Assembly: GCA_947177735.1 (NCBI GenBank)
Contig: CAMWVP010000011.1
Location: forward strand, 1-39,164
DNA: 39,164 nt
Origin: an uncultured Clostridia bacterium
Lineage (GTDB): Bacteria > Bacillota > Clostridia > Oscillospirales > Ruminococcaceae
Direction of reading: 5' to 3'
The translations under genes and the position numbers were made by a program. Under the pieces are notes generated by a model. It was not told where the DNA came from. It saw only the letters and a list, made by a program, of their open reading frames with translations, and did not search any database. Within the stretch, counting starts at the first letter, position 1, and each line of letters starts with the position of its first letter. This document shows positions 1 to 39,164 of this stretch, piece by piece.

Positions 1-383
1 TAGCCGAAGTATCCGACCAGTCCGCCCGTGAAGCTGGGGAAGCCGTCAAGCTTCGGCGATGTGAAACCGTCCATCAGCTCTCGGATATACTCGGCGGGGT
101 GAGCGGTCCGGCGCGTTTCGGATTCGCCGGTACGGACGTTTTTCACGGTCAGCTCACCGTTCAGGCAGGATATCTCCAGCTTCGGGTCATAGCCGAGGAA
201 CGTGTAGCGCCCCCATTTCTCCTGATTCTCGACCGATTCGAGAATGTAGCAGTGACGGCTGACGTTCTTGAGAATCCTCAGAACCTCTATCGGCGTTTTG
301 ATATCGGATAAAATTTCCCGCTTTACCGGGATAAGGCTGTATCCGTTCAGCCCCTTTGCCTCCTCGATCGTAGGCGTCAGCAT
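1..383 (-). CDS. trpE: Anthranilate synthase component I (TrpE), N-terminal part, runs off the left edge
   Basis: TrpE converts chorismate, with ammonia or glutamine-derived ammonia from TrpG, to anthranilate, the first step of tryptophan synthesis. Only the first 127 codons are present. The translation starts MLTPTIEEAKGLNGYSLIPV and contains ILESVENQEKWGRYTFLGYD, the N-terminal block of TrpE around the tryptophan feedback-binding site (usually LLES). It ends near SFTGGLVGYFGY, which is also typical. The ATG at 383 has GGAGAG as its ribosome binding site a few bases upstream. The gene lies behind a T-box whose specifier codon is UGG, which supports the assignment independently. Component I of para-aminobenzoate synthase (PabB) is the main alternative but would not be expected behind a tryptophan T-box. 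The catalytic domain is outside the window. Confidence 0.93.
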   Translation of the reverse strand, partial: MLTPTIEEAKGLNGYSLIPVKREILSDIKTPIEVLRILKNVSRHCYILESVENQEKWGRYTFLGYDPKLEISCLNGELTVKNVRTGESETRRTAHPAEYIRELMDGFTSPKLDGFPSFTGGLVGYFG

Positions 384-410
384 AATTATCTCTCCTTTCG
401 TCTGTAAACG

Positions 411-457
411 CAAAAAATCCGCCCTTAAAGACAGTACAATTCTGTCATAAGGACGGA
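411..457 (-). terminator. Rho-independent terminator of the trp T-box
   Basis: On the minus strand CCGTCCTTA pairs with TTAAGGGCGG around a loop that itself contains GACAG/CTGTC, followed by ATTTTTT. It sits directly after the T-box antiterminator sequence, as the alternative structure of the switch. Confidence 0.9.
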
Positions 458-705
458 GAAAAAATCACCGCGTTGCCACCTTACTTCGCGGAAAACCGCG
501 CACTCTGCGGATACAAACATATCCTTGCAATTAACGCTTGCTCAACGTTGCGGGATACGCAACGACCGTCCGATCGACAGCCGCCTTCGCCGCACCCTCG
601 GCGGTCCATTTAATGCTCTGCGTTCTGCGGTACTCTCAGCGCCGACCGCTCTCTGTGAGTGCACAAACATTTTTATCTCCGCTTCATAGGTTTGAAAGGG
701 CATAT
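411..705 (-). promoter_or_regulatory. T-box riboswitch, tryptophan-specific (UGG specifier), controlling trpE
   Basis: Read on the minus strand, this leader has the parts of a T-box in order. A stem I carries an AGAGAGC segment and a GCUGAGAG apical segment. The specifier loop reads AAAUGGACC, with UGG (Trp) at 608-606. The antiterminator T-box sequence AAGGTGGCAACGCGG lies at about 482-468, and an intrinsic terminator follows at 457-411. In this family, uncharged tRNA pairs with the specifier and the T-box bulge, which stabilises the antiterminator and lets transcription enter the gene. Here low tryptophanyl-tRNA charging should switch trpE on. The 5' limit is approximate. Confidence 0.93.
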
Positions 706-722
706 TTAATTGTTCGTCTTAT

Positions 723-751
723 ATTTTACCACAGTCCGCGTGATTTGTCAA
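723..751 (-). promoter_or_regulatory. Sigma-A promoter of the trp leader
   Basis: The minus strand has TTGACA at 751-746, a 17-base spacer and TAAAAT at 728-723. This places the transcription start just before the T-box stem I. The fit to the vegetative consensus is nearly perfect. Confidence 0.9.
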
Positions 752-831
752 GAGGTCGGACGAAAAAAATTAAAAAAAGTCGGCGGGTTGATTGGCGGGC
801 GTTAAGGGCGGTGTGAGCGCGAGGCGGGCGG

Positions 832-870
832 TCATCCTCGTATCCGAGGGCTTCTCGACGGTCTGAATGC
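832..870. repeat. Dispersed repeat, copy A (CGAGGGCTTCTCGAC type)
   Basis: The unit contains CCTCGTATCCGAGG, which can fold on itself (CCTCG/CGAGG), then GCTTCTCGACGGTCTGAATG. Copy B begins 74 bases further on, and a third copy plus an inverted one lie near 37.5 kb. Nothing suggests that it is translated. Confidence 0.75.
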
Positions 871-905
871 AGACTTTTCTGCAAGCTTTGAACGCAGGGA
901 GGTTA

Positions 906-944
906 TTCGTCCTCGTATCCGAGGGCTTACCGACAGTCTGAATG
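906..944. repeat. Dispersed repeat, copy B
   Basis: This is the same unit as copy A in the same direction, with GCTTACCGACAGTCTGAATG in its second half. The CCTCG/CGAGG mini-hairpin is kept. A short minus-strand reading frame over A and B repeats the same residues only because the DNA repeats, so it is not a gene. Confidence 0.75.
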
Positions 945-1215
945 TTGATTTTTTCCGGAAGATGTTATGCTTTAAAGTATCTTTTTGTAAGTAATGAGAA
1001 ATCTTACCGTACAAACTATATACGGTAGTGTGATGAAAAGCGTTACAGAGGCGGTTGTAGAAAATGTAGAAAAATAGTCGAAAAATTTGTTAAAAGTGCA
1101 CATACGTTCCCGAGAAGCCCCTTAAAATGGTGTTTTGGGGTGTAAAAGACTCGGTCAAACTTATGATAAAGTGCCATTAAATTCCAATAGTGAAAAGGAA
1201 AAACCAAAAAAAAGG
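945..1215. other. Non-coding stretch upstream of the flagellar operon
   Basis: I see no gene here. It contains an inverted repeat TACCGTA/TACGGTA at about 1005-1028. A second one lies at about 1116-1138, with CCCC and AAAA pairing to TTTTGGGG, inside an outer CGAG/CTCG pair. Neither has a U-run, so they look like operator or RNA structures rather than terminators. I looked for the GCACAGGGCAAACC and GACGCAAAGC elements of a cyclic-di-GMP-I riboswitch, which often precedes motility operons, and did not find them. Confidence 0.5.
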
Positions 1216-1244
1216 TTGAAATTTTTTTTTGGATGTTGTATAAT
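1216..1244 (+). promoter_or_regulatory. Sigma-A promoter of the flagellar operon
   Basis: TTGAAA (1216-1221), a 17-base spacer containing a run of nine T, and TATAAT (1239-1244). It gives a leader of about 80 bases before flgB. This is the only convincing promoter directly in front of the cluster and has the vegetative, not the sigma-28, form, as expected for an early flagellar operon. Confidence 0.85.
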
Positions 1245-1332
1245 AGAGTATGGAGAACTACGGACTAAGGGAGCAGTATGCTTTAAAATAAGAGCTTCCT
1301 ATTTATACTAGAGCATCGGAGAGGTAGATACT

Positions 1333-1698
1333 ATGGCACTTTTTGATACGACGGCTTTCAGGATACTCGAGCAGGGCGCCGCGGTTATGTGGCAGAAACA
1401 GCAGGTCATCCAGCAGAATATCGTGAACCAGGATACGCCGAACTATAACTGCAAATACCTCGATTTCGGAGGCATACTCAAGGAAAAGCTCCGCGCCAAC
1501 GGTTCGATAAAGAAGGAGCTCAATCTCGTGACGCAGCTGCGTATCGACAAGCTGACGAGCGACCAGGGCGACCGCAACAACGTTGACAACGATGTCGAGC
1601 AGGCTGAGATGCTCAGGACACAGTATCAGCTCGAGGCGATCATAAATCAGATGAACGGCAACTTTACGCGTATCAGAAGCGCGATCGTTACCAAGTAA
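1333..1698 (+). CDS. flgB: Flagellar basal-body rod protein FlgB
   Basis: FlgB is a proximal rod subunit that joins the MS ring/export gate to the rod. It is exported through the flagellar type III system. The 121-residue protein matches the family size. It has the N-terminal rod motif around residues 27-45 (QQNIVNQDTPNYNCKYLDF, the N-x-A/V-N-x-x-T-P-x-Y signature). Its C-terminal coiled-coil helix is MLRTQYQLEAIINQMNGNFTRI. The ATG follows GGAGAGG. It is the first gene of the operon and flgC starts 20 bases after it, the classical flgBC-fliE order. Confidence 0.95.
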   Translation: MALFDTTAFRILEQGAAVMWQKQQVIQQNIVNQDTPNYNCKYLDFGGILKEKLRANGSIKKELNLVTQLRIDKLTSDQGDRNNVDNDVEQAEMLRTQYQLEAIINQMNGNFTRIRSAIVTK

Positions 1699-1718
1699 CG
1701 TAGGAACGGAGGCAGAAA

Positions 1719-2177
1719 ATGGCTTTTTTGAGTTCGCTTAATATTCCGCTGTCGGGCATCACCGCACAGCGCTTCAGACTGGATATCATATCGCAGAACG
1801 TCGATAACGCGCATAATTTCTACACTACCGCCGAGGAGGCATACAAGCGCCAGATGGTGGTGTTCGAGGAGGATAAGACCTTCAAGCGCATACTGAGACA
1901 CCATATGGGCGAGGGCGAAGCTTATATGTTCAAGTATAAGCAGCTCAAGGGCGTAATGGCGGCAAGGGTCGTTGACGATCCCACTCCTCCCGAGCCCGTG
2001 TACAGCCCGAACAATCCTCTCGCCGACGAGTTCGGCTACGTTTACGAGGCGAACGTTGACGTTCAGATTGAGGAGATGGACGCTATGGAGGCGCAGAGAT
2101 CGCTCGACGCGAACGTAGCGATGTATCAGGCGATGCAGTCGATGATACAGGCGTCGCTCAGCCTCGGCAAGGGTTGA
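1719..2177 (+). CDS. flgC: Flagellar basal-body rod protein FlgC
   Basis: FlgC is a second proximal rod subunit. The 152-residue protein begins with the rod signature (FRLDIISQNVDNAHNFYTT, residues 18-36), slightly divergent from the usual N-x-A-N-x-x-T. It has the FlgC hallmark PNNPLADEFGYVYEANVDV in the middle and the C-terminal helix with DAMEAQRSLDANVAMYQAMQ. The ATG follows GGAGG. Its position between flgB and fliE agrees with the call. Confidence 0.95.
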   Translation: MAFLSSLNIPLSGITAQRFRLDIISQNVDNAHNFYTTAEEAYKRQMVVFEEDKTFKRILRHHMGEGEAYMFKYKQLKGVMAARVVDDPTPPEPVYSPNNPLADEFGYVYEANVDVQIEEMDAMEAQRSLDANVAMYQAMQSMIQASLSLGKG

Positions 2178-2226
2178 TGATCAAACGCCGGCATATACTT
2201 AATTATATTTGAAAGGATACATAGTT

Positions 2227-2574
2227 ATGGCTTCTTATTATATCCCGCTGCAGTCGGCGGATACGCTTGACAGACTTGACAGGCTCGACAGAATGAACCG
2301 TATGTCGAGAATGAGGGCGATGGATCAGGATTACGTCGAGGTCGATGTTGAGCACGCTTCGTTCCTTGATATTTTTAAGGGTCTTGTCAATAATGTTATC
2401 GAGACCAACGAGCAGGTAGACCGCGACGCGATCGACCTTCTGCTCGGCAATATCGACGACCTCGCAACCGTACAGAACAACATCGAAAAGGCAAATACCG
2501 CCGTTGATGTTCTCGTAACGGTAAAGAATGAGGTTCTCAGCGCATATAACTCTATTATAAATATGCAAATTTAA
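2227..2574 (+). CDS. fliE: Flagellar hook-basal body complex protein FliE
   Basis: FliE links the MS ring to the rod and is needed to open export of rod proteins. The C-terminal half is recognisable: SFLDIFKGLVNNVIETNEQVD, then LATVQNNIEKANTAVDVLV and a final VKNEVLSAYNSIINMQI helix. The ATG at 2227 follows GAAAGGA; a TTG further upstream in frame is less likely because it lies within that binding site. The protein is 115 residues, normal for the family. The N-terminus is unusual: a low-complexity Asp/Arg/Met run (DRLDRLDRMNRMSRMRAMDQ). Confidence 0.9.
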   Translation: MASYYIPLQSADTLDRLDRLDRMNRMSRMRAMDQDYVEVDVEHASFLDIFKGLVNNVIETNEQVDRDAIDLLLGNIDDLATVQNNIEKANTAVDVLVTVKNEVLSAYNSIINMQI

Positions 2575-2611
2575 ATAGCGCGGCAGACGTTATTTCGGAG
2601 GCATTTTTCTA

Positions 2612-4276
2612 ATGAATGAAAGAGTAAAAAAGGTCACTACGTTTGTAAAAGAGAAGTGGACGGGCTTCACTACGCCGATCAAGGTCGTTATTTGCGCTAT
2701 TCCCGTAGTGCTGATCGCGATCATTATCATACTTGTGATGCTGCTGAACCACAAGAACGAGACAGTACTGTTCACCGGTGTTAATACCACGGAACAGAGC
2801 GAGATAAGCAAGGCTATCACCGATCTTGGGGTCACCGACGTCCGTATCAAGTCAAACGGCGATATCATCGTACCTGAGGATCAGGCGGACTATCTGCGTA
2901 TGCAGCTTGCCATCAAGGGTATCCCCACGGATGCGTCGAACTATGATATCTGGAACAACGGGGTCAATCTCTGGTCGACCGATAAGGATAAGCAGGAGGT
3001 CGCTCGGCAGCAGCGCGAGGCGCTCATTGCAGCGGCACTCACCAATCTTGACGCGGTAAAGAGAGCGACGGTCCGCTTGGCGAATCCGACGACGAAGGAT
3101 TACGTTATAACCCAGAAGGAAGAGGTTCCGTCCTGTTCCGTGCAGCTTGAGCTTGTTGACGGCTACGAGCTGAAGAACTCGGAGGTGCGCGCGATATTCA
3201 ACCTCGTCACCACAAGCGTTTACGGGCTTGAGAGAGAGAATGTCTCCGTCACCGATACTATCGGACGTCCTTACGAGTGGATATCTCCCGAGGAGGAGCT
3301 CGATCTCCAGAAGGATCCGTCGGGCGTTACCGTCGCAAGAAGACGTATGCTGTTCGAGCGCGATATGCAGCTTGCCATCAAGCAGGATATCGACGATATG
3401 ATGACGTCTATCTTCGGAAAGGACGGCTATGCGCTTAACGTTTCCGCGCTGCTGAACTATGACGACGTTGATATTACCAAAACCGAATATATTCCGGTTG
3501 ACGAGAACAATACGGGCGTGCTTGATCACGTTGACCATGTGCAGGAGTACATAGGTCAGGATAACCCTGACGGGATCGTCGGTGTTACTACGAACGCGAA
3601 TCAGTCGCCTAACTATCCCACTCTCGACGATCTGGACGACGGCGAAAGCTATTATTACAATAAGGATGAGCGTCAGTACGACGTTTCCAATATCGTCACC
3701 AAGATAAAGGGCGACGGCTATAAGATCGACAATCTCTCCGTGGGCGTTGCGATCGACAGAACGGATATGAGCCAGACGGAGCGCGACGCGCTGGCGGCTA
3801 TGATCGCAGGCGCGACGGGCGCGGAGGTCGATAACGTGTACGTGTACAACACCGCGTTTGCGATCTCGCCGGATGTCGGCGGCACGTCATGGGGCAAGGG
3901 CGACACGGGCGTTTGGACGACACCGCTCGATACCTACCGCAATATCCTGTTGTTCGTTGTTATTGCTCTCGGTATCATACTTATCGCGCTGCTCATCTTG
4001 TCGCTCTTCATGAGCAGAAGCCGCAAGAAGAAGATCAGACGCAGACAGGAGCAGGCTCTCGCAGCGGCTCAGGCTGCCGCGGCTGCCGACGTATACAGCG
4101 GAGGTGCGGAACGCGAAATGCCTCAGGAATATGATTTCAACATAGCAAGCCTTACCGAGGAGGCAGGCAAGGAGTCCCGCGAGACGATCCTCAAGCGCGA
4201 GATCGCGGAATTCGCGAAGTCCAGCCCCGAGATCGTGGCTTCCATCATAAAGAATATGCTGCGCGAGGAAGGCTAA
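2612..4276 (+). CDS. fliF: Flagellar MS-ring protein FliF
   Basis: FliF forms the MS ring in the membrane, the platform for the rod, export gate and C ring. The 554-residue protein has a transmembrane helix at about residues 23-45 (VVICAIPVVLIAIIIILVML). Ring-building domains follow, including VFTGVNTTEQSEI and ARQQREALIAAALTNLDAVK regions typical of FliF/YscJ. A second transmembrane helix lies near residues 440-465 (NILLFVVIALGIILIALLIL). The cytoplasmic C-terminus (LKREIAEFAKSSPEIVASII) is the FliG-binding tail. The ATG follows a GGAGG. The periplasmic-side region between the ring-building domains and the second helix is acidic and Asp/Asn-rich. Confidence 0.96.
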   Translation: MNERVKKVTTFVKEKWTGFTTPIKVVICAIPVVLIAIIIILVMLLNHKNETVLFTGVNTTEQSEISKAITDLGVTDVRIKSNGDIIVPEDQADYLRMQLAIKGIPTDASNYDIWNNGVNLWSTDKDKQEVARQQREALIAAALTNLDAVKRATVRLANPTTKDYVITQKEEVPSCSVQLELVDGYELKNSEVRAIFNLVTTSVYGLERENVSVTDTIGRPYEWISPEEELDLQKDPSGVTVARRRMLFERDMQLAIKQDIDDMMTSIFGKDGYALNVSALLNYDDVDITKTEYIPVDENNTGVLDHVDHVQEYIGQDNPDGIVGVTTNANQSPNYPTLDDLDDGESYYYNKDERQYDVSNIVTKIKGDGYKIDNLSVGVAIDRTDMSQTERDALAAMIAGATGAEVDNVYVYNTAFAISPDVGGTSWGKGDTGVWTTPLDTYRNILLFVVIALGIILIALLILSLFMSRSRKKKIRRRQEQALAAAQAAAAADVYSGGAEREMPQEYDFNIASLTEEAGKESRETILKREIAEFAKSSPEIVASIIKNMLREEG

Positions 4277-4362
4277 GCGCCGCGTTTCGGTCAAATAAAT
4301 TTTCGGCTGCCGTTGAAATGCCGCGGCGGACGTGACGGTGTGAACCGTTGGGAGGTAATTTA

Positions 4363-5388
4363 ATGGCAGGGAATGATACCAAAGCGAGCGGATCGCTCAC
4401 CGCGGCGCAGAAGACTGCGCTGGTTCTTGCCTCAATGGGCGCGGAGAACGCTTCCGCAATATATAAGCATCTTTCGGATGACGACGTCGAGGCGATATCC
4501 GTCGAGCTCGCGCGTATGGAGTACCACCCGATAGAGGTAGTCGAGGAGACCCTCAACGAGTTCTACGAGCTGTGTCTGACGCAGAAGGTAGTCGCCGAGG
4601 GCGGTCTGGATTACGCGAGGAGCGTACTCGAAAAGGCGTTCGGAGCGGACGCGGCAACCGCGCTGCTCAACCGTATCACAAAGCAGCTTGAGACAAAGTC
4701 GTTCGACTTTGTCAGAAAGGCAGACTATAAGAACCTGCTGGCGATCGTGCAGAACGAGCACCCGCAGACGATAGCGCTTATCCTCTCCTATGCGAGAACG
4801 GATCAGGCTTCGGCGATACTCTCGGAGCTGCCCAAGGAGAAGCGCGTTGAGGTAGTTGAGCGTATAGCGAATATGGATAGGGCTTCACCGGAGGTCGTAA
4901 AGGCTATCGAGGGCTCGCTCGAAAAGAAGTTCGCGACGCTCGCAAGCACCGATTCCATGGAGGTCGGCGGTATCAACTATGTTGCGGAGATTATGAACAA
5001 CGTAGACCGCGCGACCGAGAAATATATCTTCGACGAGTTGTCCGCCCGCGATCAGAAGCTGGCAGACCTCATCAAGCAGAAGATGTTCGTATTCGAGGAC
5101 ATCGTCAAGCTGGATTCCAAGGATATCCAGGAGTTCGTCAAGCAGGTCGATGCCAAGGATCTGGCGGTCGCTATCAAGGGCTCTACGCAGGAGGTCGCCG
5201 AGTGTATCTTCGCGAACATCTCCTCCCGTGCGAGAGAGAACCTGCAGGCGGATATCGAGTACCTGCATAACGTGCGTATGCGTGACGTTGACGAGGCGCA
5301 GCAGCGTATCGTCGGCATCATAAGACGTCTCGAGCAGGAAGGCACGATCACTATTTCCCGCGGCGGCAGTGACGAGATCATTGCTTAA
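4363..5388 (+). CDS. fliG: Flagellar motor switch protein FliG
   Basis: FliG is the C-ring component that touches the stator and produces torque. The 341-residue protein shows the family landmarks: AAQKTALVLASMGAENASAI near the start, the middle-domain EHPQ motif (NEHPQTIALILSYA, about residues 125-140), and the torque helix region with MFVFEDIVKLDSKDIQEFV. I place the start at the ATG at 4363, preceded by GGGAGGT; an in-frame TTG 15 bases upstream overlaps that site. The charged residues of the C-terminal domain are present. fliF ends 86 bases upstream. Confidence 0.96.
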   Translation: MAGNDTKASGSLTAAQKTALVLASMGAENASAIYKHLSDDDVEAISVELARMEYHPIEVVEETLNEFYELCLTQKVVAEGGLDYARSVLEKAFGADAATALLNRITKQLETKSFDFVRKADYKNLLAIVQNEHPQTIALILSYARTDQASAILSELPKEKRVEVVERIANMDRASPEVVKAIEGSLEKKFATLASTDSMEVGGINYVAEIMNNVDRATEKYIFDELSARDQKLADLIKQKMFVFEDIVKLDSKDIQEFVKQVDAKDLAVAIKGSTQEVAECIFANISSRARENLQADIEYLHNVRMRDVDEAQQRIVGIIRRLEQEGTITISRGGSDEIIA

Positions 5389-5420
5389 TCGCAATTTCGC
5401 CGTGATTCGGAGGGATTTTA

Positions 5421-6380
5421 TTGGGCGTATTAAAATACAGCTCCGTTAGGTACGGCGGGAGCGGAGTGGATATCAAAAATACCGTTGATATCCGCAAACC
5501 TCATACGATGCTCGAGGACCTGCAAAGGCAGTCCGAAGAGGAAATGACGACCGGCGCGGTGGCGGAAGAGATCCCCGAGGAGCCCGAGATTTCCATGCGG
5601 GAGCTGCTTGCCGAGCGCGAGTCTAAGCTTATCCTCCGCGAGCGCGGTATTGAGGAGCGCGAGACCGAGCTTGCCGCGCTTAAGACAATGTACATAGAGC
5701 AGGGCAAAGAGGTCATTCTCGAGGCGAAGCGCCGTGCCGAGGGCATAATCGGAGACGCAGAGCAGCAGGCAGCCGAGATCGTGAGCGATGCCGAGCAGAA
5801 CCGCGACGACGTGTTCATAAAGGCTCGCGCGGAGGGCTTCGAGCAAGGCAAGAAGGACGGCGTTGCAGCCTGTATCAGAGCGGGACAGGGAATCCTCGAC
5901 GAGGCTCGGGAGTTCTCCGACAATATCAACGAGCAAAAGGCTGAGCTTTTTGAGCGGTACGAAAAGGAAATTTACGAGACTGTTATGGAGATAGCCAACA
6001 AGGTAACTCTCGGCAGTATGAGCGTAAAGGACGGCACCGCGGCGAAAAAACTCATCAAGAAAGCCGCCAAGGAGTTCCGAAACGCGCAGCTGATCCGCAT
6101 AACGCTGGACGAGAACGGCGCTTCCACGGAGCTCGCGGGCGATTATGAGTTCCTCAAGGAGCTTTGCCCGAGTGCAGAGCACGTCGAGGTCGAGCTGCTG
6201 AGAGACGCGGATCCCGGAACCGTTATAGTGGATAACGGCGAGGAGATAACCGACGCGGGCATTCAGACGCAGCTCAAAATGATCAAGGAGATTGGTGACG
6301 GAAAGTTCCGTACGACCGCTCCGAAAAAACGAAAAAAAGCCGCCGAGCCCGATGATAACAAGGACGAGGGCGGTGAATAA
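5421..6380 (+). CDS. fliH: Flagellar export ATPase regulator FliH
   Basis: FliH is the peripheral stalk and negative regulator of the FliI ATPase and anchors it to the C ring. The 319-residue protein has a variable N-terminus and a long central Ala/Glu coiled coil (about residues 55-170, heptads such as AKRRAEGIIGDAEQQAAEIV). A C-terminal domain typical of FliH/V-ATPase E subunits follows (ETVMEIANKVTLGSMS). It starts at TTG 5421, with GGAGGG in front; the next in-frame ATG is 29 codons later and has no such site. The C-terminal tail is Lys-rich then acidic. It sits between fliG and fliI as expected. Confidence 0.9.
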   Translation: MGVLKYSSVRYGGSGVDIKNTVDIRKPHTMLEDLQRQSEEEMTTGAVAEEIPEEPEISMRELLAERESKLILRERGIEERETELAALKTMYIEQGKEVILEAKRRAEGIIGDAEQQAAEIVSDAEQNRDDVFIKARAEGFEQGKKDGVAACIRAGQGILDEAREFSDNINEQKAELFERYEKEIYETVMEIANKVTLGSMSVKDGTAAKKLIKKAAKEFRNAQLIRITLDENGASTELAGDYEFLKELCPSAEHVEVELLRDADPGTVIVDNGEEITDAGIQTQLKMIKEIGDGKFRTTAPKKRKKAAEPDDNKDEGGE

Positions 6381-6400
6381 AACCCTGCGGAGGATAAGAA

Positions 6401-7717
6401 ATGCTTGATCTTGTTTCGTTCAGAGAGGATATTGAGAACAGCGATCTTTTCCGCTACATGGGTAAAATCGAGAAAATCGTAGGTATGACTATCGAGGCGA
6501 GCGGACCGGCGTGCAATATCGGCGACGTGTGCCGCATATTCTCCAAGGATATGTCATCTTATATAAATGCCGAGGTTGTGGGCTTCAACAAGAGCAATAT
6601 CCTGCTGATGCCGTACACCGAGATAGAGGGCATAGGTCCCGGGAGCATCGTTGACAATACGGGCGACAAGCTCAATGTCAAGGCGGGAGAAGGGCTTATC
6701 GGAAGGATCATCGACGCGATGGGTAATCCGCTGGACGGCGGCGCGGAGATCGATTACACCGAGGAGGTCTCCATTACGGGCGAGCCCGTTAACCCGTTTA
6801 CCAGACCGCCGATCCGCGAGACGATAGAGCTCGGGGTCAAGGCGATAGACGGTATGCTCACGATGGGCAAGGGACAAAGAATGGGCATTTTCGCGGGCTC
6901 CGGCGTCGGAAAATCGACGCTTATGGGCATGATAGCGCGAAAGGTCAAGGCGGACGTAAACGTCATCGCTCTTGTTGGAGAGCGTGGACGTGAGGTTCGC
7001 GAGTTTATCGAGCGCGACCTCGGTCCAGAGGGTATGGCGCGTTCGGTGTTGGTCGTTGCTACGTCCGATCAGCCCGCGATGATGCGAAGCAAGTGCCCGC
7101 TCACCGCGACGGCGATAGCGGAATACTTTATGAAGCAGGGCAAGGATGTGCTGCTTATGATGGACAGCTTGACGCGTTACGCGATGGCGCTGCGCGAGGT
7201 CGGTCTGTCAACGGGCGAGCCGCCGATCGCCAGAGGCTATACGCCTTCAATTTACAGCGCGATGCCGAAGCTGCTCGAGCGCGCGGGGAACTTCCCCGAG
7301 GGCTCTATCACGGGCATTTACACGGTGCTCGTGGAGGGCGACGACACAAACGAGCCGATCGCCGATACCGTCCGCGGTATCATCGACGGACATATAATTC
7401 TGTCGCGTAAGATCGCGGCGCAGAACCATTATCCCGCGATCGACATACTGTCGAGCGTATCCAGACTTATGAGCGAGATCGCAACGCCTATCCACAAGGA
7501 CGCGGCGGGCAGGCTCAGAAATCTGCTTTCGCTTTATAACAGCAACTTCGACCTGATAGCGATCGGCGCGTACAAGCACGGCACAAACCCGCAGCTTGAC
7601 GAGGCGATAAATAAGATAGACGCGATAAACGGCTTTCTTATGCAGTCGGTGGACGACAGCGTCGGGTTTGACGAGACGGTGCGCCGCCTTGTCGAGGCGG
7701 TCAGCGACAGAAAGTAA
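6401..7717 (+). CDS. fliI: Flagellum-specific ATP synthase FliI
   Basis: FliI is the ATPase of the flagellar type III export machine, homologous to the F1 beta subunit. The 438-residue protein has the P-loop AGSGVGKST at residues 165-173. The block VLLMMDSLTRYAMALREVGL supplies the Walker B aspartate, and GYTPSIYSAMPKLLERAGN is the conserved stretch after it. The length equals that of the Bacillus protein. The ATG follows GCGGAGGA, 20 bases after fliH. Confidence 0.97.
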   Translation: MLDLVSFREDIENSDLFRYMGKIEKIVGMTIEASGPACNIGDVCRIFSKDMSSYINAEVVGFNKSNILLMPYTEIEGIGPGSIVDNTGDKLNVKAGEGLIGRIIDAMGNPLDGGAEIDYTEEVSITGEPVNPFTRPPIRETIELGVKAIDGMLTMGKGQRMGIFAGSGVGKSTLMGMIARKVKADVNVIALVGERGREVREFIERDLGPEGMARSVLVVATSDQPAMMRSKCPLTATAIAEYFMKQGKDVLLMMDSLTRYAMALREVGLSTGEPPIARGYTPSIYSAMPKLLERAGNFPEGSITGIYTVLVEGDDTNEPIADTVRGIIDGHIILSRKIAAQNHYPAIDILSSVSRLMSEIATPIHKDAAGRLRNLLSLYNSNFDLIAIGAYKHGTNPQLDEAINKIDAINGFLMQSVDDSVGFDETVRRLVEAVSDRK

Positions 7718-7733
7718 TGAAGGGTGATTTTCG

Positions 7734-8183
7734 TTGAAGAGGTTCCAATTCTCCCTGCAAAAGCTGATGGATTTCCGCGAGCAGGAGCTTGACAGGCAAA
7801 AGAACACGCTGTCGATGCTTCAGGCAGATCTCAAGCGGATCCAGGAAGCTCGGGAGGTGCTTTTGGATAAGGTAGACGAGCAGAGCGAGCAGCTCGAGAG
7901 AGTGTGCAGACTGGGCTCCACCGCGTACGATATCGCGATGAGAAAGCGCTACATAGTCACGCTTCAGCAGGAGATACACCTCAAGGAGCAGCAGGCGCTG
8001 ATGAAGCAGCAGGAGATCGAGGCTCAGCTCGGCGTAGTCGTTGAGGCGACCAAGGACGTAAAGACCCTTGAAAAGCTCGAGGAAAAGCAGCTTGAGGAGT
8101 ATAATCATCAGGCGGGCAAGGAGAACGAGCAGTTCATCGAGGAGTTTGTCAGCGGACAGACCGTCCGCGCGGCAAATCAATAA
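7734..8183 (+). CDS. fliJ: Flagellar export protein FliJ
   Basis: FliJ is the small coiled-coil stalk that sits in the FliI hexamer and couples it to the FlhA export gate. The 149-residue product starts MKRFQFSLQKLMDFREQELD, the usual FliJ N-terminus, and is almost entirely alpha-helical and charged, with heptad repeats throughout. It starts at TTG 7734 behind AAGGGTG. It is assigned from position (directly after fliI), length and the N-terminal signature, since FliJ proteins are poorly conserved. Confidence 0.87.
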   Translation: MKRFQFSLQKLMDFREQELDRQKNTLSMLQADLKRIQEAREVLLDKVDEQSEQLERVCRLGSTAYDIAMRKRYIVTLQQEIHLKEQQALMKQQEIEAQLGVVVEATKDVKTLEKLEEKQLEEYNHQAGKENEQFIEEFVSGQTVRAANQ

Positions 8184-8235
8184 GTTATCACGGCGCAAGC
8201 CTTGATATATAAATTTTTAATTAGGAGGTGAAAGA

Positions 8236-10125
8236 ATGGCAGTATCTATGAACGCAGGCATGCGCGCGGATATGATGATCTCCGACGCTATGCTCCCGCA
8301 GAGAATGGCTGAATTGGCTGAGATGGCGGAGGAGCAGGCAGGAGAATTCGCGAAGCTGCTGGGCGACATAGGAGACACAAAGGGCGAACTCGCGGCAGAG
8401 CTGACGCAGACAGCGCAGAAGTACTCGGATATGAAAAAAGCGGGCGAGGCGGCTATTTACCACGACAAGGAAACGGGTCAACCGCTCCCGGACGATCCGA
8501 GAAAGCTCGTGAGGCTGGTGCTGAGCGGCAAGGTCAAGATCGAGAACATCCCCGAAGAGCTCATCACACCGGAGTTTCTGCGGCTGCTCATGCTTATGAG
8601 CAAGGCTAAGGAGTTCGGCAAGAAGGATGAGGACGACGAGGACGAAGATGATAACTCGTATCTGACGGAAGCTATCGCGGCGGAACAGAAGTTCCAGCAG
8701 GAGATTTCGTACATGATGCTCAAGGAGTTTTACGAGATCATCGAAAAGCACAACGAGCGCGAGTCCGAAAAGAAGGTGACGATGCTTGACGGCATTTCGG
8801 AGCCTATCGACGAGACGGAAACTCTTCCGTCACTGCTGACAGCCGAGGATCACAAGGAGGCTGACGAGGGCATATTCACGGAGCTTATCGACAATCTGGT
8901 CGAGACAGTCACCGAGGGGCTTGAGGAGGTCAGTGAAGCGGTTGCCGAGGCAGCGCCGAACATGGACGTGTTCGTACCGAGCGGCAGCGTTGAGGTTCCC
9001 GAAACCGAAGCGGCGCCCGAAATGGCGGTACAGAGCGTGCAGGAAGCGCCGACAGCGCAGTATGTACGCGCGCAGACACCCGAAGCAGCCGAGGTTACCG
9101 AGATTGCTGCGGACGATGTACAGACCGTACAGTATGTGCGTAATGACATTCCTCAGGATGTCAAGGTCGACGTGAAAACGCCGGATGCACCCGAGACAAC
9201 GGTTCAGAGTGCTGAAGCGAACGTCGAGACGCCGAAGTATGAGGCACCGGAGGCTTCCGAGCAGATGACGGCTCAGACAGCGGTATCGCAGAACGAGCAG
9301 ACGGTTGAGACCGCTGCACAGCAGACTATCCCCGTCGAGCAGTTCACCGTAAGGACGGTCAAGACCGAAAAGCCCGAGGTAGCCGAGAATGTCATTCAGC
9401 AGCAGGAGGTCGAGGAGCCCGTCGTAGTCAAGACGGTAACGCGCAACGAGAACGCGCAGCAGCTTGACAGAATGCCGGAAAAAGCGCCCGAGGAAGCGCC
9501 GAAGTCTTTGGAGCCCCGCACGGAGCGCGTGAAGTCGGCAGCCGAGGAGTTCGAAATGCTGAGGAACGCGAAAGCTAAGGCGGCAGGAAGATTCACGGCA
9601 GAGGAAAAGGTCGAGGTAAAGACCGAGATCAAGACCGAGCCCAAGCCCGCAACCACCGCGCACCCGCTGAACACGGATCAGCCGATCGTTTTCAAGAAGG
9701 CGGACGGCACCGAGATCGAGGTTCGCCCGAGCGAGGTTATCAAGCAGACCGCTAAGCTGATCGAGACGGCTGTCAAGGAGAACGACGACAGAACCGAGTA
9801 CAGCATCACGCTCAACCCCGAGGAGCTTGGCAAGATCACCGTAAAGCTCACCAAGGCGGCTGACGGCGCGGTATCCGTTACGATCGCGGCAGAGAACGCG
9901 AGAACGCAGCGTATCCTCGAACAGCACAGCGACCTTATGCAGAGCAATCTGCGCTCAAACGGAGTAGACCTCGAAAGCTGGCAGACAGTCGGCGAGCGTC
10001 AGCAGGAAACTATGGCGCAGGACTACAACGGCAGCAGCAAAAACCCCTATTTCCGCAATGACGAGCAGAACGCGGAGGATAACTCCGACGACAGATCGTT
10101 CGCGGACATCATAGCTTCGATGTAA
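8236..10125 (+). CDS. fliK: Flagellar hook-length control protein FliK
   Basis: FliK measures the hook and switches export specificity through FlhB. The 629-residue protein has an Ala/Glu/Met-rich N-terminal part and a long low-complexity central region (about residues 230-470) of Glu, Val, Thr, Gln and Pro with imperfect repeats (AQTAVSQNEQTVETAAQQT). The C-terminal hook-length domain spans about residues 510-600 and includes YSITLNPEELGKITVKLTKA and LMQSNLRSNGVDLESWQ. The ATG follows AGGAGGTGA. It is longer than Salmonella FliK (about 400 residues); FliK length varies widely and may track hook length. Confidence 0.9.
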   Translation: MAVSMNAGMRADMMISDAMLPQRMAELAEMAEEQAGEFAKLLGDIGDTKGELAAELTQTAQKYSDMKKAGEAAIYHDKETGQPLPDDPRKLVRLVLSGKVKIENIPEELITPEFLRLLMLMSKAKEFGKKDEDDEDEDDNSYLTEAIAAEQKFQQEISYMMLKEFYEIIEKHNERESEKKVTMLDGISEPIDETETLPSLLTAEDHKEADEGIFTELIDNLVETVTEGLEEVSEAVAEAAPNMDVFVPSGSVEVPETEAAPEMAVQSVQEAPTAQYVRAQTPEAAEVTEIAADDVQTVQYVRNDIPQDVKVDVKTPDAPETTVQSAEANVETPKYEAPEASEQMTAQTAVSQNEQTVETAAQQTIPVEQFTVRTVKTEKPEVAENVIQQQEVEEPVVVKTVTRNENAQQLDRMPEKAPEEAPKSLEPRTERVKSAAEEFEMLRNAKAKAAGRFTAEEKVEVKTEIKTEPKPATTAHPLNTDQPIVFKKADGTEIEVRPSEVIKQTAKLIETAVKENDDRTEYSITLNPEELGKITVKLTKAADGAVSVTIAAENARTQRILEQHSDLMQSNLRSNGVDLESWQTVGERQQETMAQDYNGSSKNPYFRNDEQNAEDNSDDRSFADIIASM

Positions 10126-10155
10126 GCTGAATCTTAATGAAAAGGAGGAATTACA

Positions 10156-10935
10156 GTGTCGGATTTTATCCCCGAAATAAAGACTTCTTCCGACCAGATA
10201 AGGGCTAACTACGAGAAGTACGCAAATAAGTACAAGGATTCGACGAAGGAGCTTGTAAACTCGCAGACGTTCCTGAACCTTATGATCGCCGAAATGACTA
10301 ACCAGGATCCGCTTGAGCCTACCTCGAATACCGAGTTCGTTTCTCAGCTCGCACAGTTCACGCAGCTGACCTACGCGCAGGATTCCAGTAAGTTCGCGAT
10401 GGCGAATTACGCGGCAACTCTTGTTGGCAAGATAGCTACCGGTTCCAAGATGGACGGTCCCGATCTCGTTACAAAGACGGGCGTTGTTCAGTCGGTAACA
10501 CAGTCGGGAAGTACCTATATGGTACGTATCGACGGAGTTGAGTTCGATATCAGCAAGATCACCGCAGTCAGAGACAAGTCGGATGCTACGGACGATACGG
10601 CGTCGAACGCTCTCGCGGACAGGATCGCAAATGCGGCGAAAATGGTCGGAATGTATGTCACGGTAGATATCGGCAAGGACGAGGAGACCGGAGTTTCCGC
10701 GACAAAAACGGGCTTTATCGATTCCATCAAGGTAAAGGACGGCAAGATCACCGCGGTCGTAGCCGACGCATACGGAGAGTGGACAATTGAGACGCCTCTC
10801 GATAAGATCACCGAGGCAACCGTTGCGGAAATCGTTTATGAACCCGATGACGGAAATAAGACGGACGCTGCCGACAAGGAAGGCGAAGGCGCGGACGACG
10901 AGACGGGCTCTACCGAGGGCACAGAAGAAACTTGA
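10156..10935 (+). CDS. flgD: Flagellar hook cap / hook assembly scaffold FlgD
   Basis: FlgD caps the growing hook and is needed for FlgE polymerisation. The N-terminal signature is clear: LVNSQTFLNLMIAEMTNQDPLEPTSNTEFVSQLAQFTQL, about residues 32-70. It begins at GTG 10156, preceded by AAGGAGG. The middle carries a beta-rich domain, and the C-terminus ends in an acidic tail rich in Asp, Glu and Gly. At 259 residues it is longer than Bacillus FlgD. It is followed 28 bases later by the small TIGR02530-type gene and then flgE. Confidence 0.93.
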   Translation: MSDFIPEIKTSSDQIRANYEKYANKYKDSTKELVNSQTFLNLMIAEMTNQDPLEPTSNTEFVSQLAQFTQLTYAQDSSKFAMANYAATLVGKIATGSKMDGPDLVTKTGVVQSVTQSGSTYMVRIDGVEFDISKITAVRDKSDATDDTASNALADRIANAAKMVGMYVTVDIGKDEETGVSATKTGFIDSIKVKDGKITAVVADAYGEWTIETPLDKITEATVAEIVYEPDDGNKTDAADKEGEGADDETGSTEGTEET

Positions 10936-10963
10936 TACGGTTTTTTGAGCAAGGAGGCTTACA

Positions 10964-11374
10964 ATGCTGATTAGCGAGTATTTAGCGCTCCGCAATCAAA
11001 TCAGCGTTACCACCGGAAACACTATCGGCACGGGAAATGTCGTACAGCCGAACGAGCCCGCACAGGACGGCGAAAACAGCTTTGCCGCGGCTCTTCAGCA
11101 GAAGTTCGAGGAAAAGCAGGGCGTTGGCTTCACAAAGCACGCTATGCAGAGACTTTCCGAGCGCAGTATCGACATCACCGAGGGCGACACCCTTGAAAGG
11201 TTGAACAAGGGCGTTGAGATAGCTGCCGTAAAGGGCAGCAGCGAGACCTTGGTTCTTGTGGACAGAAACGCGTTTGTTGTGAGCGTGAAGAACAACAAGG
11301 TAATTACCACCATTCCTCAGGAGGAATTGAAGGGTAATATTTTCACCAACATAGATTCTACCGTAATTATGTGA
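10964..11374 (+). CDS. Flagellar operon protein of the TIGR02530 type (unknown role)
   Basis: This 136-residue protein resembles the small conserved gene often found between flgD and flgE in Clostridia and some Bacillus species. The hallmark is the stretch FTKHAMQRLSERSIDITEGD (about residues 55-74), followed by LVLVDRNAFVVSVKNNKVITTI, which looks like a small alpha/beta domain. There is no signal peptide and no membrane segment. Its fixed place beside the hook genes suggests a role in hook assembly or export, but I know of no demonstrated function. The ATG follows AAGGAGG. Confidence 0.85.
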   Translation: MLISEYLALRNQISVTTGNTIGTGNVVQPNEPAQDGENSFAAALQQKFEEKQGVGFTKHAMQRLSERSIDITEGDTLERLNKGVEIAAVKGSSETLVLVDRNAFVVSVKNNKVITTIPQEELKGNIFTNIDSTVIM

Positions 11375-11394
11375 ACGGACCTTCGGGAATTCAC

Positions 11395-11421
11395 TGCGGA
11401 GCTTGTGACTGAAGCTCCGCA
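11395..11421 (+). other. Strong hairpin between the TIGR02530-type gene and flgE
   Basis: TGCGGAGCTT pairs with AAGCTCCGCA around a short loop, a 10-bp perfect stem. No U-run follows, so it does not look like a terminator. It lies 38 bases before the flgE start and could mark an RNA processing site or stabilise the 5' end of a flgE transcript. Confidence 0.7.
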
Positions 11422-11458
11422 CACGGAGAATCGCAATTAAAATTTGGAGGTCAAACTA

Positions 11459-13654
11459 ATGGTTAAATCACTTTACACCGGCGTAACCGGTCTGAAAACC
11501 CACCAGCAGAGAATGGACGTTATCGGTAACAATATCGCTAACGTAAACACCGTCGGCTATAAGACCGACGTAGTAACCTTTGCGGATATTTACTATCAGT
11601 CAAAGCGTTCTCCCTCGGCGGGCACCAGCACCCGAGGCGGCGTAAACCCCAGACAGGTAGGTTACGGCGTTAAGGTAAACAGCGTTACCGCGAATATGAC
11701 CGCGTCGGGTTACACCCAGTCGGATAAGACTACCGACCTTGCGCTTGACGGCGAGGGCTTCTTCCAGGTAATGTCTCCTTCCGGACAGATATACTACACC
11801 AGAGCGGGCGATTTTTATATCGATGACGACGGCTACCTCGTAAACGCGGACGGCTACTATGTTCTCGGTGTTACGGGCGACAGCACGGGCGTTGCGGCAA
11901 GCAACGATCTTATCCGCATTTCCGCGCCCGCGACCAACGCGAACCGCTCCTCTATCACAAAGCTGGTAAACGGCACCAACGTAACTCTCACGGTAGACGC
12001 GCCGTCCGAGTACACCGATATGACGGTTTCTTTCAAGCACGCGGAGTTCCCGTATGCGACGTTCCAGAACAACATTCTGACCGTGTTCATCAACACCGAT
12101 CAGCAGTATAACTCCGAGGACGAGTTCAACCAGGCTGTCCTCAAGGCGCTCCAGACGGGCGGCGTTACGCTCCCCGATGACGTTTCGCTTAACGTTACGT
12201 TCGAGGAGATTCCCAACGATTACCTCGCACAGGCTGCGAAGAACGACGTTCAGGATATCGTGTTCACCACGACGACCTCTACCGCGCGTTTCCACTATTC
12301 GGATACCGTAGGCGGCAAGACGCTGCACTCGTACATCGACTTCTCGGTTATCGGAAGCGGCAGCACCGACAAGGTAGACATAGCTTATGACCCAGCTGTC
12401 AACAAGGCAAGAGCCAATTACGAGAACGGTACCTGGACTATCACGGTTCGTGAGGACACTACCGCTGCCGACATCAACTCGGCGATCAAGTCTTTCCTGA
12501 ACGATAATCCCACCGTTTCCGTTGAAGAGCTTAAGTGCTCCGGCTTCCTTATCCCGTCGGGTCTTGACAAGAGAACCGTTCTGCAGGCGTTTGACACCGG
12601 CACGGCTGCCGGCGATACGGCAGTTGTTGAAGCGGGAAATGCGGGTGTAATCGATCTTAAGGGCGTAGAAAAGGGCGCGGGAATTACGGGCGCATTTGAC
12701 TTCAACGTTAAGGACGAGGGCGAGTTCGCCAACAACTATAAGATCGTCTTTGCTTACAAGTCGAGCTACGGCGCTACCACCGCGGTCTGGGAGGAAAACA
12801 CACTCACCGTCAATATCGCTCCCGATTCCACCGTTTATGACGTAAACGAGGCTATCAAGAAGGCTGCGAACGGCAACACCAAGAAGCTTATCAAGTTCAA
12901 TAATATCAACGGTCTCCAGTACGGTTACGGCGAGGTCGGCGGAACCGGAAAGGTTACAACGTCCACTACTACCGATGCGGACGGCAATCCCGTAACGGTG
13001 ACTACGACGGAGTACAACGCAGGATTTTATTCGATAGAGCAGGGCGGTACGACCACTTGGTACGATAAGGACGGTCGTGAGCTTACCGGAGATCAGGTAC
13101 CGACTGCCGACGATACCGCCGAGAAGGATCCGACAGACGCAGCTGCGGTATGGAACGTAGGTATCAGACAGGCGTTCTTCGGCGACAACCCCAAGGTTAA
13201 CCCCAAGGGCGGTAAGGATTCGTTCTTCACCCAGACCGCCAAGAGCATGTCCTCGTTCAACCTCCAGGACGGCCGTCTCGGCTCCGAGCAGCCCCTGAAG
13301 TCCATCACCGACCTTATTATCCAGAACGACGGTACCATCATCGGTTACCATGCCGTTCACGGTTATATGAACCTCGGACGTATCGACATCGCACTGTTCG
13401 ATAACCCCAACGGTCTCGCTAAGGTCACCGGTACAACGTTCAGAGCAACGGTAGCTTCCGGCGATCCCAGACTCGCGGTTGCGGGCGAGGACGGCGCAGG
13501 CTCCGTACTCAGCGGCACGCTCGAGATGTCCAACGTAGACCTCGCGGACGAGTTCACCAACATGATCGCGACCCAGAGAGGTTATCAGGCAAATTCCCGT
13601 GTCGTAACGGTTTCCGATACGATGATCGAGGAGCTGCTCAACCTCAAGAGATAA
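11459..13654 (+). CDS. flgE: Flagellar hook protein FlgE (long form)
   Basis: FlgE is the subunit of the curved hook. The N-terminus (LYTGVTGLKTHQQRMDVIGN, then NIANVNTVGYKTD) is the standard rod/hook signature. A hook-type module with LDGEGFFQVMSPSGQIYYTR lies near residues 95-115. The C-terminus has SNVDLADEFTNMIATQRGYQ and NSRVVTVSDTMIEELLNL. At 731 residues it is far longer than Bacillus subtilis FlgE (about 264) and Salmonella FlgE (about 400). The extra length lies between about residues 140 and 560, where the variable surface domains D2/D3 insert. The ATG at 11459 has TTTGGAGGT in front; an in-frame TTG 15 bases upstream is less likely. Hairpins flank the gene on both sides. Confidence 0.95.
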   Translation: MVKSLYTGVTGLKTHQQRMDVIGNNIANVNTVGYKTDVVTFADIYYQSKRSPSAGTSTRGGVNPRQVGYGVKVNSVTANMTASGYTQSDKTTDLALDGEGFFQVMSPSGQIYYTRAGDFYIDDDGYLVNADGYYVLGVTGDSTGVAASNDLIRISAPATNANRSSITKLVNGTNVTLTVDAPSEYTDMTVSFKHAEFPYATFQNNILTVFINTDQQYNSEDEFNQAVLKALQTGGVTLPDDVSLNVTFEEIPNDYLAQAAKNDVQDIVFTTTTSTARFHYSDTVGGKTLHSYIDFSVIGSGSTDKVDIAYDPAVNKARANYENGTWTITVREDTTAADINSAIKSFLNDNPTVSVEELKCSGFLIPSGLDKRTVLQAFDTGTAAGDTAVVEAGNAGVIDLKGVEKGAGITGAFDFNVKDEGEFANNYKIVFAYKSSYGATTAVWEENTLTVNIAPDSTVYDVNEAIKKAANGNTKKLIKFNNINGLQYGYGEVGGTGKVTTSTTTDADGNPVTVTTTEYNAGFYSIEQGGTTTWYDKDGRELTGDQVPTADDTAEKDPTDAAAVWNVGIRQAFFGDNPKVNPKGGKDSFFTQTAKSMSSFNLQDGRLGSEQPLKSITDLIIQNDGTIIGYHAVHGYMNLGRIDIALFDNPNGLAKVTGTTFRATVASGDPRLAVAGEDGAGSVLSGTLEMSNVDLADEFTNMIATQRGYQANSRVVTVSDTMIEELLNLKR

Positions 13655-13680
13655 TAGCGTAATTTAAATTAAATCGGCTC

Positions 13681-13708
13681 GCCGCAGATCGTTTCGGCGG
13701 TCTGCGGC
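13681..13708 (+). other. Strong hairpin between flgE and flbD
   Basis: GCCGCAGATCG pairs with CGGTCTGCGGC (one G-U pair) around a six-base loop. There is no U-run, so it is not a typical terminator. It mirrors the hairpin upstream of flgE. Confidence 0.7.
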
Positions 13709-13733
13709 AATGAGCTGATATTTTGAGGTAATT

Positions 13734-13946
13734 ATGGTTTTTTTGACAAAATTAGACGGTAAAACCTTTATGCTCAACGAGGAGCTTATAGAAACGGTAA
13801 ACGAAACGCCCGACACGGTCATCGTTCTTGAGAACGGGCACAGCTACATTGTTCGCGAAAGTATGAACGAGCTGCAAAATAAAATTATCGAAAGCACCAG
13901 GCTTCATAGAAAAGCGCGTCTGCACAAGCACGACGACGAAAAATGA
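13734..13946 (+). CDS. flbD: FlbD/SwrD family flagellar protein
   Basis: This 70-residue protein matches the small FlbD (SwrD in Bacillus subtilis) family, which raises flagellar motor power for swarming. The family pattern is visible: MVFLTKLDGKTFMLNEELIE, then TPDTVIVLENGHSYIVRES and a charged helical C-terminus. The ATG follows TTGAGGT. It lies between flgE and motA, and in Clostridia flbD usually sits directly before motA-motB, which fits a link to the stator. Confidence 0.92.
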   Translation: MVFLTKLDGKTFMLNEELIETVNETPDTVIVLENGHSYIVRESMNELQNKIIESTRLHRKARLHKHDDEK

Positions 13947-14020
13947 GCCTTTGACATAAAGCAATCGGCAGGAAGCCGGAGCGGATAAATCGCAAATAAT
14001 CACAGAAGTGAGGGATTACT

Positions 14021-14818
14021 TTGAATTTAACACTTATCATAGGTTGGGTTCTGTCGTTCGGACTGGTAGTTTTTGGTATCATCGTTGATATGACCAATGG
14101 CTTTGAGGTAAAGCTCACAGCGTTCAAAAACTTCGTCGACGTACAGTCGCTGGCTATCACGGTCGGCGGTACGATCGGATGTCTGGTCGCGTCGTTCCCC
14201 GGCTCGTATCTGAAGGGTCTCGGAAAACGTTTCGTTTTGGCGATTAAGCCCCCGAAGTATGACCCCAAAAAGTATATCGACCAGATCGTAGAGTATGCGC
14301 AGGTGGCGCGTACAAGAGGTCTGCTGGCGCTTGAAGAGAGCGCTAACCAGTGCCAGGATCCGTTTATGAAGTCCAGCCTTATGATGATCGTTGACGCGAA
14401 CGACCCCGAAAAGGTTCGCGGAATGCTTGACGATACAATAATGTTTATGTGCGAACGTCACGAGCAGGGCCGCGCGTTCTTCGAGAAGGGCGTCGGCATC
14501 TTCCCCGCGTTCGGTATGTTGGGTACGCTCGTCGGACTTATAAACATGCTTGCGTCGCTGGACTTGTCCAATCCTCAGGCTCTTACGGGCGGTATGGCGG
14601 TCGCGCTTATCACGACCTTCTACGGCTCGCTGTTCGCGAACGTCGTATTCGCACCTCTCGGTATGGCGCTGAAGAACCTGCACGAAGACGAGCTTTTGTG
14701 TATGCAGATAGTCGAGGAGGGCGTTCTCGCGATAGCGGGCGGCTCAAACCCGAGATATATCCAGGAGAAACTGGAGTTTATGCTCCCGAAGAGCCAGCAT
14801 ACAGCCGACAAGAAGTAA
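14021..14818 (+). CDS. motA: Flagellar stator protein MotA
   Basis: MotA forms the pentameric ring of the stator and turns ion flow into torque on FliG. The 265-residue protein has four hydrophobic segments (about residues 4-22, 40-58, 150-172 and 180-205). It has the family stretch RHEQGRAFFEKGVGIFPAFG followed by GTLVGLINML and GGMAVALITTFYGSLFAN. The cytoplasmic loop between segments 2 and 3 holds the charged residues that face FliG. It starts at TTG 14021, behind GTGAGGGA. Here the stator genes sit inside the large operon, whereas in Bacillus subtilis motAB stand apart. Confidence 0.96.
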   Translation: MNLTLIIGWVLSFGLVVFGIIVDMTNGFEVKLTAFKNFVDVQSLAITVGGTIGCLVASFPGSYLKGLGKRFVLAIKPPKYDPKKYIDQIVEYAQVARTRGLLALEESANQCQDPFMKSSLMMIVDANDPEKVRGMLDDTIMFMCERHEQGRAFFEKGVGIFPAFGMLGTLVGLINMLASLDLSNPQALTGGMAVALITTFYGSLFANVVFAPLGMALKNLHEDELLCMQIVEEGVLAIAGGSNPRYIQEKLEFMLPKSQHTADKK

Positions 14819-14911
14819 CGGTAAAATCACAAAACTGCCGTTTTCGGCATTGTCGTTTTGTATAATTTTCATAATAATATCGATTACATACTAAAAATCC
14901 AAAAAAAGTAT

Positions 14912-14940
14912 TTGCAATTTTTGAGGATTTGTGGTATAAT
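14912..14940 (+). promoter_or_regulatory. Internal sigma-A promoter in front of motB
   Basis: TTGCAA (14912-14917), a 17-base spacer and TATAAT (14935-14940), in the 163-base gap between motA and motB. A weak hairpin (TGCCG/CGGCA) with T-rich sequence behind it lies upstream at about 14837-14862 and may reduce read-through. Transcription would start about 35 bases before the motB ATG. Confidence 0.8.
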
Positions 14941-14981
14941 TATTCAATGGGTAGTTGTGTGCTCGAAAGGAGTGCTGAGAC

Positions 14982-15989
14982 ATGGCAAAATTACCACCTA
15001 AAAAATCAGAAGACAGCACCGGCGATTGGCTTAACACCTACGCCGACATGGTAACGCTGCTGCTTACGTTCTTTGTTCTGCTGTTCGCTTGTTCGAACCT
15101 TGATGAAACAAAGCTTCAGTTCGTGTATCAGGCATTTCAGATGCGCGGAAAGTATATAAATCCCATTGTGGCGGATCAGGGAGACCCGAACGCCGAAATG
15201 AACGGCGGTATAACGGATGACGCTACCAACGCAGGCGGCGAGGGAACGATGCCGCAGAGCTATCCCGAGATGTATCAGTATCTTGCCGAGTTTATAGACA
15301 GCAACTCTCTGAGCGCGAACGTTTCCGTAGAGAACAGCGCGGCTTACCTCACGCTGAGATTTGACTCGTCCGTATTCTTCGACGGCGACAGTCATATCCT
15401 CAAGGAGGAAGGCAGACAGATGCTGGTGAAGTTCGCTCCGATGATCCACGCGATGGATCCGCATATAAAAAAGCTCACTGTCGTGGGTCATACTTCTGTG
15501 GGCTCGTCGAATGTGAGCGACTGGAACCTTTCCTCGCTGAGAGCGTGCAGCGTTACTAACTTCCTCGAATCGGGAGTATTTGAAAATCTGACCGTTCCGG
15601 TAATAGATCCGTCGAAGTTCAGCGTAAAGGGCTGCGGCAATACCGAGCCGCGTTTCCCGAACGATACGGAAGAGGGCAGACAGAAGAATCGCCGCGTTGA
15701 ACTGATGATGCTCAAGGACGATCTCGATCTGACCGATTCCGACGTTATCCAGGATATCCTCAAGCACGACTGGAATTTGGATACCGAGCCGTTTGACGAG
15801 CATAATCCGAACAAGGATCAGAATCCTTCGACGCTTCCCGACGGCTCCGCCGATAAGATTGTTGACTTTATCGAGAGCAAGTTCAAAGGTGACGGTGCAA
15901 CGCATGTGGGAACGATGGGTCCCGGTGCGATCGACGGAAGTATGTTTATCGCGTCCGACGCCTCCGACACGAGCGGAGACGAGGGCTGA
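14982..15989 (+). CDS. motB: Flagellar stator protein MotB
   Basis: MotB anchors the stator to peptidoglycan and carries the ion-binding aspartate. The single transmembrane helix is at residues 20-38 (YADMVTLLLTFFVLLFACS), with Asp22 as the likely ion-binding residue. A linker rich in Gly, Asn and Asp follows. The OmpA-like peptidoglycan-binding domain runs over about residues 120-245 (LTVVGHTSVGSSNVSDWNLS, KNRRVELMML). The protein is 335 residues, with an extra C-terminal tail of about 80 residues after the OmpA-like domain, acidic and Ser/Gly-rich at its end. The ATG follows GAAAGGAG. Confidence 0.95.
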   Translation: MAKLPPKKSEDSTGDWLNTYADMVTLLLTFFVLLFACSNLDETKLQFVYQAFQMRGKYINPIVADQGDPNAEMNGGITDDATNAGGEGTMPQSYPEMYQYLAEFIDSNSLSANVSVENSAAYLTLRFDSSVFFDGDSHILKEEGRQMLVKFAPMIHAMDPHIKKLTVVGHTSVGSSNVSDWNLSSLRACSVTNFLESGVFENLTVPVIDPSKFSVKGCGNTEPRFPNDTEEGRQKNRRVELMMLKDDLDLTDSDVIQDILKHDWNLDTEPFDEHNPNKDQNPSTLPDGSADKIVDFIESKFKGDGATHVGTMGPGAIDGSMFIASDASDTSGDEG

Positions 15990-16022
15990 TCCTAATAAAA
16001 ATCAAGGCAGGGGGGATAGCAG

Positions 16023-17012
16023 GTGGCTGACGTATTAACACAGGCGCAGATCGACGAGATGCTTAAAAGCGTCGCGATGGGTGCTGATCCTGTGGTTACG
16101 ACGACGGAGGAGGCAAAGGTCAAGGAATACGACTTCCGTGCCCCCAAAAAGTTCACCAAAGAGCAGATCAAAATACTCGAAAGTATTTTCGAGAGCTATG
16201 CGAGACTGTTATCATCATATTTAACGGGTAAGCTCAGGCTGTATTGCCGCGTAAGTCTGGTAAATATCGAGGAACAGCGGTACAACGAATTTAACAACGC
16301 CCTGCCCGACTATGTTGTCATGGGAATGGTGGATCTGGGCATCAAGAACGACGAGATCAGCGAGACGGATGTTATCGTTCAGATATCCAACACCATTACA
16401 TATACGATGATAGACAGGCTTCTCGGCGGCAAGGGCGAGTATTCCGATATAAACCGCGATTTCACGGAGATAGAGATCACGATAATGACCGACGTTATGA
16501 AGTCGTTTTCGGAGATGCTCAAGGAGCCGTGGATGACGCATATCGACCTCGAACCGAGATTTATCGGCATAGAGACCAACTCAAGAGTGGTTCAGACCAT
16601 CGGTCACGAGGATACGGTAATAATCGTAGCCCTCGAGGTTGAGATAAATAACCAGAAATCAATAGTTTCGGTATGTATTCCCGCAATAAATCTTGATGAG
16701 ATCATGGGCAAGTTTATACCGAGATACTCGGGAACGCGCCGCAAGACCGACGCCAACCGCGAGGCGGAGCGCCGCGACAGCATTATGACAGGCATCAGCA
16801 CGACAGATCTTGTTGTAAAGGCGGTTCTCGGCGAGATCAATCTGGATATGTACGAGGTGCTCACACTTCAAGTCAACGATGTTATCCCGCTTGATAAGAA
16901 GATCAGCGAGAACATAATCATTAGGGTTGGAGAGAGAGACTGGTGCGACGGCAAGCTCGGCACATATAACAATAAAAAAGCGGTAATGATTGAAAATTTT
17001 ATAGAGAATTGA
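16023..17012 (+). CDS. fliM: Flagellar motor switch protein FliM
   Basis: FliM builds the C-ring wall and binds phosphorylated CheY. The N-terminal LTQAQIDEMLKSV is the CheY-binding helix (usually LSQxEIDxLL). RAPKKFTKEQIKILESIFES and RLYCRVSLVNIEEQRYNEF follow, and the C-terminal SpoA-type domain contains VNDVIPLDKKISENIIIRVG. It starts at GTG 16023 behind a G-rich site (GCAGGGGGG). Length (329 residues) is normal. fliY starts 13 bases after it. fliL, usually between motB and fliM, is absent. Confidence 0.96.
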   Translation: MADVLTQAQIDEMLKSVAMGADPVVTTTEEAKVKEYDFRAPKKFTKEQIKILESIFESYARLLSSYLTGKLRLYCRVSLVNIEEQRYNEFNNALPDYVVMGMVDLGIKNDEISETDVIVQISNTITYTMIDRLLGGKGEYSDINRDFTEIEITIMTDVMKSFSEMLKEPWMTHIDLEPRFIGIETNSRVVQTIGHEDTVIIVALEVEINNQKSIVSVCIPAINLDEIMGKFIPRYSGTRRKTDANREAERRDSIMTGISTTDLVVKAVLGEINLDMYEVLTLQVNDVIPLDKKISENIIIRVGERDWCDGKLGTYNNKKAVMIENFIEN

Positions 17013-17025
17013 GGTAAAGTTACTG

Positions 17026-18204
17026 ATGGCTAACGGAAATGACGAGAACATCGAGTTTAACTCGTATGAAATCGACGCGGTCGGTGAGATACTGAATATC
17101 AGTATGGGCTCGGCGGCTACGGCAGTCTCGGAACTGCTTAACGCGAAAGTATGGATAACCACCCCTCAGGTCAATGTAGTCAAGGTCAGCGAGCTGAATT
17201 ACGACAACCTTGAGCCCGCTATCTGTGTAAAGATAGTCTATGTCGAGGGTATAACAGGTCTCAATATGATGGTTCTTAAGCAGAACGATGTTCAGCTTAT
17301 CTTAAATCAGTTGTTGGGTAATCCCTTGGTTATAGATCCCGACTTCGAGTTTGACGAGATGAGCATCAGCGCCGTCAGCGAGATCATGAACCAGATGATG
17401 GGTGCTTCGGCAACCGCGTTGTCCGATCTGCTCGGAATGACGGTAGATATTTCTGTTCCGACTCCGTACATCATTGAAAAGACCAGCTTCGGCGATCTTT
17501 GCGAGATGGACGCGAGCGAGACGGTAGTGGCGGTTACATTTAACCTGACGATCGACGGCGTAATGGAAAGTGAGTTTATGTCTGTGCTTTCACTGCCGCT
17601 GGCTAAGACGTTGTCGGGCAAGATGATAGAGAAGTTTGAGGTTGCGGAGGAGGAAGCAGCGGCTCAGCCAAGCGCTCCGGCAGCTCCCGCTCCCGCGGCA
17701 GCACCTGCGGCGGCTCCCGCACAGCCTCAGCCGATGCCCCAGATGCCGCAGATGCCTCAAATGCCGATGGGCGAGATGCCGCAGCAGCCGATGTACCAGA
17801 TGCCTCCGCAGGCAGGGTATGGCTACCCCAATCAGTATGCGGCTTACGGCGCGTATCCGCCGCCTCCCCCTCCCGTCAATATCCAGAATGCGCAGCTGCA
17901 CCAGTTCGACGCGATGGACTTCGGGATACCCGCCGATCAAAAGGACAACCTCAAGCTGCTTATGGGCGTACCGCTCGAGATCAGCGTGGAGATCGGTACT
18001 GCAAAGCGCAAGGTAAAGGATATTCTCGAGTTTACGCAGGGTACGATAATCGAGCTTGAGCGCCAGGCGGGCGCACCCGTTGATATAGTTGTAAACGGGA
18101 ATCTTATAGCGCGCGGCGACGTTGTCGTAATCGACGATAACTTCGCAGTAAGAATTACCGAAATTGTCAAGTCGAAGTTTATGGACAGCCTTGGCAAGGA
18201 ATAA
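17026..18204 (+). CDS. fliY: Flagellar motor switch phosphatase FliY (CheC-FliN fusion type)
   Basis: FliY is the Gram-positive counterpart of FliN: part of the C ring and at the same time a phospho-CheY phosphatase. The N-terminal CheC-like domain has both active-site motifs. The first is D17-x3-E21-x2-N24 and the second is S115-x3-E119-x2-N122. A Pro/Ala/Gln/Met-rich linker of about 80 residues follows (tandem MPQ units, residues about 205-285). The FliN/SpoA domain fills the last 90 residues (MGVPLEISVEIGTAKRKVKD). Total length is 392, close to the Bacillus protein. Confidence 0.95.
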   Translation: MANGNDENIEFNSYEIDAVGEILNISMGSAATAVSELLNAKVWITTPQVNVVKVSELNYDNLEPAICVKIVYVEGITGLNMMVLKQNDVQLILNQLLGNPLVIDPDFEFDEMSISAVSEIMNQMMGASATALSDLLGMTVDISVPTPYIIEKTSFGDLCEMDASETVVAVTFNLTIDGVMESEFMSVLSLPLAKTLSGKMIEKFEVAEEEAAAQPSAPAAPAPAAAPAAAPAQPQPMPQMPQMPQMPMGEMPQQPMYQMPPQAGYGYPNQYAAYGAYPPPPPPVNIQNAQLHQFDAMDFGIPADQKDNLKLLMGVPLEISVEIGTAKRKVKDILEFTQGTIIELERQAGAPVDIVVNGNLIARGDVVVIDDNFAVRITEIVKSKFMDSLGKE

Positions 18205-18247
18205 AATGATTATAAATCCCTAAATAATTTATCAAGGAGAGAAGATA

Positions 18248-18610
18248 ATGGACAAGAAGATTTTATTGGTGGATGACGCGGCTTTCATGAGAATGCTTAT
18301 CAAGGATACGCTGACAAAGAACGGCTATACCAATATCCTTGAGGCAGCGGACGGCGCTATTGCCTGCGAGGTCTACGCAGCTGAGAAGCCCGACCTCGTT
18401 ATCATGGATATCACCATGCCGAACAAGACCGGTATCGACGCTCTTAAGGACATCAAGGCGGGCGATCCGATGGCCAAGGTGGTAATGTGTTCTGCAATGG
18501 GTCAGGAGGCAATGGTTGTCGAGGCTATCAAGCTCGGCGCGCTGGACTTCATAGTAAAGCCCTTCAAGGCTGACAGAATTCTCCAGACTGTAAAAAAGGT
18601 ACTCGGCTGA
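18248..18610 (+). CDS. cheY: Chemotaxis response regulator CheY
   Basis: CheY carries the chemotaxis signal to FliM. This is a stand-alone receiver domain of 120 residues. The acidic pocket is Asp9/Asp10, the phosphorylation site Asp54 (VIMDITMPN), the switch residue Ser82, and the conserved Lys is Lys104 (VKPF). The ATG follows AAGGAG. It sits directly after fliY as in Bacillus, but no histidine kinase CheA is in this window. Confidence 0.96.
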   Translation: MDKKILLVDDAAFMRMLIKDTLTKNGYTNILEAADGAIACEVYAAEKPDLVIMDITMPNKTGIDALKDIKAGDPMAKVVMCSAMGQEAMVVEAIKLGALDFIVKPFKADRILQTVKKVLG

Positions 18611-18626
18611 TTTCTGCATATTACAC

Positions 18627-18662
18627 AGGCGGGGACAAATACCCGCCTTTTGGCGTTTTTTT
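18627..18662 (+). terminator. Possible intra-operon terminator after cheY
   Basis: AGGCGGG pairs with CCCGCCT around an eight-base loop. The T-rich tail that follows is TTTGGCG then seven T. The best T-run is a few bases away from the stem, so termination is probably partial. The genes downstream (fliO to cheD) belong to the same functional set and have no obvious promoter of their own. Confidence 0.65.
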
Positions 18663-18738
18663 CGGACGGTTTGCCAAAAATGTGCAGACCGCGTTTTGAG
18701 GATCACGCTGTGCGGGAGGCGTTGAAGGAGGCGTAGCT

Positions 18739-19071
18739 TTGGAATATTTTCAGATGATCATGGCGCTTGTCGGCGTTCTGGCGCTGGTGTTTGTGCTGTT
18801 CTGGATAATGAAGAAGTTCAACGCGCGCGTTTCCCTGTACGACAGTAAGAATATGAAGATACTCGAGCGCATAAATCTCGGTCCCGACAAAATGCTCCTG
18901 TTGGTGAGCGTTTGCGGGAAGTGTATGGTGCTTGGCGTTACATCGAGCCATACGGAGAAGATATGCGAGCTCGAGCAGACCGAGGAGGAGCTCACCGCCG
19001 TAAACGGCGATAACCCCTCTTTCACGGAGAGCTTTAAAACGGTTCTCGAAAATATGAAACGCAAAAAATAA
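18739..19071 (+). CDS. fliO: Flagellar biosynthesis protein FliO (FliZ in Bacillus)
   Basis: FliO helps assemble the FliP ring of the export gate. The 110-residue protein has one N-terminal transmembrane helix (residues 5-25, MIMALVGVLALVFVLFWIMK). A short cytoplasmic domain follows with the family-typical segment MKILERINLGPDKMLLLVSV and a conserved Gly-Val-Thr. It starts at TTG 18739 behind AAGGAGG. Its place immediately before fliP-fliQ-fliR supports the call, as FliO itself is weakly conserved. Confidence 0.87.
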   Translation: MEYFQMIMALVGVLALVFVLFWIMKKFNARVSLYDSKNMKILERINLGPDKMLLLVSVCGKCMVLGVTSSHTEKICELEQTEEELTAVNGDNPSFTESFKTVLENMKRKK

Positions 19072-19084
19072 CGGAGGTACGGTT

Positions 19085-20035
19085 TTGATAAAACGTTTGC
19101 TTGAAACGGATAAAAAGCTTGTGCTGAAGTTTGCCGTTTCCCTGTTTTTGACGATCTTGTTCGCGTTCGTGCTGGTCGGGGCAAGGTCATACGCCGCCTC
19201 GGCGCCCGATGATACGTCGGTCTCCGCACCCGCGGACGATACTTCGTCTAACGGAGACGAGACCTCGAATCCGGACGATGTCAATTCCGAGAGTCTGCCG
19301 CACGGGGACGATTATCTGGGCACACCGGACGAGATAGTCGGGCGCGATCCCGGGTCGTCCCTGCTTCAGGAGATAGTCGGCGTGGACGCGTCGCAGCCGT
19401 TGGAGATTATCATTCTGCTGACTTTGATCGCGCTGCTGCCGTCAATGCTGATAATGATGACCTGCTTTGCGCGTATCGTTATCGTGCTGGGCTTTCTGCG
19501 AAGCGCGATGCAGACGCAGAACACCCCGCCGAATATGGTGCTGACGGGTCTGGCGCTGTTCTTGACGATATTCATTATGGCGCCCGTTTTCGCGGAGATC
19601 AACGAGGTCGCGTACCAGCCCTACGCGAACGAGGAGATAACCACCGCCGAGGCGCTGGAGAAGGCTTCGGTGCCGCTCAAACGCTTTATGCTCAAGCAGA
19701 CCACCAACGACGACCTCGAGTTCTTTGTCAATATCGCGAAGATGGAGGTTCCCGAGGGCGGAATGACAGAGGAGTATAAGGAAAACGAGCTGTCACTGAC
19801 GGTTATAATCCCGTCGTTTATGATAGGCGAGCTGAAAAGGGCTTTCCAGATGGGCTTTATGATCTTCCTGCCGTTTTTGATAATCGATATCGTAGTCGGT
19901 TCGACGCTGATGTCGATGGGTATGATGATGCTGCCGCCCGCGATGATCTCAATGCCGTTCAAGATACTGGTGTTCGTGCTGGCGGACGGCTGGAATCTGA
20001 TGATAGGCTCGATAGTTTCGAGCTATAATTTGTAG
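19085..20035 (+). CDS. fliP: Flagellar export gate protein FliP, with long N-terminal extension
   Basis: FliP forms the pentameric core of the export gate with FliQ and FliR. The core is clear: LEIIILLTLIALLPSMLIMM, TCFARIVIVLGFLRSAMQTQ with the PPNMVLTGLALFLTIFIMAP stretch, and the C-terminal MMMLPPAMISMPFKILVFVL. The protein is 316 residues, against about 220-250 for most homologues. The extra part is an N-terminal signal-peptide-like helix (residues 13-38) and an acidic Ser/Asp/Pro/Thr linker of about 60 residues before the core. It starts at TTG 19085 behind GGAGGT. Confidence 0.96.
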   Translation: MIKRLLETDKKLVLKFAVSLFLTILFAFVLVGARSYAASAPDDTSVSAPADDTSSNGDETSNPDDVNSESLPHGDDYLGTPDEIVGRDPGSSLLQEIVGVDASQPLEIIILLTLIALLPSMLIMMTCFARIVIVLGFLRSAMQTQNTPPNMVLTGLALFLTIFIMAPVFAEINEVAYQPYANEEITTAEALEKASVPLKRFMLKQTTNDDLEFFVNIAKMEVPEGGMTEEYKENELSLTVIIPSFMIGELKRAFQMGFMIFLPFLIIDIVVGSTLMSMGMMMLPPAMISMPFKILVFVLADGWNLMIGSIVSSYNL

Positions 20036-20056
20036 CGGGCTTAAGGGGATTTTGCA

Positions 20057-20329
20057 ATGACACAGGATTTGGTAATGGAAATATTCCGCGAGGCGATCAT
20101 GCTGGCGTTCAAGCTGGCGCTGCCCGTGCTGCTTGTGGCAATGATAGTGGGTCTTGTTATCGCCATTTTACAGGCGGCTACGCAGATCCACGAGCAGACG
20201 ATCTCTTTCGCGCCGAAAGCGGTAGCCGTGGGGCTTACGCTGTTTTTCCTCGCGCCTTGGATGACGAACGAATGTATTGATTTCGTTAATTTCATCTTCG
20301 AGAAAATGGCGCAGATTCCGATAACATAG
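20057..20329 (+). CDS. fliQ: Flagellar export gate protein FliQ
   Basis: FliQ is a small two-helix membrane protein of the export gate. The 90-residue protein has hydrophobic helices at about residues 15-40 and 52-75. It carries the family stretch LVIAILQAATQIHEQTISFA followed by PKAVAVGLTLFFLAPWM. The ATG is 21 bases after fliP and fliR follows 10 bases later, the invariant fliPQR order. Confidence 0.96.
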   Translation: MTQDLVMEIFREAIMLAFKLALPVLLVAMIVGLVIAILQAATQIHEQTISFAPKAVAVGLTLFFLAPWMTNECIDFVNFIFEKMAQIPIT

Positions 20330-20339
20330 AGGGCTTGCC

Positions 20340-21122
20340 GTGTCTGAGATATGGACGATCATTCAAACCAACTTTATCGTTCTGATAATGGTAATGGCAA
20401 GGGTGACGGGGATTTTCAGCTTCAACCCGATATTCTCGCGCCGCGGTGTTCCGAATACGATAAAGGCGGGCGCGTCGATACTGCTTGCGGTCGTGATGAC
20501 TGCGGCGGGCGGATTTGATTATACTATGCCCGCGGGGCTGCTGCCGTTCGTGTTCGATCTGGTCAAGGAGTTGCTTGTCGGGGCAATACTGGGATTTTTT
20601 GTGAACCTGCTTCTTCAGGTGTTCTCAATGGCGGGCGAGGTCACGGATATGCAGCTCGGTCTGTCAATGGCAAAGAGCTATGATCCGACCTTCGGAAACG
20701 CGGGCTTGTCCACGCAGTATTACAGCTACTGGTTTATGCTATACTTCTTCGCGGTGGGCGGGCATAAAAGCTACATCGAGCTTTTCGCGATCTCCTACGA
20801 GCATATCCCGATGGGCTATACGAGCTTCAATATCAACCTGCTGAGTATAATGGTGCGTTTCTTTGAAACGGTAATGACGCTGGGATTAAAGCTCGCAATG
20901 CCGGTAATAGTCGCCTCGCTGATCTCCGAGTTCTGCGTGGGTGTGCTGATGAAGGCGGTGCCGACGATACACGTTTTCGTGTTGAATATCCAGATCAAGA
21001 TGCTGGTCGGTTTTGTCGTGCTTGCGGCAGGCTGCGGCGTTACGGGCGAGTTTTTGGAGAAGATAATGGGTATCCTCTTCGATAACCTTAACGGTATCCT
21101 CGAGGAATGGATAGTTCAGTAA
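20340..21122 (+). CDS. fliR: Flagellar export gate protein FliR
   Basis: FliR completes the FliPQR export gate. The 260-residue protein has about six hydrophobic segments. Family features include ARVTGIFSFNPIFSRRGVPN near the N-terminus, GFFVNLLLQVFSMAGEVTDM, and a C-terminal LNIQIKMLVGFVVLAAG. It begins at GTG 20340. It is a separate gene here, unlike the fliR-flhB fusions found in some Clostridium species. Confidence 0.95.
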   Translation: MSEIWTIIQTNFIVLIMVMARVTGIFSFNPIFSRRGVPNTIKAGASILLAVVMTAAGGFDYTMPAGLLPFVFDLVKELLVGAILGFFVNLLLQVFSMAGEVTDMQLGLSMAKSYDPTFGNAGLSTQYYSYWFMLYFFAVGGHKSYIELFAISYEHIPMGYTSFNINLLSIMVRFFETVMTLGLKLAMPVIVASLISEFCVGVLMKAVPTIHVFVLNIQIKMLVGFVVLAAGCGVTGEFLEKIMGILFDNLNGILEEWIVQ

Positions 21123-21207
21123 GATAATAACCGATAATCGGTAATATAGATAATCGCAATGTGAAAATACACATTGGTGTAATCGGCTGCCCGGAGGGGG
21201 GAGAACT

Positions 21208-22272
21208 TTGGCGGGTGAGGAAAAAACCGAAAAAGCCACCCCGAAAAAGCGGCGGGATCAGCGAAAAGAGGGTAACGTTCTCCAGTCAAAGGAGATCGTC
21301 ACAGCCGCCTCCGTACTGGGAATATTCGCTTCCGTGCGGCTGCTGGCGGAATTTATGATAAAAAACCTGCTCTCGTTCAGCACGATAATCTACGAGCAGA
21401 GCGGCACCTACGAGGTCAACGCCGATACGGTGATGCCGCTTGTAGTCCGGATAATAACCGTTATCGTAATGGTCGTGGGTCCGGTATGCGCGATAGCTAT
21501 GATACTGGGAATTATTCCCACGGTAGCTCAGACGCGCGGATTGTTCACGATGAAAGCGCTCCAGCCGAAATTTTCACGGCTGAACCCCTTGGAGGGGATA
21601 AAGAAGCTGTTCTCGATGCAGGCGATAGTCGGTATCCTGAAGGGGCTTATAGAGGTCATCGTTATCGGATATATGATCTTCAACGAGATCTCGAAGCGTA
21701 TGCCGATAATACTGTCGCTCGTGGACGCCGGGCTTATGCAGGGGCTTGCCTATGCGGCATTGTCCATATTCGATATGGTAATGCTCATCTGCATTTTGCT
21801 GGTGTTCGTGGCGGCGGGAGACTTCCTTTTCCAGTGGTGGCAGTTTGAGAAGAAGCTCAAAATGTCCAAGCAGGAGGTCAAGGAAGAATTCAAGCAGATG
21901 GAGGGCGACCCGCAGGTCAAGTCCAAGATAAAGCAGCGTCAGCAGCAGATGGCGCAGAGCCGTATGATGCAGGAGGTTCCCTCCGCGGACGTTATCATCC
22001 GTAACCCTACTCACTACGCGGTAGCGCTGCGGTACGACCAGGACAAGAACCGCGCCCCCGAGGTAATTGCCAAGGGCAAGAACTATCTGGCGCTGAAAAT
22101 AGTCGAGATAGCCGAAAAGCACGATGTAATGTGCGTTGAGGACCCGCCGCTCGCAAGGGCGCTGTACTCGCAGGTCGATCTCGGACGGGAGATCCCATAC
22201 GAACTCTACAACGCGGTCGCGGAGGTATTGACTACCGTATACCGCGAGAAGAATAAGAGCTTAAACGCTTAA
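21208..22272 (+). CDS. flhB: Flagellar export switch protein FlhB
   Basis: FlhB sits beside the export gate and changes substrate specificity from rod/hook to filament after autocleavage. The N-terminal signature EKTEKATPKKRRDQRKEGNV is intact, four hydrophobic helices follow, and the autocleavage motif NPTH is at residues 266-269 (VIIRNPTHYAVALRY). The C-terminus contains EDPPLARALYSQVDLGREIP. The 354-residue length is normal. It starts at TTG 21208 behind GGAGGGGGGAG. Confidence 0.97.
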   Translation: MAGEEKTEKATPKKRRDQRKEGNVLQSKEIVTAASVLGIFASVRLLAEFMIKNLLSFSTIIYEQSGTYEVNADTVMPLVVRIITVIVMVVGPVCAIAMILGIIPTVAQTRGLFTMKALQPKFSRLNPLEGIKKLFSMQAIVGILKGLIEVIVIGYMIFNEISKRMPIILSLVDAGLMQGLAYAALSIFDMVMLICILLVFVAAGDFLFQWWQFEKKLKMSKQEVKEEFKQMEGDPQVKSKIKQRQQQMAQSRMMQEVPSADVIIRNPTHYAVALRYDQDKNRAPEVIAKGKNYLALKIVEIAEKHDVMCVEDPPLARALYSQVDLGREIPYELYNAVAEVLTTVYREKNKSLNA

Positions 22273-22297
22273 TAAACGAAAGAAAGGGCGTGAGAAC

Positions 22298-24385
22298 ATG
22301 ATAAGGAAAATACTCAGCAACTCCATGGTGCTGTTTATCATTTTCATAGTTCTCGCTATTATCATTCCGCTCCCCGCTGCGATACTGGACTTTATGATAA
22401 TGCTGAATATCGCGCTGTCGCTGATAATTCTCATAATGACGATGTTCATTAAGGAGGCGCTGGAGTTCTCGGTATTCCCGACGATACTCCTTATCTCGAC
22501 GGTTTTGCGACTGTCGTTGAATATCTCGACCACGAGAGGTATCCTCCGCGAGGGCTATGCCGGAGAGGTTATCCGCGCGTTCGGTAACTTTGTTATGGGC
22601 GGCGACGCTATCGTCGGTTTCCTGATATTCATAATCATCGTATTGGTAAACTTTATCGTCATCACCAAGGGTTCGGAGCGTGTATCCGAGGTCGCTGCGC
22701 GTTTCACTCTGGACGCGATGCCCGGTAAGCAGATGGCGATAGACGCGGACTTGAATTCGGGTCTGATAAACGAGGAGCAGGCGAAAACGCGCCGCTCCAA
22801 TATCCAGCGCGAGGCGGACTTCTACGGCTCCATGGACGGTGCTACGAAGTTCGTAAAGGGCGACGCGATAATGTCGATCATTACCACGCTTGTCAACCTC
22901 ATAGGCGGCGTTATTATCGGAATGGTGCGCGGAAACGGCGATTTCAGCACGATCCTCAACACCTACTCGCTCGCGACCGTCGGCGACGGTCTGTGCTCGC
23001 AGATCCCCGCGCTGCTCATCTCCGTGGCTACGGGTATGATCGTTACCCGCGCGGCAAGCGACGACAGCCTTATGAACGATATCAAGGCGCAGTTCACCGC
23101 GCAGCCGTTCGTTATGCTGATAGCGGGCATGGTAGTGCTGGTAATGATGGTTATCCCGGGATTCCCGTGGTATGTGCTGCTGTTCCTCGGCGTTGCGCTG
23201 ATTGCGGGCGCTATACTGCTCGATAGGAACAAGAAGAAAATGGCGGAGCTGGAGCTTGCTCAGCGCGCTAAAGCGGAGCAGGCGGAGCTCGACAAGCCAA
23301 AGACCGACAACGACTACTACCGCGATATCGACAACGTTTTCAAGCTGCTGAACGTCGAGCCGATAGAGATGGAGTTCGGTTATTCGCTGCTGCGGCTGGT
23401 CGACGAGAAGAGCGGCGGAAACTTTATAGACCGCGTCGTCATCTTCCGAAAACAGTTTGCTATGGATATGGGTATGGTTATCCCATCGGTGCGAATGACG
23501 GATAATCCCGAGATAAACCCCAATTTGTATATTATCAAGATAAAGGGCGAGGAGGTCGCGCGCGGCGAGATACTCGTCGATCACTACCTCGCGCTCGACA
23601 GCGGCGACGTTACGACCGCGATAGACGGAATCGATACGGTGGAGCCCGCGTTCGGACTTCCCGCGAAGTGGATAAGCGAGGACAAGAAGATAATGGCGGA
23701 CGTGGCGGGCTATACGCTGATCGACCCCGTTTCCGTTATGATAACGCACTGGTCGGAGATCATGAAGCGCTATTCGCATGAAATGCTCTCCCGTCAGGAC
23801 GTCAACACGATGATCGAGAACGTCAAGAAAACCAATCCGATCGTGGTGGACGATCTTATACCGAAAGTTATATCCGTCGGATATCTACAGAAAGTATTGG
23901 CGAATCTTCTTAAAGAGGGTATTCCGATACGCGACCTCGAGACTATTCTCGAGACGCTCGGAGATCATACAAACGTGCTCAAGGATATCGACATCGCCAC
24001 CGAGTACGTCCGTCAGTCGCTCAAGCGCACCATCACGCACCGCTTCGCGGAGGCAAATTCGCTGCGTGTGATAACGCTTGACACTCAGATAGAGGATATG
24101 ATAGTAAGCGCCGTAAAGAAGAACGACCAGGGCAGCTATCTCGCAATGGCTCCCGACATTATTCAGAGCATCGTTGCGGCGACAAACGAGGAGATCGACA
24201 AGATCAAGGACGTTATCCCGACGGTCATCATACTTACTTCGCCCGTCGTGAGGATCTACTTCAAGAAGCTTACCGAGCAGTTCATTTCCAACATAACAGT
24301 GCTGTCGTACAGTGAAATAGACGCGTCCGCCCAGATACAGGCAATAGGCAACATTTCGCTTACAACAAAAGTAATGGCGGGTTAA
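22298..24385 (+). CDS. flhA: Flagellar export gate protein FlhA
   Basis: FlhA forms the nonameric docking ring for export substrates and channels protons. The 695-residue protein has about eight transmembrane helices in its first half. The highly conserved cytoplasmic FHIPEP-type loop is represented by RFTLDAMPGKQMAIDADLNS, followed by RSNIQREADFYGSMDGATKF. The cytoplasmic domain begins after about residue 320 and holds the substrate/chaperone platform. The ATG follows AAAGGGCG. flhF and flhG, which usually follow in Bacillus and many Clostridia, do not. Confidence 0.97.
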   Translation: MIRKILSNSMVLFIIFIVLAIIIPLPAAILDFMIMLNIALSLIILIMTMFIKEALEFSVFPTILLISTVLRLSLNISTTRGILREGYAGEVIRAFGNFVMGGDAIVGFLIFIIIVLVNFIVITKGSERVSEVAARFTLDAMPGKQMAIDADLNSGLINEEQAKTRRSNIQREADFYGSMDGATKFVKGDAIMSIITTLVNLIGGVIIGMVRGNGDFSTILNTYSLATVGDGLCSQIPALLISVATGMIVTRAASDDSLMNDIKAQFTAQPFVMLIAGMVVLVMMVIPGFPWYVLLFLGVALIAGAILLDRNKKKMAELELAQRAKAEQAELDKPKTDNDYYRDIDNVFKLLNVEPIEMEFGYSLLRLVDEKSGGNFIDRVVIFRKQFAMDMGMVIPSVRMTDNPEINPNLYIIKIKGEEVARGEILVDHYLALDSGDVTTAIDGIDTVEPAFGLPAKWISEDKKIMADVAGYTLIDPVSVMITHWSEIMKRYSHEMLSRQDVNTMIENVKKTNPIVVDDLIPKVISVGYLQKVLANLLKEGIPIRDLETILETLGDHTNVLKDIDIATEYVRQSLKRTITHRFAEANSLRVITLDTQIEDMIVSAVKKNDQGSYLAMAPDIIQSIVAATNEEIDKIKDVIPTVIILTSPVVRIYFKKLTEQFISNITVLSYSEIDASAQIQAIGNISLTTKVMAG

Positions 24386-24428
24386 GTACAGCTTGAGGAG
24401 TTTGTAGAAAAGTGGGGTGGTGCGCATA

Positions 24429-25181
24429 ATGGATAATATTTCCAATAACGCCGAGCAGATAGCTCTCTATCGGCAAAACGGCGAAATTGCGCTCCGCAAC
24501 GAGATCGTGCTCAATAATATGGGGCTTGTGCGCTCCTGTGCGCTGTCGATGAGGAATATGTACATCAAGTTCGGCGAGACCGACGATATCATCAACGAGG
24601 GCGTGCTTGCGCTTATGGACGCGATCGAGACGTTCGACCCCGCAAAGGGCGCGAAATTCGAGACCTACGCTTCATTGAAAATCCGCGGCGCGGTCATCGA
24701 TTATCTGCGAAAGCAGGACTGGATACCCAGAAACGTGAGAAAATTCGCGCGTATACTTGACAAAGCTAACAGTATGTTGTATAATTTAAATGGGAGGGCA
24801 CCTACTACCGAGGAGCTTGCGGAGCACTTGGGGATGGACGAGGATAAGCTCCTAAAGCAGATGGCGGAGTGTTCCTGCACGATAACGCTGTCGTTCGAGG
24901 AGCTGCTCTACGAGGACAACATAGACGAGCCCGCTGTGGACGCGCCATCCGATAACGGACTGCTCCGCGAGGAGATGAGCCGCGAGATAGCTAAGGCTAT
25001 CGATGAACTGCGCGACAAGGAGCGGCAGGTGATCACGCTCTACTACTACAAGAATATGAAATATTCCGACATCGCGAAAGCGCTCGGCGTTTCTGAGAGT
25101 CGCGTGTGTCAGATCCATACAAAGGCTGTCTTGCTGCTGAAAGCAAAGCTCGAGCCGTATTTTAAAGGAGGAACCGCATGA
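24429..25181 (+). CDS. fliA: Flagellar sigma factor, FliA/SigD/WhiG family (sigma-28)
   Basis: This sigma factor directs late flagellar genes such as flagellin. The 250-residue protein has region 2 (GETDDIINEGVLALMDAIET, FDPAKGAKFETYASLKIRGA), the FliA hallmark DYLRKQDWIPRNVRKFAR, region 3 (GRAPTTEELAEHLGM) and region 4 (MKYSDIAKALGVSESRVCQI). I place the start at ATG 24429 with GGGGTGG in front; two in-frame GTG codons lie just upstream. Its stop overlaps the start of flgF (ATGA), and its last codons encode the flgF ribosome binding site. FliA is normally held in check by FlgM, which is not in the window. Confidence 0.93.
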   Translation: MDNISNNAEQIALYRQNGEIALRNEIVLNNMGLVRSCALSMRNMYIKFGETDDIINEGVLALMDAIETFDPAKGAKFETYASLKIRGAVIDYLRKQDWIPRNVRKFARILDKANSMLYNLNGRAPTTEELAEHLGMDEDKLLKQMAECSCTITLSFEELLYEDNIDEPAVDAPSDNGLLREEMSREIAKAIDELRDKERQVITLYYYKNMKYSDIAKALGVSESRVCQIHTKAVLLLKAKLEPYFKGGTA

Positions 25182-25930
25182 ACAGAGGGTTTTACTACGC
25201 CTGTAACGGTATGATATTGAATCAGAGAAGGCTGGACTGTATCGGCAATAACCTCGCGAACGCAAGCACGCCCGGTTATAAGCGCGATACGCTCCTTGTT
25301 GAAAGATTTGACGAGCATATGATCCTCGTAAAGCACCGTCAGGAGCTTTCGGGAACTTTCGCGCATACCTATGTTGACGATTCCTATACCGACCTTGAGC
25401 AGGGCTTTTTCGAGCAGACGGAGTCTCCGTTCGACGTGGCCATCTGGGGAGACGTTTACTTCAACATCGCGGGCTACAACGGCGAGACGATGCTGACGAG
25501 AAACGGCGACTGGGAGCTTGACGGCGAGGGTTACCTCTCGCTCTCGAACTCGGGCAGAGTGCTCGGCGAGAACGGCGAGATATACCTCGGCAACAAGGAC
25601 TTCATTATCGACGTTGACGGCAGCATTTATCAGGTCAACGAGGTGGGCGAGCGAGTGCTTGTCGACAGGCTTCTGCTGAGCTACATCGACCCCGATTCGG
25701 ACGTTACGAAGTTCGGCGTGAATATGTTCACCTCGGTGAACGCACAGCCCGTGCCCGAGGGGACAAGATACGACATCGTTCAGGGCGCGCTCGAGCGCTC
25801 GAATATCGACTACAACTACGAGCTTACAATGATGATGAACGCGAGCAGACTGTTCGAGACCAACAGTAAAATACTCCAGATCTGCGACGCCGTGAACAAT
25901 TCCACGAGTTCGCTCTGCAAGAAGGCATAA
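25178..25930 (+). CDS. flgF: Flagellar rod protein FlgF type
   Basis: This is a distal/proximal rod subunit of the FlgF/FlgG family. The N-terminal signature is RLDCIGNNLANASTPGYKRD (residues 18-37). One beta-module (FNIAGYNGETMLTRNGDWEL) lies in the middle, and the C-terminus has GALERSNIDYNYELTMMMNA then a short helix. The 250-residue length is usual for FlgF. The ATG overlaps the sigma-factor stop by four bases, suggesting translational coupling. FlgF and FlgG are hard to tell apart; I use flgF because it is the first of the pair. Confidence 0.88.
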   Translation: MNRGFYYACNGMILNQRRLDCIGNNLANASTPGYKRDTLLVERFDEHMILVKHRQELSGTFAHTYVDDSYTDLEQGFFEQTESPFDVAIWGDVYFNIAGYNGETMLTRNGDWELDGEGYLSLSNSGRVLGENGEIYLGNKDFIIDVDGSIYQVNEVGERVLVDRLLLSYIDPDSDVTKFGVNMFTSVNAQPVPEGTRYDIVQGALERSNIDYNYELTMMMNASRLFETNSKILQICDAVNNSTSSLCKKA

Positions 25931-25948
25931 CGGGGGAGGACAGGTCTT

Positions 25949-27700
25949 ATGAATATATCGTTCCACACGGGTAAATCCGCGATGATCGCGCAGGCTAAGG
26001 CACTGAATATCTACGGCAACAACATCGCGAACGTAAACACCGTTGGCTATCAGACGATCCGTCCCGCGTTCGCGGATTGTATCTATGATGTTGAAAGAGC
26101 GCCGCAGCCCGATTGGCAGACGGGTCACGGTACATATATACAGAAAACCGATCTGATGTTCTCGGAGTCGCACTTCGAGTTCACCGACCGTCCGCAGGAT
26201 ATGGCGATAGCGGGCGAGGGCTTCTTTGCGGTCGAGGATCGCTGGGGCGACATAAACTACACCCGCGACGGCGCGTTCGGAGTTACACAGCTTGAGGATG
26301 GGCAGTGGTACCTTGTTTCCAGCTCGGGAGAATTTGTGCTCGACTACGATCGGAACCGTATCATAGTACCGTTCGAGGAGATCGACAAGGGCACCGTCCG
26401 CAACAGTATCGATTGGGAAGCGGTAAGTCAGCAGATCGGAACGTTCACGCTGGACACGGACGCTACCCGTAGGATACGCTACAAATACACGGGCGAGGGC
26501 TTTATCGCGGGCGACGACGGGGAGAATGTTCCCGATCCCGCTTTCATTGAGGACGCTGTTGTGGAGATCACGGGCGCTGACGGAACAGTGCCGAGTGCCG
26601 CTACGATAACGACGGCGAACGGCTATTTCGCGGTGCGCGACAGCTACGGAAATATAAGCTACACTCGCGACGGAACGCTTTCCATTCAGAAGTATAAGGG
26701 CAAATGGTATCTCGGCTCGTCCGAGGGAGAGCTTATCCTCGACAGTGATAAGAAGCCCATTGAGGTGACGTTCAGAGACCCCGCTATTGAGGACGTTGAG
26801 ACGGCTGTCATGGAGAGGATCGCCGTTAATGATGAGGGTCAGGTCTATGTCCGCGATCTTGAAACGGATGAGGCTGTTTATAAAGAGACCGCCGGTTATG
26901 CGGTGCAGAGAGACGGAAATAAGTGCTATATCGTGACGGCGGAGGGCGAATACGTCCTTGACAGCAGCGGAAGCCGCATTGAGGTTCCGTCGAGAGAGGG
27001 CGACTATTACAGCGTCAACTGGGAGGAATTGGTAACTCCCGCCGGCGAGGGCGAGGAGCTTCGTCAGAGGATCGGAGTGTTCGAGTTCGCGAATCCCGCC
27101 GATCTGACGACGGACGACCACTTGTTCTACGAGGGCACGGGTACCGCGTCGGACGTAGAGAGGGTAGTGGACGGGTCGAGCATTAAGCTCAACGGTCCCG
27201 ATTCGTTCTTTGCGGTGCAGGGTGAGGACGGTACAGTCAGATACACTCACAGCACGAGCTTTGACGTCGTTCAGGCTGAGGACGGCGCGTGGTATCTCGC
27301 GACGAGCCGCGGAGAGTATATTCTCGGCGCTGATAATCAGAGAATTTTGGTGGCTGAAGCGAATCAGTACACGCCCAACGTGGATTGGGACGAGCTGACG
27401 GAGATGGTGGGCGTGTTCGAGTTTCCGAATCCGTTCGGTATCGAGGCGCTCGGCACGAACCGTTATGTTGCGACGGACAGGAGCGGCGAGCCCGTGGCTT
27501 GCCGTGAGCAGAGAGAGGTAAACGGCGAGATCGTGTGGGTGAATACTATGGATAAGCTTCCCGGCACGCTTATCGTATCCAACGTTGACCTCGCGACACA
27601 GATGGTAAAGCTGATAGAAACGCAGAGAGCGTACCAGCTCAGCTCGAGAGTGGTGACCACCTCCGACGAGCTCGCGCGTATCGCAAACAATCTGCGCTGA
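25949..27700 (+). CDS. flgG: Flagellar rod protein FlgG type with tandemly repeated beta-modules
   Basis: The ends are those of a normal rod/hook protein: ALNIYGNNIANVNTVGYQTI at residues 18-37 and SNVDLATQMVKLIETQRAYQ then SSRVVTTSDEL at the C-terminus. FlgG is usually about 260 residues; this one is 583. The extra length is made of repeats of the family's own module. Units of the form FFAV..G.I.YTRDG....G.WYL..S.GE.ILD occur at about residues 91-142, 225-275, 316-347 (shortened) and 419-470. A second unit, (N/D)W.E(L)...IG.F.F.NP..L....Y..TG.G, recurs at about 155-184, 357-400 and 479-515. The reading frame is open throughout and codon use matches the neighbours, so this is not an assembly error that I can see. 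It starts 18 bases after flgF behind GGGGGAGGA. Confidence 0.9.
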   Translation: MNISFHTGKSAMIAQAKALNIYGNNIANVNTVGYQTIRPAFADCIYDVERAPQPDWQTGHGTYIQKTDLMFSESHFEFTDRPQDMAIAGEGFFAVEDRWGDINYTRDGAFGVTQLEDGQWYLVSSSGEFVLDYDRNRIIVPFEEIDKGTVRNSIDWEAVSQQIGTFTLDTDATRRIRYKYTGEGFIAGDDGENVPDPAFIEDAVVEITGADGTVPSAATITTANGYFAVRDSYGNISYTRDGTLSIQKYKGKWYLGSSEGELILDSDKKPIEVTFRDPAIEDVETAVMERIAVNDEGQVYVRDLETDEAVYKETAGYAVQRDGNKCYIVTAEGEYVLDSSGSRIEVPSREGDYYSVNWEELVTPAGEGEELRQRIGVFEFANPADLTTDDHLFYEGTGTASDVERVVDGSSIKLNGPDSFFAVQGEDGTVRYTHSTSFDVVQAEDGAWYLATSRGEYILGADNQRILVAEANQYTPNVDWDELTEMVGVFEFPNPFGIEALGTNRYVATDRSGEPVACREQREVNGEIVWVNTMDKLPGTLIVSNVDLATQMVKLIETQRAYQLSSRVVTTSDELARIANNLR

Positions 27701-27734
27701 TTAAATTAGAACTCGGCAGAAGGGGAGTGAGATT

Positions 27735-28352
27735 ATGCTGAGAAATTTTGAGGAGCTTTCTCCCGTAGCGATCGACTGTCTGAAAGAGATAGGAAATATC
27801 GGCTCGGGCAATGCCGCGTCGTCATTATCGGCGATGCTGTCGCAGTCGGTGCGCATGCGCGTGCCGGATATCCGCGTGCTCGACTACGGAGCTGTCATCG
27901 ACGAGGTGGGCGGTCCCGAGAAGGTCATCACGGGTATTCTCGTGACGTTCAAGGGCGACATCAAGGGTATGATAATGTTCCTGCTCGAGGATATGTTCGC
28001 GAAGATAGTTGTCAAGACCTTTATGGGCAAGGAGAACGTCAACGTAATACAGCTTGACGAAAACGATATTTCCGCCGTAAAGGAAATGGGCAACATCATG
28101 GCGGGCTCGTATCTTAACGCGCTTGCGGCGCTGGCAGGCTTTACGGTTGCTATGGATGTGCCGTCTATGACAGTGGATATGATGGGCGCGATAATGAATG
28201 CGCCTATGGTAGAGTTCTCCGAAGTCGGAGACAAGGTGCTGTTCATTGACAATAGGTTTGTTATTGATGACGTTGATATTAACTCAAATATCATTCTGAT
28301 CCCGGAGATGGAATCTCTTGACATACTAATGAAGAAGCTTGGTGTTAACTGA
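27735..28352 (+). CDS. cheC: Phospho-CheY phosphatase CheC
   Basis: CheC removes phosphate from CheY and takes part in adaptation with CheD. The 205-residue protein has both active-site motifs of the family: D14-x3-E18-x2-N21 (LKEIGNIGSGNAASSLSAML) and S113-x3-E117-x2-N120 (KEMGNIMAGSYLNALAAL). The two halves are related to each other, as in all CheC proteins. The ATG follows AGGGGAG. cheD overlaps its stop by one base. A FliN-like C-terminal domain is absent, which separates it from fliY. Confidence 0.95.
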   Translation: MLRNFEELSPVAIDCLKEIGNIGSGNAASSLSAMLSQSVRMRVPDIRVLDYGAVIDEVGGPEKVITGILVTFKGDIKGMIMFLLEDMFAKIVVKTFMGKENVNVIQLDENDISAVKEMGNIMAGSYLNALAALAGFTVAMDVPSMTVDMMGAIMNAPMVEFSEVGDKVLFIDNRFVIDDVDINSNIILIPEMESLDILMKKLGVN

Positions 28353-28831
28353 TGGGTACATTAACGATTGGAATTGGTGACTTAAAGGCATGCAGAGCTC
28401 CCGACGTACTGATAACCTACGCGCTTGGTTCCTGTGTGGGGATCTGCCTGCTTGACAGCGCTGTAAACGTCGGCGGTCTGTCTCATATCATGCTTCCCGA
28501 CAGTACGGCGGGAGTGAATGGCGCGACTACACCCATGCGTTTCGCGGACACTGCTATCCCTATGCTTATACGGCAGATGGAGAGTATGGGCGCGAGCAGG
28601 GCGCGCATGAAAGCGAAGATCGCGGGAGGGGCGACGATGTTCGCGACCGCGAGCGACAAGTTTAACATCGGCGAGCGCAATGTCGCCGCCGTAAGGAAGA
28701 TACTTATGGCTAACCGTATCCCGATAATAGCGCAGGACACGGGGCTCGACTACGGGCGAACGCAGCTGTTCTATCCCGAAACGGGAGTTATGGAGATACG
28801 CGCCGCCGCAAAGGGTACAAGACAGTTTTAA
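28352..28831 (+). CDS. cheD: Chemoreceptor glutamine deamidase CheD
   Basis: CheD deamidates glutamines of chemoreceptors and stimulates CheC. The 159-residue protein has the catalytic triad in the usual setting: Cys28 (ALGSCVGICL), His45 (GGLSHIMLP) and probably Thr22. The AKIAGGATMF block and the C-terminal DTGLDYGRTQLFYPETG are also typical. It overlaps cheC (TGATG), so the pair is likely translationally coupled. It is the last gene of the flagellar operon and is followed by a strong terminator. Confidence 0.96.
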   Translation: MGTLTIGIGDLKACRAPDVLITYALGSCVGICLLDSAVNVGGLSHIMLPDSTAGVNGATTPMRFADTAIPMLIRQMESMGASRARMKAKIAGGATMFATASDKFNIGERNVAAVRKILMANRIPIIAQDTGLDYGRTQLFYPETGVMEIRAAAKGTRQF

Positions 28832-28836
28832 ATACT

Positions 28837-28871
28837 TATTATCCGCCAATACCACGGCGGATAATATTTTT
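28837..28871 (+). terminator. Terminator of the flagellar operon
   Basis: TATTATCCGCC pairs with GGCGGATAATA in a perfect 11-bp stem, followed by five T. It ends ten bases before the next start codon. Confidence 0.93.
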
Positions 28872-28880
28872 GAGGAAAAT

Positions 28881-30056
28881 ATGAGATTTACTTTCAAGCA
28901 TACGATCTTTTCCTGCTTTCTGGGATATATCGTGCAGGCGGTCATCAACAATTTCGCGCCTCTGCTGTTTCTGACGTTTCAGTCAAGCTATAAAATACCG
29001 CTGTCGAGGATAACGCTGCTTATCGGTTTTAACTTTGTAGTTCAGCTTGCGGTCGACCTTGCGTCGGCGGGGTTCGCGGAAAGGCTCGGCTACCGCAGGT
29101 CAATGCTTATCGCGCACGGGTGCAGCATTACGGGGCTGCTGGCGATGGGCATACTTCCCGAGCTGCTGCCCGATCCGTTTATCGGGCTGCTTATAGCGGT
29201 GTTCCTGTACGCGATAGGCGGCGGGCTTCTTGAGGTGTTGGTGAGCCCGATCGTGGAGGCGTGCCCGACCGACAACAAGGAGCGTATGATGAGTCTGCTG
29301 CACTCGTTCTACTGCTGGGGCGCGGTGGGCGTTATCGTGCTGTCGACGCTGTTTTTTTCGGTTTTCGGCGTGGAGAACTGGCGCGTATTGGCGTTTCTTT
29401 GGGCGCTGGTGCCGCTGACGGACGGGATAATGTTCGTGTTCGTGCCGATAAACACCCCCGTGCCCGAGGGTCAGGGAATGGGGCTTCGGGAGCTGCTTTC
29501 GAGCGGCGTGTTCCGCGTGCTGTTTGTGATGATGCTGTGCGCGGGAGCAAGCGAGATGGCGGTCGCGCAGTGGTCGTCTACGCTCTGCGAAAACGCCCTC
29601 GGCGTGAGCAAGACGGTGGGAGACCTGGCGGGCACGGCAACATTTGCTGCGCTTATGGGCACGGCGCGGGCGCTCTACGGCAAGCTTGCGGACAGGCTGC
29701 CGCTCGGCGGAACGATGACCGCGAGCGCTGTGCTGTGCGTGCTGGCGTACCTGACGGTGGCGCTGGTGCCGAGCGCGGCGGCGGGGCTTATCGGCTGCGC
29801 GGTGTGCGGATTCGCGGTCGGGATAATGTGGCCGGGAACGTTCAGCAAGGGCGCGGCGGCGCTGCCGAGAGGCGCCACGATGATGTACGCGCTGTTCGCT
29901 CTGGCGGGCGATCTGGGCTGCATGGCAGGCCCCGCGCTGGCAGGCTTTGCTGCCGAGCTTTCGGGAGGCGGTCTGCGGACAGGAGTGCTGTTCGCGGTGA
30001 TCTTCCCGATAACGATGGCGGTGCTGTCGGCACTGCTGACGAAAAAAAGAAGCTGA
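28881..30056 (+). CDS. Major facilitator superfamily transporter, substrate unknown
   Basis: This is a 391-residue membrane protein with about twelve hydrophobic segments in two halves. A Gly/Arg-rich cytoplasmic loop between segments 2 and 3 (AGFAERLGYRRSMLIA) is the classical MFS loop motif. The first half contains ELLPDPFIGLLIAVFLYAIG and the later part AGATMMYALFALAGDLGCMAG-like stretches rich in Gly and Ala. It resembles sugar-type MFS permeases (FucP/YbjJ-like), but the substrate cannot be read from the sequence. The ATG has GAGGAA in front, right after the flagellar terminator, so it depends on read-through or on a promoter I cannot see. I see no link to motility. Confidence 0.85.
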   Translation: MRFTFKHTIFSCFLGYIVQAVINNFAPLLFLTFQSSYKIPLSRITLLIGFNFVVQLAVDLASAGFAERLGYRRSMLIAHGCSITGLLAMGILPELLPDPFIGLLIAVFLYAIGGGLLEVLVSPIVEACPTDNKERMMSLLHSFYCWGAVGVIVLSTLFFSVFGVENWRVLAFLWALVPLTDGIMFVFVPINTPVPEGQGMGLRELLSSGVFRVLFVMMLCAGASEMAVAQWSSTLCENALGVSKTVGDLAGTATFAALMGTARALYGKLADRLPLGGTMTASAVLCVLAYLTVALVPSAAAGLIGCAVCGFAVGIMWPGTFSKGAAALPRGATMMYALFALAGDLGCMAGPALAGFAAELSGGGLRTGVLFAVIFPITMAVLSALLTKKRS

Positions 30057-30286
30057 GAGGCGTGCCGCCTCTGTCAAGCCGTTTCATAGGAAATTGCGGT
30101 GTCAAGCGTTTTCGCTTGGCATCGCAATACTTCTATAACGCACGCTCTATAATTTTCCGGATTTATTAAAGGTAATCTCTGAAAACTACTTTCTTCTTGT
30201 TTCTCCGCCCCGCGAAGCGGGGCGGAGAAACAAACTGGAATTTGGTGTTAAAGAAAAAACAGATTTTTTAGAGATTTTCTAAAAAA
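30057..30286. other. Non-coding stretch with hairpins between the MFS gene and the first ECF module
   Basis: There is no gene here. A small hairpin (AGAGGC/GCCTCT) overlaps and follows the transporter's stop codon. A longer one at about 30097-30132 pairs CGGTGTCAAGCG with CGCTTGGCATCG (some G-U pairs) but has no clear U-run. The perfect GAA-triloop hairpin listed separately follows. An A/T-only inverted repeat (TTTTTTAGA/TCTAAAAAA, 30264-30286) touches the next promoter. Confidence 0.6.
30197..30233. repeat. Perfect 17-bp hairpin with GAA triloop (repeat family copy 1)
   Basis: TTGTTTCTCCGCCCCGC, loop GAA, GCGGGGCGGAGAAACAA. A relative with the same outer arms (TTGTTTCTCC) but a different inner stem lies at 37676-37708. 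There is no U-run on either side, so it is not a standard terminator. In both places a TTGGTG occurs within about 25 bases downstream. Confidence 0.85.
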
Positions 30287-30317
30287 GTGTGACGAACTGT
30301 ACTTCCTTGCTGACTAT
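30287..30317 (+). promoter_or_regulatory. Likely ECF-type promoter of the first sigma/anti-sigma module
   Basis: GTGTGAC (30287-30293), an 18-base spacer and GACTAT (30312-30317, within GACTATATA). The same two boxes with exactly the same spacing precede the second module at 31926-31956, while the spacer sequences differ. An A/T inverted repeat lies just upstream, possibly an UP-like element. The conserved pair of boxes before both sigma genes suggests self-regulation; this is an inference. Confidence 0.65.
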
Positions 30318-30336
30318 ATAGACAGGAGGTGATAAT

Positions 30337-30888
30337 TTGGAGGACGCAAAAATAACCGAAATGCTTTCGAGCCGCGATCAGACGGGGCTTGCGGAGCTGA
30401 AGCGCAAATACTACCGTCTGATAATGAAGGTGTGCAGGGGGATACTGCGCTCGACCGAGGACGCGGAGGAGGTCGCGAATGACACGCTCCTCGCGGTCTG
30501 GAAAGGCATACCGCCCGAGAACCCCGACGATCTGAAAGCGTATATCTGCCGTATCGCGCGTAGAAAAGCGATAAACCGCTTTCACTACAACACCGCCGCA
30601 ATGCGCAACGCCGACCTGTTGACCGAGCTTGACGAGTGCATACCGTCACGGAGCTGCGTGGAGGATGAATTTGAGCGCGCGGAGCTCACGGTGGCGCTCA
30701 ACGAATGGCTCGGCACGCTCGACGAAAAGAAGCGGGAGCTTTTTATTCAGCGGTACTTCTATATGCTGTCGGTCAAGGAGGCGGCGAAAGCCTGCTCGAT
30801 GAGCTGCACAGCCGCGTCCACGGCGCTGCTCAGACTGCGCGAGTCGCTGAAAGAATACTTAATTGAAAGGAAGATGTTTAATGAATGA
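30337..30888 (+). CDS. ECF-type RNA polymerase sigma factor, module 1
   Basis: This 183-residue sigma-70 family protein has only regions 2 and 4. Region 2 is at about residues 20-90 (KYYRLIMKVCRGILRSTEDA, EEVANDTLLAVWKGI, ICRIARRKAINRF). Region 4 is at about 120-175 (LFIQRYFYMLSVKEAAKACS, then a helix-turn-helix). It starts at TTG 30337 behind AGGAGGTGA. Its stop overlaps the start of the anti-sigma-like gene by eight bases. A close paralogue lies 1.1 kb downstream with the same start codon, length and overlap. The signal it responds to is unknown. Confidence 0.9.
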   Translation: MEDAKITEMLSSRDQTGLAELKRKYYRLIMKVCRGILRSTEDAEEVANDTLLAVWKGIPPENPDDLKAYICRIARRKAINRFHYNTAAMRNADLLTELDECIPSRSCVEDEFERAELTVALNEWLGTLDEKKRELFIQRYFYMLSVKEAAKACSMSCTAASTALLRLRESLKEYLIERKMFNE

Positions 30889-31636
30889 ACTTAATCCGTT
30901 ACTTGATGCTCTGAATGATATCGACACACGTTACATTATCAATCCAAAAAAGAAAAAGCGCCCGGTGGTATTGATGATCGTGGCGGCAGCAGCGGCTGTA
31001 ACACTGCTTACGGGATATACCGTCCGCACATTGAAAACGGGTACAAGGGGAGTTAATATCGATAACGAACACCAGTTTTATCACGATATAAAGCTGCAAA
31101 ACAAATTGACTATACCCACTAAAGACGAATTGCTTCAAATGGGAGCGGTTGAGGCGGTAGACGGCTGTTATGAGGATGGGTTTTATTGGTTTGATTTTAA
31201 CGATATGCTGCCAAGTGACGTTTTTAAAATTTTTAATGTAGCCCCCTTTACGATCAACGATAATTTTATCGAAGAACGCTCCGGAGTTAATGTTTTTGGA
31301 TTTTCAAATAAAACAGGAAACGATTTGGAGTTTGTCAATTTCGATTACTATCTGATCCAAAAGAGTTCGGGTAAAGAACTACAGTTTGAAACAAACTATA
31401 TAATTGATGAAGTGGGTATACCTAACCAATACTATGAATTTAAAGAGGATATGTTTGAGATCATTGAACTGAGTAACGGTTCAGAGGCTATGGTTGCGGA
31501 AACGCATGTCGGTGATAACGTATACGCTTATGCAAATTTCTCTTATAATGGTGCTGTTTACAAAATCAATTCATTCAACAGTACTATGGATATGAACGAA
31601 ATGAAGCAAGTCCTCGTCGACCTCGGTATTCTCTAA
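30881..31636 (+). CDS. Single-pass membrane anti-sigma-like protein, module 1
   Basis: I know no named function for this 251-residue protein. The N-terminus (MNELNPLLDALNDIDTRYI) is a short cytoplasmic piece shared with the paralogue at 32522. A basic stretch KKKKRP and one transmembrane helix (about residues 30-48) follow, then an outside domain of about 200 residues that is rich in Asn, Phe and Tyr. The ATG at 30881 overlaps the sigma gene by eight bases. The layout is that of an anti-sigma factor with an outside sensor. The sensor part is clearly A/T-richer than the neighbouring genes and does not resemble that of module 2. Confidence 0.7.
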   Translation: MNELNPLLDALNDIDTRYIINPKKKKRPVVLMIVAAAAAVTLLTGYTVRTLKTGTRGVNIDNEHQFYHDIKLQNKLTIPTKDELLQMGAVEAVDGCYEDGFYWFDFNDMLPSDVFKIFNVAPFTINDNFIEERSGVNVFGFSNKTGNDLEFVNFDYYLIQKSSGKELQFETNYIIDEVGIPNQYYEFKEDMFEIIELSNGSEAMVAETHVGDNVYAYANFSYNGAVYKINSFNSTMDMNEMKQVLVDLGIL

Positions 31637-31646
31637 ACGATAACTT

Positions 31647-31676
31647 AACTCCCTGCTCCCCTTGCAGGGAGTTTTG
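31647..31676 (+). terminator. Terminator of sigma/anti-sigma module 1
   Basis: AACTCCCTGC pairs with GCAGGGAGTT in a perfect 10-bp stem with TTTT overlapping and following it. It lies ten bases after the stop codon of the anti-sigma-like gene. Confidence 0.88.
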
Positions 31677-31689
31677 TAAATATACCGAC

Positions 31690-31857
31690 ACAAGAAAACC
31701 CGCCCTTGATTCAGGACGGGTAATGGTATTCGGCGGGTGTGCCCCTTCCCGCATCTCTTTGTAACCGCAAGGGTGTACGAGTTATACGCTTCGCGTATAA
31801 CCCTAATTAAACGCTTCGCGTTTAATTATAGCAGCACATTCTCTACTTCAAATACCA
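31690..31857 (-). ncRNA. Probable structured non-coding RNA of unknown family
   Basis: A minus-strand transcription unit of about 168 bases has a consensus promoter (31863-31891) and an intrinsic terminator (31692-31722), with no reading frame between. The predicted RNA begins with GGUAUUUG, which pairs with CGAAUACC (31732-31725) just before the terminator, closing a multi-branched fold. Inside are two perfect hairpins with GAA triloops (31804-31828 and 31781-31801) and a GCGGG/CCCGC hairpin. An alternative UGUGC/GCACA pairing is also possible. Length and a closed long-range stem resemble 6S RNA, but the pairing within is more branched than a 6S rod, so I do not assign it. It is not a T-box, tmRNA, SRP RNA or RNase P RNA by their known core sequences. 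Confidence 0.7.
31692..31722 (-). terminator. Terminator of the minus-strand ncRNA
   Basis: On the minus strand ACCCGTCCT pairs with AGGGCGGGT (one bulge) around GAATCA, followed by TTTCTTG. It lies next to, but points against, the module 1 terminator. Confidence 0.8.
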
Positions 31858-31862
31858 CTGTA

Positions 31863-31891
31863 ATTATAACATATTTCCCGCAATTTGTCAA
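31863..31891 (-). promoter_or_regulatory. Consensus sigma-A promoter of the ncRNA
   Basis: The minus strand has TTGACA at 31891-31886, a 17-base spacer and TATAAT at 31868-31863. Both boxes match the vegetative consensus perfectly, the best promoter in the window. It diverges from the module 2 promoter, whose upstream box starts 35 bases away. Confidence 0.9.
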
Positions 31892-31925
31892 CAAAGCCCT
31901 TTTTAACTAAAAAATTTATCCCAAG

Positions 31926-31956
31926 GTGTGACAAAACCCTCTCTCCTTTCGACTAT
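31926..31956 (+). promoter_or_regulatory. Likely ECF-type promoter of the second sigma/anti-sigma module
   Basis: GTGTGAC (31926-31932), an 18-base spacer and GACTAT (31951-31956, within GACTATATA). It has the same boxes and spacing as the promoter of module 1. A short A/T inverted repeat (TTTTTA/TAAAAA) lies about 15 bases upstream. Confidence 0.65.
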
Positions 31957-31977
31957 ATAAACAGAGGAGGTGATGAC

Positions 31978-32529
31978 TTGGAGGACGAAAAGATCACCGA
32001 GCTGCTGACGAACCGCGACCAGAGCGGGCTTGCGGCGCTGAAAGCGAAGTACGAACGCCTGATACTTAAGGTCTGCCGCGGCTTTCTGCGCTCGCCCGAG
32101 GACGCGGAGGAATGCGCGAACGATACCTTGCTCGCTGTCTGGGAGCGTATACCTCCCGACCGCCCCGATAATCTCACGGCGTACATCTGCAAGATAGCGC
32201 GCCGAAAGACTATCGACAAGCTGCGCTACAACACCGCCGCAATGCGTTCGACCGAGCTTATGACGGAGCTTGACGAGTGCCTGCCGTCAGGGTACTCGAC
32301 CGAGGACGAAGCCGAAAAAGCGGAGCTTTCCGCGGCGCTGAACGAATGGTTAAGGTCGCTCGATGAACGTCATCGGAAGCTGTTCACTCTCCGCTACTTC
32401 TACATGCAGTCGGCAAAGGACGCGGCGAAAGCCTGCTCCATGACCCCGACCGCCGCAACGACCGCGCTCGCACGACTTCGCGGCTCGCTGAAAAAATACT
32501 TAGTTGAAAGGGGATTATTCTATGAATAA
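31978..32529 (+). CDS. ECF-type RNA polymerase sigma factor, module 2
   Basis: This 183-residue sigma factor is the paralogue of the one at 30337, equal in length and alignable end to end without gaps as far as I can see. Region 2 includes RLILKVCRGFLRSPEDAEEC and ICKIARRKTIDKL. Region 4 includes LFTLRYFYMQSAKDAAKACS. It starts at TTG 31978 behind GAGGAGGTGA. A longer frame opening at 31885 would run through the promoter and is unlikely. The stop overlaps the next gene by eight bases. Confidence 0.9.
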   Translation: MEDEKITELLTNRDQSGLAALKAKYERLILKVCRGFLRSPEDAEECANDTLLAVWERIPPDRPDNLTAYICKIARRKTIDKLRYNTAAMRSTELMTELDECLPSGYSTEDEAEKAELSAALNEWLRSLDERHRKLFTLRYFYMQSAKDAAKACSMTPTAATTALARLRGSLKKYLVERGLFYE

Positions 32530-33643
32530 GATCAATCCGTTATTTGATGCAGTGAGTGAGATCGATGATAAAACCGTTGCCGATTTCATTCCGAAATATA
32601 AAACTAAGCCGCGAAAAGCTTTGAAGATCGCTGTCATTACCGTTGCCGCGGCGCTGCTGCTCGGAACTACTGCCGCTGCCACGACACTTGGCGACAACCC
32701 CATCGTCAAGATAAATAACAATCAGGTTGTTCCATTGCATTCGAGCTACGTCGACGAGAACGGCTGGACTGTTGAGACTACCGCGGTGAGGCTGCCTTTT
32801 GATACAACCTGCTATACGCCCGTCGGAGAAGTCAGGGCGGTATTTGACAGCGAGCTTCACGAGGACGGTATCTACGACGAGCTCGGCGTTCGGCTGGACG
32901 ATGTCTCCAACGGTATAAATTTTTACATTAACGCGGAAAAAAACGGGGAAATACCCATGACTCTCATGCATGGGTGTTACTATGACAATTATCATCAGCA
33001 TGAAACAATTACTCCCGAGGGTGAAATAATCATTGAATTTTGGCAGGATCCTATTCAGGCATTGGAGAGCGCGAACAGGGAAAGCATGACTGTTGATGAG
33101 AAGCTCGAGGAGTGGAGGCGATATGGGAACGACTTTTTGGAGTACGGCGGCTTTGAACACCCGTCTATGCGCGAATTGTATGAATCCGGTTCAGGAGTCT
33201 CTGTCGGTTCCGCCGACGTGCATAAGTTTGAAAGCACTCCGAGCGAGGCGATGAAGCTGTACGGATACGCTCCCGTTTCAATGGACGGCTGCTCCGAAAA
33301 GGCGGGAATGACCGCCGTTATGTACAAGGGCACCGATAACGATACGGGAGAATACACGATATTTCAGCAGATGTTTGTTTATACGCTTGTCGATGAGCAG
33401 AGCGGCGCAGAAATTGTGTTCACGGTATGGCGGTCGGCGGAGAATAAGGACACATACACCGATCACTTTGATTTTGAGTACGAGTATATTCAGCTTAACA
33501 CCGGAACGCAAGCGCGTTTGCACCAAAGCGCGGATAACTCCTATATCCTCGAATTTGAGAAGGACGGAGCGGCTTACGGATTACAGCTTGGTCGCGAACG
33601 CAATTTAGCGGAGTCTATTCTGGAAAAAATGGAGCTGCTGTAA
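32522..33643 (+). CDS. Single-pass membrane anti-sigma-like protein, module 2
   Basis: This 373-residue protein shares with the module 1 protein the start MNKINPLFDAVSEIDD, a basic stretch (KTKPRK) and one transmembrane helix (about residues 37-58, AVITVAAALLLGTTAAATTL). Its outside domain of about 310 residues is different and longer, with many acidic residues and Tyr. An anti-sigma role is inferred from the gene overlap with the sigma factor and the membrane layout; I do not recognise the sensor domain and cannot name a ligand. The ATG at 32522 follows GAAAGGGG. Confidence 0.7.
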   Translation: MNKINPLFDAVSEIDDKTVADFIPKYKTKPRKALKIAVITVAAALLLGTTAAATTLGDNPIVKINNNQVVPLHSSYVDENGWTVETTAVRLPFDTTCYTPVGEVRAVFDSELHEDGIYDELGVRLDDVSNGINFYINAEKNGEIPMTLMHGCYYDNYHQHETITPEGEIIIEFWQDPIQALESANRESMTVDEKLEEWRRYGNDFLEYGGFEHPSMRELYESGSGVSVGSADVHKFESTPSEAMKLYGYAPVSMDGCSEKAGMTAVMYKGTDNDTGEYTIFQQMFVYTLVDEQSGAEIVFTVWRSAENKDTYTDHFDFEYEYIQLNTGTQARLHQSADNSYILEFEKDGAAYGLQLGRERNLAESILEKMELL

Positions 33644-33649
33644 ATTAAA

Positions 33650-33684
33650 TACAAAAAATTCCCCCCGATCACTCGGGGGGAATC
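33650..33684. terminator. Bidirectional terminator between module 2 and nifJ
   Basis: ATTCCCCCCG pairs with CGGGGGGAAT around ATCACT. On the minus strand it is followed by TTTTTTGTATTT, so it ends nifJ well. On the plus strand the T-run is poor (CTGTTATT), so it may also serve module 2 but less strongly. Confidence 0.88.
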
Positions 33685-33702
33685 TGTTATTCACTTGGTG
33701 AA

Positions 33703-36700
33703 TTACTTTTCAAACTCTTCCTTGTATGCCTTCTGCATCTCAACAAGGTGATCGTACTTAGCCTTGGAGTTTGCAACTGCCTTGTCGAACAGTACGGTAG
33801 CTCTGTCGGGGTTAGCACGCATGAGCGAGTTGTAACGTACCTCTCTCATCATGAACGCCTTGTAGTCGCCTGTAGGAGCCTTGCTGTCGAGCGTGAACGG
33901 AGACTTGCCCTCGTCGGCGAGCGCGGGATTGAAGCGGAACAGATGCCAGTAACCCGCCTCAACAGCTTCCTTCTCAACCTGCTGAGCGATTGTCAGACCG
34001 CCCTTGATACCGTGGTTGATACACGGAGCGTATGCGATGATCAGCGAAGGTCCGTCATAAGCCTCAGCCTCTGCGATAGCCTTGAGCGTCTGGTTTCTGT
34101 CGGCGCCCATTGCGATCTGAGCAACGTATACATAACCGTAGCTCATTGCGATACCCGCGAGATCCTTCTTCTTAACGTCCTTACCGCCCGCAGCGAACTG
34201 CGCAACAGCGCCTACGTTCGTAGCCTTGGAAGCCTGACCGCCGGTGTTGGAGTAAACCTCGGTATCGAATACGAAGATGTTTACGTTCTTGCCGGAAGCG
34301 ATAACGTGGTCAAGTCCGCCGTAACCAATATCGTAAGCCCAGCCGTCGCCGCCGAAGATCCACTGGCTCTTCTTGGAGAGGTAGCTCTTGAGCTTGAGCA
34401 CTTCCTTGACTGCGGGCTCGTTATTGCACTGGCAGTTCTCGAATGCCTCAACGAGGTTCTTGGTAGCCTCTGCGTTAGCCTTGCCGTCGTTCTCGGTCTT
34501 GAAGTACTCGTCGATGAGACCCTTAGCCTTTTCGTGACCGTCAAGCGCCGCGATCTCCTTCAGCTTGCTCTGCGCTCTCTTGCGGAGAGTATCCTGAGCC
34601 AGGAACATACCGAGACCGAATTCAGCGTTGTCCTCGAACAGGGAGTTCGCCCAAGCGGGACCGTGACCTGCCTTGTTGGTGGTGTACGGAGTGGAGGGCT
34701 CGGAGCCTGCCCAGATAGAGGAGCAGCCCGTTGCGTTCGCGATATACATTCTGTCGCCGAACAGCTGAGTGATGAGCTTAGCATACGGAGTCTCGCCGCA
34801 GCCTGCGCACGCGCCGGAGAATTCGAGCAGCGGCTGCTTGAACTGAGCGCCCTTAACGGTGGAATCCTTGAACTTCTCAACGGCAGCGTCGTTGGAGTTG
34901 TCGTTAGCCACAGCGTAGTCGAAGAACTTCTGCTGCTCCATAGCCTCCTCGATGGGAGTCATAACGAGAGCGTTCTTAGCCTTATCCTTAGCGCCTGCGG
35001 GGCAGATGTTAGCGCAAACGCCGCAGCCCGTGCAGTCCAACGTAGAAATAGCCATTGTGAACTTCATACCGGGCATTCCGGTAGCGTCCTTGACAGCGGT
35101 GCCGGCGGGCAGCTTGGCAGCCTGCTCGTCGCTGTATACGAACGGACGGATAACAGCGTGCGGACATACCATTGCGCACTGGTTACACTGGATACAGTTC
35201 TCGGGAATCCACTTGGGAACGTCAACCGCGATGCCGCGCTTCTCGAATGCAGCGGAGCCCTGCGGGAATGTGCCGTCCGCGATGTCCACGAAGGTGGAAA
35301 CGGGAAGCTTGTCGCCGCGCTGAGCGTTTACGGGAACCTGAATGTTGTTTACAAAGTCAACGAGGAACTTGTTGTCGCCCTCGAAGTGCGGGTGAACCAG
35401 CTCGCCCGTGCAATCAGCCCAAGCAGCGGGAACGTCTACCTTGACAACCGCGCCCGCGCCCTGATCGATAGCGGCGTAGTTCATGTTTACGATGTCCTCG
35501 CCCTTCTTGCCGAACGAAGCGAGAGCCTTTTCCTTCATATACTTCACAGCGTCATCAGCGGGGATGATGTTCGCCAGCTTGAAGAACGCGGACTGAAGAA
35601 CGGTATTCGTTCTGTTGCCCAGACCGATCTCCTTGGCGATCTTGATCGCGTTGATGATGTAGAAGTTGATGTTGTTCTTAGCGATATAAGCCTTTACGGG
35701 CGCGGGGAGCTTCTCGTCGAGCTCTTCAACGCTCCACTGGCAGTTCAGCAGGAACGTGCCGCCCGGGATAACGTCCTCGACCATATCGTACTTGTCGATA
35801 TAAGAGGGGTTATGGCAGGCAACGAAGTTCGCCTTGTTTACGAAGTAGGTCGACTTGATGGGGCTCTTACCGAATCTCAGGTGAGAGATCGTTACGCCGC
35901 CCGACTTCTTGGAGTCGTATGCGAAGTATGCCTGCGCGTACATATCGGTGTGGTCGCCGATGATCTTGATGGAGTTCTTGTTCGCGCCGACAGTACCGTC
36001 GGAGCCGAGACCCCAGAACTTACAGCAGGTAGTGCCCTCGGGAGTGGTGTTCGGATTCTCGGTGATAGCGAGCGACAGATTGGTAACATCGTCCTCGATA
36101 CCGATCGTGAAGATGGGCTTCTCCTTGTTGTTGTAGACCGCGATGATCTGCGCGGGGTTGCAGTCCTTGGAACCGAGACCGTAGCGTCCGCTGAATACGG
36201 GAACGTCGTTGAACTTGTTCTCGCGCTTGAGAGCAGCAACAACGTCGAGGAACAGAGGCTCGCCGAGAGAGCCGGGCTCCTTGGTTCTGTCAAGAACGGT
36301 GATCTTCTTAGCCGTCGCGGGGATAGCCGAAACGAATGCCGAAGATACGAACGGTCTGTAAAGTCTTACCTTAACGAGACCTACCTTGCGTCCCTGTGCC
36401 ATCATATAGTCGATAGTCTCCTCAATGGTGTCGCAAACGGAGCCCATAGCAACGATAACTTCCTCCGCGTCGGGAGCGCCGTAGTAGTTGAACAGCTTGT
36501 AGTCGGTGCCGATCTCCGCGTTTACCTTGTCCATATACTCGGTAACTATGTTCGGGATATTCTCGTAGTACTTGTTGCAAGCCTCGCGAGCCTGGAAGAA
36601 GATGTCGGGGTTCTGTGCGGTACCGTGGAGCACGGGCTGCTCGGGGTTGAGCGCCTTGTCGCGGAACGCCTGGATAGCATCCCAGTCAACCATCTTAGCG

Positions 36701-37272
36701 AGGGTATCGTAGTCCCAAACCTCGATCTTCTGGATCTCGTGAGAGGTTCTGAAGCCGTCGAAGAAGTGCAGGAACGGAACTCTGCCCTTGATAGTCGAAA
36801 GGTGAGCGACAGCGCCGAGATCCATTACCTCCTGCGGGTTGGTCGAGCAGAGCATAGCGTAGCCTGTCTGGCGGCAAGCGTAGATATCGCTGTGGTCGCC
36901 GAAGATAGACAGCGCGTGGGAAGCTACCGCACGAGCCGAAACGTGGATAACGGACGGAAGCAGCTCGCCCGCGATCTTGTACATATTGGGTATCATCAGG
37001 AGCAAGCCCTGAGAAGCAGTGTAGGTGGTAGTAAGCGCACCTGCGGAGAGGGAGCCGTGAACCGCGCCCGCTGCACCTGCCTCGGACTGCATTTCTACAA
37101 CCTTAACCTGCTCGCCGAAAATATTCTTTCTTCCTGCCGTTGCCCAGGAATCCGTGACCTCCGCCATAACGGACGAAGGGGTGATGGGGTAAATAGCCGC
37201 CAAGTCGGTAAACGCGTAAGACACGTGACCTGCCGCGTTGTTACCATCCATCGTTAACTTTTTTCTAGCCAT
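33703..37272 (-). CDS. nifJ: Pyruvate:ferredoxin (flavodoxin) oxidoreductase
   Basis: PFOR oxidises pyruvate with CoA to acetyl-CoA and CO2 and reduces ferredoxin, a central step of anaerobic fermentation. The 1189-residue single-chain enzyme has all domains. The N-terminal pyruvate site (AAIYPITPSSVMAE) is near residue 30. Two ferredoxin-type clusters are at about residues 690 (CIQCNQCAMVCP) and 745 (CTGCGVCANICPAG). The thiamine diphosphate domain has CAGCGETPYAKL near 820, GDGWAYDIGYGG near 974 and DTEVYSNTGGQ. The ATG at 37272 is chosen because AGGAGG precedes it and the protein then begins MARKKLTMDGNNAAG, the usual form; a longer frame adds 18 unlikely residues. It is transcribed alone, convergent with the ECF module. 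Confidence 0.97.
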   Translation of the reverse strand: MARKKLTMDGNNAAGHVSYAFTDLAAIYPITPSSVMAEVTDSWATAGRKNIFGEQVKVVEMQSEAGAAGAVHGSLSAGALTTTYTASQGLLLMIPNMYKIAGELLPSVIHVSARAVASHALSIFGDHSDIYACRQTGYAMLCSTNPQEVMDLGAVAHLSTIKGRVPFLHFFDGFRTSHEIQKIEVWDYDTLAKMVDWDAIQAFRDKALNPEQPVLHGTAQNPDIFFQAREACNKYYENIPNIVTEYMDKVNAEIGTDYKLFNYYGAPDAEEVIVAMGSVCDTIEETIDYMMAQGRKVGLVKVRLYRPFVSSAFVSAIPATAKKITVLDRTKEPGSLGEPLFLDVVAALKRENKFNDVPVFSGRYGLGSKDCNPAQIIAVYNNKEKPIFTIGIEDDVTNLSLAITENPNTTPEGTTCCKFWGLGSDGTVGANKNSIKIIGDHTDMYAQAYFAYDSKKSGGVTISHLRFGKSPIKSTYFVNKANFVACHNPSYIDKYDMVEDVIPGGTFLLNCQWSVEELDEKLPAPVKAYIAKNNINFYIINAIKIAKEIGLGNRTNTVLQSAFFKLANIIPADDAVKYMKEKALASFGKKGEDIVNMNYAAIDQGAGAVVKVDVPAAWADCTGELVHPHFEGDNKFLVDFVNNIQVPVNAQRGDKLPVSTFVDIADGTFPQGSAAFEKRGIAVDVPKWIPENCIQCNQCAMVCPHAVIRPFVYSDEQAAKLPAGTAVKDATGMPGMKFTMAISTLDCTGCGVCANICPAGAKDKAKNALVMTPIEEAMEQQKFFDYAVANDNSNDAAVEKFKDSTVKGAQFKQPLLEFSGACAGCGETPYAKLITQLFGDRMYIANATGCSSIWAGSEPSTPYTTNKAGHGPAWANSLFEDNAEFGLGMFLAQDTLRKRAQSKLKEIAALDGHEKAKGLIDEYFKTENDGKANAEATKNLVEAFENCQCNNEPAVKEVLKLKSYLSKKSQWIFGGDGWAYDIGYGGLDHVIASGKNVNIFVFDTEVYSNTGGQASKATNVGAVAQFAAGGKDVKKKDLAGIAMSYGYVYVAQIAMGADRNQTLKAIAEAEAYDGPSLIIAYAPCINHGIKGGLTIAQQVEKEAVEAGYWHLFRFNPALADEGKSPFTLDSKAPTGDYKAFMMREVRYNSLMRANPDRATVLFDKAVANSKAKYDHLVEMQKAYKEEFEK

Positions 37273-37317
37273 TGGATTTTTTCCTCCTAAATACATAGTA
37301 TTATTATCGGCAATCGT

Positions 37318-37329
37318 GTTGTACACAAC
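37318..37329. promoter_or_regulatory. Possible operator in the nifJ leader
   Basis: GTTGTACACAAC is a 12-base inverted repeat (GTTGT/ACAAC), about 20 bases downstream of the nifJ -10 box, where a repressor could block transcription. It does not match the Rex consensus TTGTTAA-N4-TTAACAA, so no regulator can be named. Confidence 0.35.
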
Positions 37330-37349
37330 TACCGCATATTACACTTTAT

Positions 37350-37378
37350 ATTGTATCACACTTTTTTGTAAATTGCAA
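37350..37378 (-). promoter_or_regulatory. Sigma-A promoter of nifJ
   Basis: The minus strand has TTGCAA at 37378-37373, a 17-base spacer and TACAAT at 37355-37350. A leader of about 70 bases follows before the nifJ start. Confidence 0.85.
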
Positions 37379-37474
37379 TATAATTCCAAAAAATTTTTCG
37401 GAAATTTCGTGCATTTTTGCTTAAAAATGTATATTTTTCACCGAAAAGGAAAGGACTGCCGGTCGGGCAGCCCT

Positions 37475-37611
37475 CGCAGACTGTCGATAAACCCTCATCT
37501 GCGTCGTCAGCGGTACGGCGGCAGCCACAAAGGCTAGCCGCCGTACCGAGGTTGACCGCGAAGCGGTCATTCGTCCTAGCATCTGAGGGCTTCTCGACAG
37601 TCTGAATGCGG
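37475..37611. repeat. Compound inverted-repeat element with copies C and D of the dispersed repeat
   Basis: Copy D (37475-37506, inverted, GCAGACTGTCGATAAACCCT) and copy C (37570-37611, direct, GGGCTTCTCGACAGTCTG) form the ends of an inverted repeat of about 137 bases. Inside lie a long hairpin (37511-37548, CGGTACGGCGGC pairing with GCCGCCGTACCG, with an inner AGCC/GGCT) and a GAA-triloop hairpin (37553-37569). There is no transposase and no meaningful reading frame. It looks like a small non-autonomous or structural repeat element. Copies A and B near 0.9 kb share its end sequence. Confidence 0.7.
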
Positions 37612-37675
37612 ATCTTTTTTACAGGCTGAAAGAGCTGCCGAACGGGGCAGCCCTTGAAAATATTTCCGAAATCTT

Positions 37676-37708
37676 ATTGTTTCTCCCGCCGCAGGCGGGG
37701 GAAACAAT
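37676..37708. repeat. Hairpin related to the one at 30197 (repeat family copy 2)
   Basis: ATTGTTTCTCCCGCC pairs with GGCGGGGGAAACAAT (one G-U pair) around a three-base loop. The outer arms are those of the hairpin at 30197-30233, while the inner stem and loop differ. It lies 28 bases after the stop of the lipoprotein gene on the minus strand. A second stem-loop with GAGCTGCC/GGGCAGCCC stands at about 37631-37653. One of these may end the lipoprotein transcript, but no clean U-run follows either. Confidence 0.75.
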
Positions 37709-37736
37709 AAAAAAGATGAAATTGGTGGAGCGATAC

Positions 37737-39011
37737 TTATTGCAGGATAATTATTTTGGTGCAGATCATTTGCCCGGGGAATGTTTCGAGAACGGTTTCG
37801 TATTGAACGAGCACCGCCGTTCCGGGGGTTAAGTCGTCCTCGGAGGCGGGCGTGCCGTCCTCGAAAACTATTTCCGCTTTCTCCGTATTCAAAAAATCCA
37901 TGGTTATGTGGCGGTTACCGTCGTAATCGATATAGATATCTCTCTTGTGCTCGTCTGTGTTGTAATATGTCATATAGCTGATCATCAAGCCGTTTATATC
38001 CGTCATTATGCCATAAACCATTTCGTTGGGTATGCCATCCTCATACTCCAACGGCAATCTGTCGCCATACTTCCTTTCCTGTTCATAGTACGCGTCAAAC
38101 CCATCCAATACGGGCTGCTCTTCGGGTTCGGTCACGGGCGGTTTATACTCAAGTACTCCGCCGTCGGGATAGGGCAGATAAGTCTCAACGCCGCCGCTGG
38201 GGAATTTCGTGACCGTCACGCCGTCGGGGTAATACGTTATCACCGAGCCGTCCTCGAGCGTCTCGTCATACGGAGACTCGGCGGGCGAGGGCTTAACGTC
38301 GAGGATCGTGATCTTGGTGCAGAATGCCTGTCCGGGAAAGCTGCACAATACCTCGCCCGTAGTCTCGAACAGTATCGCCGTACCCGTTTTCAGGTCGTCC
38401 TCCGAAGCGGGCGAGCCGTCCTCGAACGCGATCTTTGCGTTGCTTGTGAGAAGTAACAATGCCGTTAGGCTGTCATCCTCGGTAAGATAGGTAACAAGTC
38501 CGCTGCCGCCCGTGACTATCGTAAGATCGCCGTGCAGGTCATCTCTCAGCGGCATTGCGTTATTGAAAAGCTCCGCTCCCGAGTACGGGCAGATATCGTC
38601 CTTGCTTTCAAATTGAAGCTGGATTATGCGGTCGTCAAAGGTGCGGTACTGCCGATAGTCGGTACAGCCAAACGCCGCCGTCGAGCCCAGGGTATCCAGT
38701 ATCTCGCCGTAGGTCATGCCCGCGGTGATCTGCTCGAGCTTATGATAGCCTACCGTTCTCGTATTGGCGAACAATTCGTTGTCAACGGCTCCGCCGTCGT
38801 TTGCCGGGGAGAACGCGCCGGTTCCGGCATAGCTTGCGTCAGCGCCGCCGACAGAGGCCGGTCCCCGTGATCCGTCGGCATTCGAGATGTTCGGGGCGCG
38901 CGATGCGTCCGTATCTCCGAAGCCAGCGCCGTACGGTGCGTTATTTTCCGCGCAGCCCGTGAGCAGCGCCGTAAGTAATGCCGAAACAATGATGATTTTT
39001 TTGTTAAACAT
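37737..39011 (-). CDS. Secreted lipoprotein with a duplicated C-terminal-type domain, function unknown
   Basis: The 424-residue protein begins with a lipoprotein signal peptide (MFNKKIIIVSALLTALLTGC), with Cys20 as the lipidation site. A Gly/Ala/Asp/Asn linker follows to about residue 80, and a folded region with VGYHKLEQITAGMTYGEILD recalls small BamE/SmpA-like modules. Two copies of one domain follow, at residues 192-238 and 378-424. Each has the pattern FEDG(S/T)PASEDDL..GTA, then FPGQ..CTKI.IL. Between them is a Pro/Gly/Tyr-rich stretch (GSVITYYPDGVTVTKFPSGG). The ATG at 39011 follows AGGAAAGGA. I do not recognise the family and assign no function. Confidence 0.8.
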   Translation of the reverse strand: MFNKKIIIVSALLTALLTGCAENNAPYGAGFGDTDASRAPNISNADGSRGPASVGGADASYAGTGAFSPANDGGAVDNELFANTRTVGYHKLEQITAGMTYGEILDTLGSTAAFGCTDYRQYRTFDDRIIQLQFESKDDICPYSGAELFNNAMPLRDDLHGDLTIVTGGSGLVTYLTEDDSLTALLLLTSNAKIAFEDGSPASEDDLKTGTAILFETTGEVLCSFPGQAFCTKITILDVKPSPAESPYDETLEDGSVITYYPDGVTVTKFPSGGVETYLPYPDGGVLEYKPPVTEPEEQPVLDGFDAYYEQERKYGDRLPLEYEDGIPNEMVYGIMTDINGLMISYMTYYNTDEHKRDIYIDYDGNRHITMDFLNTEKAEIVFEDGTPASEDDLTPGTAVLVQYETVLETFPGQMICTKIIILQ

Positions 39012-39164
39012 AAAGTCAGTCCTTTCCTAAAAAGCGTGTTCGTTTGAACGTCCGTGTTATTTCCTCTGTAAATAAGTTCGCAAAAACGCGGCGTATATGT
39101 CGGTATTCTCTAGAGCGTGTTCACATTAACGCTCAACGCCCGTCTTTCGGCGGATTTTCCGCAT
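39012..39164. other. Right edge, upstream of the lipoprotein gene
   Basis: I see no complete gene. GCGTGTTC occurs twice, near 39032 and 39115, the first copy followed by an inverted GTTC/GAAC. On the minus strand an open frame enters from outside or starts at the edge and stops at 39126 after MRKIRRKTGVER. This could be the end of another gene. A weak promoter-like pair (TTGCGA, 17 bases, ATAACA) precedes the lipoprotein gene on the minus strand. Confidence 0.3.

Follow-up and report, generated by a model that had tools for sequence, protein, structure and literature searches.

How did a distal rod protein, which usually holds a single D1 domain in some 260 residues, come to hold four matches to that domain in 583 residues, and what would the added sequence do for the flagellum? 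This question is raised by a flgG-type gene at positions 25949..27700 on the plus strand of the window (the whole 39,164-nucleotide stretch of DNA that was analyzed), which has an ATG start, encodes 583 aa with four D1-type modules, and lies in the position of a distal rod (FlhP) gene. The gene belongs to a cluster of flagellar and chemotaxis genes, with flhA, a gene for a sigma factor, and a flgF-type rod gene upstream and cheC downstream; genes for FlhB, FliR, MotB, FliP, FliK, FlgD, and FlgE are found farther upstream. The flgF-type gene (25178..25930, plus strand), directly 5' of the flgG-type gene, is of ordinary size (250 aa) with one D1, and its top-scoring model is FlgF. A 713-aa open frame on the minus strand (25109-27250) overlaps much of the FlgG gene and was taken as a mirror of the coding strand; a pyruvate:ferredoxin oxidoreductase gene (33703-37326, minus strand) is located beyond the flagellar cluster.

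Among solved proteins, the best match of the 583-aa protein was a FlgG chain (E = 4e-20), presumably that of Salmonella, followed by FlgE (best E = 1e-14) and FlgF (best E = 1e-5); this order, together with the flgF-type neighbor on the 5' side, points to the FlgG/FlhP position. The protein also passed TIGR03506, the model for the FlgE/F/G subfamily of rod and hook proteins (182.6 bits; cut-off, 70.25). Both of its ends, which had been described in an earlier note on this DNA as ordinary rod/hook sequence, scored above the Pfam cut-offs as the N-terminal rod helix region (PF00460, residues 7-35, 25967..26053, plus strand; 43.4 bits against 20.7) and the C-terminal rod helix region (PF06429, residues 539-582, 27563..27694, plus strand; 53.1 bits against 23). 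The NCBI equivalog models for FlgG stayed below their cut-offs (NF009278, 159 of 350 bits; TIGR02488, 151 of 252.75 bits), nearly level with the FlgF model TIGR02490 (151 of 178.5 bits). Two ordinary relatives were likewise under the FlgG cut-offs (129 and 137 bits, and 123 and 132 bits), and for the ordinary relative L037 a FlgE model (134.5 bits) outranked the FlgG models. Since the FlgG models are missed by ordinary relatives too, the NCBI equivalog models leave the name undecided for this group. FlgI was absent from the genome in a search that was positive in 3 of 14 control genomes; no P ring should therefore enclose the rod. Judged from its sequence and gene neighborhood, the 583-aa protein is probably the distal-rod FlgG (FlhP in Bacillus) of a flagellated member of the Clostridia without a P ring.

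The D1 regions of 25 one-module FlgGs from the same genus were used to build a profile, which matched the 583-aa protein four times, at residues 85-169, 222-296, 292-386, and 418-506, with scores of 117, 57, 34, and 98 bits (E = 2e-37, 2e-18, 3e-11, and 3e-31, respectively). The top domain score among 500 shuffles of the protein was 8.8 bits, as against 34-117 bits for the real matches. The profile gave one clear match (24 bits) on the FlgE and a weak one (4.5 bits) on the FlgF from the window, and PF22692, the Pfam family of the FlgE/F/G D1 domain, matched three stretches of the 583-aa protein. The earlier note had proposed that the protein grew through repetition of its own D1 module, with four YTRDG/WYL..S.GE.ILD units and three W.EL..IG.F units. 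Four matches to a profile derived from one-module FlgGs uphold that proposal and agree with the residue ranges given for the four units; the count of three for the other unit also holds (approximately residues 151-184, 351-394, and 476-510), the first being degenerate. Copy 2 passes into copy 3 without a W..IG.F tail, leaving four first halves and three tails.

In order along the plus strand, the first half of copy 1 (residues 85-145, 26201..26383) is conserved, and its second half (26399..26500), a tail of the W..IGTF type, is diverged. The first half of copy 2 (residues 219-279, 26603..26785) has no recognizable tail. The first half of copy 3 (residues 289-350, 26813..26998) belongs to the lowest-scoring copy and occurs only in four-copy forms; the tail behind it (W..IGVFEFANP, residues 351-394, 26999..27130) aligns with the middle-copy tail of three-copy forms. 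Copy 4 consists of a diverged first half (residues 411-475, 27179..27373) and a conserved second half (residues 476-510, 27374..27478). The stretch missing from one-module relatives is residues 146-475 (26384..27373, plus strand), referred to below as the insert.

Searched alone against Pfam, the insert matched the D1 family PF22692 (E = 7e-15) and no other family above the cut-off, the remaining matches having E values of 0.09 and 0.57. An unrelated inserted domain, which the earlier note had named as an alternative, is thus ruled out. Neither the GC content of the insert (0.56, against 0.52-0.60 in the rest of the gene) nor its GC3 (0.68, against 0.67-0.80) shows any sign of foreign origin.

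The half-modules differ in how ordinary they have remained. Mean identity to 24 ordinary D1s was 68% for the first half of copy 1 and 55% for the second half of the last copy, close to the values among the ordinary D1s themselves (73% for first halves and 62% for second halves). The diverged halves reached only 19% (copy 1 second half, mean of 11 long forms) and 40% (last-copy first half). Mean tree distances were 0.73 for the first half of copy 1 and 1.09 for the second half of the last copy, as compared with 2.6-5.6 for the other halves. These identities and distances point to a working D1 assembled from halves of different copies, the first from copy 1 and the second from the last copy; on the plain reading, residues 85-145 and 476-510 would form this domain, with everything between them inserted in it. 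The picture of tandem copies stands in that the protein's own D1 is repeated, and needs refining in that the copies are not simply four D1s in a row; approximately 330 residues are nested inside one D1. The Pfam D1 profile has 64 positions; its alignment is interrupted at position 49 in copy 1 of FlgG and at position 54 in the FlgE of the window. Being broken at nearly the same point in both proteins, the profile places the extra sequence, between its two ordinary halves, close to the D2 site of FlgE. That FlgE is large (11444-13654, 736 aa, one clear D1 match); FlgE frames of the genus that were not obviously cut by contig ends ranged from approximately 650 to 840 codons, with no evident tie to FlgG length.

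The earlier note had suggested looking for the repeat pattern in related genomes, and it was present there. In a genus sample of 43 genomes, one per species, 38 matched and five did not. Long FlgGs (487-599 aa) were found in 11 of the 43, six with four copies and five with three, and ordinary FlgGs (240-266 aa) in 25; G018 carried a frame-broken FlgG copy, and G032 gave FlgE-like rows only. Outside the genus, 126 of 396 genomes matched in the family sample (best match inspected for 122) and 142 of 391 in the class sample (best match inspected for 133). Among the matches listed for these two samples there was no other FlgG frame of at least 400 aa, and the phylum sample (285 of 398 genomes matched) held none besides the 583-aa gene among the best half or so of its rows, which makes the latter result weak; in all three samples, the score of a long FlgG would be split between two halves, so that it could rank below the matches listed. 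Frames of at least 400 aa in the family sample had rows matching only to position 133-182 of 241, with FlgE-like scores, and were provisionally taken for FlgE.

In a sister group (L065-L072, eight intact genomes), the one-module FlgGs (255-266 aa) carry a stretch such as DFVDSDNDGQKDILE before D1, at approximately residues 50-68, which is some 14 residues beyond other ordinary forms. We take this stretch to resemble a calcium-binding loop, a putative assignment. It lies near the site of the rod-specific 18-residue insertion of Salmonella FlgG (residues 46-65; PMC5288503).

In a tree of the modules, the first copies formed one clade (100/99) and the last copies another (100/97), which indicates that the copies are old and position-specific; the middle copies were largely grouped by position, on few columns and with long branches. 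A tree of FlhA, FliA, FlgF, CheC, and CheD (1579 columns, quick method) united the 11 long genomes and one ordinary genome, G011, in a single clade (SH-aLRT, 98). G011 was nested in a fully supported group of six genomes whose other members have long forms, its exact place within that group being unresolved. In a tree of FlhA only, the long forms fell into three groups. The minimum number of changes between long and ordinary forms is two, one gain and one loss (G011), and on this reconstruction the trees show that the D1 module was duplicated once, in the ancestor of the 12-genome clade. The one-, three-, and four-copy states required five changes on the five-protein tree, some of them across unresolved forks.

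In the G011 protein, the last-copy tail follows directly, and in frame, on the first half of copy 1. The D1 halves of G011 were 78% and 68% identical to the long-form first and last copies, respectively, and 70% and 57% identical to the ordinary halves; the module tree placed G011 outside the first copies. We considered G011 as an unexpanded basal form or as a transferred ordinary gene and rejected both, its halves being nearer the long forms and the genome sitting among long genomes; for the same reasons, loss is preferred. A strict clade of only the 11 long forms was rejected by an AU test (p = 4e-56), the outcome that nesting of G011 among them would produce.

We favor, with a probability of about 0.6, a reading in which the nested, diverged D1 copies of FlgG form a second outer layer that would widen or brace the distal rod. 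The sequence shows that the D1 beta module was duplicated, the two outermost halves keeping ordinary sequence with approximately 330 residues of diverged D1 copies between them. The two ordinary halves would pair as a normal D1, and because of this normal pairing D0 and D1 would pack into the rod as usual. The intervening copies would exit D1 on its outer face, close to the position of D2 in FlgE, and build a second outer layer round the distal rod. At its passage through the cell wall, the rod would thereby become wider and be braced, in the way that D3 and D4 brace the hook of Campylobacter jejuni. In short, a 330-residue insert at a D2-like site most likely gives the distal rod an extra outer layer, whose likeliest role may be bracing the rod or fitting it in the wall; tolerated growth with no role would be the main rival.

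Known axial proteins offer partial parallels. Like Salmonella FlgG and Bacillus subtilis FlhP, which is the FlgG of that species (PMC12153297), the 583-aa protein has D0 and D1 sequence at both ends and a flgF-type neighbor gene; unlike them, with 260 aa and a single D1, it holds about 330 extra D1-type residues inside D1. The 13-nm rod of Salmonella has D1 at its outer surface, and D2 of FlgE (residues 141-286), itself inserted in D1, widens the hook to 18 nm (PMC5288503). The FlgE of C. jejuni, with D3 and D4, builds a 28-nm hook; a deletion that fused Ala235 to Gln603 and removed 367 residues, and with them D3 and D4, left very poor motility, with short flagellar stubs on more than 90% of the cells (PMC5097172). 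That protein resembles the long FlgG as an axial protein with outward extra domains of similar size, a limited bacterial distribution, and a more variable surface part. It differs in being a hook protein whose D3 and D4 stand on top of D2, with no D1 origin described in the cited passages (PMC5097172). Removal of D3 and D4 also left stubs in most C. jejuni cells, whereas in the Clostridia genus one lineage has lost the insert.

A further version of the favored reading, which we consider doubtful, is that the rod carries its own sleeve. The shell of D1 copies would take over part of the bearing and bracing work of the LP ring, the P ring being absent, and copy number (one, three, or four) would tune the width between species. 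Salmonella FlgG operates inside the LP ring (PMC8298488), whereas the genome studied here is without FlgI.

The alternative that survives best, tentative but still the strongest of the rivals, is that the insert is mainly tolerated: the loop between the D1 halves would accept sequence, and duplication and drift would have enlarged it with no mechanical gain. Copy number does vary, with one complete loss in G011, and the same place holds other extra sequence in another genus of the family. There, the residues between strand and tail number 107 in L078 (FlgG at approximately 1146-2252) and 47 in L079 (FlgG at 1368-2207), as compared with 15-18 in ordinary forms (8 of 26 such measurements caught the wrong stretch and were excluded). 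The extra sequence of L078 showed no resemblance to the D1 module (0.4 bits); that of L079 weakly resembled its GE.ILD part (12.1 bits) and is perhaps a small separate duplication. Since both FlgGs are longer at the same place in D1, this place appears open to growth. The dN/dS ratio of the insert reached 0.28, its range in 10 pairs being 0.04-0.28 as compared with 0-0.14 in other segments, values to be read with synonymous change near saturation in many pairs and infinite for 4 of the 50 cells. One of the pairs had a core segment with a higher ratio than the insert. However, the ratio was well under 1 in all 10 pairs, the insert has been retained in frame in 11 of the 12 genomes of the clade, and the W..(I/V)GVF and GE.(V/I)LD signatures are kept in several copies. 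These values suggest that the insert is constrained but freer than the other segments, as would suit a surface, and we continue to prefer an outer layer with a mechanical role.

We find it improbable that the four modules are each an autonomous D1-like domain, strung out like beads as the earlier note pictured them. The linear order is that of a plain tandem duplication, and in an AlphaFold model of the whole protein the strand order was alike in the four first halves; this model was poor (pLDDT, 44; pTM, 0.29), and similar sequences would give the same result. Its weak matches to rod and hook structures fell on copy 1 and, once, on copy 4. When copy 3 was modeled alone (18 module rows), the model was confident over its first 60 residues and was not matched to a flagellar fold. 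Against separate domains, the ordinary halves come from different copies, and copy 2 has no tail and so cannot be a complete D1.

FlgG is located within the cell wall or immediately outside it and is present in few copies per flagellum. This position argues against reading the insert as a variable surface for attachment or for escape from host recognition rather than as a mechanical part, as does the presence of D1 as the only Pfam family over the cut-off in the insert. We accordingly regard that reading as very improbable, although the insert evolves faster in most pairs, and such a role has been proposed for the variable D3 and D4 of C. jejuni FlgE (PMC5097172). An assembly or sequencing error, the other alternative raised by the earlier note, can be dismissed: the genomes of the three named long relatives are indeed metagenome assemblies, but 11 separately assembled genomes carry the long form, the first halves are on average only 26-50% identical between copy classes and thus too distant for double assembly, and the gene has no internal stops and a low dN/dS ratio.

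The earlier note knew of no description of growth by repetition of the core module. For a rod protein this stands within the literature searched, which lay mostly outside subscription journals and in which we found no rod protein grown from copies of its own D1. A near precedent qualifies it: FlgK1 of Rhodobacter sphaeroides is three-fold enlarged between conserved ends, with internal repeats interpreted as a sign of internal duplication, and internal deletions harm swimming (PMC7277832). FlgK1 is likewise an enlarged axial protein with conserved ends and internal repeats; unlike FlgG, it is hook-associated, and its motifs are of the flagellin-hook IN type, not the rod/hook D1 module. Axial proteins with additional outer domains have been described before, and for FlgK1 a duplication within the protein has been proposed; what we did not find described is a rod protein enlarged by its own D1.

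Within one genus, the one-, three-, and four-copy forms and the reverted lineage make the gain of an insert from a protein's own D1 traceable and reversible. This bears on how the outer domains of flagellar axial proteins were acquired at all, and the same species provide natural pairs for testing rod width and surface in a flagellum without a P ring.
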